64,000 nucleotides of DNA. It comes from Paenibacillus sp. W2I17 (GTDB lineage: Bacteria; Bacillota; Bacilli; Paenibacillales; Paenibacillaceae). Position 1 is the first letter of the stretch. Each line of letters opens with the position of its first letter. A program made the translations under genes and the position numbers. Location: contig NZ_JAUSXM010000001.1 of assembly GCF_030815985.1 (NCBI RefSeq), positions 3,782,001-3,846,000 on the forward strand, given 5' to 3'. Shown piece after piece: positions 1 through 64,000 of the stretch. Under the pieces are notes generated by a model. It ran no database searches. It was not told the DNA's origin and saw nothing but the letters and a program-made list of their open reading frames with translations.

Positions 1-584
1 AGCGTTGCACTGCCAAACAGCATAACGCTTCGACGTAACAATACGAGGGATTGCACAGAAGCCATGAGCATGCTCCAGCCGCACATCATGAACAACCCTC
101 TCGTTTCTGTACTAATCGAGTGGAATCGCCAGTTATTTATAAAAGTGTCCATATCCGCTGAAAATATTCCCGGATAAGCCGCCGCCCAACGGGCAGGATC
201 ACTTCCTCCGTACATCAGACATAAAGCAGCGAGTGCAATGAATAATCGGATCAGTACTCCGGTGATCCATCCTGTACGAATTAACCCCGCGAGCAACAAT
301 GCTCCCGTTAATCCCGCCATTACGGACAAGAACCGTTCACTGCCCTGCTGATCTGATGATGTAACCGGATATATCCACTCCAGAGACAGTATAAGTAAAA
401 TGGCCGAAATAACAATTTTGTACAAGACAGGTACGCTAACATATCCCTCATCCTTTATGTCCGTCACAGAATTCTGGTTCACAGCTTTATATACAGAATA
501 GGCCGATTCTATTCTCGTACGGTCCGTTAACTCTAAGTCGGCCACAGTGGAATTGGGTTGCTGGTTACGATTACGCTCCCACAT
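1..584 (-). CDS. Transglutaminase-like membrane protein, N-terminal part (partial)
   Basis: The reading frame starts at the ATG ending at 584 and runs off the left edge, so only about 194 N-terminal residues are visible. After a polar stretch of about 55 residues come several hydrophobic segments (the first ends SLEWIYPV), as expected of a multi-pass membrane protein. Its start lies inside the last codons of the DUF58 gene (14-bp overlap), so the two are translationally coupled. In Firmicutes the third gene after a MoxR ATPase and a DUF58 protein is usually a TgpA-like protein with an N-terminal membrane domain and a C-terminal transglutaminase domain. The transglutaminase domain would lie outside the window, so the product name rests on context and topology. 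Confidence 0.7.
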   Translation of the reverse strand, partial: MWERNRNQQPNSTVADLELTDRTRIESAYSVYKAVNQNSVTDIKDEGYVSVPVLYKIVISAILLILSLEWIYPVTSSDQQGSERFLSVMAGLTGALLLAGLIRTGWITGVLIRLFIALAALCLMYGGSDPARWAAAYPGIFSADMDTFINNWRFHSISTETRGLFMMCGWSMLMASVQSLVLLRRSVMLFGSAT

Positions 585-1836
585 CCGTTACCTCCACCTT
601 TCCCAATGAAGATAACGCAACATCTGTAATCGCGTGGATCGGCACCCCGCTGTGACGAAGCCGCTCCAAACTTAAGCTGTCATATCCCAATCCATTCATC
701 AATCTATCTGTTGATCCTAACTGGTTCTGGTTCGCTTCAGTCAATTGCACCTCGACACGATAACCCAACCCGATTGCAGTCATGATCCATTCGGCCAGAA
801 TCGGATCTATCTTACCTGTGAGAACCACAATTCGCGACCCGCTCGCCAGTCCATCCAACATCTCCGTTCGGAGCGAAACAGAGGTTGATTGTGATTTGGA
901 TATTCGCGCTCCCGCTAGCTTGTCCAGTCCATGATCCTCATCATCTGCATGGAACGGCCCATGTTGCCATTGATCTTGTGCATCATAGCTCTTATCGCCG
1001 CCTTCCATCCACAGATGATAAGGAATGTCATCCTGCTCAGCAGTATGAATCCAGCGGGCAGCTGCACGAACCACTCGTTCAAAAGCAGGTGCATCCATGT
1101 TCTCCCGTTGTTTTACGTCATACCCCGACGCGCCTTCATACACAAGGATGCCCAGCGAGGCAAGATCCGTGGTATCGGGCAGAAAGGTCTGAAGTTGTCC
1201 CGTTTTGGCTGTACTTTTCCAATGAACACGTCCCAGTGGATCCCCTTGCTGATATTCACGGAACTCAGGGCTACGGTTTCCCTGGCTATTTCTTCGCTCC
1301 GACAGAGTCCCTTCGATCATCGCTGCGAATTCTATCGAATCACCCTTCCCCCAAGCCGTTGCTTGAGGAACAACAATCAGGGGTGTACCTCCTTCGGTCT
1401 CTGCGGAGAGGGTATTCCAGCCAAACATATCACCCCAGTACAATCTGCCCGTATCCCATCTGTAGACTCCTCTGCGTAACCCGGAACATTCATATTGATA
1501 GGAAAATTGTCGCCGTGTTCCCGGGAAAATCAATTTGCGATGAACACCTGCTGGTGTGTTCTCACACAGAACGATCCATAACAATGGAATACGGCAATTG
1601 AATTCCAGCTCGACCAGAACCCGTACCTGCTCGCCTGCCTCAATCCGGTTCGCGTGTATTTTCCGACGGATGTGAATACGCCGTGGTCCGAACCAATGGA
1701 GAAGCAGACCTCCTGTGAACATCAAGAAAGCTATAACGGATAGAAACAACGCCGCTTTGCCCCCATGCCACTGATACAAGGAAACAAAAGCCACCACCAA
1801 GACAGCACTTACAATCCGTTGTCCCAGCGCAGTCAT
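571..1836 (-). CDS. DUF58 domain-containing membrane-anchored protein
   Basis: This 421-residue protein has two hydrophobic segments near its N-terminus (about residues 10-22 and 28-47) and then a soluble part. The DUF58 signature DPLGRVHWKSTAKTG lies near residue 205. Proteins of this family are partners of MoxR ATPases, often have a von Willebrand A-like fold at the C-terminus, and are thought to act in assembly of secreted or envelope complexes; the exact substrate is unknown. The ATG at 1836 overlaps the stop of the MoxR gene by four bases (ATGA), and its own end overlaps the next gene, so the three genes form one operon. Confidence 0.88.
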   Translation of the reverse strand: MTALGQRIVSAVLVVAFVSLYQWHGGKAALFLSVIAFLMFTGGLLLHWFGPRRIHIRRKIHANRIEAGEQVRVLVELEFNCRIPLLWIVLCENTPAGVHRKLIFPGTRRQFSYQYECSGLRRGVYRWDTGRLYWGDMFGWNTLSAETEGGTPLIVVPQATAWGKGDSIEFAAMIEGTLSERRNSQGNRSPEFREYQQGDPLGRVHWKSTAKTGQLQTFLPDTTDLASLGILVYEGASGYDVKQRENMDAPAFERVVRAAARWIHTAEQDDIPYHLWMEGGDKSYDAQDQWQHGPFHADDEDHGLDKLAGARISKSQSTSVSLRTEMLDGLASGSRIVVLTGKIDPILAEWIMTAIGLGYRVEVQLTEANQNQLGSTDRLMNGLGYDSLSLERLRHSGVPIHAITDVALSSLGKVEVTDVGA

Positions 1837-2822
1837 TGCCTCCGTCCCCTTCCCTGCGATGCCATTTGTACAGGTACCGGGACAGATGACAATGCTTCTT
1901 CAATGACTTGTACTTGCCCCCAAACCTCCGCTCTGTTCTGGGCCTTCAATTGAATACGGTGGGAAAGGACAGGCACAGCTACCTCTTTCACATCATCCGG
2001 GATGACATAACTGCGTCCTTGAAGATAGGCAAATGACTGCGCCGCAGCCATCCAGGCCAGTGTTCCACGCGGACTGATGCCCAGTCTGACCGCAGGAAGG
2101 CTGCGAGAGGCTACAGCAACGGCCACCAGATACTGTTTGACGACGGGATCAACATGTACCTGTTTGACTTCACGCTGCATGGCTACGACCTCTTCAGCAA
2201 GCAGGACAGGGCGAAGTTCATCAAGCGCTTCTCTACCTTGCATGCGGGTTAACAATTCCAATTCCTGTTCCGGATCGGGATACCCCAGTCCAATTCTCAT
2301 GATAAATCGATCCAGCTGCGCTTCAGGCAGACGGTACGTACCCTCGAACTGTAACGGATTCTGTGTCGCCAGTAGAAAGAACGGGCGTGGCAAGGCGTAA
2401 GTTGTGCCATCAACCGTAATACGTCGTTCCTCCATTGCCTCCAGCAGGGCAGACTGAGTGCGTGGTGAAGCGCGATTTATTTCATCAGCCAGGACAACGT
2501 TGGACATGACCGGTCCGGGCCGAAACTTGAATTCAGCTGTATGTGGATGATAGATTGAAGTGCCCGTAACATCTGCCGGCATGACATCGGACGTGAATTG
2601 AATCCGGCCCATGGAGCAGTCCAGTGCAGAAGCAACGGCACGAACCAGCATCGTTTTCCCGGTACCCGGCACATCTTCCAGAAGTACATGCCCCCCACTG
2701 AGCATTGCAGTGAGGACATAACGAATCTCTGTTTTTTTGCCAATAATCACACTCTCAACACGCTTCATGACCCTGTTTAACAATTCAACAGCATGTTCAT
2801 GTTCCATTCGGATATAAGACAT
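1833..2822 (-). CDS. MoxR family AAA+ ATPase
   Basis: A 329-residue AAA+ ATPase. The Walker A motif PGTGKT and Walker B motif VLADEINRA are intact, followed by the family sequence SPRTQSALLEAMEERR. MoxR proteins act as chaperone-like ATPases that mature or insert metal cofactors or assemble complexes, usually with a DUF58 protein encoded next door, as here. I place the start at the ATG ending at 2822 because it has a ribosome site (GGAAGGAGA) eight bases upstream; the longer open frame to 2912 adds 30 residues with no ribosome site. It is the first gene of the operon with DUF58 and the transglutaminase-like gene. Confidence 0.92.
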   Translation of the reverse strand: MSYIRMEHEHAVELLNRVMKRVESVIIGKKTEIRYVLTAMLSGGHVLLEDVPGTGKTMLVRAVASALDCSMGRIQFTSDVMPADVTGTSIYHPHTAEFKFRPGPVMSNVVLADEINRASPRTQSALLEAMEERRITVDGTTYALPRPFFLLATQNPLQFEGTYRLPEAQLDRFIMRIGLGYPDPEQELELLTRMQGREALDELRPVLLAEEVVAMQREVKQVHVDPVVKQYLVAVAVASRSLPAVRLGISPRGTLAWMAAAQSFAYLQGRSYVIPDDVKEVAVPVLSHRIQLKAQNRAEVWGQVQVIEEALSSVPVPVQMASQGRGRRQ

Positions 2823-2924
2823 TTCTCTGATCTCCTTCCTTTCATCAGCATTCCTGAACCATAGTAATCTATGATTCAGTGTTGCCCGGAAGTAGAGAGA
2901 ATAGTCCTGCAAGAATGACTTTCT

Positions 2925-4226
2925 TCAGATCATTTTATACTTAAATATACTGTTCATTGCCGAAATGGATCTGGAAGTGCCTGCCTTCACCGTCCACTCT
3001 GCTTCATTACTGGTTAAGGAATTCACCCTCAACCCCATCTGCTCCAGTAACTCACGTAACGGAACCCAGATGGTTCCACCCTGACTCTGTACTGCTCCCG
3101 TTTCAATTGTCCCTGTTGTTGTCAGTGTTCCGCTCACACTGTCTGCATGAATCGTTCTTTCCTTCCATACTGCTATGGCAGTCCTTGTTTCAGAGTCCCA
3201 GCGAGTGCTGCCCCCGAATTTTTTCATGAAAGTACGCAAAGGCACCATGATTCGCTGACCCTCCATGCGGAACTCACCCGGTTGCAAGGTTGCCGCACCC
3301 AATCCCACCTCTATCTTCAGCTTCTTGCTTGCAAGCCATAACGTCGCGTTCGCTTCTACATGCTCTGCGATCCAGGCCTTTCCCGGCACCTTGCGGGCCT
3401 TATACTTACCATCTGGATGTACACGGAATTGAACTGGTTGATCCGTACTCTTTATGGTGTCAAAACGATATCCATGATCACGATAATATTTGATAATACC
3501 CGGAAGTGCTTTTACCGTTTCAGCATGTGCACCACCGTCATGCATCAGGACAACGACCGAACGTGCTCCCGCAGGTACTTTGGTTGAATTGCGGAGGATC
3601 TCTTTGGCCGGAACACCTTTACGCTTGGAATCGCCACTATCGACGTTCCAGTCCATGACGGTGTATCCACCCAATTGCAGCAAATCAAAATAACTTTGGT
3701 CAAAATGCCCATAGGTACCGCCTGGTGCTCGCACCAGATTCGGACGGAAACCGGTTATACGCTCCAGTACTTCCTCTGTCTGCTTGATCTGTTTCCAGAA
3801 CACTTTAAAATCACTGTACAGCTGTTCGTATTGATGATTAAACGTATGATTGCCCAAAGCATGTCCATCCTCCACAAGCCCCCGGATTAACTCGGGATAA
3901 CGCTCTGCCTGCTCACCCAGCACAAAAAATGTAGCCAAAACCTTCTCCTTGCGCAAAATATCCAATACTTCACGGGTATGGTTACCCGGTCCATCGTCAA
4001 AACTCAGATAGACTACCTTGTCTTGAGTATTCTTATCTTCCGAGATTAGATCACCTGAGCCGGAAGCAGAAGATGCATAAGCCGTGCCTGCATATACAGC
4101 AAATGCACATAACAATATCGCAATTCGCACGAGAATGACAGACCATTGTCCAGATAAAAACGTATGTATGGTTGTTGCAGAGTTTCCCCCTATTTCCTTG
4201 ATTCTGAATTCCGGTTTCTGTACCAT
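2925..4226 (-). CDS. Polysaccharide deacetylase (CE4) with C-terminal copper-amine-oxidase-like stalk domain
   Basis: A 433-residue exported protein. Residues about 28-52 form an uncleaved anchor or signal peptide. The NodB domain (about 70-255) shows the CE4 motifs in order: FDDGP (metal Asp and catalytic base, residues 77-78), HTFNH (metal His 127 and 131), RAPGG (166), MDWNVDSGD (192) and LMHDG (229). Such enzymes remove N-acetyl groups from peptidoglycan or other aminoglycans outside the cell. The C-terminal part (about 270-425) resembles the copper amine oxidase N-terminal domain, with MVPLRTFMKKFGG and WVPLRELLEQMG repeats, a wall-associated module common in Paenibacillus. The start has GGAGGT nine bases upstream. 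It lies 102 bases upstream of the MoxR gene on the same strand. Confidence 0.93.
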   Translation of the reverse strand: MVQKPEFRIKEIGGNSATTIHTFLSGQWSVILVRIAILLCAFAVYAGTAYASSASGSGDLISEDKNTQDKVVYLSFDDGPGNHTREVLDILRKEKVLATFFVLGEQAERYPELIRGLVEDGHALGNHTFNHQYEQLYSDFKVFWKQIKQTEEVLERITGFRPNLVRAPGGTYGHFDQSYFDLLQLGGYTVMDWNVDSGDSKRKGVPAKEILRNSTKVPAGARSVVVLMHDGGAHAETVKALPGIIKYYRDHGYRFDTIKSTDQPVQFRVHPDGKYKARKVPGKAWIAEHVEANATLWLASKKLKIEVGLGAATLQPGEFRMEGQRIMVPLRTFMKKFGGSTRWDSETRTAIAVWKERTIHADSVSGTLTTTGTIETGAVQSQGGTIWVPLRELLEQMGLRVNSLTSNEAEWTVKAGTSRSISAMNSIFKYKMI

Positions 4227-4346
4227 TTACGAATCGACCTCCACCGTCTCTAGTAATTTGCTGATAGACTTCAGCAGATTTGTTAGAATTATATGGAGGC
4301 TACATTGAAAAAAGACGTGATTTTGTTTAATATTTTTTCACAATTT

Positions 4347-4387
4347 GCTATCTAGCCTGATTGATTCTTCGCTTCAGATTAGGTAGC
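4347..4387 (+). promoter_or_regulatory. Hairpin in the leader of dedA
   Basis: The 13-base arms GCTATCTAGCCTG and CAGATTAGGTAGC pair with two wobbles and one mismatch around a 15-base loop. It lies in the divergent 240-base region between the deacetylase and dedA genes. There is no U-run after it, so it is not an ordinary terminator. It may be a leader structure or a cruciform binding site; the function is unknown. Confidence 0.35.
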
Positions 4388-4466
4388 ATAATGGACAGGC
4401 AGAACACATTAAAACACCTTGGAGAGTATTCATGCTCCCACCCCGTATTCAGGAGAGTGAAATCTA

Positions 4467-5114
4467 TTGGAATTGCTTGAGAAGATCCAACATCTGTTTG
4501 GGTCCTACGGATACAGCGTATTGTTTTTTGGCTTGTTGCTTGAATTCATCGCCCTTCCCTTTCCTGGTGAAACAACGATGGCTTACGCAGGGTTTCTCTC
4601 CTACAAGGGGCATCTCGACTTCGGAATCCTCACCATACTGGCTTTTCTGGGAACAACGATTGGCATGACAATCACTTATTTTATTGGAGCCAAAGCAGGA
4701 CTGCCCTTTATAACACGATACGGAAAATGGTTTCTGCTGAAGCAGGACAAGCTCGATAAAACGCAAAAGTGGTTCGCCAAGTATGGTAATGCCTTAATCT
4801 TCATCGGTTATTTCATTCCGGGTGTAAGGCATTTCACCGGATATTTTGCGGGCATAGCCGCTGTTCCCTTTCGCAAATTCGCTCTCTACGCCTATTCAGG
4901 CGCACTGTTCTGGGTTGTACTGTTTCTGGGCATTGGCAAAATATTTGGCCCCCAGTGGAACGCCGTATTCCATCTGGCTCATCAATATGCAGCATATATC
5001 GTGGGAGGAATCGGCCTATTGCTCATCGTAGCCGTGCTCTATCGTTACCGCAAAGCATGGACAGCAAGATCCACCGTATCCAAGCCAGCCCCTGTTCGAC
5101 AAAGACAAAAGTAA
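4467..5114 (+). CDS. DedA family membrane protein
   Basis: A 215-residue polytopic membrane protein. The DedA/SNARE-associated (VTT) domain spans about residues 10-170, with FFGLLLEFIALPFPGE near the start and the conserved stretch GYFIPGVRHFTGYFAG near residue 115. Known DedA proteins are membrane transporters or flippases, for example of undecaprenyl phosphate or phosphatidylethanolamine, and keep up membrane homeostasis; which lipid this one moves cannot be told. The start is TTG, chosen because AGGAGAG lies just upstream and no ATG fits. The tail is basic and cytoplasmic. A good terminator follows, so it is probably a single-gene unit. Confidence 0.9.
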   Translation: MELLEKIQHLFGSYGYSVLFFGLLLEFIALPFPGETTMAYAGFLSYKGHLDFGILTILAFLGTTIGMTITYFIGAKAGLPFITRYGKWFLLKQDKLDKTQKWFAKYGNALIFIGYFIPGVRHFTGYFAGIAAVPFRKFALYAYSGALFWVVLFLGIGKIFGPQWNAVFHLAHQYAAYIVGGIGLLLIVAVLYRYRKAWTARSTVSKPAPVRQRQK

Positions 5115-5147
5115 ATTTGGACAACAGTCCATCTATAATAAGCAGGC

Positions 5148-5181
5148 AAGGAGTTGCGAATAATCGCGGCTCCTTTTTTTT
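5148..5181 (+). terminator. Rho-independent terminator of dedA
   Basis: The arms AAGGAGTTGCGA and TCGCGGCTCCTT pair around the loop ATAA with a TT/GG internal mismatch. A run of eight T follows. It separates dedA from germination operon 1. Confidence 0.88.
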
Positions 5182-5182
5182 G

Positions 5183-5212
5183 TGATAATCCGAATTCATC
5201 CAGGTCATACTA
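5183..5212 (+). promoter_or_regulatory. Possible sigma-G promoter of germination operon 1
   Basis: CATACTA at 5206-5212 fits the forespore sigma-G minus-10 consensus CATNNTA. TGATAA at 5183-5188, spaced 17 bases upstream, is an approximate minus-35. It lies 36 bases before the gerA start, after the dedA terminator. Germinant receptor operons are known to be read by sigma-G, so the placement makes sense; the minus-35 match is weak. Confidence 0.45.
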
Positions 5213-5247
5213 ACTTGAAAATATAGGGTGTATAGGGAGGTGAAGGC

Positions 5248-6762
5248 ATGAGTGAATCGTCGCTGGAACGCCAAGATCAGAGGCAAATCTCTCCGGATCT
5301 AAGCGAAAATATGGAATACTGCAAGCAAGTGATGGGGAACAGCAACGACTTGATGATGCGCCCTCTCCAGTGTTTACATAAATGGCCTGCAGTCATGTTG
5401 TACATTGATGGATTAGTGGATGTGCAGATTCTGAATCACTCCATCATGGAATCATTATTGCAAAAGCGTGATCTCCCTGAATTCTCTGCAGACGATGAAC
5501 ATCTCAGCTACCTCCAGAATGATATCTTGATCGCCAGTGATGTATTGATGGTCGATGATATGGATGAAGTAATGAATGCACTTCTTTCGGGATCAGCTAT
5601 CTTACTGCTTGAAGGATCTGAACGAGGATTGAAGATTGGTGCAGCAGGCTGGGAAGATCGATCCGTTGGAGAACCTGTCTCCCAAACCGTCGTTCGGGGA
5701 CCTATGGAAGGCTTCAACGAAAACCTGCGTACCAACACATCATTGATACGCAAACGAATCCGTAATCCTCATCTTTGGATCGAAGAAAGAGAAATAGGTC
5801 GGGTTACCAAAACCCGAGTTGCTGTGCTCTATCTGAAACATATCGTGGATCAGGAGATTGTAGAAGAACTGCGTCGAAGACTCGATGAGATCGATATCGA
5901 CAGTATCCTTGAGAGTGGATATATCGAGGAACTGGTACAAGACGAAACCAGAACGTTATTCCCCACGGTTTACAATAGTGAACGTCCAGATACGGTTTGT
6001 GCTGCTTTGCTTGAGGGCAGAGTAGCCATCATCGTGGACGGTACGCCTTTTGTGCTGCTGGTTCCCGCCTTATTCGTGCATTTCTTCCAATCGCCGGAGG
6101 ATTACTATCAACGGGCCGATATCAGCACATTGATTCGCTTGATTCGTTATCTGTCCTTTTTTATTGCTTTACTAGCTCCTTCCTTCTATATTGCCATTTC
6201 CACCTTTCACCAGGAGATGTTGCCCACCAATCTGCTCATTAGTCTGGCAGCTCAACGTGAAGGCGTTCCTTTTCCCGCATTCATTGAAGCCATACTGATG
6301 GAACTGACCTATGAAATTTTGCGAGAAGCAGGTATACGTATTCCGAAAACGGTCGGTCAGGCCGTTTCCATTGTCGGAACACTGGTCATTGGCCAAGCCG
6401 CCGTAGATGCAGGAGTTGTCTCCGCAGCAATGGTTATTATCGTTTCCATAACGGCCATATCCAGTTATGTCATTCCAGAGAATGGACTTTCTATCTCTGT
6501 CCGAATTTTGCGATTTGTATTGATGATTCTCGCGGCAGCTTTTGGATTCTACGGTATTCTAATTGTTCTGCTCATTACGGTTACACACCTGTGCAGCTTG
6601 CGTTCTTTTGGCGTACCGTATATGTCCCCCTTTGCACCTTTCATTCAGAAAGATCTGAAGGATACGCTGTTTCGTGTACCCTGGTCCCGTATGAAAACAC
6701 GACCACTCTCTACGGGTACACCGAACAAAACCAGACAAGCCACAAAAAAAACGAAGCGTTAA
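5248..6762 (+). CDS. Spore germination protein, GerA family (A subunit of germinant receptor)
   Basis: A 504-residue GerA-family protein of usual length. The N-terminal half (about 1-290) is soluble, with the family stretches VRGPMEGFNENLRTN and ERPDTVCAALLEGRVAI. The C-terminal half carries membrane segments from about residue 295 (LSFFIALLAPSFYIAI) to 460. A-subunits form the core of the germinant receptor in the spore inner membrane; recent work suggests that they assemble as nutrient-gated ion channels. The gene has GGGAGGTGAAGG before ATG and is followed closely by gerC, a small gene and two gerB genes. The nutrient sensed cannot be read from the sequence. Confidence 0.95.
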   Translation: MSESSLERQDQRQISPDLSENMEYCKQVMGNSNDLMMRPLQCLHKWPAVMLYIDGLVDVQILNHSIMESLLQKRDLPEFSADDEHLSYLQNDILIASDVLMVDDMDEVMNALLSGSAILLLEGSERGLKIGAAGWEDRSVGEPVSQTVVRGPMEGFNENLRTNTSLIRKRIRNPHLWIEEREIGRVTKTRVAVLYLKHIVDQEIVEELRRRLDEIDIDSILESGYIEELVQDETRTLFPTVYNSERPDTVCAALLEGRVAIIVDGTPFVLLVPALFVHFFQSPEDYYQRADISTLIRLIRYLSFFIALLAPSFYIAISTFHQEMLPTNLLISLAAQREGVPFPAFIEAILMELTYEILREAGIRIPKTVGQAVSIVGTLVIGQAAVDAGVVSAAMVIIVSITAISSYVIPENGLSISVRILRFVLMILAAAFGFYGILIVLLITVTHLCSLRSFGVPYMSPFAPFIQKDLKDTLFRVPWSRMKTRPLSTGTPNKTRQATKKTKR

Positions 6763-6782
6763 TTCGGTAAGGAGAACAACGT

Positions 6783-7985
6783 ATGAACAAGTGCTTCCGA
6801 TTAATTGTATGCATTGCATTCCTACTCCCTCTCCTTACCGGATGCTGGGATCGCCAGGAACTGAATGAACTTGGCATTATGCTGGGTCTTGGTGTAGACA
6901 AGGATGGCGATTTGATTAAAGTGAGTGCTCAGGTCGTTGTGCCAAATGAAGTTTCCTCCAAGTCAGGGGGAGGCAATGGCACTCCTGTTACGCTGTACGA
7001 AGCGTCTGCGCCCACGCTGTTTGAAGCGATTCAAAAGCTGACCGAGACAAGCCCACGCCGCATATTCATGGCACATATCCGTGTACTGGTGTTCGGTGAA
7101 GAATATGCACGCAAAGAGGGCATCTACGATGTTATGGAAGCGTTAATGCGCGAACCTACAGCCCGTCCCGATTATTACGTCATGGTTGCACGAAATACAA
7201 CGGCTTCCAAAGTACTGAACGTGCTTACCCCACTTGAGAATATCCCTGCGGAGAAGATGTTTAATTCTCTGGACGTATCTGCCAAAACCTGGTCTCCCAC
7301 TACTACGGTGACTGGTGATCAGTTAATGGAATACATGCTAACTCCCGGAATACAACCTGTCATCACCGGAGTAGAGGTTGTTGGCAGTTCAGCGAGAAGC
7401 GGAAGCAAAGATAATATTGCGACAATCAAATCTCCGGCCAATCTGAATTCTACGGGATTAAGCATCTTCAAAAAGGACAAACTGATCGGCTGGTTAACGG
7501 AAGATGAATCGAAAGGATACAACTACATCCGCGACAATGTGGTATCTACCATCAGTCACATGCCTTGCCGAAAGGGAGGAAATGTGACGTTCAAAGCTCT
7601 CCGTACCAAGACCCAACGAAAAGCAAAGGTCATTGACGACCAGCCTGTGATCCACATCAAACTCAAAAATGTGTCTTCCATTGGTGCAGTAGAGTGCGGA
7701 ATCAGAATTGGTTCAATGAAGACGCTCAAAGAGTTGGAAAAGGACAGTGAGGAGCGACTGATAGACCTGATGGAAAACTCCGTGAACTCGGTGCGACGAA
7801 AATTCCATACCGACATTTTTGGATTCGGTCAGGAAGTGTATCATGCCGATCCTAAATTTTTCAAAAAGATTGAGAAGGATTGGGATCAATATTTTGAGAA
7901 TCTGGATGTTAAGTATGAAGCCAATGTACAGATCAAACGTGTAGGTACACTGGATGATTCATTCAAGGAGGATTTGAAGGAGTGA
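6783..7985 (+). CDS. Spore germination lipoprotein, Ger(x)C family (C subunit)
   Basis: A 400-residue lipoprotein. The signal peptide ends in the lipobox LTGC at about residue 21, followed by WDRQELNELGI, the hallmark of GerC proteins. The family motif continues with the three-domain GerAC fold. C subunits sit on the outer face of the spore inner membrane as part of the germinant receptor and need diacylglyceryl modification. It starts 20 bases after gerA with AAGGAG upstream of ATG, and a small D-type gene follows 6 bases after its stop. Confidence 0.95.
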   Translation: MNKCFRLIVCIAFLLPLLTGCWDRQELNELGIMLGLGVDKDGDLIKVSAQVVVPNEVSSKSGGGNGTPVTLYEASAPTLFEAIQKLTETSPRRIFMAHIRVLVFGEEYARKEGIYDVMEALMREPTARPDYYVMVARNTTASKVLNVLTPLENIPAEKMFNSLDVSAKTWSPTTTVTGDQLMEYMLTPGIQPVITGVEVVGSSARSGSKDNIATIKSPANLNSTGLSIFKKDKLIGWLTEDESKGYNYIRDNVVSTISHMPCRKGGNVTFKALRTKTQRKAKVIDDQPVIHIKLKNVSSIGAVECGIRIGSMKTLKELEKDSEERLIDLMENSVNSVRRKFHTDIFGFGQEVYHADPKFFKKIEKDWDQYFENLDVKYEANVQIKRVGTLDDSFKEDLKE

Positions 7986-7991
7986 GACCGG

Positions 7992-8228
7992 ATGTTGATT
8001 ACAATTACTGTCATTGTCATAGGGGGCCTCGTAGGCATGGTTGATCTTCCAGGTCTCATCCGTCGCAAGGAATGGAGGGAAACAGTTGTGTACAGCGGAA
8101 TGCTCGTCATAGCCACAGGGTTCAGTGTGATTGCAGCCAACCTGTGGGATTTCCCCAGTCCGCTCTATATCATCATGTGGATCTATGAACCTGTTAATCA
8201 ATTCTTGGCACATCTGACGGGAACCTAG
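7992..8228 (+). CDS. Small two-helix membrane protein, probable D subunit of germinant receptor
   Basis: A 78-residue protein with two hydrophobic segments (about 1-18 and 33-50) and a short C-terminal part. It sits between gerC and gerB genes, six bases after the gerC stop, with GGAG upstream. Small two-helix D proteins of about 75 residues are known to be encoded inside or beside gerA-type operons in Bacillus, where they modulate germination. Size, topology and position all fit; sequence identity to a named D protein cannot be checked here. Confidence 0.75.
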   Translation: MLITITVIVIGGLVGMVDLPGLIRRKEWRETVVYSGMLVIATGFSVIAANLWDFPSPLYIIMWIYEPVNQFLAHLTGT

Positions 8229-8246
8229 AAAAAGGAGAGGACCATT

Positions 8247-9372
8247 ATGCTGGAACAGGGGCGCCTTGGAACAAGACAATTGACCACTCTCATCTTTATG
8301 ATGGTGGTCGGGGATATGATGCTGATCTACCCCTCGGTCATCACGTCCTATGCCAAACAAGACTCCTGGATTTGCGCTTTTATAGGCGTTCCTCTGGGGA
8401 TGGCACTGATGGCCATGTTCCTGAAGCTATGTAGCATGCACCCAGAAAAAAATCTGGTGCAGATGGCACGAAGCATTCTAGGGTTCTGGCCAGGTACTTT
8501 CTTTTCCTGCTTCTACCTGTTCTTTTTCATTATTGGTGCTTCCACGCATACGAGAGAAGTCGGCGATTTCATGACCACTCAAATCTTCCCGTACACTCCC
8601 GTTCGCATCATCATTCTGATGTTCGTCATCGTGATCGCCTGGGGAGTGTCTCACGGATTAGAGACGATGGGGCGAAGCAGTGAACTACTGATGCCCGTCG
8701 TTATTGTGTTTATTGTCGTCCTTGCAGTCTGCCTGCTTCCTCAGATTGATACCAGAAATTTGAAGCCAGTAAGTGATACGGGTGTTGTCTCTATCTCACA
8801 AGGCATTCTGGTAAGCATTATATATCCGATCGGTGAAGTCGTTCCCATCATGATGATACTGCCCTATGTTGCCAAGCAGGCTCATCGAACACGGGACGTA
8901 ATTATTGCAGCTGGTTTAGGCAGCTTGGTATTGGCAACGCTCGTTACCATATCTCTGCTGGTCCTTGGGTACCTTTCTTACGCAACATAACATATATGCT
9001 TCTTTTGTTTTGTCCCAGAAAATCAGTATTGGGAGCTTTTTTGAACGTATTGAAGCCATTATGGCTTCTTCCTGGCTGATCTCTACGTACTTCAAAGCGA
9101 TGATATACTTATACGCTTTTATTGTTGGTTGTGCGGAACTGTTCAAGCTTAAGCAGTATCAGATACTGGTACTCCCTGCGTCTATACTCATTTTCGGATT
9201 AGCCAATCTGATCTCACCAAGCATTACTTTTATCGTGATCACCATTGTTCCATATTGGGTAGATTGGGATACTACACTGGGGATCATTCTGCCGGGCTGT
9301 CTTCTGCTGATACAATTGCTTAAGTCTTACAGAAAATCATCGGTTACTCCAAACAATTCCTCACAGGAATGA
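8247..9372 (+). pseudogene. Spore germination permease GerB-type (B subunit), broken by a +1 frameshift
   Basis: The first frame (8247-8990) encodes about 241 residues that align along their length with the intact gerB downstream (REVGDFMTTQI is shared exactly). At about 8967-8972 the homology moves into the next frame, which continues to 9372 with FLTQHNIYASFVLSQKISIG, matching FLTQHEIYISYTLSQKINIG of the neighbour. The two halves together give a full GerB protein of about 374 residues (APC superfamily, about ten membrane helices). One extra base within CTTGGGTACC explains the break. It may be a true inactivating mutation or a sequencing error. As read, the first product would lack the last three or four helices. 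Confidence 0.85.
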
Positions 9373-9472
9373 GTACTATTTTTTTTGGGGGAAGGAGCCT
9401 GGTATAGATGGAAAAATGGAGTTCCTCCATGAAAGTCATCCATGCTGAATATAGAGAAGGAGAACGGTGTCT

Positions 9473-10600
9473 ATGTTAATTAAGGAGAAAATCACCATTA
9501 GGCAATTTGCAGTCCTTACCTTTCTCGTCATGATTGGGGACATGATTCTACTCTATCCCTCCGTGGTTACCGGTTTAGGTAAACAGGATGCATGGATCTG
9601 TTCTCTTATCGGTCAACCGATCGGCATACTTATCATGTGGGTGCTATACAAACTTCATCAGACACACCCTGATCTTTCCCTTATTGAAATCTGCCAAAAA
9701 ATACTTGGCCGGTGGGCAGGGTCTGTTTTGGCAGCTGCATATCTATTTTATTTCGCCATAGGCGCTGTCATATGTATCCGTGAAGTCGGTGACTTTATGA
9801 CCACACAGATCTACCTTCAGACCCCCATCCGGGTCATTCTAATTATCCTTATGTGCGCTCTGGTCTGGGGGCTTATGCATGGCTTGCATACAATAGGAGC
9901 AAGCAGTGAAATGCTGACTCCAATCGTTGTTGCATTTATGATTCTATTATTTCTGGGGCTGATGCCCAAAGTAGACAGTTCAAATCTACAGCCTTACTTG
10001 AACACCCCTTGGCTTCATCTGATGCAGTCTATCATTAGAGGGGCTTTCACTTCCTTTGGTGAACTAATCGTGATCACCATGGTTCTTCCTTATGTGATGT
10101 CCGGGCCTCACATCAAACGGGACATGTTACTCGCTACTTTATGTGGAGGGCTGTTACTAACCACACTGTTGGTCATTTCACTGATGATATTTGGCCCCTT
10201 TCTGACCCAACATGAGATCTACATCTCCTATACCCTGTCCCAGAAAATTAATATCGGCAACTTTTTCGAGCGAATTGAGGCGTTCATGGCAACCGCTTGG
10301 TTAATTGCTACCTATTTCAAAAGCCTGCTGTATATGTTCTCCTTTGTCGTTGGAACAGCTCAGCTATTTCGGTTAAAGACATATAAACCTCTCATCCTGC
10401 CATCAGCGATGTTATTATTCGCGTTAGCTGTACTGATTTCTCCCAATGTCATTTTCTACACCAATACGATCATGCCCGCTTGGGTGGATTGGGATATCAC
10501 GGTAAGCTTTATTATTCCGCTATTCCTACTGCTCGTGCATCGGCTTCGTTCTGGCAAGAGCAAGAATAATTCAACCAATCAAAAACGATTGCCCACCTAA
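9473..10600 (+). CDS. Spore germination permease, GerB type (B subunit), intact
   Basis: A 375-residue polytopic protein of the endospore germination permease family (GerAB/APC superfamily), predicted to have about ten membrane helices. B subunits bind the nutrient germinant within the receptor. It is a close paralogue of the broken gene directly upstream, sharing REVGDFMTTQI and NIG-FFERIEA. I choose the ATG at 9473, not the GTG at 9467, because MLIKEKITIRQF then aligns with MLEQGRLGTRQL of the paralogue and the spacing from GGAG is ten bases. The gene ends operon 1; a shared terminator hairpin begins right after its stop. Confidence 0.92.
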   Translation: MLIKEKITIRQFAVLTFLVMIGDMILLYPSVVTGLGKQDAWICSLIGQPIGILIMWVLYKLHQTHPDLSLIEICQKILGRWAGSVLAAAYLFYFAIGAVICIREVGDFMTTQIYLQTPIRVILIILMCALVWGLMHGLHTIGASSEMLTPIVVAFMILLFLGLMPKVDSSNLQPYLNTPWLHLMQSIIRGAFTSFGELIVITMVLPYVMSGPHIKRDMLLATLCGGLLLTTLLVISLMIFGPFLTQHEIYISYTLSQKINIGNFFERIEAFMATAWLIATYFKSLLYMFSFVVGTAQLFRLKTYKPLILPSAMLLFALAVLISPNVIFYTNTIMPAWVDWDITVSFIIPLFLLLVHRLRSGKSKNNSTNQKRLPT

Positions 10601-10641
10601 AAAGGCTGTGTTCACGGTAAATTCCGCGAAGCACAGCCTTT
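10601..10641. terminator. Terminator between gerB and bcp
   Basis: Perfect 10-base arms AAAGGCTGTG and CACAGCCTTT around a 21-base loop. Read on the minus strand it is followed by TTTTTAGG, so it best serves bcp, whose stop is 50 bases away. It may also act on the plus strand for gerB, whose stop it touches. Confidence 0.75.
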
Positions 10642-10691
10642 AATGATGAAACGGTAAAGATGTATTTATTCACACATGTCTAACTCATTAA

Positions 10692-11156
10692 TTACAATGT
10701 CTTCAAAGCCTCAAGCGCAGCCTCGATATGTCCTTTGACCCGAACTTTGGACCAGTCCTTGATCAATTTCCCCTCTTCATCAATCAGAAAAGTGGAGCGT
10801 ACCATACCCATGTACTCCTTGCCATACATTTTCTTCAGCTGCCATACACCGTATTGCTCGGCTACAACGTGCTCTTCATCCGATAACAAAGTGAACGGCA
10901 GTCCGTATTTGGCGATAAACTTGTCATGTTGTTTCATCGGATCGGTGCTGATTCCGAGAATGACCGTGTTCAGCCCTTCAAATTCAGCATGTCGATCCCG
11001 GAAATCACAAGCTTGTTGCGTACAGGACGAGGTCATATCCTTGGGATAAAAATAAAGCAGTACCCGCTGTCCGCGGTAATCCGAAAGCTTTACCGATTCT
11101 CCCGTACTGGACGGCAGTTCAAAATCCGGTGCCAGTTCGCCTACATTTAACGTCAT
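10692..11156 (-). CDS. bcp: Thioredoxin-dependent thiol peroxidase, Bcp/PrxQ type
   Basis: A 154-residue cytoplasmic peroxiredoxin that reduces hydrogen peroxide and organic hydroperoxides using thioredoxin. The peroxidatic cysteine is in SSCTQQACDFRD (about residues 43-54), with a second cysteine five residues later, the typical atypical 2-Cys pattern of PrxQ. The N-terminal PDFELPSSTGE and the later VRSTFLIDEEGK are family features. Length is normal. AGGGAGG lies before the ATG. It stands alone between the gerB gene and an ABC transporter. Confidence 0.95.
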   Translation of the reverse strand: MTLNVGELAPDFELPSSTGESVKLSDYRGQRVLLYFYPKDMTSSCTQQACDFRDRHAEFEGLNTVILGISTDPMKQHDKFIAKYGLPFTLLSDEEHVVAEQYGVWQLKKMYGKEYMGMVRSTFLIDEEGKLIKDWSKVRVKGHIEAALEALKTL

Positions 11157-11200
11157 GTCAGTTCCTCCCTAATCTCCCCATGAATTGCTATAGGGCGTTA

Positions 11201-11986
11201 TTATGAACCTGCTCCGCGATACCGCTTCACGCCAAAATTCCACAACAGCAAGCCCATGGAGCCAAACACCAATCCCATCACAGGTGTAAGCAGCGCCATG
11301 CGATGCATCTCGGACCTTTCCAGGAACAATGCTGCGGGATAGATGCCCACGAAGGCAAACGGAATGATCCAGGTTAACAGCACCTGAATGGCACGGTTAT
11401 AGATCGTTACCGGGTAGCGTCCATATCCTTGAATGTTATACATTAACGGCAGGATACCTGTTGGCGCATCCGAATAAAAGGATAGTGAAGTCAATGTGGT
11501 ATAGATGCCGGCATAGATCATGACTGAGCTGAGTGCCAATATAATTAAGGCAGGGATATGCCACCACTCCAGCATCAGACCCATCTCTGCTCCGCTGAAG
11601 ATCATGATGATCAAGCCGATAAACGAGCCCACGAGTGCAGGCGGATCTACATTTTCAAGCAATATCTGAAACAGGTTATGTGCAGGGCGTGTCAGGATCC
11701 GATCCATCTCACCTTTGACGATGTACCGCTCACTGAATCCCCACAGATTGATAAAACAACTGAAGATGCCATAGGGCACCATAAAATATCCATAAACAAA
11801 GAGCACTTCACTCTCACTCCAACCGCCCAGGTTATCCGTGTGGCGAAAAACCACAAAAATAAAGATCAGGTTGGTTGCCTGGAACAGCAGATCCGATAGG
11901 ATCTCCACCCAGAAATCGGCACGGTACGTGAGTCGTGTTTTCATGTAATTCTTCAAATATTCCCAGATCAGACCCATATAGTACAT
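11201..11986 (-). CDS. ABC-2 type transporter permease (second permease)
   Basis: A 261-residue protein with about six hydrophobic segments and a cytoplasmic N-terminus containing YMKTRLTYRADFWVEI. It belongs to the ABC-2 (DUF990-like) exporter permeases. It follows the first permease gene by five bases and the ATPase gene lies before that, so the three form an exporter with one ATPase and two different permeases. GGGGGAT overlaps the stop of the previous gene and serves as ribosome site. The substrate is unknown; such trios are often annotated as drug or polyketide export systems. Confidence 0.87.
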   Translation of the reverse strand: MYYMGLIWEYLKNYMKTRLTYRADFWVEILSDLLFQATNLIFIFVVFRHTDNLGGWSESEVLFVYGYFMVPYGIFSCFINLWGFSERYIVKGEMDRILTRPAHNLFQILLENVDPPALVGSFIGLIIMIFSGAEMGLMLEWWHIPALIILALSSVMIYAGIYTTLTSLSFYSDAPTGILPLMYNIQGYGRYPVTIYNRAIQVLLTWIIPFAFVGIYPAALFLERSEMHRMALLTPVMGLVFGSMGLLLWNFGVKRYRGAGS

Positions 11987-11991
11987 ATCTG

Positions 11992-12786
11992 TTATCCCCC
12001 TTGCACGAACAGACGCTTGCGCGCCTTACGCCAGATCAATACCATCGGAAGCAGCAGTACGGCAAACCAGAACACCTGAATACCGAGTACACTCCAGATG
12101 GCGGTACCTTCCACTCTTCCAGTGAACACGGAACCGGGCAGATACGTAATGGCCTGAAAAGGCAATACCTTCATCACCGCGGACATCCAGCCTGGATACA
12201 GGCTGATCGGGATGATTAGACCAGAGAACAAATCAACCACGACGCGTTTCATACGCATCATGCCTTCATTGTTTTCCACAAAGAATGCCGCCAGTCCCGT
12301 TATCACATTAATCTGGGAATTAATGAGGAAACTGAAGAACAGCATGACGAGAAAGCCAATCCACGCCGATGGCGCCGTAGGCAATTCAACCGGGAATAGC
12401 AGAATGGCAATGAGCATTCCCGGAATCATGAGCAGCAGGAAGCGGAAAATGCCTTCCCCAAGCCCTTGCATCATTTTGACCATAACGTAATTGATCGGTC
12501 TGATGAATTGAATCGCAATCGAGCCATCCCGTATATCTGCGGCAATCTCGCGATCCAGGTTGTTGAAGTAAAAGGCACGTGCCATCCAGGATACGGCGAT
12601 ATATGTGGTCATCTGCGCTGCCGTGAAGCCGCCAAGTTCACCACTGCTACCGTAAATAGCTTGCCAGGTAAAGTAATACACGCCAATATTCAGCGTATAT
12701 ATCAAAATGCCGGAGTAATAATTCACCCGGTATGCCAGCATCGTTAGAAAACGGATGCGCATAAAATCAATAAATGCACTATTCAT
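11992..12786 (-). CDS. ABC-2 type transporter permease (first permease)
   Basis: A 264-residue membrane protein with about six hydrophobic segments and the segment FMRIRFLTMLAYRVNYYSG near the N-terminus, which parallels ADFWVEI of its partner. The ATG at 12786 is chosen because it follows the ATPase stop directly and gives a normal N-terminus; the open frame extends to 12951 only inside the ATPase gene. Two different permeases of this type usually form a heterodimeric exporter channel. Substrate unknown. Confidence 0.88.
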   Translation of the reverse strand: MNSAFIDFMRIRFLTMLAYRVNYYSGILIYTLNIGVYYFTWQAIYGSSGELGGFTAAQMTTYIAVSWMARAFYFNNLDREIAADIRDGSIAIQFIRPINYVMVKMMQGLGEGIFRFLLLMIPGMLIAILLFPVELPTAPSAWIGFLVMLFFSFLINSQINVITGLAAFFVENNEGMMRMKRVVVDLFSGLIIPISLYPGWMSAVMKVLPFQAITYLPGSVFTGRVEGTAIWSVLGIQVFWFAVLLLPMVLIWRKARKRLFVQGG

Positions 12787-12787
12787 C

Positions 12788-13834
12788 TCAGGATACACCC
12801 ACCGCTTCTTTCCCTGCTCCCACAATCTCGGGACGCTCGGCGGAACCGGATTGGTAAATACTGCGCACAATCTCATCCGTGTTGATCTCAATAATCTGAA
12901 TATCGGTAATATCGGCTTGTCCAACGACACGTCCGAGTACATCCGAAACATTCAGTTCCAGCGGAATCCATACGGATGCGGACAATTCATTCTCAACTGT
13001 CCAACGTACAGGCAACGCAGCAGTCCATTCCTGCATCTGACTGATGTTGTGAGCTGAACCGAACTTGAAGCGGATCTCCCGCTCCTTACCCCACTGGGAC
13101 TTCAGATGATCCAGACCTCCATCATAGATGATGTTGCCTGCATCAAGCATGATGACCCGGGAACACAGTGCCTCGATGTCCTGCAAATCGTGGGTTGTGA
13201 GCAGAATGGTCGTTCCATGCTCCTTGTTCATGTCTTTCAAGAAATCCCGAATTTCCGACTTCACCACAATATCCAAACCAATGGTTGGCTCGTCCAGAAA
13301 AACAATACTTGGATTATGCAACAAGGCTGCCACTAACTCGCAGCGCATACGCTGACCAAGACTGAGCTTCCGCACCGGACGACTTAACAGATCCTGTAGC
13401 TGCAACCGCTCAACCAGTTCATCCAGCCGTTTGCGGAAATCGACTTCCCCGACACGATATACTTTGCGCAATAAATGGAAGGATTCGATAACGCCAATAT
13501 CCCACCACAATTGACTGCGCTGACCAAAAACGACACCAATATTCTGTACAAACTTCTCCCGTTCCTGATACGGAACATATCCACCAACCGATATTTGCCC
13601 TGAAGTAGGCACCAAAATGCCGGTCAACATCTTGATCGTTGTTGATTTACCGGCACCGTTCTCCCCAATATATCCGCATATTTCGCCCTGCGGAATCTGA
13701 AATGAAATATCATTTACAGCCAATACCTCTTGGTATTGACGTGCAAACAGGTCCTGGAACGCGCCCTTCAGCCCACCTCGGCTTTTCTGGACGCTAAACG
13801 ACTTGCGCAAATCTTTGACATCAATCGCCAGCAT
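12788..13834 (-). CDS. ABC transporter ATP-binding protein
   Basis: A 348-residue ATPase. Walker A is GENGAGKST, the signature is LSLGQRMR, and Walker B with the catalytic Glu is IVFLDEPTIGLD, followed by the H-loop LTTHD. The long N-terminal part before Walker A (KSRGGLKGAFQDLFARQYQE) and a C-terminal regulatory domain of about 100 residues are typical of ATPases paired with ABC-2 exporter permeases. It is the first gene of a three-gene operon. The start has GTGAGGT upstream. It is transcribed divergently from the LCP gene. Confidence 0.95.
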   Translation of the reverse strand: MLAIDVKDLRKSFSVQKSRGGLKGAFQDLFARQYQEVLAVNDISFQIPQGEICGYIGENGAGKSTTIKMLTGILVPTSGQISVGGYVPYQEREKFVQNIGVVFGQRSQLWWDIGVIESFHLLRKVYRVGEVDFRKRLDELVERLQLQDLLSRPVRKLSLGQRMRCELVAALLHNPSIVFLDEPTIGLDIVVKSEIRDFLKDMNKEHGTTILLTTHDLQDIEALCSRVIMLDAGNIIYDGGLDHLKSQWGKEREIRFKFGSAHNISQMQEWTAALPVRWTVENELSASVWIPLELNVSDVLGRVVGQADITDIQIIEINTDEIVRSIYQSGSAERPEIVGAGKEAVGVS

Positions 13835-14049
13835 GATTATACCTCACTTGGATTTTGTTGAAATTGCTTGTAGCCCAAAAAGAAATTATAATGGTATCAG
13901 TCAAAATTCAGCAAGCTTTAAAAATAGTCTGGAGCCGCGTCCTGTGCCTGATGACGATGGAGACGTGAGCGGAAGGCTTCGGCTAGATTATAACAGAAAC
14001 AACTTTGGACTTATTTTATATTCTATCTCAATTACAAAGGAGAGCTAGC

Positions 14050-15093
14050 ATGACCAGAAAGACGAAGAGAACCATATGGATTTCTCTTGCCGCCTTCGTG
14101 TTAATTATTGGAGGAGCAGCGGCATATTATTTCGGTTCTATTCTCAATCAGTTGGACGGTTTGGCTAAGGACGGCGACGATTCACCATTTGCAGGCATCG
14201 AAAATGTGGAGAAAGTAAATACTCCTGACCCACCCAAATGGGAAGGCACAGAAACGGTAAATATTCTCGTTATGGGTGTCGATGCACGTGGATTGAAAAA
14301 AGGTGAAGTTCCCCGCTCCGACAGCATGATGGTTGTATCGCTCGACCCACTTACCAAAAAAATCAATCTGTTCTCCATTCTGCGCGACACTTACGTCAAT
14401 ATTGACGGATATGGCAAGGAGCGGATCAACACCGCCATCACCCATGGTCCTAATGCAGCGATGCAAGCTGCCGGCGACCTGCTTGGCATTCCTGTACAGT
14501 ATTATGTGTATACGGATTTCCAGGGATTCATCAAGTTGGTGGATGCCGTTGGCGGTGTTGATTTTGATGTGGAGAAAGACATGCACTATACAAGTAAAGC
14601 AGACAATAACGAATACGATATTGATCTCAAAAAAGGGTATCAGCATCTGGATGGCGAGACAGCGCTCATGTACGTTCGTTTCCGTCATGATGCAATGTCG
14701 GATTTCGCTCGGTCAGAGCGTCAGCGTGAATTGCTGAAAGCTGTAACGGCGAAAATGCAGTCAACAACTACCATTGCCAAACTGCCTGCCATTCTGGAAC
14801 AGGTTAATCCTTACGTAGATACGAATCTGACACTCTCCGACATGTGGAAGCTGGGTGGACTCGGATACCAGAGCAGCATGAACGGCAGTGAGCAGATTCC
14901 GCCAATGAACATGCTGAAAGAAGAACGTACAGCAGGTGGTGCGCAAGTATTGACGGTTACCAATGAAGAGGAATTGAAGCAGCATATTCAGGATATTATT
15001 CACCCGCCTGCTACAACGGATGATAGTACGACCAGCACCGAAGACAAAACAGCCAGTGGTGATGATCAGAAGTCAGAGCAACCGGCTCAGTAA
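14050..15093 (+). CDS. LytR-CpsA-Psr (LCP) family cell-wall polymer ligase
   Basis: A 347-residue protein with a short cytoplasmic tail, one N-terminal membrane anchor (about 8-28) and a large extracytoplasmic LCP domain (about 80-245). Family motifs are visible: RSDSMMVVSLDP, SILRDTYVNI, RINTAITHG and MYVRFRHDAMSDFARSERQ, containing the Asp and Arg residues that bind the pyrophosphate lipid. LCP proteins move teichoic acid or other polymers from lipid carriers onto peptidoglycan. The C-terminus is a low-complexity Thr/Ser/Asp tail. The start follows AAAGGAGAG; the open frame to 14005 lacks a ribosome site. Confidence 0.94.
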   Translation: MTRKTKRTIWISLAAFVLIIGGAAAYYFGSILNQLDGLAKDGDDSPFAGIENVEKVNTPDPPKWEGTETVNILVMGVDARGLKKGEVPRSDSMMVVSLDPLTKKINLFSILRDTYVNIDGYGKERINTAITHGPNAAMQAAGDLLGIPVQYYVYTDFQGFIKLVDAVGGVDFDVEKDMHYTSKADNNEYDIDLKKGYQHLDGETALMYVRFRHDAMSDFARSERQRELLKAVTAKMQSTTTIAKLPAILEQVNPYVDTNLTLSDMWKLGGLGYQSSMNGSEQIPPMNMLKEERTAGGAQVLTVTNEEELKQHIQDIIHPPATTDDSTTSTEDKTASGDDQKSEQPAQ

Positions 15094-15104
15094 TCTACAC
15101 ATGC

Positions 15105-15130
15105 AGAGGGCAGCCATTACGCTGCCCTCT
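15105..15130 (+). terminator. Hairpin downstream of the LCP gene
   Basis: Perfect arms AGAGGGCAGC and GCTGCCCTCT with the loop CATTAC, 11 bases after the stop. The following CGTTATG is a poor U-tract, so termination may be partial. Confidence 0.7.
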
Positions 15131-15224
15131 CGTTATGCCCGGCTATAATATTATGAGAAAATCATCATATATTTCTGTGGTTTGTACCTTTATCATATTT
15201 TGAATTACGAAAGGAAGTTATCTT

Positions 15225-16544
15225 ATGAATACATCACGTTCCCGTTCCGAACTTCTATACGCAGAAGCACTTGAACATATTGTAGGAGGTGTTAACAGCC
15301 CTTCACGCTCGTTCAAAGCCGTTGGTGGCGGTGCACCTGTATTTATGAAAAAAGCCCAAGGGGCCCACTTCTGGGATGTCGATGACAACCGTTATATTGA
15401 TTATCTGGCCGCTTACGGTCCGATTGTTACAGGACATGCCCATCCGCATATTACGCAGGCCATTACGGAAGCGGCAGCAAATGGCGTGCTGTACGGTACA
15501 CCAACAGAGCTTGAGATCAAGCTCGCCAAAATGCTGAAGGAAGCCATTCCTTCCATGGATAAAGTGCGTTTTGTAAACTCCGGTACGGAAGCAGTCATGA
15601 CCACGATTCGGGTAGCTCGTGCCTACACCAAACGCAACAAGATCGTAAAATTCGCCGGATGTTACCATGGTCACTCGGATCTGGTGCTTGTAGCTGCCGG
15701 TTCTGGCCCTTCTACGCTGGGTATCCCGGATAGTGCAGGCATTCCAACCAGTATTGCGCAAGAGGTCATCACCGTGCCTTACAATGATCTGGACAGCCTC
15801 AAAGCTGCACTGGAGCGTTGGGGTGACGATGTTGCCGCAGTCATGGTTGAACCGATCGTGGGTAACTTTGGTATGGTTATGCCGGAGCCTGGCTTCCTGG
15901 AAGGCCTCTGTGCCATGACACGTGCTAACGGCTCCCTGGTTATCTATGACGAAGTCATTACGGCGTTCCGTTTCCATTACGGTTCTACTCAGACGTATGC
16001 CGGACTCGATAATCATGCGGAAATTGAACCCGATCTGACGGCTCTTGGTAAAATTATTGGTGGCGGCCTGCCAATCGGTGCTTACGGCGGACGCAAACAT
16101 GTTATGGAGCAGGTTGCTCCGCTCGGACCGGCTTATCAGGCTGGGACGATGGCTGGTAACCCTGCATCCATCTCGGCTGGTATCGCATGTCTGGAGGTCC
16201 TGCAAGGCGAGGGTGTATACGAAGAGATGGAACGCCTTGCTATCGACCTGACGGCAGGTCTGCAAGCTTCTGCTGACCGTCATGGGATTGCACTGACGAT
16301 CAACCGGATTCGCGGTGCATTCTCCACCCATTTCTGTGACCATCCGGTTACGAATTATGATCATGCTCAAGACACGAATGGAGAGCTGTTTGCTTCCTTC
16401 TTCCGTCATATGCTGGACCGTGGCATTAACCTGGCTCCATCCAAATATGAGGCCTGGTTCCTGACCACGGCTCATACAGACGAGGATGTTCAGGCTACAT
16501 TGGAAGCCGCAGAAGCTTCCTTCAAAGCGATGGCTCAAGAATAA
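15225..16544 (+). CDS. hemL: Glutamate-1-semialdehyde 2,1-aminomutase
   Basis: A 439-residue PLP enzyme that converts glutamate-1-semialdehyde to 5-aminolevulinate, the last step of the C5 route to heme. The start [16 protein letters not shown], the helix [16 protein letters not shown], the Schiff-base region [17 protein letters not shown] (PLP lysine near residue 275) and [12 protein letters not shown] are all typical. Length is normal. No other heme gene lies nearby, so this may be the second, GsaB-like copy that many Bacilli have beside the hemAXCDBL operon. GAAAGGAAG lies before the ATG. Confidence 0.93.
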
Positions 16545-16558
16545 ATTAGATTATTTCC

Positions 16559-16592
16559 ATCTACAATATAGTGTACAAGCTGTATTGTAGAT
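16559..16592. other. Inverted repeat after hemL
   Basis: Perfect 10-base arms ATCTACAATA and TATTGTAGAT with a 14-base AT-rich spacer, between the hemL stop and the strong terminator. There is no U-run. It could be a weak first terminator, an RNA-stabilising hairpin or a protein site. Confidence 0.4.
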
Positions 16593-16608
16593 GGATAAAA
16601 ATTCATGG

Positions 16609-16650
16609 AAAAGGCGTCCAACAAGTGATCAACTTGTGTGGACGCCTTTT
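16609..16650. terminator. Bidirectional terminator between hemL and mocR
   Basis: Perfect 12-base arms AAAAGGCGTCCA and TGGACGCCTTTT enclose an inner hairpin (ACAAGT/ACTTGT). T-runs at both edges let it stop transcription from hemL and from the convergent regulator gene. Confidence 0.9.
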
Positions 16651-16682
16651 GTTATTTACGGACAACATTCCGATTTTTCAAT

Positions 16683-18068
16683 TTATTTCTGCCTGATCTG
16701 AAGTTTCAAAATTTCCTCCCGGATCTTCTGCATCCCTTCCTCGATTCGCTGCTTCGGCACATTGGAGATGTTCAAGCGCAGCATCTGATCCTTATGCGCC
16801 TGATATGTTCCCTCCGGATAATACCGTTCTGTCGTATCAACGATGACTCCGCGCTTTTGAAGCCGGGACAGCAGAACACGAAGCGGCATATCACCCGCCA
16901 AAGGCAATACGGTATGCTCCCCTCCTGTTCGAGGAGCGTCCATAAATGGAGCAAAGTCTGGATATGTGTCCAGTTGCTCATGCACCGTGTTCATCCGGGC
17001 AGCATAGCGGTTACGAATCACTTTCCTGTGATGAGCAAACATTCCGCTGTGAACATAGATCTCCAGAGCAGCTTGAGACAGAACGGAAGTGTCGATATCG
17101 AGCATTTTTTTGTAAGCCCCAAAAGCTTGAATTAGTGGTGAGGGCAGAACAGCTACACCAATGCGCAGACCTGGAAACAAAATTTTGGAGTAACTCTTCA
17201 GATAGATGACCCGACCTTCGGTATCATAGGACCATAACGGGTCCTGTTTCGTATTGTCCTCCAGATCAGCCAGATAATCGTCCTCCACCAGATAGACATC
17301 GTACCGCTGTGCAAGCCGGATCAGTCTCTTCTTGTCAGCAGCAGTCAACGATGTGCCAATCGGATTGTGAAAGCGCGGCATGACATAGAAAAACTTGATA
17401 TCTTCCTCAGCGAACTGACGTTCAAGCGATACCCAGTCCAGCCCATCCAGGGCACGCCTCACACCGGCAATCGGCACATTTAATCCACTCAGTAGCGAGG
17501 GCATATTGTGATAGGTCGGTAGTTCAAGCAGTACTTTTCTCTTTCCATTGGGAAAAGGCATCAATGCAAGTACAGCCAGTGCCTGTTGCACACCTGACGT
17601 GATAAAGAACTGCTCTGTTCTCGCAAACACCTGATAATCCGCAAACTGCTTCTGCAACAGCATGATAAGCGAAGGTAAACCTTGGTCCGTGCCATACATG
17701 AATAACTCTGCCTGTTTCTTCTCCATCGCCTGATCCACACAATGACGAAAGTCTGCATAAGGGAACACCCTTGGATCGGGAGCAGCTGAAGCAAAGTCCA
17801 ACGCTCCCTGCCAGTCCATGTCCTGAGCACCTGTCCCGTTCTGTACGGCATAATAACCGGATTGAGGTATGGCATACACCAAATGCCGCTGCTCTAGCCA
17901 CTCATATGCACGAATAGCCGTGCTTACACTGCATTGATATTGTTCTGCTACAACTCGAACGGCTGGAAGACGGATGCCCTTATCTGCCCACTGGTGACGA
18001 TCCTGCTGCTGCATCTGTTCCTGAATCCACTGCTTTAATGCTTCGGCAATCACTTCGTATTTTCTCAC
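16683..18068 (-). CDS. MocR-type (GntR/aminotransferase) transcriptional regulator
   Basis: A protein of about 461 residues. The N-terminal winged helix (about 1-75, with VVAEQYQCSVSTAIRAYEWL) is joined to a fold-type I aminotransferase-like domain. The PLP lysine sits in SYSKILFPGLRIG, and EDDYLADLEDN is the usual acidic motif before it. MocR proteins sense PLP or amine compounds and regulate vitamin B6 or amine metabolism or transporters. An ATG at 18077 touches GGGAGAGGG directly, so I prefer the GTG at 18068, which has nine bases of spacing. It is divergent from an EamA exporter, its likely target. Confidence 0.88.
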   Translation of the reverse strand: MRKYEVIAEALKQWIQEQMQQQDRHQWADKGIRLPAVRVVAEQYQCSVSTAIRAYEWLEQRHLVYAIPQSGYYAVQNGTGAQDMDWQGALDFASAAPDPRVFPYADFRHCVDQAMEKKQAELFMYGTDQGLPSLIMLLQKQFADYQVFARTEQFFITSGVQQALAVLALMPFPNGKRKVLLELPTYHNMPSLLSGLNVPIAGVRRALDGLDWVSLERQFAEEDIKFFYVMPRFHNPIGTSLTAADKKRLIRLAQRYDVYLVEDDYLADLEDNTKQDPLWSYDTEGRVIYLKSYSKILFPGLRIGVAVLPSPLIQAFGAYKKMLDIDTSVLSQAALEIYVHSGMFAHHRKVIRNRYAARMNTVHEQLDTYPDFAPFMDAPRTGGEHTVLPLAGDMPLRVLLSRLQKRGVIVDTTERYYPEGTYQAHKDQMLRLNISNVPKQRIEEGMQKIREEILKLQIRQK

Positions 18069-18236
18069 TGCATCCATCCCTCTCCCACAATTGTACCGTT
18101 ACAGTTCATCCTTTTATCTATTGTAGCACGATGCACCTGGCAGTATATTGAATAAGGCCAGCACGTGCCTCGAACCTGACATAATTCAGGATAATGAAAG
18201 ATAAAGCGCTATGACTACTGTATTGGAGGAGCATTC

Positions 18237-19166
18237 ATGAACACAACACACACTCGGGGATACGCTTATATAGCAGCTGTATTGTACGCAGCTATTATCG
18301 GTCTATCTTTTTTATTTGTTAAAATGACCGTCACTGTTGCACATCCAATTGATGTGCTTGCCCACCGATTCGCGCTGTCGCTGATCGTTGTCAGCATTCC
18401 TGTCATTTTTGGCTGGATCAAAATCCGACTGAGCCTTCGTGATCTGTGGCGCATCATTCCACTTGGGCTGTTATCTCCCGTCTTATTTTTTGCCTTTCAA
18501 GCCTTTGGACTTGTCTCTTCCAACTCATCGGAAGCGGGTATTATTCAGGCCATGGCCCCTGTATTCACACTCGTTCTCGCTTCAGTCTTCCTGAAAGAAC
18601 GCACATCCACGATGCAGAAGCTGTTCCTGCTACTGTCTGTCGCTGGAGTGGTCTTTATTTTCATAATGCAAGGAAGCGGCATGTCTATAGGTAATCTAAA
18701 GGGCATTGCATTATTGCTACTATCCACGGTCTGTTTTGCAGGGTATGGTGTGCTGGCAAGACCATTAACCCAGAAGTACAAACCAATGGAACTAACATGG
18801 GTCACATTAATGGTTGGCTGTATTGTATTTAACGCCGCTTCCCTGATCCGACATGCGTCCAGCGGTTCCATGATGGACTATATCAAACCGCTTGGAGATA
18901 CATCCTATCTGGGTGCACTCGCTTATCTGGCAATTCTCTCCACCATGATCTCTACCCTGCTTGCGAGCTATGCCCTGACCCATCTGGAGGCTTCGCAAAT
19001 GAGTGTATTCAGCAATCTGTCCACGCTCATCTCCATCGTAGGAGGTGCATGGGTATTGAATGAACCCGTGGGTAGCTATCACTATATTGGTGCATTGTTG
19101 ATTATCGCCGGTGTGCTTGGCACCAATATGAGCGGTCGCAAACATAGGCTTACCAGGTCCGCATAA
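18237..19166 (+). CDS. EamA/DMT family transporter
   Basis: A 309-residue membrane protein with ten predicted helices made of two EamA repeats (about 10-145 and 155-298). EAGIIQAMAPVFTLVLASVFLKER in the first half and LEASQMSVFSNLSTLIS in the second are typical. Members export amino acids or metabolites, or move sugars and nucleotides. GGAGGAG precedes the ATG. The divergent MocR regulator 168 bases away suggests control by, and perhaps transport of, a PLP-related or amine compound; that is inference. Confidence 0.92.
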   Translation: MNTTHTRGYAYIAAVLYAAIIGLSFLFVKMTVTVAHPIDVLAHRFALSLIVVSIPVIFGWIKIRLSLRDLWRIIPLGLLSPVLFFAFQAFGLVSSNSSEAGIIQAMAPVFTLVLASVFLKERTSTMQKLFLLLSVAGVVFIFIMQGSGMSIGNLKGIALLLLSTVCFAGYGVLARPLTQKYKPMELTWVTLMVGCIVFNAASLIRHASSGSMMDYIKPLGDTSYLGALAYLAILSTMISTLLASYALTHLEASQMSVFSNLSTLISIVGGAWVLNEPVGSYHYIGALLIIAGVLGTNMSGRKHRLTRSA

Positions 19167-19215
19167 TTGACTACAGAGGCTTGCCTGTATGAAGTTCAAG
19201 ATTCACGTTAACACT

Positions 19216-19253
19216 GCTGAGGACAGTCTATTGGGAAAAGGGGACTCCTCAGC
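19216..19253 (+). promoter_or_regulatory. Hairpin holding the ribosome site of germination operon 2
   Basis: Arms GCTGAGGA and TCCTCAGC pair perfectly, and with a CA bulge the stem extends to 11 pairs (GTC with GAC). The second arm ends at the base just before the ATG of gerB. The AAAAGGGG ribosome site lies in the loop. The structure could limit translation initiation. Confidence 0.5.
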
Positions 19254-20360
19254 ATGAAACGAACACAGCCTTCTTTTTTACAAGCTATGATGTTGATCAT
19301 GTTGTCCGTTGGCTTGATCAGCCATGTTCTGATTATTCCTGCCCTTTTGGCTGCGGCCAAAAGGGATTCTTGGATTTCCGTCCTGCTATCAACCGGACCA
19401 TTTCTGATATTTGCGCTGATGCTCGCCTATGTCTCTCGTTTCCTCCAGCATCAAACCCTGCATGAATGGTTAACATCCCGTCTCGGCAAGCCTATCGGCC
19501 TGTTATTTCGAGTGGGTAACAGTCTCTTTTTTCTGAGCGCAATCTATTTCACCCTGCACGACACCACGACTTGGGCCAAAACAAATTACCTGACAGAAAC
19601 GCCAATTCTGGTAACCAGTATTGCCCTCATGTCTCTCTGTGCCTATGGGGCATATAAAGGTATCCGCTCACTGGCATTTACGGCAGGATTGATCCTTCCA
19701 CTGGTGGTACTGCTGGGTTTCTATGTTGCAATTGTGAACACTCAATACAAGGATTACAGTCGTCTACTGCCTGTGTTAGAACATGGCTGGCATCCGGTGC
19801 TGAATGGCATGATTTACAGTCTTGCAGGCATGTTTGAACTGCTGTTCATCTGGTATATCCAGCCTCATCTCACCAAACGTATACGTGTATGGCAGTATCT
19901 GATGCTCGCACTCATCCTTGTGGGACTGACAGTCGGCCCACTCATCGGTGCGATTGTGGAATTTGATCCTTTTGAGGCTGCCAAAATGCGATATCCCGCC
20001 TTTGAAGAATGGCGAATTGCCTCCTTGGGCAAGTACATCGCCCAGACCGACTTCTTTTCCATCTACCAGTGGCTCGCAGGCTCGTTCACCCGGATTAGTC
20101 TCGCCATGTATATTGTAGTAGAAATATGGAATATTAAGAGCTCTACCAGAAGGCTTATCAGTTGTATCTCGTTAGGTGTCTTCTTTATTCTAACCATGTT
20201 GTATCCTCTGGATGATATGACCTTCGAAAAGCTTCTGGTCGAATACATATTTCCGTTCAATCTCGTGTATCTGAGCGGACTTGCGATTATCGCGACGACG
20301 GTTGCCTTTATCCATTCACGCCATCAGAGGAGGAAACATCATGGAGCATCAAGCGATTGA
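19254..20360 (+). CDS. Spore germination permease, GerB type (operon 2)
   Basis: A 368-residue polytopic protein (about ten helices) of the endospore germination permease family. It begins with the family-type helix around MLSVGLISHVLIIPALLAAA, followed by KRDSWISV. It is more distant from the operon 1 gerB genes than those are from each other. It would form the nutrient-binding B subunit of a second receptor. The gene order here is B-A-C, unlike operon 1, and its end overlaps the gerA start by 20 bases. Confidence 0.9.
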   Translation: MKRTQPSFLQAMMLIMLSVGLISHVLIIPALLAAAKRDSWISVLLSTGPFLIFALMLAYVSRFLQHQTLHEWLTSRLGKPIGLLFRVGNSLFFLSAIYFTLHDTTTWAKTNYLTETPILVTSIALMSLCAYGAYKGIRSLAFTAGLILPLVVLLGFYVAIVNTQYKDYSRLLPVLEHGWHPVLNGMIYSLAGMFELLFIWYIQPHLTKRIRVWQYLMLALILVGLTVGPLIGAIVEFDPFEAAKMRYPAFEEWRIASLGKYIAQTDFFSIYQWLAGSFTRISLAMYIVVEIWNIKSSTRRLISCISLGVFFILTMLYPLDDMTFEKLLVEYIFPFNLVYLSGLAIIATTVAFIHSRHQRRKHHGASSD

Positions 20361-21810
20361 CACCACGTCCCATGAAACACTGCTTGCCTCTTTGAAAGAG
20401 CAGTTCAATCCATGTGCAGATGTCGTTATTCAGACCTTTCCTGTTAAAGACAAATCTGATCAACCCGTAATTCTGCTTTATTGTGACGGTCTCGTCGACG
20501 GTAAACAAATTAACCAATTTATTATTCCCCGTCTGGAACAGCACTCCCTGATCATTGAGGAATCACATCCTAAAGAACTGGGATTAACCTTGAATCCGGT
20601 GGATGACCTCACAGATACTAACAAGCTTAATATGTTGATATTTAGTGGACAACTACTGATCATTTTCGGTAATGGTGTGCAGTCCTGCAGTGTGGATATT
20701 GCTGATATCCCTGGACGCAGTCCAGAAGAATCAGCCATTGAAACATCAGTTAAAGGCCCGCGCGACGGGTTCACCGAAGAACTCACTACCAACGTGGCCC
20801 TTATACGCAAACGAATGAAAACATCTTCGATGTGTTATGAGAAATATGTCAAAGGCGGTCGTACCCAGACAGCCATTGGACTTCTATATGTAAAAGATAT
20901 TATCAATCCAGACATTCTGAAAGAAGCTCGGCACAATCTGGATCAGATTGAGATTGACGGCATTCTGGGCACCTCAATCATGGAGCGAGCTGTCATGGGA
21001 GGGATTCGGAGTATCTTTCCACTTACAGATAATACCGAGCGTCCTGATTTTGTCGTCGATTCCCTGTTAAACGGTCGTTTTGCCGTTTTGATCGAAGGTT
21101 CTCCTGTAGCAGTCATTGCGCCAACTACACTTTTCAATCAATTGAAGTCTCCGGAGGACGAAAGTACACCCTTTTTTATCGTTACTTTTGAACGGATATT
21201 ACGTATTTCAGGGCTGCTGATCGCCTGTTTCTTCCCAGGTTTTTATATTGGCCTGACCAGCTTCAATGTGGAACAGATTCCCCTGCCTCTTCTGGCAACG
21301 ATTGCTGGCACTCGAATGGGCCTGCCAATGCCTGTTACGCTGGAAGCGTTCCTGATGATTTTTATGTTCGAGCTATTCAACGAAGCAGGGCGTAGGTTAC
21401 CACGTGCGTTGGGGCAAACGGTCAGCGTTGTCGGCGGGCTTATTATTGGGGATGCTGCCATTAGAGCCGGGATTACGTCCCCTACGATTATTGTCACGGT
21501 TGCGATCTCGGTCATCTCCAGCTATATTCTCGTGAATACTGTGCTCAGCGGGGCTACTGCCCACATTCGGATCGGGATGTTACTCATCTCTTCCATTCTT
21601 GGATTATTCGGTTTTATGATCGGACTATTCGCCCTATTGGTGCACCTCGTATCGTTGGAGTGTTATGGCGTATCCTATCTGTCACCTGTATCTCCCTACA
21701 TTCCCGGAGACTTCACTCAGGCCGTATCCATGCCGCCTTCCATGAAAAGAACCAAGCGCCCAGAAGCACTTCATACACAGGATTCTACCCGCCGGAGGAA
21801 ACGTCCGTGA
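20341..21810 (+). CDS. Spore germination protein, GerA family (operon 2)
   Basis: A 489-residue A subunit. The soluble N-terminal half contains VKGPRDGFTEELTTNVALIR and ERPDFVVDSLLNGRFAVLI, and the membrane half starts near residue 285 (ISGLLIACFFPGFYIGL). The ATG at 20341 has AGAGGAGG upstream and overlaps the gerB end; the longer open frame to 20281 is inside gerB. Its product would be the core subunit of a second germinant receptor in the spore inner membrane. It differs clearly from the operon 1 GerA, so the two receptors probably sense different nutrients. Confidence 0.95.
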   Translation: MEHQAIDTTSHETLLASLKEQFNPCADVVIQTFPVKDKSDQPVILLYCDGLVDGKQINQFIIPRLEQHSLIIEESHPKELGLTLNPVDDLTDTNKLNMLIFSGQLLIIFGNGVQSCSVDIADIPGRSPEESAIETSVKGPRDGFTEELTTNVALIRKRMKTSSMCYEKYVKGGRTQTAIGLLYVKDIINPDILKEARHNLDQIEIDGILGTSIMERAVMGGIRSIFPLTDNTERPDFVVDSLLNGRFAVLIEGSPVAVIAPTTLFNQLKSPEDESTPFFIVTFERILRISGLLIACFFPGFYIGLTSFNVEQIPLPLLATIAGTRMGLPMPVTLEAFLMIFMFELFNEAGRRLPRALGQTVSVVGGLIIGDAAIRAGITSPTIIVTVAISVISSYILVNTVLSGATAHIRIGMLLISSILGLFGFMIGLFALLVHLVSLECYGVSYLSPVSPYIPGDFTQAVSMPPSMKRTKRPEALHTQDSTRRRKRP

Positions 21811-22964
21811 AACGATGGGTATCCATAAGCGGCCTTCTTATAAGCTGCTTGATCCTGCTAACGGGGTGCTGGGATTCCAAAGAGGTGCAAAGTATAAACT
21901 TCATTACGGCGATAGGAATTGACTATGTAGACAACCAGTATATTGCTTATGCCCAACTGATTGACTTCTCCAGTATTGCAAAACAGGAAACACCAACTTC
22001 CCGGGAGACAAGGGATATCTGGACTGGACGGGGCGAGGGTACAACACTGAACATGGCTATTAACGACTTGTATGAAACGTCACAGCAGCTAACGCTCTGG
22101 ACTCATGTGAAAGCTATTGTTTTATCCAAAAGAGTCTTGGATGGTCGACTGGAGGATATCTTTAATACACTTCTTCATTCAGGCCAATTGAGATATACAC
22201 CCTGGATCTACGCTACAGAGCATAACATTCCGGATGTACTCTCTCCCTCTGCATTGTTAAACCAATCTGCTCAAACAATCGAACTGTTTGAACCCATGAG
22301 GTTGTATAAACAGCATTCCGGTTACGAACCTATCCGGCTCCATCAGCTTCTCGATGGATTACGGGAACCCGCTTCCGTCGTTCTTTTACCCTCGGTTTCA
22401 ACGAGGAACGAGACTTGGTTCAACGGCGATAAAACGCCTCCCCTTGTTAAAATGGATGGATTTTATGTGATATCCAAAGGTACTAGTCAGGGTAGAGTTG
22501 CAGGAGCAGACGCAGATGGTACACGATTCGTAAATTATGAGCGGGTACATCAGTACCCACTATATGTATATGGGAATGGTGGAAAAACTCCTGATTTAAC
22601 CTTGTTGCTTCATCATCCCAAGACAAAAATCAAGGCGAAGAAGCAAGGTGATGGCGTCACATTTGATCTGGTTACCTCGGTCAAAAGCACCATCACTGAA
22701 GATCATGGGGCTCCTCGTTCTCCAGACGCCATGGAACAAGAAGCAGAGAAACAGATCGAATCCCAAATCCGAGATACATTCGAAAAAACCAAGTCACGCA
22801 TGATTGATTCCTATGGTCTTGTGGAACACTTATATCGCCACAACCTTCCCTTATGGAAACAGGAAGTCTACAACCGGGCGGATCCACTCAAACGTTTTAA
22901 GCTCGGAAAAGTGGAGGTTCACGTGGATATCCTGAATGCGAGCACGTATAAATACAGCGAATAA
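21807..22964 (+). CDS. Spore germination lipoprotein, Ger(x)C family (operon 2)
   Basis: A 385-residue lipoprotein with a signal peptide ending in the lipobox LTGC and the family start WDSKEVQSINFITAIGID. The start is a GTG that overlaps the gerA stop (GTGA), with GGAGGA eight bases upstream; a longer frame to 21660 lies within gerA. The C subunit completes receptor 2 together with the A and B subunits. No D-type small gene was seen in this operon. Confidence 0.94.
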   Translation: MKRWVSISGLLISCLILLTGCWDSKEVQSINFITAIGIDYVDNQYIAYAQLIDFSSIAKQETPTSRETRDIWTGRGEGTTLNMAINDLYETSQQLTLWTHVKAIVLSKRVLDGRLEDIFNTLLHSGQLRYTPWIYATEHNIPDVLSPSALLNQSAQTIELFEPMRLYKQHSGYEPIRLHQLLDGLREPASVVLLPSVSTRNETWFNGDKTPPLVKMDGFYVISKGTSQGRVAGADADGTRFVNYERVHQYPLYVYGNGGKTPDLTLLLHHPKTKIKAKKQGDGVTFDLVTSVKSTITEDHGAPRSPDAMEQEAEKQIESQIRDTFEKTKSRMIDSYGLVEHLYRHNLPLWKQEVYNRADPLKRFKLGKVEVHVDILNASTYKYSE

Positions 22965-22974
22965 AACGAAGAAA

Positions 22975-23019
22975 AAGAAGCCCCTTACCTGCATTGGATG
23001 CAAGGTTACGGGGCTTCTT
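22975..23019. terminator. Terminator between gerC and the ASRT-like gene
   Basis: Perfect arms AAGAAGCCCC and GGGGCTTCTT with a further inner pairing (TTACCTGCAT with ATGCAAGGTTA). On the minus strand it is followed by TTTTTC, so it is best placed as the terminator of the ASRT-like gene; it may also stop operon 2. Confidence 0.82.
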
Positions 23020-23051
23020 ACCATCTCCAGTTATGCTGTCGATTGGGGAAG

Positions 23052-23468
23052 TTATCCTAATGGATACGCCATGACACTCATCAAAGCCAATTCAGGCTGG
23101 GTCGTGTCCAAACGACTGTACTGGACGATAACGGGGATATTGCTCGAAACGGTAATCGCATAAGGCACGCCCGGTGGAATAGACTGCTCCCCGGATCGTA
23201 GCGATGCAGTGCGAATATGCTTTGTCCTTCTCGCTGGCACTTCAGCGACCATACCTTCGAGTGGTTCTCTGTCTTCAAAATAAATCGTGATATGCAGCTC
23301 CGCATCCGTGGCACTGGTGTTCAGTACACAGATGCTCTCATGACTCTCCAATGTGCCCCGGCTCTCCGGGGGAATGTAACCATCCGGAATGACCCAGTAG
23401 GTGTGACCTGTAGCTGCTGAAACATTCTTACGGACAGATGTGCCTGATTCTGTCTGGTCAGGTGTCAT
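23052..23468 (-). CDS. Sensory rhodopsin transducer (ASRT) family protein
   Basis: A 138-residue soluble protein. The core (about 20-135) closely follows the Anabaena sensory rhodopsin transducer family: YWVIPDGYIPP, HESICVLNTS, ITIYFEDREP, VPARRTKHIR, SNIPVIVQYSRLDTTQPE and LALMSVMAYP. ASRT is a small beta-sandwich that binds sensory rhodopsin and, in other bacteria, is thought to bind sugars or regulate carbohydrate genes. No rhodopsin gene lies in the window. It stands next to a pectin locus, which fits a sugar-related role, but that is inference. GGAGG precedes the ATG. A short N-terminal extension of about 18 residues is polar. Confidence 0.88.
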   Translation of the reverse strand: MTPDQTESGTSVRKNVSAATGHTYWVIPDGYIPPESRGTLESHESICVLNTSATDAELHITIYFEDREPLEGMVAEVPARRTKHIRTASLRSGEQSIPPGVPYAITVSSNIPVIVQYSRLDTTQPELALMSVMAYPLG

Positions 23469-23510
23469 TGAAATACATCCTCCTTTTTTTGCGATTGCAA
23501 TATAGGTTAA

Positions 23511-24118
23511 AAATCCGTGGGCTTGCGGGGCAGTCGCTTCGGCGGGCGGATCGGGCTGTGGGCCGCTGTTGGCTCGGGATTTCTTCGGCTCATTCGCAGG
23601 GGCAACTCTTAAAACCCGTGGGCTCGCAGGGCAGCCGCTTTGGCGGGCGGATCGGGCTACAGGCCGCTGTTGGCTCGGGATTTCTATTCAATTCCCCCTC
23701 AGCAGGGGAAATCCCGCTCCAAAGGCGGACGCTTCGCTCCTTCTACCCGATTCCGCCCTCCTCCGCTGCTACGCTCGCCTGTTTTTTAAAAGTTTATTGC
23801 CTTCGCTCTTTCGCTGGGCAACTTTTGCTGGCTCGTTACTTCGTTTAACTCGCTACAGCTTTTAAACCCTGAATAGCTCGCGGGGCGATCGCTTCGGCGG
23901 GCGGATCGGGCTGTGGGCCGCTGTTGACTCGGGATTTCTATTCATTTCCCCTCAGCAGGGGAAATCCCGCTCCAAAGGCGGACGCTTCGCTCCCTCTACC
24001 CGATTCCGCCCTTCTTCGCCGCTACGCTCGCCGGACTGATTTGAAAAATTATTGCCTTCGCTCTTTCGCTGGGCAACTTTGCTGGCTCGTTATTTAATTA
24101 ACTCGCTTAATTATTAAG
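23511..24118. repeat. GC-rich tandem repeat of three degenerate units
   Basis: Three diverged copies of one unit lie in tandem: 23511-23610 (truncated), 23611-23860 and 23861-24118. All share GGCGGGCGGATCGGGCT and CTCGGGATTTCT; copies two and three also share GCTCCAAAGGCGGACGCTTC and TTGCCTTCGCTCTTTCGCTG. Each full unit holds two overlapping inverted repeats, CGGGATTTC/GAAATCCCG and TTTCCCCT/AGGGGAAA, that cannot form together. Open frames cross the region but have no ribosome site or conserved content. No gene is present in these 600 bases. It resembles dispersed intergenic repeats of Paenibacillus, though copy number elsewhere cannot be seen. Confidence 0.75.
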
Positions 24119-24127
24119 GGCATTAAC

Positions 24128-25369
24128 CTACCGCAGATACATCTGCAACGGTTGCAGTTGCAACTCGCGGATGGCTTCTGCCACCTGCTGGGCAAGGCGG
24201 CGGGCGCCTCGTTCCTGAAAATGCGTGTTATCCTCCACGCCTGACGGGAAGTTCACATACTCGCCTGGCAGCACCCACATAAAGTCGTCCTTTGTGCCTT
24301 CAACGCCCGCCTGCTCGAACAGAAGACGGCTGCGCTCAGCCAGATCGATCAGCGGAACATCTTCCTCTTCCGCCAACTCACGCATGGCGATGATATAATC
24401 GCCATGCGTATCGGTCAATGTGCCATCATCCGCAAAATAGCGACGATACACCGGGGTTATGAGCACTGGACGAGCCTTGGCTTCGCGTGCAGCGTCGATA
24501 TACTTTTTCAAATATTCCTTATATGTTGTGAATGGGTCCGTCCCACGTTCAGGGTCCGGCTTCTCATCGTTATGTCCAAATTGAATAAACAGAAAATCTT
24601 CAGGCTTGATTCGCTCCATAATGGCGCTCAATCTGCCTTCATTAATAAAGCTGCGGGAACTGCGCCCTGACTGGGCGTGATTATCCACTGCCACATCATG
24701 TTTGAACTGTGCTGGCAATAACTGGCCCCAACCGCAATACGGATATCCACTTTCCGGCTGATCCGTTACGGTTGAATCCCCGGCAAGAAATACGGTCATG
24801 GTCTGGTTCGCAAGGGTAATCTCTAACGCATTGATTCTTGGTGCAGGACCGGAGAATGACAGACGAAGTCTGCCGCCGCGAACAACAACCGAGAATCTAA
24901 ACTCTGCGTATTGTCCGGGAAGTGTGCGAATGGTTGGCAGTACAAGCCTGCCCTCACCAGCTTTCACGCGGGTCACTGTCTCAGCCAATTCATCCCCTGC
25001 AACAAGTAATACTTGGTAGGTTCCGTCGGGAACATCCACGATGAACGATGCTTTGAGCGGAATACAGAAGCCTGAACGCAATCGGGCAGACATGGTTGTC
25101 TGCCCCGGATTGATATGATGTTGTTTCGTGGAATCCGACACATCGTCATCACGAATGCGTTGTTTCTCATACACCAGAGATCCTGCCTCGAATCCGTACC
25201 CTCCGCGTTCCTCATATGCGGTTGTTGCAGTTACTTTCAGATAATCCCCTGTCTCATCGGCTCTTCCCGAGTCCGGTCCAAAGTTAAACTTCCAGCTGGT
25301 CACGGACACTGCCTGGCCCTCTGCCGCTGCCTCCATGGCAACGGCCTGACTACCCTGAGCTTTATTCAA
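24128..25369 (-). CDS. Rhamnogalacturonan acetylesterase-like SGNH hydrolase (CE12) with N-terminal accessory domain
   Basis: A 413-residue protein. The C-terminal part (about 190-405) is an SGNH esterase: block I AGDSTVTDQ with the catalytic Ser, block II QSGRSS, block III FGHNDEKPDP, and the catalytic Asp/His in DNTHFQERGARRLA. These match rhamnogalacturonan acetylesterases (YesT/YesY of B. subtilis), which remove acetyl groups from pectin. Residues about 20-185 look like a beta-sandwich carbohydrate-binding domain (WKFNFGPD...). No signal peptide is visible, so it may act inside on imported oligosaccharides. The start is TTG with AAGGAGGT eight bases upstream. It ends a transporter operon. 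Confidence 0.9.
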   Translation of the reverse strand: MNKAQGSQAVAMEAAAEGQAVSVTSWKFNFGPDSGRADETGDYLKVTATTAYEERGGYGFEAGSLVYEKQRIRDDDVSDSTKQHHINPGQTTMSARLRSGFCIPLKASFIVDVPDGTYQVLLVAGDELAETVTRVKAGEGRLVLPTIRTLPGQYAEFRFSVVVRGGRLRLSFSGPAPRINALEITLANQTMTVFLAGDSTVTDQPESGYPYCGWGQLLPAQFKHDVAVDNHAQSGRSSRSFINEGRLSAIMERIKPEDFLFIQFGHNDEKPDPERGTDPFTTYKEYLKKYIDAAREAKARPVLITPVYRRYFADDGTLTDTHGDYIIAMRELAEEEDVPLIDLAERSRLLFEQAGVEGTKDDFMWVLPGEYVNFPSGVEDNTHFQERGARRLAQQVAEAIRELQLQPLQMYLR

Positions 25370-25441
25370 AAGCGATAACCTCCTTGGTTAACTTTCGTAA
25401 ACGTTCATTCGGGCGAAGATACGAAGATACAGTAATCTGGC

Positions 25442-26281
25442 TTATCCTTTCAATCCGCTGGTGCTCATCCCTTGAACAATTTGTTTCTGGAAGATGAAGA
25501 ACACAGCTACAACCGGAACCAGACTGACGATGGACATGGCGAACATTGCGCCCCAGTTGGAAGCAGATTCGCTATCGAGGAACATTTTCAGCGCCATCGA
25601 CACGGTATATTTATCAGGCGAGTTCAGGTACAGTACCGGACCGAGCAAATCCTCCCATCTCCAATAGAAGGAGAAGATGGCTGCAGTCGCCAGAGAAGAC
25701 TTGATCAGCGGCATAATAATCTGGATATACAGTCTGAATTTGTTACATCCATCAATAGTTGCAGCCTCATCCAGCTCCTTCGGAATCGTTCGAATGAACT
25801 GTACCATCAGGAAGATGAAAAACGGCATTCCGAAGAATGTAGGGACAACGATTGGCAAGATAGTGTTCAGCCAGCCGAGCTTTGTGAAAATGATGTACTG
25901 AGGAACCAATACCACGTCATGCGGCAGCATCAGTGTTAACATCATCAAGGAGAACCAGAACGTGCGTCCCTTGAAATTCAGTCTGGCAAAACCAAAAGCG
26001 ATCAGCGATGACGATATCACAGCACCGATGGTAGATATCACTACGATTACAAGTGAGTTAGTGATGTAATCCATAAACGGTCTTCCAGCTGTGCCTTTCC
26101 AGCCATCCACATAGTTGCTCCAGATCCACTCCGCAGGAAACAGGGTATCCGCTGTGACGAAAATCGTACGGCTTTCCTTGAATGAACTGAATAACATCCA
26201 TAGGACGGGATAGAGCATCAGGAGGGCAAGAGCTGCAACGAACAGGTGATAAACGGGCCATTTTACATTTCTCCAAACCAT
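25442..26281 (-). CDS. Carbohydrate ABC transporter permease (MalG/YesQ type)
   Basis: A 279-residue CUT1-family inner-membrane permease with six helices. The EAA loop is [24 protein letters not shown] (about 170-195), the contact to an ATPase. No ATPase gene lies in the locus, so a shared MsmX-type ATPase encoded elsewhere is likely, as known for B. subtilis YesOPQ. The ATG is two bases after the stop of the partner permease, with GGAGGGAAG upstream. Confidence 0.94.
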
Positions 26282-26283
26282 CG

Positions 26284-27186
26284 TTACTTCCCTCCTTCAG
26301 ATTCGTAGAACACCCAGTACTTGGATGTCAGGAACACAGCTACCGTAAGTATACCGATCATGATGAGCATGACCCAGGCCATTGCCGAAGCATAACCCAT
26401 GTTGTTAAACATAAACGCCTGACGGAACAGATACAGGGAGTACAACATCGTACCGTCCATTGGACCGCCTTCGCCTTTGGAGATAATATAGGCAGGTACA
26501 AACGTCATGAATGCTCCAATCGTCTGCATAATCATATTGAACAGGACGATCGGGCTAAGCAGTGGCAAGGTGATGCTGAAAAATTTCCGTATAGGATTCG
26601 CGCCATCCACACCTGCTGCCTCGTACATCTCAGTAGGGATATTTTTGAGACCAGCCAGGAAGATCAGCATGGACGAACCAAACTGCCATACAGACAGTGA
26701 GATGAGCATAACCAGGGACGCATTCGGGTCACCAAACCAGCTTATAGGCCCGATCCCGATTGCCGTTAGAGCACTGTTGATAACACCCTCATTACTGAAG
26801 AGGTTACGCCACATAATGGATACGGCCACACTACCACCGATTATGGATGGCAGGTAATACAGCGTCCGGTACGTTCCAATCATACGAGAGCCAGTGTTTA
26901 GGACCATCGCTACGAAGAGGGCAAAGATCAACCTTAACGGTACCCCAATGAATACATACAGAAACGTCACTTTGACCGAGTTCCAATATTTCGGATCATC
27001 AAAAAACATTTTGGTGTAGTTATCAAGCCCAATCCACCGCGGAGAAGTGAACAAGTTATAACTCGTGAACGACATATATAAGGACACAAACATGGGGATG
27101 AGTGTGAAGCCCAGGAATCCAATAATAAACGGGCTTATGAACGCATATCCAGTTAAGTTTCTACGTAACGACGAATACTGCCTCAA
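26284..27186 (-). CDS. Sugar ABC transporter permease (MalF/YesP type)
   Basis: A 300-residue CUT1-family permease with six helices and the EAA loop [20 protein letters not shown] (about 185-205). With the downstream MalG-type permease it forms the membrane channel for oligosaccharide import. The start is TTG with GAAGGAGGT nine bases upstream. A hairpin lies between this gene and the solute-binding protein gene, which may lower its expression relative to the binding protein. Confidence 0.94.
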
Positions 27187-27247
27187 TGGAACGAACCTCC
27201 TTCATGGATCAGCTTGCTCCCTCATCCTTGCTTCGGTCATCTGGACG

Positions 27248-27284
27248 GGGAAAGGCCCTCGCATTCGCGAGTAGCCCCATTCCC
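27248..27284 (-). promoter_or_regulatory. Intra-operon hairpin between binding protein and permease genes
   Basis: Nested pairing GGGAA/TTCCC, GGC/GCC and CTCGC/GCGAG with small internal loops, loop ATTC. No U-run follows. Hairpins at this place in sugar ABC operons often stabilise the upstream message, giving an excess of binding protein over permeases; that role is inferred here. Confidence 0.55.
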
Positions 27285-27325
27285 GACCATCCCTGAAGTG
27301 GGACGAGCAAGCCATCATTCAACTG

Positions 27326-28609
27326 TTATTTATTGTTCGCAAGTACAGATTCGGCGTTCTTGCGGAATGTTTCTGCTGCCTGTTCAGGTGTAATTTTGCC
27401 AAAGTTCAACTCTTCAACCACATCTGCCAGAGCAGAGATTACTTCAGGTGAACCAACCGGTGGCGGAGAACTCATTGGTGAAGCTTTTGGCTCCATGGCT
27501 GCTACGAATTCAAAGACTTGTTTCGTTGCGTCACTCAGCTCAGGTGCGATAGCTTCTTTGATTGCTCCTGAAATTGGCACACCGCGCTCGCCTTTGATCA
27601 GTTTGTTGGCTTCCACGTCATTCACCCAGAAATCGATGAATTTAGCCGCTTCTTCCTTCACTTTGGAGTTGGACGTTAAACCCCAATACATACTTGGTTG
27701 CATATATAGTCCTTTTTCCATATCCGGTCCTGGCATTGGAGCGATTTCGAGTGGACGGTTCGCTACCTGTTGCAAGGCTACGAACTGGTTAGACCATTGC
27801 CATACGCCGATTCCTTTTTCCTTCACGAGATCTGATTCCTCAATAATGCCTTTAGTTTGGTTGGCTACATCCGGCGTAGGTGCTGCACCTTGCTCGATCA
27901 TGCGGCGCATAAGTCCGAAGAACTCCACAAACAATTGGTCATCATCATAACCAAGGCCAGTTCCTTCTGCATTGTAAAGCGAATGTCCTTTGGTACGCAG
28001 GAAGTAATGGAAGAAGATATCAGGAGCTACCCCTCCATCCAAATACAGGCCTTTCTCTGCGGCTTGTTTACCCAGTGCTTCGTATGATTCCCATGTCATA
28101 TTTTCAGGCATAGCTTCCGCTCCCGCTTTTTGAAGCAAAGCAGGGTCATATTGGAAGCCCAGAACGTTAACACCGGCAGGTACGCCAAATTGTTTTCCGT
28201 TAATTACACCTGTGCTAATAACGTTCTCGGACACATCGTCCACTTTGATCTGATTGCCCAGATAAGGCGCTAGATCCTCAAGCTGACCATTCTGTGCATA
28301 TTGGCTGATGTAGGAAATATCCATCTGAACGATGTCAGGCAACTGATTTGCAGCTGCTTGTGGCGCGAGCTTTTTCCAGTAGTCATCAAATGAAGCATAT
28401 TCCACGTCGATTTTGACATTCGGGTTTTTCGATTTGTACAGGTCGATGACCTTCTGTGTATATTCATGCCTTGCATCCGAGCCCCACCAAGCGATCCGCA
28501 GGGTAACTGAGTCATCTCCAGATGCTCCTTCAGTTCCTCCACCTGAACTACACGCCGCTGTAAAAACGAGCAATGCAGCCATCATCAGGAATATTGCCTT
28601 TTTCACCAT
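27326..28609 (-). CDS. Extracellular solute-binding lipoprotein of sugar ABC transporter (family 1, YesO-like)
   Basis: A 427-residue lipoprotein with a signal peptide and lipobox FTAACSSGG (Cys at about residue 20). The mature part is a type I sugar-binding protein, starting with LRIAWWGSDARHEYTQKVID. It captures oligosaccharides outside the membrane and delivers them to the two permeases. A perfect cre site and a terminator lie upstream, so it heads its own transcript under catabolite control. Locus content points to rhamnogalacturonan oligosaccharides as ligand. Confidence 0.94.
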   Translation of the reverse strand: MVKKAIFLMMAALLVFTAACSSGGGTEGASGDDSVTLRIAWWGSDARHEYTQKVIDLYKSKNPNVKIDVEYASFDDYWKKLAPQAAANQLPDIVQMDISYISQYAQNGQLEDLAPYLGNQIKVDDVSENVISTGVINGKQFGVPAGVNVLGFQYDPALLQKAGAEAMPENMTWESYEALGKQAAEKGLYLDGGVAPDIFFHYFLRTKGHSLYNAEGTGLGYDDDQLFVEFFGLMRRMIEQGAAPTPDVANQTKGIIEESDLVKEKGIGVWQWSNQFVALQQVANRPLEIAPMPGPDMEKGLYMQPSMYWGLTSNSKVKEEAAKFIDFWVNDVEANKLIKGERGVPISGAIKEAIAPELSDATKQVFEFVAAMEPKASPMSSPPPVGSPEVISALADVVEELNFGKITPEQAAETFRKNAESVLANNK

Positions 28610-28665
28610 GCCAATCTCCCCTTTTATGTTGATATGGTTGTGTGAACGAGTTATCCTTTTATTTC

Positions 28666-28679
28666 TGATAACGCTTTCA
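28666..28679. promoter_or_regulatory. Catabolite-responsive element (cre, CcpA site)
   Basis: TGATAACGCTTTCA matches the 14-base cre consensus TGWNANCGNTNWCA at every position on both strands. It lies 57 bases upstream of the solute-binding protein start, where CcpA would repress the pectin transporter operon when glucose is present. Confidence 0.8.
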
Positions 28680-28747
28680 CAAACTTGTTAATGTCATTTT
28701 CGCAAATGTACGACCATAGTTGAATACACAAAACCGTCTTGTTGGTT

Positions 28748-28776
28748 CAAAAAACAGAGGAGGACAACAGTCCCCT
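28748..28776 (-). terminator. Terminator of the response regulator gene
   Basis: On the minus strand GAGGGGAC and GTCCTCCTC pair with one bulge around TGTT and are followed by TGTTTTTT. It separates the two-component genes from the transporter genes. Confidence 0.75.
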
Positions 28777-28829
28777 CTCGGCGCTGTTCATCCTCCCCAG
28801 ACATGAATTACATGATTGGTAGTCCATTG

Positions 28830-30383
28830 TTATATGCTGATCCTGCGGAATTCCGTAGGTGTCATACCGGTCCACTTTTTGAACACCTGACTGAAATATT
28901 GTGAATTCCCGCCGAATCCGAACAATTCAGCAAGCTCGAATACTTTCACATCCCCGCCTCTGCGAATATGGTCACATGCGCGTTCAATGCGCAGACGATT
29001 CACGTAATTGGAGAAATTCTCGCCTGTGACTTTTTTGAAAATCTTGCCCAGATAATCTGGATTCATATACAACATCTGATGGGCGACTCCATTGAGCGAG
29101 AGATCTGCCTCTCCATAATGACGATCCACGATATCCATCATCTTCTCCACGGCAGAAGACTGACGACTGATATGGTTTTTGTAATAACCGGAAGTTAATC
29201 GGGCCGCACTGCTTGCAACAAAAGACTTCAAACCAGATAACGTATCGATATGCGGCAGTTCTGCCATACGCTGGGTGAATTCCGTTGCCTCCTCAGGTGG
29301 ACAGACATGAACCATCGCCGAGTACAGCTGCACTACGTAAGAGCGAGTCACTTCAATTTCCAGCTGCTGACGCGATAATAGATCAAACAAACGATCCACC
29401 TCTACCGCTGTTTCTTCGGTATTGCCGGATTTGATCAACTGACACAGTTGCTCGGCATCCTGTTCTACATGCAATCCGTCGCATTCTCCGGCCAGTACCA
29501 GATCATTCTTCGTAATCAGCTTGCCTTCACCGATAAAAAAGCGATGGTTCAGATACTGCAACGCCTCACGAAACAACCGCCGGGACTGAATCATTCGATC
29601 TGCTTCACTCAGCGCAGCGGTCACTTCCAATTTATATAGTCTGGTAAATGCAGCCCGAACCTCTTCAATACTTTCTTTCAGTCCGGCCGGATCAACTGAA
29701 TCCGCAAGCAGGATGAGGAGTTTGCCTTCAATGGTTGTGCTTAACAGGACATGTGGGAGCAGGTCACTGGCAATGTTTTTGATCGCAAATAAGTGACTGT
29801 AATCATGTTCATCTACAATTCGGAACAGCAGTAACCGAACTGCGTTCTCTTCAAGCTCCAGATCAAACAACTCCTGATAATACTCCAGGTCAACCGGCCC
29901 ATAGGTGCGGTTGGTCATGAACTCCAGCAGAAATTGCTCCTTCACATGTGGAAGGACACGCTGTAATCGCTGTTTCATCTCACCGGCAACATGCTCCTTC
30001 ACCTGAGCATCTTGATGCTCCTGCAACAGTTCAGTTAACGCATCATGGATCTGATTCTCATTGCAGGGCTTGAGCAAATAATGCTTCACACCATATTGCA
30101 TCGCTCTGCGAGCATATTCGAACTCCTTGTAGCCGGATAACATTATGAAACGTACTCCCGGGTATGCTTCGGATGCCTTCTCTATGAGACCGAGACCATC
30201 CAGACCTGGCATGGAAATATCCGTAATAATAATATCGGGTCGCGACTTCCCGATTTTGTCCAATGCTTCAATCCCGTTCCTCGCCGTATCCACCAATTCC
30301 GTTCCTGCCGCGGCCCAATCGACCACTTGGGAAATCCCCTCCAGAATGACACGTTCATCATCTACGAGCATCACTTTGTACAT
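28830..30383 (-). CDS. AraC-type response regulator (YesN family)
   Basis: A protein of about 517 residues. The N-terminal receiver domain (about 1-120) has the phosphorylated Asp in IIITDISMPGLDGLGL and the conserved Lys in HYLLKPCNE. A middle region of unknown fold follows, and the last 100 residues are two AraC helix-turn-helix motifs (LSLNGVAHQMLYMNPDYLGKIF and ending GMTPTEFRRISI). It would activate the transporter operon downstream after phosphorylation by the adjacent sensor kinase. I favour the ATG at 30383, eight bases after AGAGGA, over the one at 30389. Its start overlaps the kinase gene by 26 bases. Confidence 0.93.
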   Translation of the reverse strand: MYKVMLVDDERVILEGISQVVDWAAAGTELVDTARNGIEALDKIGKSRPDIIITDISMPGLDGLGLIEKASEAYPGVRFIMLSGYKEFEYARRAMQYGVKHYLLKPCNENQIHDALTELLQEHQDAQVKEHVAGEMKQRLQRVLPHVKEQFLLEFMTNRTYGPVDLEYYQELFDLELEENAVRLLLFRIVDEHDYSHLFAIKNIASDLLPHVLLSTTIEGKLLILLADSVDPAGLKESIEEVRAAFTRLYKLEVTAALSEADRMIQSRRLFREALQYLNHRFFIGEGKLITKNDLVLAGECDGLHVEQDAEQLCQLIKSGNTEETAVEVDRLFDLLSRQQLEIEVTRSYVVQLYSAMVHVCPPEEATEFTQRMAELPHIDTLSGLKSFVASSAARLTSGYYKNHISRQSSAVEKMMDIVDRHYGEADLSLNGVAHQMLYMNPDYLGKIFKKVTGENFSNYVNRLRIERACDHIRRGGDVKVFELAELFGFGGNSQYFSQVFKKWTGMTPTEFRRISI

Positions 30384-32145
30384 CGTCATCGTCCTCTCTG
30401 ATCCAAGGTATGCTGATCGATACTACAGTTCCTGATCCGGGCTTGCTGCTCATCACCATTCCACCTTCATCACCGAAGGTCAGTCTGATTCGTTCCTGGA
30501 TGTTAGATAACCCAATGCCCTGTCCTCTTGTCTGAATACGTCCTTCGTGTAGCTGTTCCAGGAATTCCGGTGTCATCCCCGGACCGTCGTCCTCAACTTC
30601 AATAATCACCTTATCCCCCTCTGCTCTCGCCCGAATACGAATCCGGCAAGGGTCAATGCTTGGTTCGAGTGCATAATGTATGGCGTTCTCCACCAACGGC
30701 TGTAATGTTAACTTCGGTATCCGCGCCATTCCTACCTCTGGGGCAATTTCCATGTCGAAGTCCAGTCTTTCCTCAAAACGCGTGCGCTGAATCGTCACGT
30801 AACTGCGGACAATGTCCAGCTCTCTTTCCAGCGTGATCCACTTCTCGGACATATTCACAGAGCTACGCAGCAGAAATCCGAGAGCCTCAACCATTTCCGA
30901 GATCTGTCGTTGCTTCTGTACTTTAGCCAGCCAGTTAATCGATTCTAGCGTGTTGTATAGAAAATGTGGATTAATCTGCGCCTGAAGCGCTTTCAACTCT
31001 GTCTCACGAATCACCAGTTGCTTGGCATAATTCTCATCAATCAATTCACGTATCCGTTGAAGCATCATCTTGAATGTTCGATGCAGCAGCCCAACCTCAT
31101 TCTGTGGAGATATCGGAACATTGCCAAGAGCGGCCTCCTCCAGCTTATCCAGATCACCTTTTTCGATATTACGCATCTTTTTGATCAACTGCGCAATCGG
31201 ATGGGTAATACTGCGAGAGAATCTCGCTCCAATGATAAGCGCCGCCAGAAAAATCATGATGAAGATCACCGTGACCAACTGTTTGACAAACTGGATCTGT
31301 TTAAACATCTGGTCAAACGGGGTTGTGTACAAATAGGTCCAATCCGTATAGGAAGAATGAGCACGAGCTACAAAGTGCCTCCCCTGCTCCAACATGGCAA
31401 TTCCATAGGGCTGGGTGCGCTTCAGTTCAGACTCAATCTCGGCTTCACTGACGGCTGATTCTGTTGGATAGATCACTTCTTTTCCATCGGTAATGAGTAA
31501 TTGGGAGTCCTCAGCCGGTTCTTGCATCTGATCCTGTACAATTCGGTCCAGCCGCACCCGGATGATCAGTGTGCCGAGGTCCTCCAATGTAAATGCTCCG
31601 CCAATAAAGGATTTCACCTGTCGGACCGACAAGAGCCGGGACTGTTTATCCCCACTGGTATGCCAGGCATTGGAGCCTGAGTATTGCTGTCCCAGTGCAA
31701 CCAATTCCTTTTGCTTCGACTCCGAAATCCCCTCCCGATTGCCTGCGGCCATAACGTTATTATCATTATCGATAAATAGCATGGAATAGACGTATTTTTC
31801 GGAACCGGCATAAGCGACTAACCTGTTGGTAATTTTTTTACGTAATCCATTTTTCTCATAACCCGTTTCGACCTTTTTCAGTTGGAGCAGATATTGCTGA
31901 AGCGGCTCGTCCGACATCACCTTGAAGGAGAGATTAGAAATTTCACGAAGTTGATTCTCAATACCTACCGAAGACATATTGAGGACCTGCGAGGATTTCT
32001 CATAGATCTGACGGTCATAGATACTGAACACATATCGGAGTACGGACGCATAAAACGTAAAGCTGATTAACATCAAAAGTCCGATGAGAAGAATCGTTTT
32101 GTGATGAATCGGCAGTGTTGTGAAAGCGTTCTTAATTTTGTTCAT
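30358..32145 (-). CDS. Sensor histidine kinase (YesM family)
   Basis: A 595-residue membrane kinase. Helix one is at about 17-37, an extracellular Cache-like sensor follows (about 40-285), helix two is at about 288-308, then a HAMP domain. The phosphorylated His lies in QAQINPHFLYNTLESINWL (His_kinase family), and the ATP-binding lobe shows LQPLVENAIHYAL and GIGLSNIQERIRLTFG. It senses an extracellular sugar signal, probably rhamnogalacturonan breakdown products, and signals to the overlapping AraC-type regulator. AAAGGAGCG precedes the ATG. Confidence 0.94.
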   Translation of the reverse strand: MNKIKNAFTTLPIHHKTILLIGLLMLISFTFYASVLRYVFSIYDRQIYEKSSQVLNMSSVGIENQLREISNLSFKVMSDEPLQQYLLQLKKVETGYEKNGLRKKITNRLVAYAGSEKYVYSMLFIDNDNNVMAAGNREGISESKQKELVALGQQYSGSNAWHTSGDKQSRLLSVRQVKSFIGGAFTLEDLGTLIIRVRLDRIVQDQMQEPAEDSQLLITDGKEVIYPTESAVSEAEIESELKRTQPYGIAMLEQGRHFVARAHSSYTDWTYLYTTPFDQMFKQIQFVKQLVTVIFIMIFLAALIIGARFSRSITHPIAQLIKKMRNIEKGDLDKLEEAALGNVPISPQNEVGLLHRTFKMMLQRIRELIDENYAKQLVIRETELKALQAQINPHFLYNTLESINWLAKVQKQRQISEMVEALGFLLRSSVNMSEKWITLERELDIVRSYVTIQRTRFEERLDFDMEIAPEVGMARIPKLTLQPLVENAIHYALEPSIDPCRIRIRARAEGDKVIIEVEDDGPGMTPEFLEQLHEGRIQTRGQGIGLSNIQERIRLTFGDEGGMVMSSKPGSGTVVSISIPWIREDDDDVQSDARR

Positions 32146-32320
32146 CCTAAGCGCTCCTTTGGCTTTCGAGGGGTGCCTGTCATGCTATAGGTTAGTGGTT
32201 TTATTGTAAGTTATTTTCATATTTACACATCCATTGGGCATCTGACAAGATATATTTATGCAACATTTCAGGTCATTAGAGAAGGTATACATCTGTGTCA
32301 GCAACGCAAAAAGAACACAA

Positions 32321-32363
32321 AACAGCCAGAATACCTTGAACAGATCAAGGTATTCTGGCTGTT
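32321..32363 (-). terminator. Strong terminator of the SGNH hydrolase gene
   Basis: Perfect 19-base arms (AACAGCCAGAATACCTTGA and its complement) around the loop ACAGA. On the minus strand TTGTGTTCTTTTTG follows. It lies 33 bases after the hydrolase stop and insulates the sensor kinase gene. Confidence 0.92.
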
Positions 32364-32396
32364 GAATAACATCATGTTAAAGGCATGAAATACAAT

Positions 32397-33719
32397 TTAC
32401 GGATTCACAAAAACAGTTTTCAGCTTCGCTACATATTGCACATCAAAGCCAAGACCTTCAGCCACCATGGCAAGTGGTACATATGTTTTGGACTCTTTGC
32501 CTACCTTATTCAGGAATGCAGGTGTATCCACAGTAACCGATGCTCCATTTACCTTCACAGCATTGGCACCAATCTTCACAGCAACTTTCCGGTCTCCATA
32601 TGTAATGGTTGCGGTTGAAGTTTTGTTATCCCACACCGTAGTAGCCCCGACAGCGTTTACGATGTCTTGAATCGCCACAAAGTTTTTGCCGTTACGGATA
32701 ATCGGTTTGTACGGTGTATTTAATGTTTTGCCACTCACAATAATGTTCATCGGCTCACCTGTTGCAGGTGCAGTCAGCTTGGTGTAGTCGCCCCAGATCG
32801 TTTTGGCAAATACTTCGGCAATGGCCGCATATCCAAATTGGTTCGGGTGGAAATCACGATCTTTGATCATATGTGTCATCGTGCCCTCACCACCAACAAA
32901 CTCCTTGGCCACGTGTGCGACTTTGACATCGGTACCTTGAGCAGTGAATTGTACTGCAATGCCATCAATGGTCTGTGTGAAACCTTGGGATGCCTCCATC
33001 AGTTTGGCGTAGAGTGCCTTGCCTGCTACTTCTGGCATCGGTTGATACTGATCGGCGATGACAATTGTAGCTGTCGGATTAATTTCATGGATATCATTAA
33101 TCGTTGCACTAACATTGGCTGTATATGTTGCGAGTAATTCTTTTACCTTGGCTTGCAGATCCTGATCACTCAGTTTGTCTGCTGTACCGAGAAGCTCAGA
33201 TACATCATTTCCCCCAATGGTAATTGCAACCAGATTGGCCTGTGCTACACTCTCACGGATTACAGCAGTATTGGCTCCGATCTGTCCCGCTCTTGGATCA
33301 GGAAGACTTGGTTGAATGGCTTCAGAAGTCAGCGTTTTGCCATCCTTAATTGCAGTAGTGAAGTTTTTCAGGCCACTGGTTTTCAATCCGGCAATCCCGT
33401 AGTTGTCCACCTGTGTACGTCCATGCAGCAAACCCTGCTCATGCAAACGTTCTACATAACCATAAGGCAATTCTTTTGTGTTGGGCTCATAACCTACCGT
33501 TATGGAATCTCCCAATGTGACGATGCGGAACTCCTTAGTTACGGCTACTGCATCTTTCTTCGCAGTCAGCGAAGCCTCGTTAGTACCCACTGGCAATACA
33601 CCGGTTTTGGTGTCAGCCGCGTGTGCAGGCAATGCAGATGATGTAAAGAGCAGCATTCCTGCCAACATGCTTACCGTTAAACCGGCAGCTGTATTTTCCC
33701 ATATACGTTTACGCTTCAT
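32397..33719 (-). CDS. Secreted SGNH/GDSL hydrolase with C-terminal copper-amine-oxidase-like stalk domain
   Basis: A 440-residue exported enzyme. The signal peptide ends at about SALPAHAADT (residue 35). The SGNH esterase/lipase domain (about 60-310) has block I LGDSITVGYEP with the Ser, block II NYGIAGLKTS, block III TIGGNDVSELL and the Asp/His pair in KDRDFHPNQFGYAAIA. The C-terminal part (about 320-438) is a copper amine oxidase N-terminal-like domain (MIIVSGK-type start, KNFVAIQDIVNAVGATTVW, YVPLAMVAEGLGFDV), as in the deacetylase at 2925-4226. Substrate unknown; wall or polysaccharide esters are likely. Confidence 0.92.
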   Translation of the reverse strand: MKRKRIWENTAAGLTVSMLAGMLLFTSSALPAHAADTKTGVLPVGTNEASLTAKKDAVAVTKEFRIVTLGDSITVGYEPNTKELPYGYVERLHEQGLLHGRTQVDNYGIAGLKTSGLKNFTTAIKDGKTLTSEAIQPSLPDPRAGQIGANTAVIRESVAQANLVAITIGGNDVSELLGTADKLSDQDLQAKVKELLATYTANVSATINDIHEINPTATIVIADQYQPMPEVAGKALYAKLMEASQGFTQTIDGIAVQFTAQGTDVKVAHVAKEFVGGEGTMTHMIKDRDFHPNQFGYAAIAEVFAKTIWGDYTKLTAPATGEPMNIIVSGKTLNTPYKPIIRNGKNFVAIQDIVNAVGATTVWDNKTSTATITYGDRKVAVKIGANAVKVNGASVTVDTPAFLNKVGKESKTYVPLAMVAEGLGFDVQYVAKLKTVFVNP

Positions 33720-33767
33720 TCAGGTAACACTCCTTCTCGCAAATCTATGATAATTTACACTAATATA

Positions 33768-33978
33768 CGTGTTCAAAAGTCGGTTTTCAGTACCGAGAAG
33801 ATGGGATGAAGCTAGAAATGGAGTAGCGGAGCGTAGGAAAACTACGTGAGCAACCAAAATGTTTCCTTCGGAAACATACTTCGTAAGCCTCCCGCTTATT
33901 TCGGCTGAATTCCATATTCGATGCTGATGATGCCGTTAGGCATCCTTCGTAATCAAAAGCGGACTTTTTGAACAACCT
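33768..33978. mobile_element. MITE-like intergenic element with inverted ends and flanking direct repeat
   Basis: The left end TGTTCAAAAGTCGGTTTT and the complement of the right end TTGTTCAAAAAGTCCGCTTTT form imperfect terminal inverted repeats. The element is flanked by the 10-base direct repeat CACTAATATA (33758-33767 and 33979-33988), as expected of a target duplication. Inside are short hairpins, such as GTTTCCTTCGGAAAC, and no believable gene; an open frame of 69 codons on the minus strand lacks a ribosome site. At about 211 bases it cannot encode a transposase and would need one supplied in trans. Confidence 0.65.
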
Positions 33979-34080
33979 CACTAATATATAGTACATCGGT
34001 CATTCCAATGACATAAGTTCGTGTTACTCTATTCTATCATTTTAAAGTAGGCGTTGTCCTCTCTACTGAGAGCACACATG

Positions 34081-34115
34081 AAATAACAGACTCCCTGAAG
34101 GGGAGCCTGTTATTT
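34081..34115 (-). terminator. Terminator downstream of the 96-residue protein gene
   Basis: Arms AAATAACAG and CTGTTATTT plus an inner CTCCC/GGGAG stem with one mismatch. It lies 32 bases after the stop of the small gene. The U-tract is short (ATTTC). Confidence 0.65.
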
Positions 34116-34146
34116 ACTAAGTTCAGATATGACGTTCTGTGATTAA

Positions 34147-34437
34147 TTAAGATTGCGGCTTATCTGAATCTTCAGAATTTGAATGACCCTTGTCGCTCTC
34201 GGGTTTGTTTCCGGTAGCTCGCTCCAGATACCGATCATAACGATCATCCACTTCGCGTGCCAACTTCCGGTACTTTAACGTTTCCTCGACAATTGGATCA
34301 CGTTCCGTCTGGATTCGCACTTCATATTTGGGAGGAATCAACTGGCGTTCACGCTGATCGGTGTCGCCGGACTCTTCCATGTCCCCTTCCGTCAGCATAT
34401 CACTGAGCCGTCGTTCCAGTTCTTTGGATTCATCCAT
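34147..34437 (-). CDS. Hypothetical small acidic protein
   Basis: A 96-residue soluble, highly charged protein, beginning MDESKELERRLSDML and ending in a low-complexity Ser/Asp/Lys tail. The middle (RDPIVEETLKYRKLAREVDDRYDRYLER) looks helical, perhaps coiled coil. I do not recognise the family. The start is the ATG with AAAGGAGCG eight bases upstream; an ATG nine codons earlier precedes this ribosome site. It lies downstream of the inositol phosphatase family gene on the same strand. Confidence 0.7.
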   Translation of the reverse strand: MDESKELERRLSDMLTEGDMEESGDTDQRERQLIPPKYEVRIQTERDPIVEETLKYRKLAREVDDRYDRYLERATGNKPESDKGHSNSEDSDKPQS

Positions 34438-34668
34438 TGTTCTCGCTCCTTTAATTAAAGTCATACATGCGTTAATGATTACTATTGTACTTTCACTTCG
34501 TGTACAGAATCATCTTCCGATCGCTGTTATCCCCAGATTTCTTTGATTCCCTTTTCCAAGGTAGAAATCCGGTGATAAAGGCGAGCGCTCCGCTTCTTCA
34601 GATGCTTTCTGTCCCCTTCGTTAATGTACAATTACAGGTTAGTTAAAGCATCGATGAGTTGAATAAAC

Positions 34669-35541
34669 TCACTCCAGACCGGTTGCTTTCGCTTCCTTCA
34701 GCACATCCGTCAGTGCATCATGGATTTTGCCATTGCTGGCAACGACATGATTCACAGACAGTTGATAAGGCGTTCCGATGGTATCCGTCACCTTGCCGCC
34801 TGATTCTTCAACCAGCAGCGCACCTGCGGCAATATCCCACGGTTTCAATCCAACTTCGGTGTAGGCGCTGAGACGTCCTGCGGCAACATACGCCAGATGA
34901 AGGGCGGCAGATCCGCCTGCACGCAAGTTACGTACTTGCGGAGCAAGCGCCTGCACAGCGGCCATATTCAGTGGCAACGCAAAGGTTGTGTCTGCCGGGA
35001 ATCCAACCGCAATCAGGCTCTGAGCAAGTTCTTGTTCACCAGATACAAGCATCCGGTTTCCGTGAACATATGCTCCTTTCCCTTTTTCCGCAACAAACAT
35101 TTCATCACGGGAAGGGTCGTAGATCACGCCAACAATGACTTCACCATTGTGAGCCAATGCGATGGACACCGAATAAAACGGGAATCCGTGTACAAAGTTC
35201 GTCGTTCCATCCACAGGATCAACAATCCACAGGAACTCTTCTTCCTCGGCCTCTTTCAGTGCTTTTGCCGAAGCTTCCGGTCCCGGTTCGACGCCTTCTT
35301 CACCCAGAATGGCATGGTGGGGAAAATGCGTGAGAATCAGGCGGCGGATCATCTGCTCCGCTCCTTTATCCACTTCGGTCACCAGATCTTGGGGTGAATA
35401 TTTGGTGCCAAGTTCAGCTACCGTCCCAAGACGGCTTTTGATCCATTCGCCAGCTTTGGAAGCTGCATTAATGGCAACGGCAGTATAGCTTTTGCTTGTC
35501 ACGACATAAGGTGTCTTTTCCTTCTCATTCAAAGCGTTCAC
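34669..35541 (-). CDS. Inositol monophosphatase family protein
   Basis: A 290-residue enzyme of the Mg-dependent, Li-sensitive phosphatase family. Metal-binding motifs are GEEG (about residue 80), WIVDPVDGTTNFVHGFP (about 105-121) and KPWDIAAGALLVEESGG (about 227-243). It is cytoplasmic and may dephosphorylate inositol phosphate, histidinol phosphate, PAP or NADP; the residues do not decide. The start appears to be GTG, with a weak ribosome site; a TTG three codons later is an alternative. It is co-directional with uvsE, 98 bases upstream. Confidence 0.9.
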   Translation of the reverse strand: MNALNEKEKTPYVVTSKSYTAVAINAASKAGEWIKSRLGTVAELGTKYSPQDLVTEVDKGAEQMIRRLILTHFPHHAILGEEGVEPGPEASAKALKEAEEEEFLWIVDPVDGTTNFVHGFPFYSVSIALAHNGEVIVGVIYDPSRDEMFVAEKGKGAYVHGNRMLVSGEQELAQSLIAVGFPADTTFALPLNMAAVQALAPQVRNLRAGGSAALHLAYVAAGRLSAYTEVGLKPWDIAAGALLVEESGGKVTDTIGTPYQLSVNHVVASNGKIHDALTDVLKEAKATGLE

Positions 35542-35639
35542 TCTACTTTCTATATCAATCTACGAAAAGTTGAAATACTTGTTAAAAGTATACGCCCCAC
35601 AGGTCGTAAAGTTTCTCGTTGCCCAGGCCCCTTTTGGCA

Positions 35640-36641
35640 CTACGGATGAATGATGACGGTAGACTCGTCCACCCACTCCACACCCTCTTCGTGATAGAAT
35701 GCCAGCTTCTGCATCAGTTGCACAAGTGCCTCATCTTTGCGTTTAGCCTCGATCATCACGTCAAGCCTTGGGGTGTCTGCTGCGATATGACGCAAGAAGT
35801 CGAGCAAAGGCTCTACCTCTACACCATCGGCATGACCTCGCAGATCCTTCTCGCTCTTCGGACTGGAGACATGGATTTTGGGTGGCAGTGGCTGATCAGC
35901 CGGTGAATCTGCCTGGGCAAGCGGCGACTGCCAGGTCTTTAGAATATTAGGCCACAGATCCCATGCCTGTTCTCCTTCGTTGTTCACCCACTGGTGATGG
36001 ATATCCAGTACCATGGGCAATCCCAAGCGCTGGCACACGGCTAGTGTCTCCGGCGCATTGAACGTTTTGTCATCATTTTCGAGTGTGAGCCGCTCCTGAA
36101 TGTCCCGATCCAGCTTCAAAAAGTTTTCTTCAAAACGAAGCGCCGCCGAAGGCTTGTCCCCGTATGCACCACCAATATGTATATTGTTCTTGGCAGTGGC
36201 ATTCAGCCCCATGGCATCCAGCATCCGAACATGATGACGAAGGTCGCGAATCGAGTTGTGCAGAACTTGCTCGCGGGGGGTACTAAGTACGGTAAAATGA
36301 TCCGGATGAAAGGACACACGCATATGATTTTCCTTCACAAAATCACCAATGGCCGCAAAGTCCTGCTTCAGCGCCGGGAACGGGTCCCAGTCATTCAGGT
36401 CCTCGTGTGTTGCCAGTGGAATCAATTTGGAAGAGAAGCGATATACATGAATATGGCTACCCTTGTTGTGTCTGAGCAAACGTAATGTATTGTGCAGGTT
36501 CTCGGCTGCAATCCGTTCGAGCTTGCGGATCGCTGCTTCCCTGTCATCAATTTTGTTAAAACTCGACATGGTCATGGTCCGGGAAGGCGAGGCGTTCTCT
36601 ATAAGCACGGACATTGCCACGTAACCAAAGCGTACGAGCAT
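35640..36641 (-). CDS. uvsE: UV DNA damage repair endonuclease UvsE
   Basis: A 333-residue TIM-barrel endonuclease that nicks DNA 5' of UV photoproducts and some abasic sites. The N-terminal VRFGYVAMSV, HVYRFSSKLIPLATH, MRVSFHPDHFTVLSTP, NIHIGGAYGDK, LDIHHQWVN, KIHVSSPK and MIEAKRKDEAL carry the His, Glu and Asp residues that bind the metal cluster. The ATG at 36641 follows GAGAGGAAGAG; a longer frame to 36677 has no site. Such genes are frequent in spore formers, where they help repair spore DNA. Confidence 0.94.
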   Translation of the reverse strand: MLVRFGYVAMSVLIENASPSRTMTMSSFNKIDDREAAIRKLERIAAENLHNTLRLLRHNKGSHIHVYRFSSKLIPLATHEDLNDWDPFPALKQDFAAIGDFVKENHMRVSFHPDHFTVLSTPREQVLHNSIRDLRHHVRMLDAMGLNATAKNNIHIGGAYGDKPSAALRFEENFLKLDRDIQERLTLENDDKTFNAPETLAVCQRLGLPMVLDIHHQWVNNEGEQAWDLWPNILKTWQSPLAQADSPADQPLPPKIHVSSPKSEKDLRGHADGVEVEPLLDFLRHIAADTPRLDVMIEAKRKDEALVQLMQKLAFYHEEGVEWVDESTVIIHP

Positions 36642-36795
36642 GAATCTCTTCCTCTCTATAGGGCGGAGAACCCGCACGGCATATTCAACCGTCAGGATGT
36701 ACCGTCACTGTATATAACCAAGTTTTACCCTAAAAGAGTGACCATAATCGTATTCTGGCAAATCAGTCCTTCCGACCCGCACTTACAGTCAACAA

Positions 36796-37119
36796 CTACT
36801 CCTGTGCTTGCTCTCCAAAGAACATCTCATCCGCAAGGGCAGTCTGAATGCGTGATTCTTCCTCAGTCAATTTGCGGATGAGTTGCATCTCGACCTCGGT
36901 CACCTCTTGCCCCTGGAAGTTGATCTCTGCAATGGAAACCACGATCTTGACGATGGCTACAGCCACGTTATCCGGTGTGTATGCAATCACTTTCTGGCCG
37001 GTAGGAAATACCCGGAAGCCCTGTTTGACCATTTTGCCGCGTCCGTATTCAAGCAGTTCGAACAGCTCCTGCTCATTCTTGAACTTGCATACGGAATTGA
37101 ATTCAGTCTGAAATCCCAT
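36796..37119 (-). CDS. Conserved-looking hypothetical protein
   Basis: A 107-residue soluble protein, starting MGFQTEFNSVCKFKNEQELF. It mixes beta-rich stretches (GFRVFPTGQKVIAYTPDN, AVAIVKIVVSIAEINFQG) with a C-terminal helix (EVEMQLIRKLTEEESRIQTAL). I do not recognise the family with certainty. GGAGGGATATGC before the ATG is a good ribosome site. It lies 30 bases downstream of ddl, probably in one transcript with it. Confidence 0.75.
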   Translation of the reverse strand: MGFQTEFNSVCKFKNEQELFELLEYGRGKMVKQGFRVFPTGQKVIAYTPDNVAVAIVKIVVSIAEINFQGQEVTEVEMQLIRKLTEEESRIQTALADEMFFGEQAQE

Positions 37120-37149
37120 GCATATCCCTCCTGATCTTGTGGTCGCAGG

Positions 37150-38250
37150 CTACGCCTGTACGCCGTTCTCGTAATTCAGTGCCTGCTTGCGGTTGTAACG
37201 CTCCAGTGCCAGCTCAATCATGCGATCCAGCAGTTCGGCATACGATACACCTGTCTCACGCCAAAGAAGTGGATACATGCTGTATGGTGTGAAACCAGGC
37301 ATGGTGTTGACTTCATTAATAAGCAAAGCGCCGTCATTTTTCCGAATGAAGAAATCCGCACGTGAAATGCCGTTACCTTCAATCGCACGGAACGCCTGCA
37401 AAGCTGCCTCGCGAATGCGATCTGCGGCCTCTGGGTCCAGTGGAGCTGGAATCAGCATCTGTGATTGACCATCAATATACTTAGCTGCATAGTCATAATA
37501 CTCACCGGAGGATACGATCTCACCTGGAACGGAAGCCATAGGCTCGTCATTACCGAGGACGCTGACCTCAACTTCGCGGGCTTCAACGAACTCCTCAATG
37601 ACAACCTTCGTATCATACCGAAGTGCGAACTCGACAGCTGTCTTCAGCTCATCGCGGTTACGTGCTTTGGAGATGCCTACACTGGAGCCCAGATTTGCCG
37701 GTTTGATAAAACAAGGATACCCCAGCTGATCTTCGACCTGTACGATCATTTCGTGCTCTGTCTGCTTCCATTGTGTCGCGTTAAAATACGTAAAGGCACA
37801 TTGGTCAATGCCAGCCTGTGCAAACAGCTTTTTCATGACCACTTTGTCCATGCCGCCAGCCGAAGCAAGTACACCTGCACCTACATACGGCATATCCGCC
37901 ATCTCGAACATGCCCTGAATGGTGCCATCCTCTCCAAACGTACCATGCAACAGAGGGAACATCACATCCAGCGCTTCTGCTCCGCCATACAAACGGCCAA
38001 ACAGGGCGTTCAGCGCATCCTGCGTTCCACCCGCCGATTGCTCCAGCTTCAGATCTTCAATCTGCGCGAACGGCGCATGCATGACAGGTCCTTTTTTCCA
38101 CGTCCCCTGCTTGGAGATATAAAAAGGAACCAGTTCATACTTTTCATAATCAAATGCGTTTGTTACAGCAAACGCCGTTTGCAGCGATACCTCATGCTCG
38201 CCCGATTTTCCGCCGTACACGACGCCTACTTTTAATTTATCCATACTCAT
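37150..38250 (-). CDS. ddl: D-alanine--D-alanine ligase
   Basis: A 366-residue ATP-grasp enzyme that joins two D-alanines for peptidoglycan precursors. The N-terminal KVGVVYGGKSGEHEVSL, LLHGTFGEDGTIQG, FIKPANLGSSVGISK and the C-terminal NEVNTMPGFTP are diagnostic. The omega-loop reads YYDYAAKYIDG, with the Tyr-Lys pair of true D-Ala-D-Ala ligases and not the pattern of VanA-type D-lactate ligases, so it should make the vancomycin-sensitive product. The ATG at 38250 has GGAGGG seven bases upstream. Ligase length is normal. Confidence 0.95.
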   Translation of the reverse strand: MSMDKLKVGVVYGGKSGEHEVSLQTAFAVTNAFDYEKYELVPFYISKQGTWKKGPVMHAPFAQIEDLKLEQSAGGTQDALNALFGRLYGGAEALDVMFPLLHGTFGEDGTIQGMFEMADMPYVGAGVLASAGGMDKVVMKKLFAQAGIDQCAFTYFNATQWKQTEHEMIVQVEDQLGYPCFIKPANLGSSVGISKARNRDELKTAVEFALRYDTKVVIEEFVEAREVEVSVLGNDEPMASVPGEIVSSGEYYDYAAKYIDGQSQMLIPAPLDPEAADRIREAALQAFRAIEGNGISRADFFIRKNDGALLINEVNTMPGFTPYSMYPLLWRETGVSYAELLDRMIELALERYNRKQALNYENGVQA

Positions 38251-38387
38251 GTGTACCCTCCGATTATCTGTGCCTGATGCTGTCATGCTTGCATGCTCAG
38301 CACCCTTGTTATTCTGCTTGCGTTATCTGGTCTTATTTTACACGGAACTGGATGTCTGCGTCACCGCATCCCGAAAATCTTTCGTCA

Positions 38388-39386
38388 TCAAAACTCATCT
38401 GCAATATGAAAAAGCCGGTATACCGTCCGCTCCGTCCAAGCGTAAGAATCCCGGTAATCCCAAAATCGGTGACGGCTGCTAACCGTATGTGCGTTAACAA
38501 GCGGCATACCGCCCGCATCAAACGCGGTCACAACGGTGCTGTGCTGAAATCGTCCATCTCCATCCCAATCGTAGAGAATAACATCGCCGAGCATCAGCTG
38601 CTCAGGACGCTCCACTTCTGTCGCAGTCAGACCCCAGCTGCTGCCTGACAAATAACGCTCCAGACTGTTGGAAACTGCCCAACTGTAACTCCACATTTCA
38701 GAGCCGTTCACATACCCTTTATACCACCAGCCGGCTTCTCTTCTACCAGTATAGTGGATGGGTGCGCCCCCTGCAAAGAGACATTGGGACACGTAATTGG
38801 TACAATCCACATCAAATTCCTCAAATGCCGGATTCCCCGCATTCCACCACCGATCTGCATAGGCAACTGCCAGATCTCTGCGATATGACTGTTGCCGTGA
38901 GCTTCTTCCTTGACCCAACACTTCCCGATTCAGCAGCGGCCGATTCATCGCCTGTACAAAATCAGCTTGTTGAAACGGACGTCCTTCCCCAGCAGGGCGA
39001 CGCTCCGGCACTTCTCGCTCGACCCACCCAATGATCCATCCACCACTCTGCCGCAGAAAGGTTAACCGCTCCCGCTCAATCCGGTCCTCCCGGTGGGTGA
39101 TCCCGCTCTTCTCGTAGAACAGTCTGCTGTACAATTGTACATCCACCACCGCTTCTTCCTGGCCATCCATAAGCGTGCGCACAAGCTTGGCGCTGGTCTC
39201 GCTGCGAAGAGGCACGGCGCGCCGCTTACGATACCATTCGTCCAGCCTTGCCATACGCTCTCCCCGTTCCACCACGAAGTCAGGATCGGTAACGATCCGT
39301 TCGCTGGTCTGTGGACGGTAGTCGATCTCACAGCGATTGTACTGGTTCACGTAAGTATATAAGGCACTCTTCCATTCCCGTTCCAA
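38388..39386 (-). CDS. Putative amidase domain-containing protein
   Basis: A 332-residue protein. The C-terminal part (about 175-330) is the putative amidase domain of the NlpC/P60-like papain fold: DCTNYVSQCLFAGG with the catalytic Cys, FQHSTVVTAFD with the His, and NAHTVSSRHRFWDYR. The N-terminal part (about 1-150) is an unassigned mixed domain. No signal peptide is visible. I place the start at a TTG (39386) because AAAGGGGG lies eight bases before it; the ATG seven codons upstream precedes this site. A wall-peptide substrate is possible, but the lack of an export signal is odd. Confidence 0.85.
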   Translation of the reverse strand: MEREWKSALYTYVNQYNRCEIDYRPQTSERIVTDPDFVVERGERMARLDEWYRKRRAVPLRSETSAKLVRTLMDGQEEAVVDVQLYSRLFYEKSGITHREDRIERERLTFLRQSGGWIIGWVEREVPERRPAGEGRPFQQADFVQAMNRPLLNREVLGQGRSSRQQSYRRDLAVAYADRWWNAGNPAFEEFDVDCTNYVSQCLFAGGAPIHYTGRREAGWWYKGYVNGSEMWSYSWAVSNSLERYLSGSSWGLTATEVERPEQLMLGDVILYDWDGDGRFQHSTVVTAFDAGGMPLVNAHTVSSRHRFWDYRDSYAWTERTVYRLFHIADEF

Positions 39387-39601
39387 GCCTATGTCCCCCT
39401 TTGGCATGAGTTCTGTCTGAATATTTCATTGCGTATATAAACTCCTACTATTCATATGAAAGGGTCTTCGGTTGTATGTACACGGCTCAGGAGGGAGATC
39501 TGAAATTCAGCAAATACAGGTACACGAGATATCTTATTCCTGCTCGCTTCACGAAAACGCCTTCATCGGTCCAAAAGCTTGCTTGATCAGGCAAAAAGAC
39601 C

Positions 39602-39677
39602 TTTACGTACGGAGGTGAAAACGGTATACTTAAAACTAAAGTTGTGATTATGAAATTACGTTTCATCTGATGAAACT
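39602..39677 (+). promoter_or_regulatory. acnA promoter with IclR-type palindromic operator
   Basis: TTTACG (39602-39607), 17 bases, then TATACT (39625-39630) form a plausible sigma-A promoter. Downstream lie the overlapping palindromes ATGAAA-N5-TTTCAT (39650-39666) and GTTTCATCTGATGAAAC (39660-39676). The second, with the following T, agrees at 16 of 18 positions with the palindrome in the leader of the IclR gene at 53212. The rest of the 380-base region before acnA holds no gene that I can see; a short inverted repeat (AAGAACA/TGTTCTT) lies at about 39686-39714. Confidence 0.6.
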
Positions 39678-39768
39678 AACGAACAAGAACACGGAACGAT
39701 GAAGGCCTGTTCTTCACCTAAATGAACGTTTTCTTCATCTCACCGACACATCCCAAGGAGGTACATGT

Positions 39769-42483
39769 ATGTCAGCAAAGAATCATTTCTCCGCCGCTCG
39801 CAGTCTTGAGGTTGGAGGCAAGTCTTACCGCTACTACAGTCTCGATGCTCTTCAGGAAAACGGCCACGGCGATCTTTCCAGGCTTCCTTTCTCCATTAAA
39901 GTGTTGCTTGAAGCAGCAATTCGTCAATTCGACGGACGTGCCATCACCGAAGAACACGTAAAACAACTGACCGGCTGGGCAGATGGCCGTGACAATAACA
40001 AGGAAATTCCATTCATCCCTGCACGTATCGTTCTGCAAGATTTCACCGGTGTACCGGTTGTCGTTGACCTCGCTGCAATGCGTGATACTGTGAAAAAAGC
40101 AGGCGGCGATCCAAAACAAATCAACCCGCTCGTACCGGTCGATCTCGTTATCGACCACTCCGTTATGGTTGATGCTTTTGGTACCAACGATGCACTTGAT
40201 TACAATATCAAAGTTGAGTTCGAGCGTAATGAAGAGCGTTACCGCTTCTTGCGTTGGGCACAAACGGCATTCAACAACTTCCGTGCAGTTCCACCATCCA
40301 CAGGGATCGTTCACCAGGTTAACCTGGAGTATCTGGCTTCCGTGGCAGCAACAAAAACCGTTGACGGCGAAACCGTTGTATTTCCGGATTCCCTCGTAGG
40401 TACAGACTCCCATACCACCATGATCAACGGACTTGGCGTTGTTGGTTGGGGTGTTGGTGGAATCGAGGCCGAAGCAGGTATGCTGGGCCAACCGCTTTAT
40501 TTTGTAACACCGGACGTTATCGGTTTCAAACTGACAGGCAGCCTGAGCGAAGGCGCAACAGCAACGGATCTGGCACTGACCGTTACCCAATTGCTTCGTA
40601 AAAAAGGCGTTGTTGGTAAATTCGTTGAGTTCTACGGACCAGGCCTTGCCAACATCGGTCTGGCTGACCGTGCAACAGTAGCCAACATGGCACCAGAATA
40701 TGGCGCAACGATCGGTTTCTTCCCTGTTGATAGTGAAACGTTGAACTATTTGCGTAACACTGGCCGTCCTGACGAACAGGTTGAATTGGTTGAAGCTTAT
40801 TACAAAGCTCAAGGCATGTTCCGTACTTCCAGCACCGTTGATCCTGAATTCACAGATGTGATTGAACTGGATCTCGGCTCTGTTGTACCAAGTCTTGCCG
40901 GACCAAAACGTCCACAGGATCGCATCGAACTGACACAAATGAAAGAAAGCTTCAACAGCATCATCCGCACACCTGTAGATAAAGGCGGCTACGGTCTGAG
41001 CGATGAGAAAATCGAACAATCCGTACCTGTGAAGCATCCGGACGGTTCCAACAGTGAACTGAAGGCAGGCGCTGTTGTGATCGCGGCGATCACAAGTTGT
41101 ACGAACACTTCGAATCCAAGTGTTATGGTTGGAGCGGGACTACTGGCGAAAAAAGCAGTTGAACGCGGCCTGACCAAACCAGGATATGTGAAAAGCAGTC
41201 TGACACCAGGTTCCCTTGTTGTTACCGAGTACCTGGAAAAAGCAGGTCTGATCACGTACCTCGACAAACTCGGATTCAACGTTGCGGGCTACGGTTGTGC
41301 AACATGTATCGGTAACTCCGGTCCACTGCCGGACGAAGTGAGCGAAGCTATTGCTGAGAACGATATGACCGTAGCGGCTGTATTGTCTGGTAACCGTAAC
41401 TTCGAAGGCCGTGTGCATGCACAGGTCAAAGCCAACTACCTGGCATCACCACCACTCGTTGTGGCATATGCACTTGCGGGTACAGTAAATATTGACTTTG
41501 AAACCGATCCAATCGGTTATGATACGAACAATGAGCCTGTGTTCCTGAAAGACCTCTGGCCTACCTCCGAGGAAATCAAGGATACCATCGCTAGTTCCCT
41601 GAACGCTCAGATGTTCCGCAACAAGTACGAGAACGTATTTACAGCCAACGAGCGTTGGAATGCAATCTCTGTACCGGAAGGTGAATTGTACGAGTGGGAC
41701 CCGAACTCCACGTACATTCAGAATCCTCCGTTCTTCCAGGAGCTTGGCGACAAGTTGAACGATATCGCAGATATCCGTTCTGCACGTGTTATGGCATTGC
41801 TTGCGGATTCCGTAACAACGGATCACATCTCGCCAGCAGGTAATATTGCACCATCCAGCCCGGCTGGACTGTACCTGAAAGAGCATGGCGTAGAGCGCAA
41901 AGACTTCAACTCCTACGGTTCACGCCGTGGTAACCATGAAGTCATGATGCGTGGTACATTCGCCAACATTCGTATTCGTAACCAGGTGGCTCCGGGCACC
42001 GAGGGCGGCATCACGAAGTACCTGCCAACGGACGAAGAAATGTCCATCTACGATGCTTCCATGAAGTATCAGGATGAAGGACAGAACCTGATCGTTATCG
42101 CAGGTAAAGAGTATGGTACAGGAAGCTCCCGTGACTGGGCGGCAAAAGGAACATTCTTGCTCGGCGTCAAAGCCGTTATCGCGGAAAGCTTCGAGCGGAT
42201 TCACCGCAGTAACTTGGTGGGCATGGGCGTAATGCCATTGCAATTCCAGGAAGGTCACGGCTGGTCCAGCCTTGGTCTGAACGGACGTGAAACGTATGAC
42301 ATTACTGGCCTCAGCAATGATGTGAAGCCAGGACAAGAGTTGAAAGTTACCGTAACTCGTGAAGACGGTACACAGTTCGAATTCCCTGTCATCGCTCGTC
42401 TGGACAGCATGGTTGACGTGGATTACTACCATAACGGCGGTATCCTGCAAACCGTATTGCGTCAAATGATGAAAAAGGCTTAA
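39769..42483 (+). CDS. acnA: Aconitate hydratase
   Basis: A 904-residue aconitase of the AcnA/IRP1 type, which interconverts citrate and isocitrate in the TCA cycle with a 4Fe-4S cluster. Cluster cysteines lie in [12 protein letters not shown] (about residue 445) and [13 protein letters not shown] (about 510). The active-site stretches [40 protein letters not shown] and [14 protein letters not shown] are present. In other Bacilli this protein also binds RNA. AAGGAGG precedes the ATG. It is a single-gene unit with its own promoter region, a probable operator and a very strong terminator. Confidence 0.97.
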
Positions 42484-42515
42484 TGACATAAATCATTAAT
42501 GTGATGAAGTTATAC

Positions 42516-42564
42516 AAAAAAGCTCCCCATCACGTGCGATCTGCACGTGATGGGGAGCTTTTTT
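42516..42564. terminator. Strong terminator of acnA
   Basis: Perfect 22-base arms (AAAAAAGCTCCCCATC... and complement) around the loop GATCT, with six T at the end. The A-run on the other side lets it also work for the convergent gene at 42624. Confidence 0.95.
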
Positions 42565-42623
42565 GGCTTTGCTTTTTATAATCGGTATACATTTAAAAAT
42601 CAATTTTCAAGGCCAGCTGCCTT

Positions 42624-42833
42624 CTAATGCCCAATGTGATGTGAGGCTTGATCTAACAGTTGAATCGTGCCCATGATCAGAAACAAACACGACAGAGCAA
42701 TTAACGAGCCGCCTACCCATCTAGACATGATCACTCGCTCCGTAATCTGTTTTTCCGAAGCATCCGTTACCTTTTGTGGATACACGAGAAACATTAGCCC
42801 TGCGCTAATGAACAGTACAGCCATTATAATCAA
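42624..42833 (-). CDS. Small two-helix membrane protein, unknown function
   Basis: A 69-residue protein with two hydrophobic segments (about 2-18 and 42-60) separated by a polar loop, YPQKVTDASEKQITERV. Such small proteins resemble DUF6199-like or YidH-like families, but I do not recognise it. A TTG start at 42833 has GGAGGGG six bases upstream; the ATG three codons later is an alternative. It lies 13 bases after vanZ in the same direction. Confidence 0.65.
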   Translation of the reverse strand: MIIMAVLFISAGLMFLVYPQKVTDASEKQITERVIMSRWVGGSLIALSCLFLIMGTIQLLDQASHHIGH

Positions 42834-42846
42834 GTTGTTCCCCTCC

Positions 42847-43407
42847 TTACACGTGACTTTCCTTAGAATTTAACTTTTTCGTCGTCACGCGGGATTCTCC
42901 TCCCACCAAGACCTTTTTCAGGCCGATGGCCATGGTATAAATGCTATATCCAATGAAGCCGCCAAGCGTATTGAGCATCAGATCATCCACATCAAATATG
43001 CCCATGCCAGTCACTAACTGAGTCACTTCATAGCCCAGACTGAGCAGCAGAGACAGTAAGAGTACCTTTACTCCAGAGAATAACTTGTTGCCCGTCACCA
43101 CAGGAATGAAGATGCCCAGAGGGATAAAGGCCAGTATATTGCCTACCAGATGGATTGCGGTGCCAGGACGATGTAACGACAGACTGTTCCAGTCTCGTGA
43201 GATTTCCTGAAATGGTGTCAGGTTGACGGTTCGCGTATGGACCAGATCCGGTTGTTGCAAGAACGCCATCAGTCGATCCTTCACGATGCCAAAATCGACC
43301 GGGCTTCCTTTAAACAGGATCAGCTTAGTCAGCAAATATAAATAGATAATGAAAATGGCACTCCAAAGGATGTAATGTTTGCTTTGCTTCTGGTTGTTTT
43401 GCTTCAT
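42847..43407 (-). CDS. vanZ: VanZ family membrane protein
   Basis: A 186-residue membrane protein with about four to five helices and the VanZ-like core: NLTPFQEISRDWN, HLVGNILAFIPLGIFIPV and FDVDDLMLNTLGGFIGY. VanZ proteins give low-level resistance to teicoplanin and other lipoglycopeptides by an unclear mechanism. GGGAGGC precedes the ATG. It follows the vanY-like gene by 27 bases. Confidence 0.9.
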   Translation of the reverse strand: MKQNNQKQSKHYILWSAIFIIYLYLLTKLILFKGSPVDFGIVKDRLMAFLQQPDLVHTRTVNLTPFQEISRDWNSLSLHRPGTAIHLVGNILAFIPLGIFIPVVTGNKLFSGVKVLLLSLLLSLGYEVTQLVTGMGIFDVDDLMLNTLGGFIGYSIYTMAIGLKKVLVGGESRVTTKKLNSKESHV

Positions 43408-43434
43408 GTTGTTTTGCCTCCCTTGCGTTGCCTG

Positions 43435-44298
43435 TTATTTCTTTACGGTGACAATGACGCCATCCATGTTATCACCCGATATTTCAGTTTGGCCTTGCTC
43501 AGGTATGTAAACGGTTGTGTCTCGGGTGGCTCGATAATAGCGGATATGATACTCCTCTTCCTCTACTGCCACAGTAATGTTCTCTTTCTCTTTAAGCATA
43601 TCGAGATACTCTTCCAGCACCAGATTATTCTTATACATGACAGCACTGTGCGGCAGCCCTACATATCGAAAGTGCCATGGTTCATACTGAATACCCGTGA
43701 TGCGCACTTTATCCTTTGGGTAACGTAAAATAAATCCGTATTTCCATGCATTCTTCTCCAGCCATGCACCCTCTGGTGCTTCATTCATGGCAGCCAAGCT
43801 GGAGCCAATATCCAGAGATAACCCAAGATTGTGCTCACTGTGTCCCGCAGGAAGTGCATAGTCTGAACCCTTTTCCCGATATAACTCGTCCTGCTTTTCA
43901 AAATCCCTGTACCCGCTGCTGACGAGAAAATATCTGACTCCCTCTTCGCCTGCTGCTTCAACCATCCTCTGAAACTCCTGCGCCACCTGTCGTGATAACA
44001 TGATTTTCTGATCCAGTATCCCATATCCACGAAGCAGATCATCCTCATGTGCCACATATACAATATCGGATTTAACTCCTTCCGGGTGAACGGGGTATTG
44101 CTTATCCACCAGTAACAAGTTGCCCTTATGTACCTGATCCTGAATATTTCCGGTGACGGATACGGTATAACCTGCTGGATTTTCACGCGTATTCTGGATC
44201 TCGATGGGCAACTCATCCTTCTGCTGAATCCATCCCGGTGATTGTGTAACGATATATCCGATCAAAATGATACATATTAAAAAGCCCCACTTTTTCAT
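43435..44298 (-). CDS. vanY: D-alanyl-D-alanine carboxypeptidase, VanY/M15B family
   Basis: A 287-residue membrane-anchored enzyme with one N-terminal helix (about 3-22). The M15 zinc site is seen in SEHNLGLSLDIG (His and Asp ligands) and EPWHFRYVG (Glu base and third ligand His); SSGYRDFEKQDELY is also typical. It removes the last D-Ala from wall precursors, which lowers glycopeptide binding. The ATG at 44298 follows GGAGGAACAAGC; a longer frame to 44394 lacks a site. A beta-rich C-terminal extension follows the catalytic domain. Confidence 0.93.
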   Translation of the reverse strand: MKKWGFLICIILIGYIVTQSPGWIQQKDELPIEIQNTRENPAGYTVSVTGNIQDQVHKGNLLLVDKQYPVHPEGVKSDIVYVAHEDDLLRGYGILDQKIMLSRQVAQEFQRMVEAAGEEGVRYFLVSSGYRDFEKQDELYREKGSDYALPAGHSEHNLGLSLDIGSSLAAMNEAPEGAWLEKNAWKYGFILRYPKDKVRITGIQYEPWHFRYVGLPHSAVMYKNNLVLEEYLDMLKEKENITVAVEEEEYHIRYYRATRDTTVYIPEQGQTEISGDNMDGVIVTVKK

Positions 44299-44344
44299 GC
44301 TTGTTCCTCCTTTTACCTCATACATCAAGGATAGACAACACAAG

Positions 44345-44384
44345 TTAAAGAAAAAGCAGGGCAATTTTAAAGTTTTTCTTAAAT
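44345..44384 (-). promoter_or_regulatory. Phased TTTAA repeats upstream of vanY, possible VanR-type box
   Basis: On the minus strand TTTAAG, TTTAAA and TTTAAC occur at spacings of 12 and 22 bases, roughly one and two helical turns, in the 98 bases between the kinase gene and vanY. OmpR-family regulators bind such direct repeats. This is a suggestion only; AT-rich sequence can produce it by chance. Confidence 0.3.
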
Positions 44385-44396
44385 TTGACGTCAACC

Positions 44397-45485
44397 TTAT
44401 TGGAAGACGGGCAAACGAACTTCGAACTGCGTCCGTACCACATCGCTCTGGGCCGAGATTGTACCGTCATGCTGCTCCACAATATTGCGAGCGATAAACA
44501 GGCCGAGGCCTGTCCCACCCTCCTGAGGAGTCCGGGCACGATCTCCGGTGTAATACATATCGAAGATATGTGGCAATTCCTCCGGACGAATATGTCCACC
44601 ATAGTTAATTACCTGAATGATGACCTGTTCTGCATCCCGATATCCATTAATATCTACGTACATGCCATCCTTGCCATGCCGTGCAGCGTTAATTAGCAGA
44701 TTCTCGAACACACGTGCCAGCAGCTCGCCATCACCGGAGACCGTAAGGTCAGTGTCTATTTTTAGTCGGGCGACTAGTTGATTCTTTTCAAATACAGGAT
44801 AGAGTTCTTCGTTCATCTGCTTTAGCAGTTCGCTAAGATCCAGCTGTGTCTTGTTTATAGGCAACATGCCATAATTCATACGGGTAATTTCGAACAAATC
44901 ATCAATCAGCTTCTCCAGACGCTGTGATTTGGTGAATGCAATCGATGTAAAGTGCCGCACCTGCTCCTCCGTCAACTGATCATCCTTCATGAGCAGATCC
45001 AAATATCCAAGCACAGACGTCAGCGGGGTTCGCAGGTCATGCGCCAGATTGACGACAAGTTGGTCCTTACTATTTTCAGCAAAATCCCCTCTTTCTACCG
45101 CTTCCTTTAGTTTCTCACTTGCCAAATTCACATCCTCTGCAATCGTTCCTAACTCGTCCTTCGAGGAGATCTGCACACGATGCTGGAAGTCTCCATTGGC
45201 CAAATGTCTGATCCCTGTAGAAATGTCCTTGAAATACGTCGCGTAAGGCTTGGTAAACCAGAAGAAAAATAGAATGGCGAGTGGGATAAATAAGATCATG
45301 AAGAAATAGATATCCCCGATACTTCTCATAAAATGACGATATTCAGCAAGCTGATCTTCTGCACGGACACCCGAATAATAGGCTTGTAAAAGCTTGTAAA
45401 TCCCATAAGTGATTGCGCCAGAGGCAAGCATGCTTAAACCTAACAACATAATCATGGTTGTGCGAAAACTTCTTCTTTTAGTCAT
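44397..45485 (-). CDS. Sensor histidine kinase, VanS-like
   Basis: A 362-residue membrane kinase with helices at about 10-30 and 53-70 and only a short extracellular loop, so it probably senses the membrane or lipid-bound ligands. A HAMP domain follows (about 72-125), then the H-box NLAHDLRTPLTSVLGYLD (His near 150), the N-box NLLINAARHG and the G-box GGTGLGLFIARNIVEQHDG. These resemble VanS kinases. Its start overlaps the end of the response regulator gene by eight bases. Confidence 0.9.
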   Translation of the reverse strand: MTKRRSFRTTMIMLLGLSMLASGAITYGIYKLLQAYYSGVRAEDQLAEYRHFMRSIGDIYFFMILFIPLAILFFFWFTKPYATYFKDISTGIRHLANGDFQHRVQISSKDELGTIAEDVNLASEKLKEAVERGDFAENSKDQLVVNLAHDLRTPLTSVLGYLDLLMKDDQLTEEQVRHFTSIAFTKSQRLEKLIDDLFEITRMNYGMLPINKTQLDLSELLKQMNEELYPVFEKNQLVARLKIDTDLTVSGDGELLARVFENLLINAARHGKDGMYVDINGYRDAEQVIIQVINYGGHIRPEELPHIFDMYYTGDRARTPQEGGTGLGLFIARNIVEQHDGTISAQSDVVRTQFEVRLPVFQ

Positions 45486-46173
45486 TAAACGTGTACCCCA
45501 CGCCCCAGATGGTTTTGATAAACTTGTTCTTGTTCACATCTTCCCCCAGCTTTTTGCGCAGGGTTCGAATGTGGACCATCACGGTATTCCCACTCTCGTA
45601 ATAGGCTTCTCCCCATACCTGTTCAAAAATGTTTTCTGCACTGAACACCTGCTTGGGGTGGCTCGCGAGCAGATACAAAATGTCGAATTCCTTCGGTGTT
45701 AGTTCCACCGGTTTGCCGTAGAGTGTAACACGATGTTGATCTGGCGTGATGATGAGCCCGCCCTTCTCCAGAATGGACCTCTGCACAGGCGCAGACTGGC
45801 TGAATTGGAGAGAACGACGCAACTGGGAGTTAACCCGGGCAACAAGCTCCATCGGATTAAACGGTTTGGTCATATAATCGTCCGCACCCATCACAAGTCC
45901 CGTAATTTTGTCCATATCTGACGTTTTGGCACTCAGGAAAATGATCGGTAAATGATGCTGCTCCCGAATTTTACGGGTCACCTCATACCCATCCATGCCA
46001 GGCATCATAATGTCCAGAATCGCCAAATCTATCGCTTGGGTCTGAACAGCTTGAACCGCCGCCTTCCCGTCAAAGGCCTTAACGGTGTGATATCCTTCTT
46101 TTTGTAAATGTAAAGCAACCAGATCAGCGATCTCAACTTCATCGTCTGCGATCAGAATCGTAATTCGCTTCAT
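45478..46173 (-). CDS. OmpR-family response regulator, VanR-like
   Basis: A 231-residue regulator. The receiver domain has DDEVEIADLV, the phosphorylated Asp in LAILDIMMPGMDGYE and Lys in DDYMTKPFNPMELVARV. The winged-helix DNA-binding domain follows from about residue 130 (LTPKEFDILYLLASHP) and ends KTIWGVGYTF. This is the VanR pattern. It is the first gene of the vanRS-YZ-like transcript and is divergent from a WYL regulator, 84 bases away. Confidence 0.93.
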   Translation of the reverse strand: MKRITILIADDEVEIADLVALHLQKEGYHTVKAFDGKAAVQAVQTQAIDLAILDIMMPGMDGYEVTRKIREQHHLPIIFLSAKTSDMDKITGLVMGADDYMTKPFNPMELVARVNSQLRRSLQFSQSAPVQRSILEKGGLIITPDQHRVTLYGKPVELTPKEFDILYLLASHPKQVFSAENIFEQVWGEAYYESGNTVMVHIRTLRKKLGEDVNKNKFIKTIWGVGYTFND

Positions 46174-46257
46174 TGCTTATTCCACTCCTATGTGTGATGC
46201 TCAACAATATAACATATTTGAATCCAACAGATAAACCAATGAAAGGAATCCATACAT

Positions 46258-47208
46258 ATGAAACTGGAGCGTTTATTAGCCATCGTAGTGCTACTAATCA
46301 ATCGTGGGCGAGTACAAGCCAAAGACTTGGCAGATATGTTCGAAGTATCGATCCGGACCATCTATCGGGACATCGATACCTTGGGGCAAGCAGGCATCCC
46401 GGTGGTGACTTATCAGGGGGCAAGCGGCGGGATTGGTCTGGCAGAGGGCTACCGGCTGGATCGAAACGTATTAACAGACAAGGACCTCGCTTCCATCGTC
46501 ACTGCACTGCGCAGTGTATCCACTTCCCATGCTAATGCGGCGCGTGAGCTTCTGGTCGAAAAACTCAGCAGTATCGTACCTGAATCCAAAAATGATGATT
46601 TTCAGGCCAATACCAATCGATTCATCGTTGATTATTCAACTTGGACGCATCCCGAAGCGCTGAAAATCAAGCTTGAACTTATCGAACAGGGTATGGATCA
46701 ATTACGCCCCGTAACCTTTACCTACTGCAGTGCGGAAGGTATCCATACTCATCGAACTGCCGACCCTCATACCATCGTACTCAAGAAGCATTCCTGGTAC
46801 CTGTATGCTTTTTGTCACGAGCGGAATCAATTTCGCATGTTCAAACTTGTGCGCATGCAAGATGTCACACTTGCTAATGAGCAATTCGAGCGTAAAGTCA
46901 TCAACCCACAGGACAGACCCTGGCAACAGGAATGGAGCCGTCCGGACAATCAAGCTAGGTTAACCTTGAAATTCCATGCTCGCGTCCGTCATATTGCGGA
47001 AGAATGGTTTGGGATCGAGAACGTCATGCCTGATGGGACTGGGTATTACATCAGCCAGGTTGCTTTTCCCGAGGATGGCTGGTTATATGGATTCATTCTG
47101 GGCTTCGGCGCGGACGTTGAAGTATTGGAACCTCAGCATATTCGGGATGAAATCTGCCGTATCGCGGAGCAAATTGTACAAAATTATATACCTCCGACTC
47201 AAACCTGA
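46258..47208 (+). CDS. HTH and WYL domain transcriptional regulator (YafY-like)
   Basis: A 316-residue regulator. The N-terminal winged helix (about 1-60) has AKDLADMFEVSIRTIYRDIDTL, then a linker and the WYL domain, with SWYLYAFCHERNQFRMFKLVRM (about 178-200). A C-terminal WCX-like extension follows. WYL domains bind nucleotides or other small ligands, and many regulate DNA-damage or defence genes. The following gene, 73 bases downstream, is probably in its regulon; this pairing of WYL regulator and zinc-ribbon/GyrI-like protein is the only clue to its job. Confidence 0.92.
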   Translation: MKLERLLAIVVLLINRGRVQAKDLADMFEVSIRTIYRDIDTLGQAGIPVVTYQGASGGIGLAEGYRLDRNVLTDKDLASIVTALRSVSTSHANAARELLVEKLSSIVPESKNDDFQANTNRFIVDYSTWTHPEALKIKLELIEQGMDQLRPVTFTYCSAEGIHTHRTADPHTIVLKKHSWYLYAFCHERNQFRMFKLVRMQDVTLANEQFERKVINPQDRPWQQEWSRPDNQARLTLKFHARVRHIAEEWFGIENVMPDGTGYYISQVAFPEDGWLYGFILGFGADVEVLEPQHIRDEICRIAEQIVQNYIPPTQT

Positions 47209-47281
47209 CAGACAGCTGTCCAGTTCCTCCTCGTATACTTCAGATATATTCAATCTGTACATATATGAGGAGGAACTAATC

Positions 47282-48100
47282 ATGAACGTCACTGTATGTC
47301 AAAGCTGCGGCATGCCGCTCACAACCCCTGCCCAATTCGGAACGGAAGCAGATGGAAGCACAACCCGTGAGTACTGTATCTATTGTTACAAAGAGGGCAA
47401 GTTTGAGCAGCCCGGTATGTCACTTGAAGGCATGACGGAGATGTGCACTGCCATTCTGAAGGACGAAGGCATGGATGAGGAATCCGCTCGTTCGATGCTG
47501 CGTAACCAGCTTCCTTTTTTGAAACGTTGGCGCACGAATACAACGGATCAGCATGCAGAATCTCTCACTGAAACCTCTACTGCTTCTGCTAATCTTGGTC
47601 AGGTAACAACAGATCATTCGTTCTCTGCCCAGCCCGTTCGTTATGTCACGCTCCCCGGCAAACGTCTTGCCGGCGTATCCGCCCGCACAACCAACGCCAT
47701 TGAAATCAGTGGCAAAGGTTGTATTCAGGGACTCTGGAACAATTATTTTGCCTCAGAGCACCTCCCTGCACCTGAAGTTGTTCGCTATGGTTGTTACACG
47801 GATTACACCGATGGCATAACCGGAGAATACACCATACTGGTAGGGCATGAGGTCAGTCCGAACGAATCATTGCCTGAAGGATTGGACGATATTCTACTCC
47901 CTCCTGCAACTTACGCCGTATTCACTTCCAGGAAAGGACCGATGGCAGAGGTTGTTGGCGAAGCCTGGGGATCCGTGTGGGCATGGGACAAACAAAGCGA
48001 TCGTACGTTCACCGGGGATTTTGAATTATATGATGAACGTAGCCTGAATCCCGAAAGTGTACAAGTAGATATATACATCGCTGTTCGTCAAAATAGATAA
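47282..48100 (+). CDS. Putative zinc ribbon and GyrI-like effector-binding domain protein
   Basis: A 272-residue protein in two parts. Residues about 1-80 form a putative zinc ribbon with CQSCGMPL and CIYCYKEGKF as the four Cys ligands, followed by a helical part (MTEMCTAILKDEG). Residues about 120-270 resemble the AraC effector-binding/GyrI-like (Cass2-type) domain, with VRYVTLPGKRLAGVSAR, GCYTDYTDGITGEYTILVGHEV and the ending VDIYIAVRQ. This two-domain arrangement is seen in Firmicutes and may sequester small molecules. The ATG at 47282 follows GAGGAGGAAC. Confidence 0.88.
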   Translation: MNVTVCQSCGMPLTTPAQFGTEADGSTTREYCIYCYKEGKFEQPGMSLEGMTEMCTAILKDEGMDEESARSMLRNQLPFLKRWRTNTTDQHAESLTETSTASANLGQVTTDHSFSAQPVRYVTLPGKRLAGVSARTTNAIEISGKGCIQGLWNNYFASEHLPAPEVVRYGCYTDYTDGITGEYTILVGHEVSPNESLPEGLDDILLPPATYAVFTSRKGPMAEVVGEAWGSVWAWDKQSDRTFTGDFELYDERSLNPESVQVDIYIAVRQNR

Positions 48101-48165
48101 AACCAACACGATGCCACCTCAGACAGGATCAAAGTTTCCTCGCCTCCCTCTTCATATCATGCAAG

Positions 48166-48192
48166 CTGCCGAGTACAATCGGCAGTTTTTTT
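48166..48192 (+). terminator. Terminator after the zinc-ribbon protein gene
   Basis: Perfect arms CTGCCGA and TCGGCAG with the loop GTACAA and seven T, 65 bases after the stop. Confidence 0.92.
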
Positions 48193-48566
48193 GTTATATC
48201 CGGAACTACATTACCACCTAAACAACCCGACCATGGTACCAAGTTAGTTAGCATGCTTTGCATCATTTAACCAGACAATATGCCTCATAAGCGGGTACCA
48301 TTGACTTCCTTAAAATTGGGACTATTCACATAACAACCGATTCGATCCTCCCATATCAAACCTTTCAAATCAGGTCCTTTACTCCTGAATTTCCCTAAAA
48401 ACGTTTACATCTCCTTAAAACCGGGTAAAATCACTACAATCCAATTGGAATTACGCTTTAAACTCTTTTATTTCGTCTAACAAGTCACATGTACCTATAT
48501 GCGCACCTGGCATGGTAACCAGTCGAAATACATAATTCAAAAAAACGCATCAAAGGAGGAACCAAG
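48193..48566. other. Gene-free AT-rich region before a small ORF
   Basis: I see no gene, RNA family or strong repeat in these 374 bases. The sequence is AT-rich with no clear sigma-A promoter, though the small ORF and racemase-like gene downstream should have one here. Confidence 0.6.
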
Positions 48567-48734
48567 ATGATCCGCATGCCTATTCAGCAAATGATCCCGT
48601 ACCATCACCAATATCCGCGCAACACGGCGACCACTGCTCCTAAAAAGGAGAATGAGAACACTCAAGGTCTATCCTTTCATGAAATTTTACAGCAAAAAAT
48701 GGCGAAGAAAAATGCTTCTCCTTCCCTTAGATAA
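48567..48734 (+). CDS. Small protein of unknown function (55 residues)
   Basis: An ATG with an excellent ribosome site (AAAGGAGGAACCAAG) opens a 55-codon frame. The product begins MIRMPIQQMIPYHHQYP and contains GLSFHEILQQKMAKKNA, a likely amphipathic helix with a basic end. There is no membrane segment or signal. I do not recognise it. It lies 178 bases before the racemase-like gene and after a terminator, so it probably belongs to that transcript. Confidence 0.6.
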   Translation: MIRMPIQQMIPYHHQYPRNTATTAPKKENENTQGLSFHEILQQKMAKKNASPSLR

Positions 48735-48912
48735 AAATGGACACCGGACCCTAGTCGAATCCGGTTATCAACCGTCTTTCCGCAGCTTGGCGGAAGGGCG
48801 GTTATTGGCGTTGAGCAATAAACGACTGTACAGTTCTCAGGCATGTTTCTATAATGGTTTAAATATCTAAAAGATCCAAGACATATACGAACTATAAAAG
48901 GGGACTTAGCAC

Positions 48913-49602
48913 ATGATCACCATTGGTTGTTTTCACGCTCATTATTCCAACATCGCCTTAATTGAAGAGACGCTTGCTCCTTATGAAGTTGAATTGGTCC
49001 ATTACGTCGATCCAGGTCTGGACCGTCTTAAACATGACGCTGACTTTTCCGAGGTCGTTATTCACGAGAAGGTAGCCCAGACGCTCCAATGGATCGCTGA
49101 GTGTCATGCCGATGCCATTCTGGTCACCTGCACCCTGTTTGCGACAGTACTGGAGCAGGAAGCCACACAGGTCCCTGTGCCTGTGATCGGCATAGATGAT
49201 CCGTTATTGCAGGAGATGCGGCGAGTACCAGGAGATTACATAATAGCATTCACCAACCCGGCAACCGTTGAAGGAACGATGGCGCGGGTGAATCAGGCAT
49301 TACAGCAAGAGGATGAGAATGGGCAACTACACGTTGCCAAGACATCTCAGACGGAAGCAGTGTGCATCCCTGGGACATTTGAGTTGATTATGCGTGGAGA
49401 TCAGCAAGGGTATCTCGAAGCGGTACGTGAAGGATTACAGCAGATTGCTGAGCAGTATCCGGGTAAAGCGGTAGTGGCAGCCCAACTGTCTATGGCTCCC
49501 GCCGCTGCACAGGTTACAATAGATCGCGGTATTCCAATCCATAGCCCGCTGGCATTGCTTGCGGCGTATTTGGAGAAGAATTTTGGCCTGGCTCGAGAGT
49601 AG
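48913..49602 (+). CDS. Asp/Glu racemase superfamily protein with a single active-site Cys
   Basis: A 229-residue cytoplasmic protein with the two-domain Asp/Glu racemase fold. The first active-site motif is DAILVTCTLFATVLE, with Cys near residue 73. The matching place in the second half, AVVAAQLSMAPAAAQVTI (about 187-205), has no Cys. Two-base racemases need both, so this is probably not a classical racemase; one-Cys relatives include decarboxylases. The ATG lies ten bases after AAAGGGGAC. No pathway partner is obvious. Confidence 0.8.
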   Translation: MITIGCFHAHYSNIALIEETLAPYEVELVHYVDPGLDRLKHDADFSEVVIHEKVAQTLQWIAECHADAILVTCTLFATVLEQEATQVPVPVIGIDDPLLQEMRRVPGDYIIAFTNPATVEGTMARVNQALQQEDENGQLHVAKTSQTEAVCIPGTFELIMRGDQQGYLEAVREGLQQIAEQYPGKAVVAAQLSMAPAAAQVTIDRGIPIHSPLALLAAYLEKNFGLARE

Positions 49603-49697
49603 AGGCTGATTCGGAGTGAAATAACAGGTTCTGTCTGAACTATGCAACTATGAACTCACTTACTTAGTAACACCACAAATTAACGAGGTGAACTAAT

Positions 49698-49865
49698 ATG
49701 CGTTTCCTCTATATTGTTTTACTGTTTATAGTAGGTTTTTCCTGCTCCGCATTTCTATACGGAGGAGCACCAAAACTCAGTGACGCTCTTTTATTCGTTA
49801 TCGCAGGAATTCTGTATAAAATATGGACCACACACAGTCACAAAGCTAATTCTGATAAAGGCTGA
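49698..49865 (+). CDS. Small membrane protein of unknown function (55 residues)
   Basis: An ATG ten bases after AACGAGGTG opens a 55-codon frame with two hydrophobic segments (about 3-20 and 30-43) and a polar, basic C-terminus (THSHKANSDKG). Cys16 follows a hydrophobic start (VGFSCS), but this is a poor lipobox. I do not recognise it. It stands alone between the racemase-like gene and the convergent thiC terminator. Confidence 0.65.
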   Translation: MRFLYIVLLFIVGFSCSAFLYGGAPKLSDALLFVIAGILYKIWTTHSHKANSDKG

Positions 49866-49902
49866 GTACGGTTAAGAATACATACATGACATAACACTAA
49901 AA

Positions 49903-49942
49903 AAAGCCGTTCTTCTCTGCAATGACAGAGAGAAACGGCTTT
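49903..49942. terminator. Terminator between the small membrane protein gene and thiC
   Basis: Arms AAAGCCGTT and AACGGCTTT plus inner TTCTCTG/CAGAGAGA around CAATGA. The long A-run on its left becomes a U-run on the minus strand, so it is mainly the thiC terminator, but it lies where both convergent transcripts end. Confidence 0.88.
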
Positions 49943-49982
49943 ATCTCTATTTCAGACTGCCCAGCTTGCGCTGTACCGGCGC

Positions 49983-51857
<1,875 letters not shown>

Positions 51858-52077
51858 TCACTTACGTACCTGTCCCAAATCATGCACAATGCAGAGAAGA
51901 AAGAGCGATCCTACCTCAGACCAGGGAGACACTTTTCATGTACAGTTCACAACAGACCGGAAGGCAGCACAGATCATGGATCTATGGTGACTTCCCTCAT
52001 CATCCAAGCCCACTTTCGCAGGTATTGAAAAAGAAGTCGATGGAGTATGTGCTATATCGCCTGTTCCCTGTATATAA

Positions 52078-52107
52078 AAAAGCCGGTCCCCGAAGGAACC
52101 GACTTTT
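52078..52107 (-). terminator. Terminator downstream of the TPP riboswitch (expression platform)
   Basis: On the minus strand AAAAGTCGGTTCC pairs with GGACCGGCTTTT around TTCGG, with one wobble and one bulge, and a run of six T follows. It lies 91 bases after the riboswitch aptamer and 277 bases before thiC. It would stop transcription when TPP is bound. Confidence 0.78.
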
Positions 52108-52198
52108 AATGTCCATCACCAATAATGCACCTTTATGAAACTCCTTAACGGAGCCCTACAAGGGTCACATTATGTGGTGGTTGTGGTCATATCGCCGA

Positions 52199-52295
52199 TT
52201 ACTTCCCTACGCTGGTATGATCCAGATCAGGTGCAAAGGGTCCGGAATCTCATGCGATTCCGTCTCAGTCCGGACAGTTCGGACTCCCCCAGTAA
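52199..52295 (-). promoter_or_regulatory. TPP riboswitch (THI element)
   Basis: Read on the minus strand the region shows the conserved TPP aptamer parts in order: GGGGGAGTCC, ACTGAGA, GACCCTTTGCACCTGATCTGG and ACCAGCGTAGGGAA. P1 is formed by TTACT (52295-52291) and AGTAA (52203-52199). The core strings CTGAGA, ACCTGATCTGG and the final GCGTAGGGAA are diagnostic. It controls thiC. The leader between the IclR gene (stop 52449) and the aptamer also holds two small hairpins, GCGGCA/TGCCGC and GGCCC/GGGCC. No gene was seen between the aptamer and thiC. Confidence 0.95.
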
Positions 52296-52448
52296 CGTTA
52301 ACAAGTTGCGGCACACACATGCCGCCGTTCATATTCAATGAAGCTGGCCCCGCTGGGCCGTCCATTACAGAGTAGCGCAACCGGAACATAAAAACAACCT
52401 TTATATTCCAGAACACCAACTCAATTGGAGAAAAAACTTACATCAACA

Positions 52449-53192
52449 TCAGGATAACATCAGCCCCATTTGCGTAGCAGCATCCTTCAACACAGGTGCG
52501 TATTCATGCAATGTCTCCTGCGAGAGTCGACTGACAGGTCCTGAGACCGAGAGCGCAGCTGCAATATTGCCTCTGCGATCCATAATCGGTACAGATACCG
52601 CGGCAGCTCCCGGCTCACGTTCCTCATAACTCGTCGCATATCCGTTATCCCGGATATCTCCCATTTGCGCCAAATACACTGCCGGATCAATAAACACCGG
52701 CCATTCAGGCCCGTTCATCAGTTCCTCACGATCCTCGTCCGTGGCAAACGCCATCAAAACTTTGCTGGAAGCGCCCACAGACAGCGGGAGTCTAACACCA
52801 ACGGGAGCGACTCGGCGAATCGCCTGATCACTTTGCACAGCCTGAATCCGTATCCGTTCACTGCCATCACGCAGGTACAGACTCACGGTCTCCCCCAATC
52901 GATCTCTCAGTCGCTCCATCGCAGGCAGCAGCAGAATAGCGGGATCATCACTGCGGGACATATGAGCCGACAGCTCCCAGATTCGGATGCCAAGTCGGTA
53001 CTTCTCTGTTGCTGCATCGCGGATCACGAACCCTCGATCCTCCAGCGTAGCCATCAAACGGTGCACTGTACTTTTGTGCAGGCCAATCTGGCTGGCAATT
53101 TCGGTGAGTCCCAGATCACTGCGTGTGGTAAAACATAATAATATATCCAGCGCCCGTTCCACAGCCCGGACGGTTAACTTGCGATCTTCCAT
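52449..53192 (-). CDS. IclR family transcriptional regulator
   Basis: A 247-residue regulator. The N-terminal winged helix (about 1-75) has LTEIASQIGLHKSTVHRLMATLEDRGFV. The C-terminal effector domain (about 80-247) has VAPVGVRLPLSVGASSKVLMAF and YATSYEEREPGAAAVSVPI with the usual ligand-pocket residues. IclR proteins respond to small organic acids or sugar acids. A sigma-A promoter and a GTTTCATCACATGAAAC palindrome lie just upstream, so it probably controls itself. The nearly identical palindrome in front of acnA suggests that aconitase is a second target. Confidence 0.93.
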   Translation of the reverse strand: MEDRKLTVRAVERALDILLCFTTRSDLGLTEIASQIGLHKSTVHRLMATLEDRGFVIRDAATEKYRLGIRIWELSAHMSRSDDPAILLLPAMERLRDRLGETVSLYLRDGSERIRIQAVQSDQAIRRVAPVGVRLPLSVGASSKVLMAFATDEDREELMNGPEWPVFIDPAVYLAQMGDIRDNGYATSYEEREPGAAAVSVPIMDRRGNIAAALSVSGPVSRLSQETLHEYAPVLKDAATQMGLMLS

Positions 53193-53211
53193 GGCATAAT
53201 GCCCTCCTCAT

Positions 53212-53269
53212 GTTTCATCACATGAAACTTGGTTACATAAATTATATGAGAAACGGTCTCATCTGTAAA
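53212..53269 (-). promoter_or_regulatory. Promoter and operator of the IclR gene
   Basis: On the minus strand TTTACA (53269-53264), 17 bases and TATAAT (53246-53241) form a near-consensus sigma-A promoter. The palindrome GTTTCATCACATGAAAC (53228-53212) lies just downstream of the expected transcription start and ahead of the ribosome site, the usual place for an autorepressor. A looser repeat (ATGAG-N7-CTCAT) overlaps the promoter spacer. Confidence 0.75.
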
Positions 53270-53300
53270 CCAAAAAGAGCCAAAATCAAAATAGGCCAAC

Positions 53301-53444
53301 GTGTAAATTTTTCCTTTTTATAAGACTTAATCCCCTGTAATTTACACACTAAGGTAATGTTACCCATATATCTTAAGAACTATATAACAATTGCGTAACA
53401 AATGCCCTCAATCAATTGACTTTGACTATACGGGAACATACGAT
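53301..53444 (+). promoter_or_regulatory. Promoter region of the alpha/beta hydrolase gene
   Basis: TTGACT (53416-53421), 17 bases and TACGAT (53439-53444) make a plausible sigma-A promoter about 108 bases before the start codon. Upstream lies an inverted repeat GTGTAAATT (53301-53309) and AATTTACAC (53339-53347). The 358-base region between the IclR and hydrolase genes holds no other feature that I can see. Confidence 0.6.
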
Positions 53445-53551
53445 AAAGATATATTACATTAAGATATCGCTCTGAAGCAGGCTCTGAAATCGACGCAATT
53501 CTCTTTTCATGTCGTTGTTATCTTCAACTGAACTTCAAAGGAGGGGCATTC

Positions 53552-54577
53552 ATGTATCCAACATCCCAGAGCGAAGCCCCGCTGCAAACAAAAGTGTCCG
53601 ATCTGCCCACTTCCCTATCACCGAGGCTGATTCGGTTCAAACATATTATCGTAGCGTTGCTGCTCTCCGTTGTATTTTTTCTACTGTTTTGTTTTATTGC
53701 ACTGCATGGTTACATCGCATGGGTATTATCCAATCCTACTGTAGCGCCGGTCTTCTCCAATCCAATGCAGGCCAAGAACATGAAGTACGAAGACATCACG
53801 TTCCCGGCAGCAGATGGCAGCCGGACGATGCAGGGATGGTATATACCTGCTGACAACGCTGCAAGCAAAACGATTATCTTCAGTCACGGTTACGGTGCCA
53901 ACCGGGAGGAAACATGGGTACCCATGTACGATCTGGCCCACTATGCTCATCAACTTGGATTCAATGTGGTGATGTTCGATTATGGTTTCGCCTCCCAGGT
54001 GAACAAAGCTGTAGCCACAGGTGGCAAAGCTGAGTCACAGCAATTGCTGGGCGCGATCCAGTTCGCCAAGCAGCGCGGTGCACAGGAACTGGTTGTCTGG
54101 GGTTTCTCCATGGGTGCCGGTACAGCGTTACAAACCGGACTTATTACGAAGGAAGTCGATGCGATGATTCTGGACAGTGCGTTCCTGCTTGAGCCGGATA
54201 CGCTGTACCACAACATTCATAACCAGATCGATCTCCCGCGTCAGCCTACACTCGAGATTATGAAGCTGTTGTTCCCTGTTCTGAATGGTACCGGACTGCA
54301 ACAGATTCCATACCAGGAAGTGAAAAAGGAAGATTATCCGTTCCCGATTTTCTTCATCCATGGTACAGAGGACGAGAAGGCGCCTTATCCAATTGCCGAG
54401 CAGCTCGCTGCCAACCAGACCAATCCGTACTCGGATGTATGGATTGTCCAGGATGCGCATCATGAGTTGATCTTCCGGGAGCATCCGAAGGAATATCTGC
54501 GCCGTGTCTCAACTTTCCTGAGTCATGTAACGAAGACAAGCAGTGACGATGTGCAGAACACGAATAATGGAGAATAA
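53552..54577 (+). CDS. Membrane-anchored alpha/beta hydrolase
   Basis: A 341-residue protein with one N-terminal helix (about 30-52) and an extracytoplasmic or membrane-bound hydrolase domain. The nucleophile elbow is GFSMGAG (Ser near residue 190), the oxyanion region is FSHGYGANREE, and Asp and His follow in IHGTEDEKAPY and DAHHELIFREH. It resembles YqkD/BEM46-type hydrolases. The natural substrate is unknown. AAAGGAGGGGC lies before the ATG. Confidence 0.9.
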   Translation: MYPTSQSEAPLQTKVSDLPTSLSPRLIRFKHIIVALLLSVVFFLLFCFIALHGYIAWVLSNPTVAPVFSNPMQAKNMKYEDITFPAADGSRTMQGWYIPADNAASKTIIFSHGYGANREETWVPMYDLAHYAHQLGFNVVMFDYGFASQVNKAVATGGKAESQQLLGAIQFAKQRGAQELVVWGFSMGAGTALQTGLITKEVDAMILDSAFLLEPDTLYHNIHNQIDLPRQPTLEIMKLLFPVLNGTGLQQIPYQEVKKEDYPFPIFFIHGTEDEKAPYPIAEQLAANQTNPYSDVWIVQDAHHELIFREHPKEYLRRVSTFLSHVTKTSSDDVQNTNNGE

Positions 54578-54605
54578 TCAAATTTCAATTATCCATATTT
54601 TTTCC

Positions 54606-54631
54606 AGAGCCCTCAGGGGCTCTTTTTTTTT
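54606..54631 (+). terminator. Terminator of the alpha/beta hydrolase gene
   Basis: Perfect arms AGAGCCC and GGGCTCT around TCAG, followed by eight further T. It lies 28 bases after the stop. Confidence 0.93.
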
Positions 54632-54728
54632 GCACTCATAGGACAACAGGCTCGCGGAATATACTCTTGGGACGCATGAATAGACAGTTTGCATGCAATG
54701 AATTTCATCTGAAGGAGGATCAACATAG

Positions 54729-56009
54729 ATGAACTGGTATGGATATGGTCACCTGCTGCCTCTGCGGACATTGGAGGAAATCCGTTTCTGGAAAGAGCAG
54801 GAGAAAGAACATACACTCGTCATTCGTGCCCTGGTTCCTGATCTGGAGCCCCCGTACGTCAAGCTACTGGAGGAATGGGAGGTTACCTTTGCAAACAGTG
54901 AACGAGTAGCCAATCAGCTTTTAAAACAACTATTGCCTGGAACCCATCCGCCTGCTCCCTACATCGTTCGTTGTATCGATCAACTTGTGTTGGCAGCTCG
55001 GCAGCAATCGAGAGAGTTCATCAAACAGCTGTATGTTCTTCTGGAGCAAAGTGCTGCTGTGCAAGCTGTTCCGCTTGCCAAAGTACTCATTCTGCATTTT
55101 ATCCGCGAATCGGAGTATTTTCTGGGCGTATTGGATACGCTTGGCCAACCTGGCATCTTACGCGAAACGGATTCGGAGCCATCACTTTTTCTGGAAAATG
55201 CGTTGCATACGTCAGTGTCAGGAAGTGTCCATCGCCAAGCTTCAGAAGCTCCAACTTCTCCAGAGGGGAATGTAAATGCACCTGCCGCTTCAGCTCAGAT
55301 CCAATCCGCAACCGTTCAACCGCCTTCTACCGGAGCAACACAAGCCACACCCAGCTCTACAGCACCTCCCGTAAAAGAGAAGCCGGTTCCCATCGGAGGA
55401 CACACACTGCCCCCTCTCCCCTATGCGTACAATGCGCTGGAGCCACATATTGATGAGCTGACGATGCGTATCCATCATGACAAACACCATCAATCTTATG
55501 TGGATGGACTAAATGTAGCAGAGAAGAAGCTGGCGGAATCGCGAAAAAAGAATAACTTTGAACTCATCAAACATTGGGAACGTGAACTTGCCTTCAACGG
55601 GGCAGGCCACTACCTGCATACGATCTTCTGGACAATTATGAATCCTGCTGGCGGCGGCAAACCTTCCGGTATGCTGGCAGAGCAGATCAAGCGGGATTTC
55701 GGAAGTTATGAAGCGTTTAAGAATCAATTCACAGAAGCCGCGAACAAGGTGGAAGGCAGTGGCTGGGCGATGCTTGTCTGGAGCCCGAGAGCACATCGTT
55801 TGGAGATTTTGCAGGCGGAAAAACACCAGAACCTGTCCCAGTCCGATATCGTACCGCTCCTGCCACTGGATGTGTGGGAACATGCCTACTATCTGAAACA
55901 TCAGAATGAACGCAAAAAGTATATCGAGGATTGGTGGAATGTTGTCTACTGGCCCGCTGTTGCCGAGCGTTACGAAACAGCACGCAAGTTGTTGTGGCCG
56001 CCTTATTAA
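54729..56009 (+). CDS. DUF2935-like domain fused to Fe/Mn superoxide dismutase
   Basis: A 426-residue fusion. Residues about 1-150 resemble a DUF2935-type helical bundle (EEIRFWKEQEKEHTLVIRAL, then HFIRESEYFL), a ferritin-like fold with possible metal-binding His/Glu. A Ser/Pro/Thr/Ala-rich linker spans about 160-220. The SOD domain (about 225-426) has all four metal ligands: H249 in MRIHHDKHHQSYV, H297 in GHYLHTIFW, and D381 and H385 in [12 protein letters not shown]. It would convert superoxide to peroxide and oxygen. It differs strongly from the normal SOD at 63450. ATG follows GAAGGAGG. No signal peptide is visible. Confidence 0.88.
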   Translation: MNWYGYGHLLPLRTLEEIRFWKEQEKEHTLVIRALVPDLEPPYVKLLEEWEVTFANSERVANQLLKQLLPGTHPPAPYIVRCIDQLVLAARQQSREFIKQLYVLLEQSAAVQAVPLAKVLILHFIRESEYFLGVLDTLGQPGILRETDSEPSLFLENALHTSVSGSVHRQASEAPTSPEGNVNAPAASAQIQSATVQPPSTGATQATPSSTAPPVKEKPVPIGGHTLPPLPYAYNALEPHIDELTMRIHHDKHHQSYVDGLNVAEKKLAESRKKNNFELIKHWERELAFNGAGHYLHTIFWTIMNPAGGGKPSGMLAEQIKRDFGSYEAFKNQFTEAANKVEGSGWAMLVWSPRAHRLEILQAEKHQNLSQSDIVPLLPLDVWEHAYYLKHQNERKKYIEDWWNVVYWPAVAERYETARKLLWPPY

Positions 56010-56034
56010 GCTTGAGCTTAAATCGATTAGAGAA

Positions 56035-56077
56035 AAAAGAGATATCTCCAGCCGAATGACTGAAAGATATCTCTTTT
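56035..56077 (+). terminator. Terminator of the SOD fusion gene
   Basis: Perfect 13-base arms AAAAGAGATATCT and AGATATCTCTTTT with a 17-base loop, 26 bases after the stop. Confidence 0.85.
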
Positions 56078-56090
56078 GGTGTAGACAAAA

Positions 56091-56121
56091 AAGCAAGCCT
56101 CTTGTAAAAAGAGACTTGCTT
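56091..56121 (-). terminator. Terminator of the small gene at 56158
   Basis: Arms AAGCAAG and CTTGCTT with a mismatch and then CTCTT/AAGAG. On the minus strand a run of six T follows. It lies 37 bases after the stop of the 74-residue gene. Confidence 0.8.
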
Positions 56122-56157
56122 GTATTTTTGAGAGACTTCCTATTTCTAAATGTTCAC

Positions 56158-56382
56158 TTAAGAAGCACAGCCCTCGCACGCCACATAGTTGTCGCCAACC
56201 TGTTTGCTAATGGAGATCAGATCGCCCAGCTTGATATCAGACTCGTCTGTAAACTCCAGATCGGCTATACGTGCAACGATCAGTGCAGCAGCCTCTTCCT
56301 TGCTTGTTGCCATTTGGCTGAACTCGGATTTTTCGCCTGTTGATACAACCTCATATAAATACGTATATCTCAATGTGTCCAT
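56158..56382 (-). CDS. Small protein of unknown function (74 residues)
   Basis: A 74-residue soluble protein starting MDTLRYTYLYEVVSTGEKSE. A beta-strand start, a helix (SKEEAAALIVARIADL) and a beta-rich end finish in ACEGCAS, with two Cys close together. I do not recognise the family. The GGAAGGAGAG site before the ATG and its own terminator support a real gene. It is 70 bases downstream of lipL on the same strand. Confidence 0.7.
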   Translation of the reverse strand: MDTLRYTYLYEVVSTGEKSEFSQMATSKEEAAALIVARIADLEFTDESDIKLGDLISISKQVGDNYVACEGCAS

Positions 56383-56452
56383 CCTAACACTCTCCTTCCG
56401 AAATCACATCATATCATCTCTATTAACCAATTCCAAGCCCTAGTAAAAAGTG

Positions 56453-57307
56453 TTAATCGTATCGCAGCTTCATCTGCTCAGCTGTCAGGCGTACTTCTTC
56501 AGAGCCAACGCTAAGCACCCTGCTGGTCTCCGCCTGCGGATAGCGATCGCGCAGTGTTCGAACCAAAGCCGCAGTATATGCCGCAGCTGAAGGTACACCT
56601 GCCAGTTCTTTCAGACTTGCCATCGTGCCAGGTTGAACATCAGGATATCCTTCACTCTCCCCACCTGCTGCATGCTGATAGAATTGTCGCACGTCCGCTG
56701 CCAGTTGATCACCCTGACCTTCCACGATGATAAAAGCCGTAATGATATACGCCTTTGCCTGCCTGCGCTGGGCAATACCACAGAATTTCAATCCACCTAC
56801 ACTGACATCATAATCTCCCGGGCAAAAAGCACCCTGGACTTCGCCTGTCTGCGCCTGATTCGACCACGGCGTTAGCGACTCGGCAATAATCGAAGCCATC
56901 TCCCGGAAATCATCATGAATATTGATGGCATGTCCGGGATTAGGCAGAATCAGCGACACATTAACTACCCCTGGGTTTAAGGGTACTGCCGCTCCACCCG
57001 AAGGCCGAACACAGACCGCTGTCCCTTGGCTTCTAATCTGTTCCATCGCTTCTACAGCCTGTGGCAACCTGCGGTCACGCAGACCCGCTACAAAGGCATC
57101 TGGGTGTCTCCATATATGCGCAACAGGTAGATGCCCTGCCCCAACCCGCCTGCACATAACTTCTTCCCAAGCAAAAGCTTCGAGTACACTACTACCTTGT
57201 CGCATGAGTGGTGTCTCCCAGATTTGCAGACGCAATGAAGCCTGTTGATCTGCCTGTAGTCCCTTTTCCGGCTGAACCGGTTGATCTGAATGGGAAGGTA
57301 CACTCAT
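56453..57307 (-). CDS. lipL: Octanoyl-[GcvH]:protein N-octanoyltransferase LipL
   Basis: A 284-residue protein of the lipoate ligase/biotin ligase fold. LipL moves octanoyl groups from GcvH to the E2 subunits of 2-oxoacid dehydrogenases. RPSGGAAVPLNPGVVNVSLI and the catalytic Cys in GAFCPGDYDVSVGG, followed by LKFCGIAQRR, match LipL (YwfL) and not LipM or LplA. GGAGGTAATGG lies before the ATG. No other lipoate gene is adjacent. Confidence 0.85.
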   Translation of the reverse strand: MSVPSHSDQPVQPEKGLQADQQASLRLQIWETPLMRQGSSVLEAFAWEEVMCRRVGAGHLPVAHIWRHPDAFVAGLRDRRLPQAVEAMEQIRSQGTAVCVRPSGGAAVPLNPGVVNVSLILPNPGHAINIHDDFREMASIIAESLTPWSNQAQTGEVQGAFCPGDYDVSVGGLKFCGIAQRRQAKAYIITAFIIVEGQGDQLAADVRQFYQHAAGGESEGYPDVQPGTMASLKELAGVPSAAAYTAALVRTLRDRYPQAETSRVLSVGSEEVRLTAEQMKLRYD

Positions 57308-57370
57308 CGTTCCATTACCTCCGGCTTAACGAATTCATATGTATCCAGTATATAGGAATGACAACGCATA

Positions 57371-57410
57371 TATAAATAAGCCGGTTCCCAGGGAACACGG
57401 CTTATTTATA
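57371..57410. terminator. Terminator of folE
   Basis: Nearly perfect arms TATAAATAAGCCG-GTTCCC and GGGAAC-A-CGGCTTATTTATA with a one-base loop. It lies 87 bases after the folE stop and before lipL, and the AT-rich arms end in TTTAT on either strand. Confidence 0.85.
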
Positions 57411-57496
57411 TCACATCCTATGGCTTAGAAACTGCTGCTTCCAAAACCAAAGGAACTTGCTCATCCGGCTTGTCCAGCGAGTGGACATACCTGATC

Positions 57497-58090
57497 TTAA
57501 TCTTTCACCAAAGACAAGAACTCCGCACGTTGTGCCGGATTCTCACGGAAAGAACCACGTACAGCAGACGTTACCGTCTTGCTTCCCGGTTTCTTCACGC
57601 CGCGGGAACACATGCACAAGTGCTCGCCTTCCACAACGACCATAACTCCATGAGGTTCAACGGCCTCTGTCAGAATGTCAGCGATCTGTGAAGTAATACG
57701 TTCCTGAACTTGCAGGCGACGTGTTACTGCTTCGACCAGACGAGCCATTTTGCTCAGACCAACGATCTTGCCACTTGGTACATACCCAATGTGTACCTTG
57801 CCGAAGAACGGCGCCATGTGGTGCTCACACTGACTGTAGTAGACAATATCCTTGACGATAACCAGTTCTTCATGATTCTCGTCAAACGTGACACCGAGCA
57901 CATCGCGCGGGTCTACTTCATATCCACCAAAAATTTCTTCATACATTCGGGTCACACGTGCAGGCGTTTCAAGCAGCCCTTCACGTGTACTATCTTCTCC
58001 AATCAATTTCAGGATCTGCTCTACATGATACTCGATCTTTTCCCGATTGTCGGATACTTTTGAATTCAAATAATCTTTAACGCCAGCCAC
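57497..58090 (-). CDS. folE: GTP cyclohydrolase I
   Basis: A 197-residue zinc enzyme that turns GTP into dihydroneopterin triphosphate, the first step of folate synthesis. CEHHMAPFFGKVHIGYVP holds the Cys and His zinc ligands, and CMCSRGVKKPGSKTVTSAVRG the third Cys. The start is GTG (58090), eight bases after AAAGGAGGC; the open frame to 58117 precedes the ribosome site. The product could also feed queuosine synthesis, whose last step (QueG) is encoded nearby at 59619. Confidence 0.96.
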   Translation of the reverse strand: MAGVKDYLNSKVSDNREKIEYHVEQILKLIGEDSTREGLLETPARVTRMYEEIFGGYEVDPRDVLGVTFDENHEELVIVKDIVYYSQCEHHMAPFFGKVHIGYVPSGKIVGLSKMARLVEAVTRRLQVQERITSQIADILTEAVEPHGVMVVVEGEHLCMCSRGVKKPGSKTVTSAVRGSFRENPAQRAEFLSLVKD

Positions 58091-58142
58091 AGCTAAACGC
58101 CTCCTTTCGAACCACAATAAAGTAAGCAGTTATTCACTGCTA

Positions 58143-58406
58143 TTATTTTCGGCGGCCCGAACTTTTACGCGCAGGATGCTGTTGCGGCTGAGGCATTTTC
58201 GCTCCTGGCTGCTGATTCTTCATCATCTGCTGGGCACGCTGCATTTGCTTGCCATTCAGGTTGTAGCCCATTTGCTTCGCCATTTTCTGAAGCATGTCCG
58301 GATTGCTTTGCATTTTCTCAAGTTGTTTACGCAAGTAGAACACCCCGATGAAAAATCCCCCGACCAGACCAACAATCAATGTAATAATCGGTATAACAAT
58401 ATCCAT
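58143..58406 (-). CDS. YneF family small membrane protein (UPF0154)
   Basis: An 87-residue protein with one N-terminal helix (about 4-25, IIPI...GFFIGVFYLRKQLEKMQ) and the family motif NPDMLQKMAKQMGYNLNGKQMQ. The C-terminal tail is Pro/Gln-rich and basic, longer than in B. subtilis YneF. Function unknown. It lies 53 bases upstream of folE. Confidence 0.92.
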   Translation of the reverse strand: MDIVIPIITLIVGLVGGFFIGVFYLRKQLEKMQSNPDMLQKMAKQMGYNLNGKQMQRAQQMMKNQQPGAKMPQPQQHPARKSSGRRK

Positions 58407-58571
58407 CTCTTAGACACCTCTGTATGCATTCTAAAAAGCCTGATAATCCGTGTCACTTCATGATGTTCAACACACATGTTGCAAACCTGACACAGAGCGG
58501 ATTTCCTGAAAGTATCATAGCATTTCCGCACGCCTTGAGCAAACGGATTTTCCAGTTGAACCCTACACAAG

Positions 58572-59603
58572 CTACGTCATGACAGCTTCAATGAAAACGG
58601 TTGTATGCTGAGCCAGATCGATTTCAACCACATCCAGAGAATAACGCGTACTTCCGCGCGCCACCCTGATTACAGGTCTGCCGGGCAATCCCCGATGTTG
58701 ACGCACAATGACTCCAGTCTCTTTGGTGGACAGTCGTACCGCTGTACCATTGGGATACACGGATACACTCTTGTTGAACTCAATCAGAATGTCCCGATCC
58801 AGCTTTGTACCAGACAACGCCATCATCTCTTCACAGGCCTCATGTGGCATCAAACTGTCCTTGGATAAACCATTAATGAGATTATCGTAGATATTAGCCA
58901 CACTAACGATTCTCGCAAACAGATGAATGTCACTCCCCTTGATCCCTCTCGGCATGCCTGTACCATCTACATGCTCATGATGTTGCAGGGCTGTATGGGC
59001 GACCAACAGACTGAACTCCCGTTTGTTCTTAATCACTTCGAATCCACGCCATGTATGGTGCAGCGAAGAATTCGCAGCAGAGCCACTGCCCGGAGGTTCC
59101 CCCACTTTGCCTATATCATGCAATAATGCCCCCACAGCAAGGTCCTTCAGTTGATTATAATTGAGTCCCATATTCAGTCCGATGACCGAAGACAACAAAC
59201 ATACATTCATCGCATGAACATACTGTGCATTGTCTTTGGTACGAATATCGGTGAGCTGCACAAGCATTTCACGCCCGTTCAGTACATCATTTAGCAACTT
59301 CTCTATACTGAGGGCAACTTTTCTCGGACTCCAGTCTTTCCCGGATCGAATGGATTCGAGTGTGACACTCATTTCGTTAATTATTGCCCGTTTCGTGGTT
59401 TCATCCAGAATGTCTTCTGCATCCACATCTTTATACGCTTCATCCTGGATGTATAACATGGTCACGCCAATACGCTTCAGCGTATTGACCATGTATACGG
59501 TGAGCTGGACTCCGGCAGACAGCAGTACCGTGCCGTTACTGGAATATACCGTCTTGCCCAGAAGCTCCCCCGCTTCCACGCTCTCCACGTTTACATACTT
59601 CAT
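58572..59603 (-). CDS. HD-GYP domain protein, probable cyclic-di-GMP phosphodiesterase
   Basis: A 343-residue protein. The HD-GYP domain spans about residues 110-290, with LLHDIGKVGEPPG as the HD motif, HHEHVDGTGMPRGIKG in place of the GYP motif (the Tyr-Pro is TGMPRGI), and VANIYDNL. The HD metal residues are present. The N-terminal 100 residues hold DUF3391-like segments (GELLGKTVYSSNGTVLLS). Such proteins break down cyclic di-GMP or related dinucleotides. GGGGGACG lies before the ATG. It starts 15 bases after the queG-ogt stop. Confidence 0.9.
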   Translation of the reverse strand: MKYVNVESVEAGELLGKTVYSSNGTVLLSAGVQLTVYMVNTLKRIGVTMLYIQDEAYKDVDAEDILDETTKRAIINEMSVTLESIRSGKDWSPRKVALSIEKLLNDVLNGREMLVQLTDIRTKDNAQYVHAMNVCLLSSVIGLNMGLNYNQLKDLAVGALLHDIGKVGEPPGSGSAANSSLHHTWRGFEVIKNKREFSLLVAHTALQHHEHVDGTGMPRGIKGSDIHLFARIVSVANIYDNLINGLSKDSLMPHEACEEMMALSGTKLDRDILIEFNKSVSVYPNGTAVRLSTKETGVIVRQHRGLPGRPVIRVARGSTRYSLDVVEIDLAQHTTVFIEAVMT

Positions 59604-59618
59604 GAACGTCCCCCGCTC

Positions 59619-61499
59619 TTACGATAGCTGCTCCAATGCGAGCAATTGCTCCTTGGTTTGCAGACCGCCTACATAACCCACCAGGGTACCGTCTTTACCA
59701 CTGATACGGTGACAGGGAATAATAATCGGAATCGGATTCTTGCTAATGGCGTCCAGAACTGCACGAACAGCCTTGGGTCTGCCGATGATTTCCGCAACCT
59801 GTTGGTGTGATGAGGCCTCTCCATAAGATATATCGGACAGAACTTGCCATACTTGTAGCTGGAATGGTGTTCCAAGCCGATCAAGCAGCAAGTCGAACGT
59901 TTTTCTCTCCCCTGCAAAATACTCCTTTAACTGCTTTGCAGCTTCGCTGAGCTTCTCTTCATTCTTCTCATATCGATACTCGCCAATCCAGATGCGGGCC
60001 CATTGTTGCAGATGAGCTTCGCGTACGTGAAAGGCGCCAAAATCAATGTGACACAGCCCTTCATCCGTCGCGCATAACGTAAGAGTACCAATCGGTGTCA
60101 GTATCTCATCGTAGTATACGGGCTTGCCATGAAGACCCGTAACGGCTGAAGGTTTCCACGCTGCGGCTTCCGGTTTGGCAGGCTGTGCAGACTGCTCACT
60201 ACCCGGTTCAATCCCGGCTTCCATTTTCAAATCCTGTTGTAACGCACGTAAGGCATTGTTCTCGTTATTCTGTTCCTCTTGCTGCTTCTCACTCACTTGC
60301 CCAGCCTGTGGCTGTTTGGGTAAGGTCTCGGACGAACTCAGTCGCTCCTCGGCCTTCTGCAGCATGCTTAGTACGTTCCCATCTTGTTCGTTAGCGGCAG
60401 CTTCCCCAATTGCTCTCATGGCGTCTTCTCCTCCAATTCTGCTTAACGCCCAAGCTGCGGTTCCCCGCAACTCGGGGCGCGGATCACGTTTTAGTACTTC
60501 TGTAAGTTTGGGTACAGCACTTTTGTCTTTGAAATTGCCCAGGGCAATAACGGCGTTGCGTTGAATCGGCTTCTTGCCCCGCCAGGCGGCGGAACTCTGA
60601 CCGAAACGTTCCTTGAATTCCCGGTTACCAATGTCCAGTAGCGGCAGTAGAAGTGGCTTCACAATCTCCGGATCGGGGTGAAACTCGGGATGGTGATCCC
60701 AGTTCTTGCCCCGGTTCTTCGGACAGACAATCTGACATGTGTCACAACCGTACAGACGGTTTCCTATTTTCAGCATAAATTCTTCATCCACGAACCCTTT
60801 CGTCTGGGTTACAAAAGAAATACAACGCTGTGAATTCAACTGCCCCGGCCCCACCAATGCTCCTGTAGGACAGGCATCGATACATTTTGTACATTCACCA
60901 CAGTCTTCGGTCACAGGTGTGTCTGGTTGAAAAGGAATATTTGTTACCAGTTCTCCGAGAAAAATCCATGAACCGAATTTGGGTGATATAATGGCACAAT
61001 TTTTGGCGCTAAAACCAATCCCCGCACGCTGGGACACCGCACGATCCACCAATGCTCCGGTGTCTACCATGCTTTCGATCATCGCTTCAGGTACGCGTTC
61101 CTTTATAAAATTGACCAACTTGTCCATCGCTGCACGCAGGACCTGATGATAATCCTGACCCCAAGCCGAACGGGCAAAAATGCCTCGATACGCACCAGGC
61201 TCCGATTTCGGCGGATTCACCATTTTGGATGGGTATGCCACGGCTATTGCGATAAGTGAAGCGGGCTCGCCATCTTTTAAGGCGGGGTGCACCCTTTTTT
61301 CAATATCCGGCTCTTCAAAACCTGAAGCATACCCTTTATCCCGCGACTGCTCCAGCAGCGACTTCAGGGAAACAAAGGGATCAGCCGAAGCAAAACCGAT
61401 ATCATCAATGCCCAGTCCGGGGCCAGCTGCCTTGATCTCCTGTTTTAACTTTTCCCATACGGAGGCATCCTGTGCTGCCCCGGTCTGTACGCTCGTCAT
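59619..61499 (-). CDS. queG: Fusion of epoxyqueuosine reductase (QueG) and O6-alkylguanine-DNA alkyltransferase (Ogt)
   Basis: A 626-residue fusion. Residues about 1-390 are QueG, which reduces epoxyqueuosine to queuosine in tRNA using cobalamin and two 4Fe-4S clusters: VDTGALVDRAVSQRAGIGF, CGECTKCIDACPTGAL and YGCDTCQIVCPKN, then HEAT-like repeats (AVIALGNFKDKSAVPKL). A Gln/Glu-rich linker follows (about 395-455). Residues about 460-626 form an alkyltransferase with GTPFQLQVWQVLSDISYGE, the acceptor Cys in IIIPCHRISG (near residue 596) and GYVGGLQTKEQLLALE. Both active sites look intact. The ATG at 61499 follows AGAGGGA; a longer frame to 61556 lacks a site. Neither fusion nor linker is found in QueG of the usual 380 residues. 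Confidence 0.93.
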   Translation of the reverse strand: MTSVQTGAAQDASVWEKLKQEIKAAGPGLGIDDIGFASADPFVSLKSLLEQSRDKGYASGFEEPDIEKRVHPALKDGEPASLIAIAVAYPSKMVNPPKSEPGAYRGIFARSAWGQDYHQVLRAAMDKLVNFIKERVPEAMIESMVDTGALVDRAVSQRAGIGFSAKNCAIISPKFGSWIFLGELVTNIPFQPDTPVTEDCGECTKCIDACPTGALVGPGQLNSQRCISFVTQTKGFVDEEFMLKIGNRLYGCDTCQIVCPKNRGKNWDHHPEFHPDPEIVKPLLLPLLDIGNREFKERFGQSSAAWRGKKPIQRNAVIALGNFKDKSAVPKLTEVLKRDPRPELRGTAAWALSRIGGEDAMRAIGEAAANEQDGNVLSMLQKAEERLSSSETLPKQPQAGQVSEKQQEEQNNENNALRALQQDLKMEAGIEPGSEQSAQPAKPEAAAWKPSAVTGLHGKPVYYDEILTPIGTLTLCATDEGLCHIDFGAFHVREAHLQQWARIWIGEYRYEKNEEKLSEAAKQLKEYFAGERKTFDLLLDRLGTPFQLQVWQVLSDISYGEASSHQQVAEIIGRPKAVRAVLDAISKNPIPIIIPCHRISGKDGTLVGYVGGLQTKEQLLALEQLS

Positions 61500-61670
61500 T
61501 TCTCTTCCCTCTCTTCTTCCAACACTTATTCCGTAAATAGTGAACGCCCGCCTCACGGTAAGAGGACAGGCGTTAATTTCTATATATGCCTTGCATACTT
61601 GAATTCAAACGGAACGAGTCTATATGGTTTAACGCAAAATGCAGTCTGAAGTTGTTGTCCTGTAAGCATT

Positions 61671-62276
61671 TTACAATTTCTTCAATTCAGAAAACGGCCA
61701 GAAAATAAATTCAGCCTTGCCTACAATCTGGTCGGATGTAATACTGCCAAACACTCGGCTATCCTTACTTTTGCCTTCATGACGATTATCCCCCATCACG
61801 AAGAAATGATCCGGCTCTAGTGTGATTGGGCCAAAATCAGGGTCCTGCACCTCAATATCGGTGTACGTTTCCGCTTGTTGCTCGCCGTTCACATATAGAT
61901 GGTGATCCCTAACTTCAATTGTATCTCCCGGAAGTCCAACGATCCGTTTCACCAGAAAATCCTTCTTCTCTACACCTTCACTTGGATCACGAAGTACGAT
62001 CACATCTGATCGGGAAGGAGTACCCAGATGGTATACGATTTTGTTGACAAAAAGGCGATCTCGCTCAACCAGTGTCGGCTGCATGGACTGTCCCTTGACC
62101 ATCGACAGATTGAACACAAACAGGTTCAGCAGCATCATGATTACAAAAGCAACAACAATCGTTTTGACCCAGTCCCACAGCTCGACAACCCATGATTTTC
62201 CCGGTTGTTCAGGCTTTGACGGTTCATTTCGTTGTTCGGAAGTCACATGTTCCATTGAATGATTATTGGAATTCAA
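61671..62276 (-). CDS. lepB: Signal peptidase I
   Basis: A 201-residue membrane protease with one N-terminal helix (about 38-60). The catalytic Ser is in VKGQSMQPTL and the Lys in FLVKRIVGLPGDTIEV; FFVMGDNRHEGKSKDSRVFG is the third signature. It cuts signal peptides from exported proteins at the outer face of the membrane. The start is TTG with GAGGTG upstream. The 35-residue cytoplasmic tail is rich in Asn/Glu/Pro. Confidence 0.95.
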   Translation of the reverse strand: MNSNNHSMEHVTSEQRNEPSKPEQPGKSWVVELWDWVKTIVVAFVIMMLLNLFVFNLSMVKGQSMQPTLVERDRLFVNKIVYHLGTPSRSDVIVLRDPSEGVEKKDFLVKRIVGLPGDTIEVRDHHLYVNGEQQAETYTDIEVQDPDFGPITLEPDHFFVMGDNRHEGKSKDSRVFGSITSDQIVGKAEFIFWPFSELKKL

Positions 62277-62602
62277 AGGGACACCTCATTTATTAAATAG
62301 TTGAATTAAACTTGTAACATGGTGACCATACTCCCTTTCAGTCTACTCCATTTGGGAGAGTGAAACAATTGGTTATGAGCACCAATACCTTGGTTATCGT
62401 GAATACAGCCGGGATAGTCAGGGTGATTTAAATAGAATTCGGGGACTCCGAAGCATGTTACAGAAAATGAGGAAACCAGAGGAATATGACGTGAAGAACA
62501 CTCATATAAATAGAAAGGCACATCCCTCACGTTCTTACACGTTAAAGAGATATGCCTAATATGAAATGAAAATCTTTTTTTATTTCTTTTTAAACATGCA
62601 AA
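62277..62602. other. Gene-free region between signal peptidase and GNAT genes
   Basis: I see no convincing gene in these 326 bases. A 74-codon frame on the minus strand (62306-62530) has no ribosome site and reads like noncoding sequence. The promoter of the signal peptidase gene probably lies here. Confidence 0.6.
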
Positions 62603-63028
62603 CTAAGCTTTGGACAAAATACTAAGAGTCTGGAAAGCGCTCATAATCTGATTGGCACCGTAACCCATTGCTTCATATAGAGGCATGGCTACTTTGTTGT
62701 GCTCATCACCCGCCACCCATACTTGGCTGACTTTACGCTGCTGGAACCGCTGTTCCATAGCCTCGACAAGTGTTTTGCCGACTCCACGGCGACGATAGTC
62801 TGGATGTACCGCAATACGGTAGATACAACCCTGGTTGTGATCAATCGTACCGATCAAAGCGCCGACGAGGTCTCCCTCTTCTTCCGCAACCATGATCAGA
62901 TCAGAATCCCATGACAATTGACGGGCAAACGGGCCCATCGTGTTCTCATAACACTCTTCCGATAGTGCAACCTGGAGAAGCTCCGTCATCTGGCTTGCAT
63001 CACTCAACTGAAAGGAACGAACGTGCAT
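62603..63028 (-). CDS. GNAT family N-acetyltransferase
   Basis: A 141-residue acetyltransferase. The acetyl-CoA site is IAVHPDYRRRGVGKTLVEAM (about 72-91). The N-terminal MHVRSFQLSDASQMTELL and the C-terminal PLYEAMGYG are typical. The substrate cannot be told. AAAAGGGAG precedes the ATG. It is divergent from the SOD gene, with 421 bases between them. Confidence 0.9.
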   Translation of the reverse strand: MHVRSFQLSDASQMTELLQVALSEECYENTMGPFARQLSWDSDLIMVAEEEGDLVGALIGTIDHNQGCIYRIAVHPDYRRRGVGKTLVEAMEQRFQQRKVSQVWVAGDEHNKVAMPLYEAMGYGANQIMSAFQTLSILSKA

Positions 63029-63347
63029 GTCTTAAATCTCCCTTTTCGTTAGCTTAGATGAGGTTTTTTACAAAAAGGGAATCCCTTTTTACCAAAAACC
63101 CAATGTTCATATAATGACAAAAAACGAGAAAATACCGCTTCTTCGTCAATTAAACCATACTTTTCTCCATAAAACACGCATTTTCTTTTGAAAGCGCTTA
63201 ATTGTAACCGTTTACATACGAATATTAAAATTTTCATCCATTTAAACGTCTGAAAACACATAAATAGTTGCATAAAGGGTAAAATATGTTTGTTATCTCT
63301 GGCCCATCATTAGATCAACGCCTCGGGGGACTTAATAAACAAAAATG

Positions 63348-63376
63348 TTGCTTAATTAGCTCGAATGCGGTTTAAT
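63348..63376 (+). promoter_or_regulatory. Possible sigma-A promoter of sodA
   Basis: TTGCTT, 17 bases and TTTAAT lie 74 bases before the sodA start. The minus-10 agrees at five of six positions, the minus-35 at three. The rest of the 421-base divergent region shows no gene; TGAAAGCGCTTAAT at about 63188 is close to, but not, a cre site. Confidence 0.5.
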
Positions 63377-63449
63377 ATTAGTGGCAAGGGTATTATTACA
63401 TATGTACCTGTTTTCAAAAAAAACCTAAAATCTCAGGAGGTATTTCATT

Positions 63450-64000
63450 ATGACTTTTCAATTACCAGCACTTCCTTACGCTAACGACGCATTGGAACCA
63501 CATATCGATGCAAAAACGATGGAAATCCACCACGATCGCCATCACAATACTTATGTAACTAACTTGAACGCAGCTCTGGAAAGCGCTCCTGAACTGCAAG
63601 AAAAAAGTTTGGAAGATCTGATTGCTAACCTTGACAGCGTACCAGAAGGCATCCGCACAGCGGTTCGCAACAATGGTGGTGGACATGCTAACCACAGCTT
63701 GTTCTGGGAAATCATTGGACCTAACGGCGGCGGCGCTCCTACAGGCGATATCGCAGCAGCTATCGATAGCGAACTGGGTGGCTTTGATAAATTCAAAGAA
63801 GATTTCGCTAAAGCAGCTACAACTCGTTTCGGTTCCGGCTGGGCTTGGCTCGTAGTTGGTAAAGATGGCAAGTTGTCCATCACTAGCACACCTAACCAAG
63901 ACAGCCCTCTCTTCGAAGGTCTGACTCCGGTTCTGGGTCTGGATGTATGGGAGCACGCTTACTACCTGAACTACCAAAACAAACGTCCTGACTACATCGC
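63450..64000 (+). CDS. sodA: Superoxide dismutase (Mn type), partial
   Basis: The first 183 residues of a normal-length SOD (about 200 expected) are present; the end lies beyond the window. [32 protein letters not shown] gives the first His ligand in [18 protein letters not shown] the second, and [21 protein letters not shown] the Asp and last His. [13 protein letters not shown] and FGSGWAWLV are typical of the Bacillus Mn enzyme. It is cytoplasmic and removes superoxide. AGGAGG lies before the ATG. Confidence 0.96.

Follow-up and report, generated by a model that had tools for sequence, protein, structure and literature searches.

Aconitase occupies a branch point in central metabolism. The window, by which we mean the whole 64,000-nucleotide stretch of Paenibacillus sp. 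W2I17 DNA that was analyzed, carries acnA and, with ~10 kb between them, a gene for an IclR-family regulator. A sequence-only reading had proposed that the leaders of the two genes share a palindrome through which the IclR protein represses itself and aconitase. Judging from comparative sequence analysis, we consider it highly probable that this protein is a dedicated, usually autoregulated aconitase regulator that would bind a three-box operator, with both genes most likely repressed until an effector arrives. The three-box operator itself, a set of further putative targets, and the proximity of acnA and iclR as neighbors in most relatives go beyond that reading.

The acnA and iclR leaders share a three-box operator

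The relevant features of the window are as follows.

39602..39630, + strand: predicted acnA promoter, TTTACG-17-TATACT (consensus scan, 9/12 matches)
39651..39676, + strand: putative acnA operator, three boxes TGAAAT TAC GTTTCA TCTGA TGAAAC (0 mismatches to TGWAAY-N3-GTTTCA-N5-TGAAAC)
39769..42483, + strand: acnA, aconitate hydratase, 904 aa (NCBIfam TIGR01341 and NF006757 above cut-off; Pfam Aconitase and Aconitase_C)
52449..53192, - strand: iclR-family regulator gene, 247 aa, with HTH_IclR and an IclR_C effector domain (Pfam PF09339 and PF01614 above cut-off)
53212..53237, - strand: putative iclR operator, three boxes TGTAAC CAA GTTTCA TGTGA TGAAAC (0 mismatches)
53241..53269, - strand: predicted iclR promoter, TTTACA-17-TATAAT (11/12 matches)

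The two palindromes, GTTTCATCTGATGAAACT before acnA (39660-39677) and GTTTCATCACATGAAACT before iclR (53212-53229), are identical save for two central bases, as had been read. The arms are 8 bp long and perfect in the acnA core, and 7 bp long in the iclR core. The pattern GTTTCATC-N2-ATGAAAC had no occurrence in 300 randomized windows generated by a first-order Markov model, and GTTTCA-N5-TGAAAC occurred in 300 simulated windows with a mean of 0.01 and never twice together. In the 7,008,369-base genome, exact GTTTCA-N5-TGAAAC is present at three sites, including those of acnA and iclR, and its reversed control at none.

We aligned 104 acnA and 107 iclR non-redundant leaders on the core. The alignment excludes near-identical relatives, duplicates, two iclR leaders that lack a site, the 8 control rows, and any row in which fewer than 60 bases precede the site. 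The consensus of the core is GTTTCAY-N3-RTGAAAC, which fits the GTT-11-AAC type of IclR sites, and that of the full operator is TGWAAY-N3-GTTTCA-N5-TGAAAC. Core boxes carry near 2 bits of information, with most flanking positions below 0.5, and at acnA the core boxes are conserved at 94-100% per position. The additional box lies 3 bp before the core. At acnA it reads TGAAAT in 104/104 leaders and is preceded by a T-rich stretch, and at iclR it is mostly TGTAAC, at 80-98% per position over the 107 leaders. A second, overlapping palindrome reported before acnA is real and corresponds to boxes 1 and 2 of this arrangement.

Three-box IclR-family sites with alternating directions are a published architecture (Suvorova and Gelfand 2021, PMC8222616). 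There, the two box pairs, GTTYCRYW3RYGRAAC as the main one and TGRAACAN1-2TGTTYCA upstream of it, have the middle box in common, the regulons are small, and PcaU is cited as the experimental case. Boxes 1 and 2 resemble the upstream pair of this IclR subgroup, departing from it by a last base T at acnA, a third base T at iclR, and a spacer A/T that is not kept. The KdgR-type likeness suggested earlier holds for the upstream box pair and not for the main palindrome, which follows the other arrangement described there (PMC8222616).

Operator position relative to predicted promoters

Both palindromes lie just downstream of promoter-like hexamers, in agreement with the earlier description (acnA 9/12 and iclR 11/12 matches). 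One such promoter was found for acnA vs a shuffle mean of 0.4, and two in the iclR stretch vs a shuffle mean of 2.0, so that the iclR hexamer count alone is not above chance. Across the 107 iclR leaders, a TTGACA-like -35 and a TATAAT -10 are conserved, with constant spacing to the operator, and thus the operator covers the predicted iclR start. In the window, the iclR operator starts 3 bp past the -10 and ends 19 bp short of the start codon. Transcription of acnA probably starts near 39637, leaving ~14 bp between the start and the first box. The distance from the end of the acnA core to the start codon ranges from 14 to 200 bp across species; the element is therefore retained while its surroundings change, and for many species it is uncertain where the operator lies with respect to the start of transcription.

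From this position we infer repression of acnA. IclR would bind the operator, which overlaps or closely follows the predicted transcription starts of iclR and acnA, and the bound protein would most likely block transcription from its own promoter and from the acnA promoter. The same sites could also be bound by IclR with activation of acnA as the outcome, as some IclR-family proteins are activators. Activators rarely act at sites over or downstream of a transcription start, where both sites in the window are predicted to lie, and we regard activation as unlikely, with odds that overlap those of the best explanation.

It is very improbable that the inverted repeats are instead RNA elements, forming alternative leader hairpins that control the acnA mRNA. 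The acnA site does lie downstream of the predicted start, and by eye two mutually exclusive hairpins could arise from the three boxes. However, the iclR operator overlaps its predicted transcription start, no Rfam family is found at the site, and core positions 7/11 are a non-pairing C-A in 16 vs C-G in 16 of 104 acnA leaders. The site is also absent where IclR is absent, as described below.

The regulator and its neighborhood

The window protein belongs to the IclR family by its Pfam scores (PF09339, 62.6 bits, cut-off 22; PF01614, 111.6 bits, cut-off 24). It falls below every NCBIfam cut-off for the known IclR equivalogs KdgR, IclR, AllR, BhcR, and PcaR, with the best score for BhcR (146.6 bits vs a cut-off of 350) and 132.2 vs 275 for KdgR. 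It is 97-100% identical to the IclR of records labelled P. amylolyticus, P. xylanexedens, and others. Its effector domain retains the IRRVA and EERE segments among 124 orthologue sequences, some of them closely related, and these segments could bind an acid. IclR would be released from the operator by a small effector molecule, which is probably an organic acid tied to the aconitase step.

Two other features were observed near iclR. A TPP riboswitch at 52187-52300 (-) lies between iclR and thiC, placing thiC under control of its own, and a single reading frame at 54729-56009 (+) fuses an N-terminal DUF2935 to superoxide dismutase domains.

Conservation and linkage in Paenibacillales and other Bacilli

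Within the order Paenibacillales, IclR was found in 116/119 genomes (E 1e-30) and acnA in 119/119. Conservation beside acnA in relatives was borne out in the 42 of these 119 genomes that were hand-picked to span families and genera, as the acnA core is present in 42/42 (33 exact, 9 one-mismatch). The iclR core in the same 42 is exact in 33, has one mismatch in 5 and two in 2, and is missing from 2 (L267, L273). In rows from genus genomes plus named loci, the acnA core is found in 106/106 (99 exact, 7 one-mismatch) and the iclR core is exact in 143/143; the two sets overlap in genomes, and this recount left out loci L001-L043. Locus L115 had seemed to be an acnA exception in this set, but a one-mismatch site is present there. 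Counts from related genomes such as these are non-independent.

The extended operator at ≤1 mismatch was found in 38/40 order genomes, vs 0/40 for a reversed control. It precedes acnA in 36/40, the misses being three genomes without IclR and one acnA cut by a contig end. Before iclR, the three-box site at ≤1 mismatch is present in 23/37 order genomes with IclR and absent in 14/37; given these and the absence of the core in L267 and L273, autoregulation would not be universal. In the three of 119 order genomes that lack the regulator, the acnA leader does not contain the site. Five relatives (L259-L263) carry a second acnA copy, and none of these five copies is preceded by the site either; the second copy of G010 was left out of this set. 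Across all these leaders, even the best match has 3 to 5 mismatches over 12 positions.

The two genes are also linked. They are convergent on one contig in 34/37 order genomes having both, with gaps of 27 bp to 34 kb: <5 kb in 25, 10-11 kb in 5 (the genus of the window), and 18-34 kb in 4. In the remaining three they lie on different contigs (two genomes) or far apart (one). At 13 loci from two other families of the class Bacilli, acnA and iclR are divergent neighbors.

At the class level, the operator was found in 101/145 IclR-positive vs 15/154 IclR-negative genomes, with a reversed control giving 11 matches in 8/299. It is absent at ≤1 mismatch from 44/145 IclR-positive genomes, and some of the IclR proteins in those 44 (44-50% identical) may recognize an altered site or be different regulators. 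Among 30 class-level loci listed, 22 have an acnA-facing site (3 of these also an iclR-facing one), one has an iclR-facing site only, and seven have neither, six of the seven being in genomes without IclR. One genome (G179) has the acnA operator and no IclR at threshold among 9 of 20 candidates scored.

The proposal that IclR acts on its own gene and on acnA is thus supported by conservation, linkage, co-occurrence, and the absence of the site where the regulator is missing and at second acnA copies, with repression as the probable effect. We infer from the sequence that IclR is the binding protein, and another transcription factor might own the operator and regulate both iclR and acnA, leaving IclR a mere target. 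Unlinked targets, described below, would suit such a factor. However, the site tracks the presence of IclR across genomes, acnA and iclR stay linked, and the three-box pattern is of a published IclR-family type, which makes another factor quite improbable. A common intergenic repeat was rejected as an explanation: the palindrome is not scattered, as exact core sites total 222 over 60 genomes, each genome having 2 to 6, vs 41 for the reversed control.

Further candidate targets

The sequence-only reading had suggested a genome-wide search at ≤2 mismatches for sites before citric acid cycle, glyoxylate, or organic acid genes. This search ran but was noisy, giving 54 matches on both strands vs 14 for the control. 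The loose pattern matched at 43 places, of which 33 fall within open frames at least 100 codons long, and it was rejected as a definition of the regulon. At ≤1 mismatch the genome has five sites, none of which precedes another citric acid cycle gene. A third exact core site faces a VOC gene and a one-mismatch site faces a methyltransferase gene. Genome position 361655 (L004) was not counted as a target, as it lies inside a 512-residue open frame. The VOC gene of the window genome (L022 1100-1520 (-), genome position 2160338) carries an in-frame stop, and its counterpart in relatives G011, G023, and G025 is an open frame of 124 residues.

With the extended operator, the 40 order genomes have 28 sites that belong to neither acnA nor iclR. 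Half of them (14/28) face a small VOC/glyoxalase-like gene, with two matches partial and one gene having an in-frame stop. The others face an MFS transporter (3/28), YcgJ-type methyltransferase 1 (4/28), methyltransferase 2 (1/28), or no assigned gene (6/28, with surroundings examined for 4). The VOC protein matches Pfam Glyoxalase (24.0 bits vs a cut-off of 20.6) and the structure 2QQZ, a putative glyoxalase. Methyltransferase 1 most resembles BH2331 (1VL5) and YcgJ (1XXL). No NCBIfam cut-off was reached by the VOC, methyltransferase, or MFS proteins among the matches listed, and as a trans-aconitate methyltransferase, methyltransferase 2 scores 42.0 bits vs an NCBIfam cut-off of 297. In one relative, G017 (L331), a full operator precedes by 78 bp a gene resembling amidohydrolases, whose best NCBIfam match scores 35.9 bits vs a cut-off of 500.

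Judged by site position, IclR would in many relatives also control the VOC/glyoxalase-like gene; some relatives would add a SAM methyltransferase or an MFS transporter to its targets. It is possible, if doubtful, that the regulator responds to disturbance of the aconitase reaction itself, such as build-up of citrate or aconitate or an aconitase blocker, and raises aconitase along with a set of detoxification proteins made up of the VOC protein, methyltransferases, and an efflux-type transporter. If true, the proposed regulation would provide a concrete aconitase regulator, operator, and gene set for Paenibacillus and other Bacilli, in which control as in B. subtilis may not hold. It would also tie proteins without a known role to the aconitase step, namely the VOC protein, kin of the uncharacterized structure 2QQZ, and YcgJ-type methyltransferases.

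Comparison with known systems

In Bacillus subtilis, the LysR-family protein CcpC controls aconitase and citrate synthase. The IclR of the window would share with it the control of aconitase; unlike CcpC, none of the five ≤1-mismatch sites in the window genome faces citrate synthase. Escherichia coli IclR controls the glyoxylate bypass and gamma-proteobacterial KdgR the use of pectin sugars. Both belong to the same protein family as the window protein, which lies far below their NCBIfam cut-offs. KdgR reads GAAAC/GTTTC boxes in the other of the two arrangements, according to Table 1 of PMC8222616.

AcnR of Corynebacterium glutamicum is described as a TetR-type repressor of acn (PMC9484086). 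The likeness is that of a repressor of an aconitase gene, with repression by the window IclR suggested by the site position. AcnR is in the TetR family, and is thus an unrelated kind of protein. We found no report of a link between IclR and aconitase in the literature searched, mostly outside subscription journals. In the main text of PMC8222616, aconit, citrate, COG1048, and Paenibacill are all without a match, and its supplementary tables may contain an earlier prediction. The closest likeness is to the three-box IclR sites described in that article (PMC8222616): the operator described here has the same main and upstream pairs, the shared middle box, and a small regulon, and differs in that the first box at acnA ends in T, not C.
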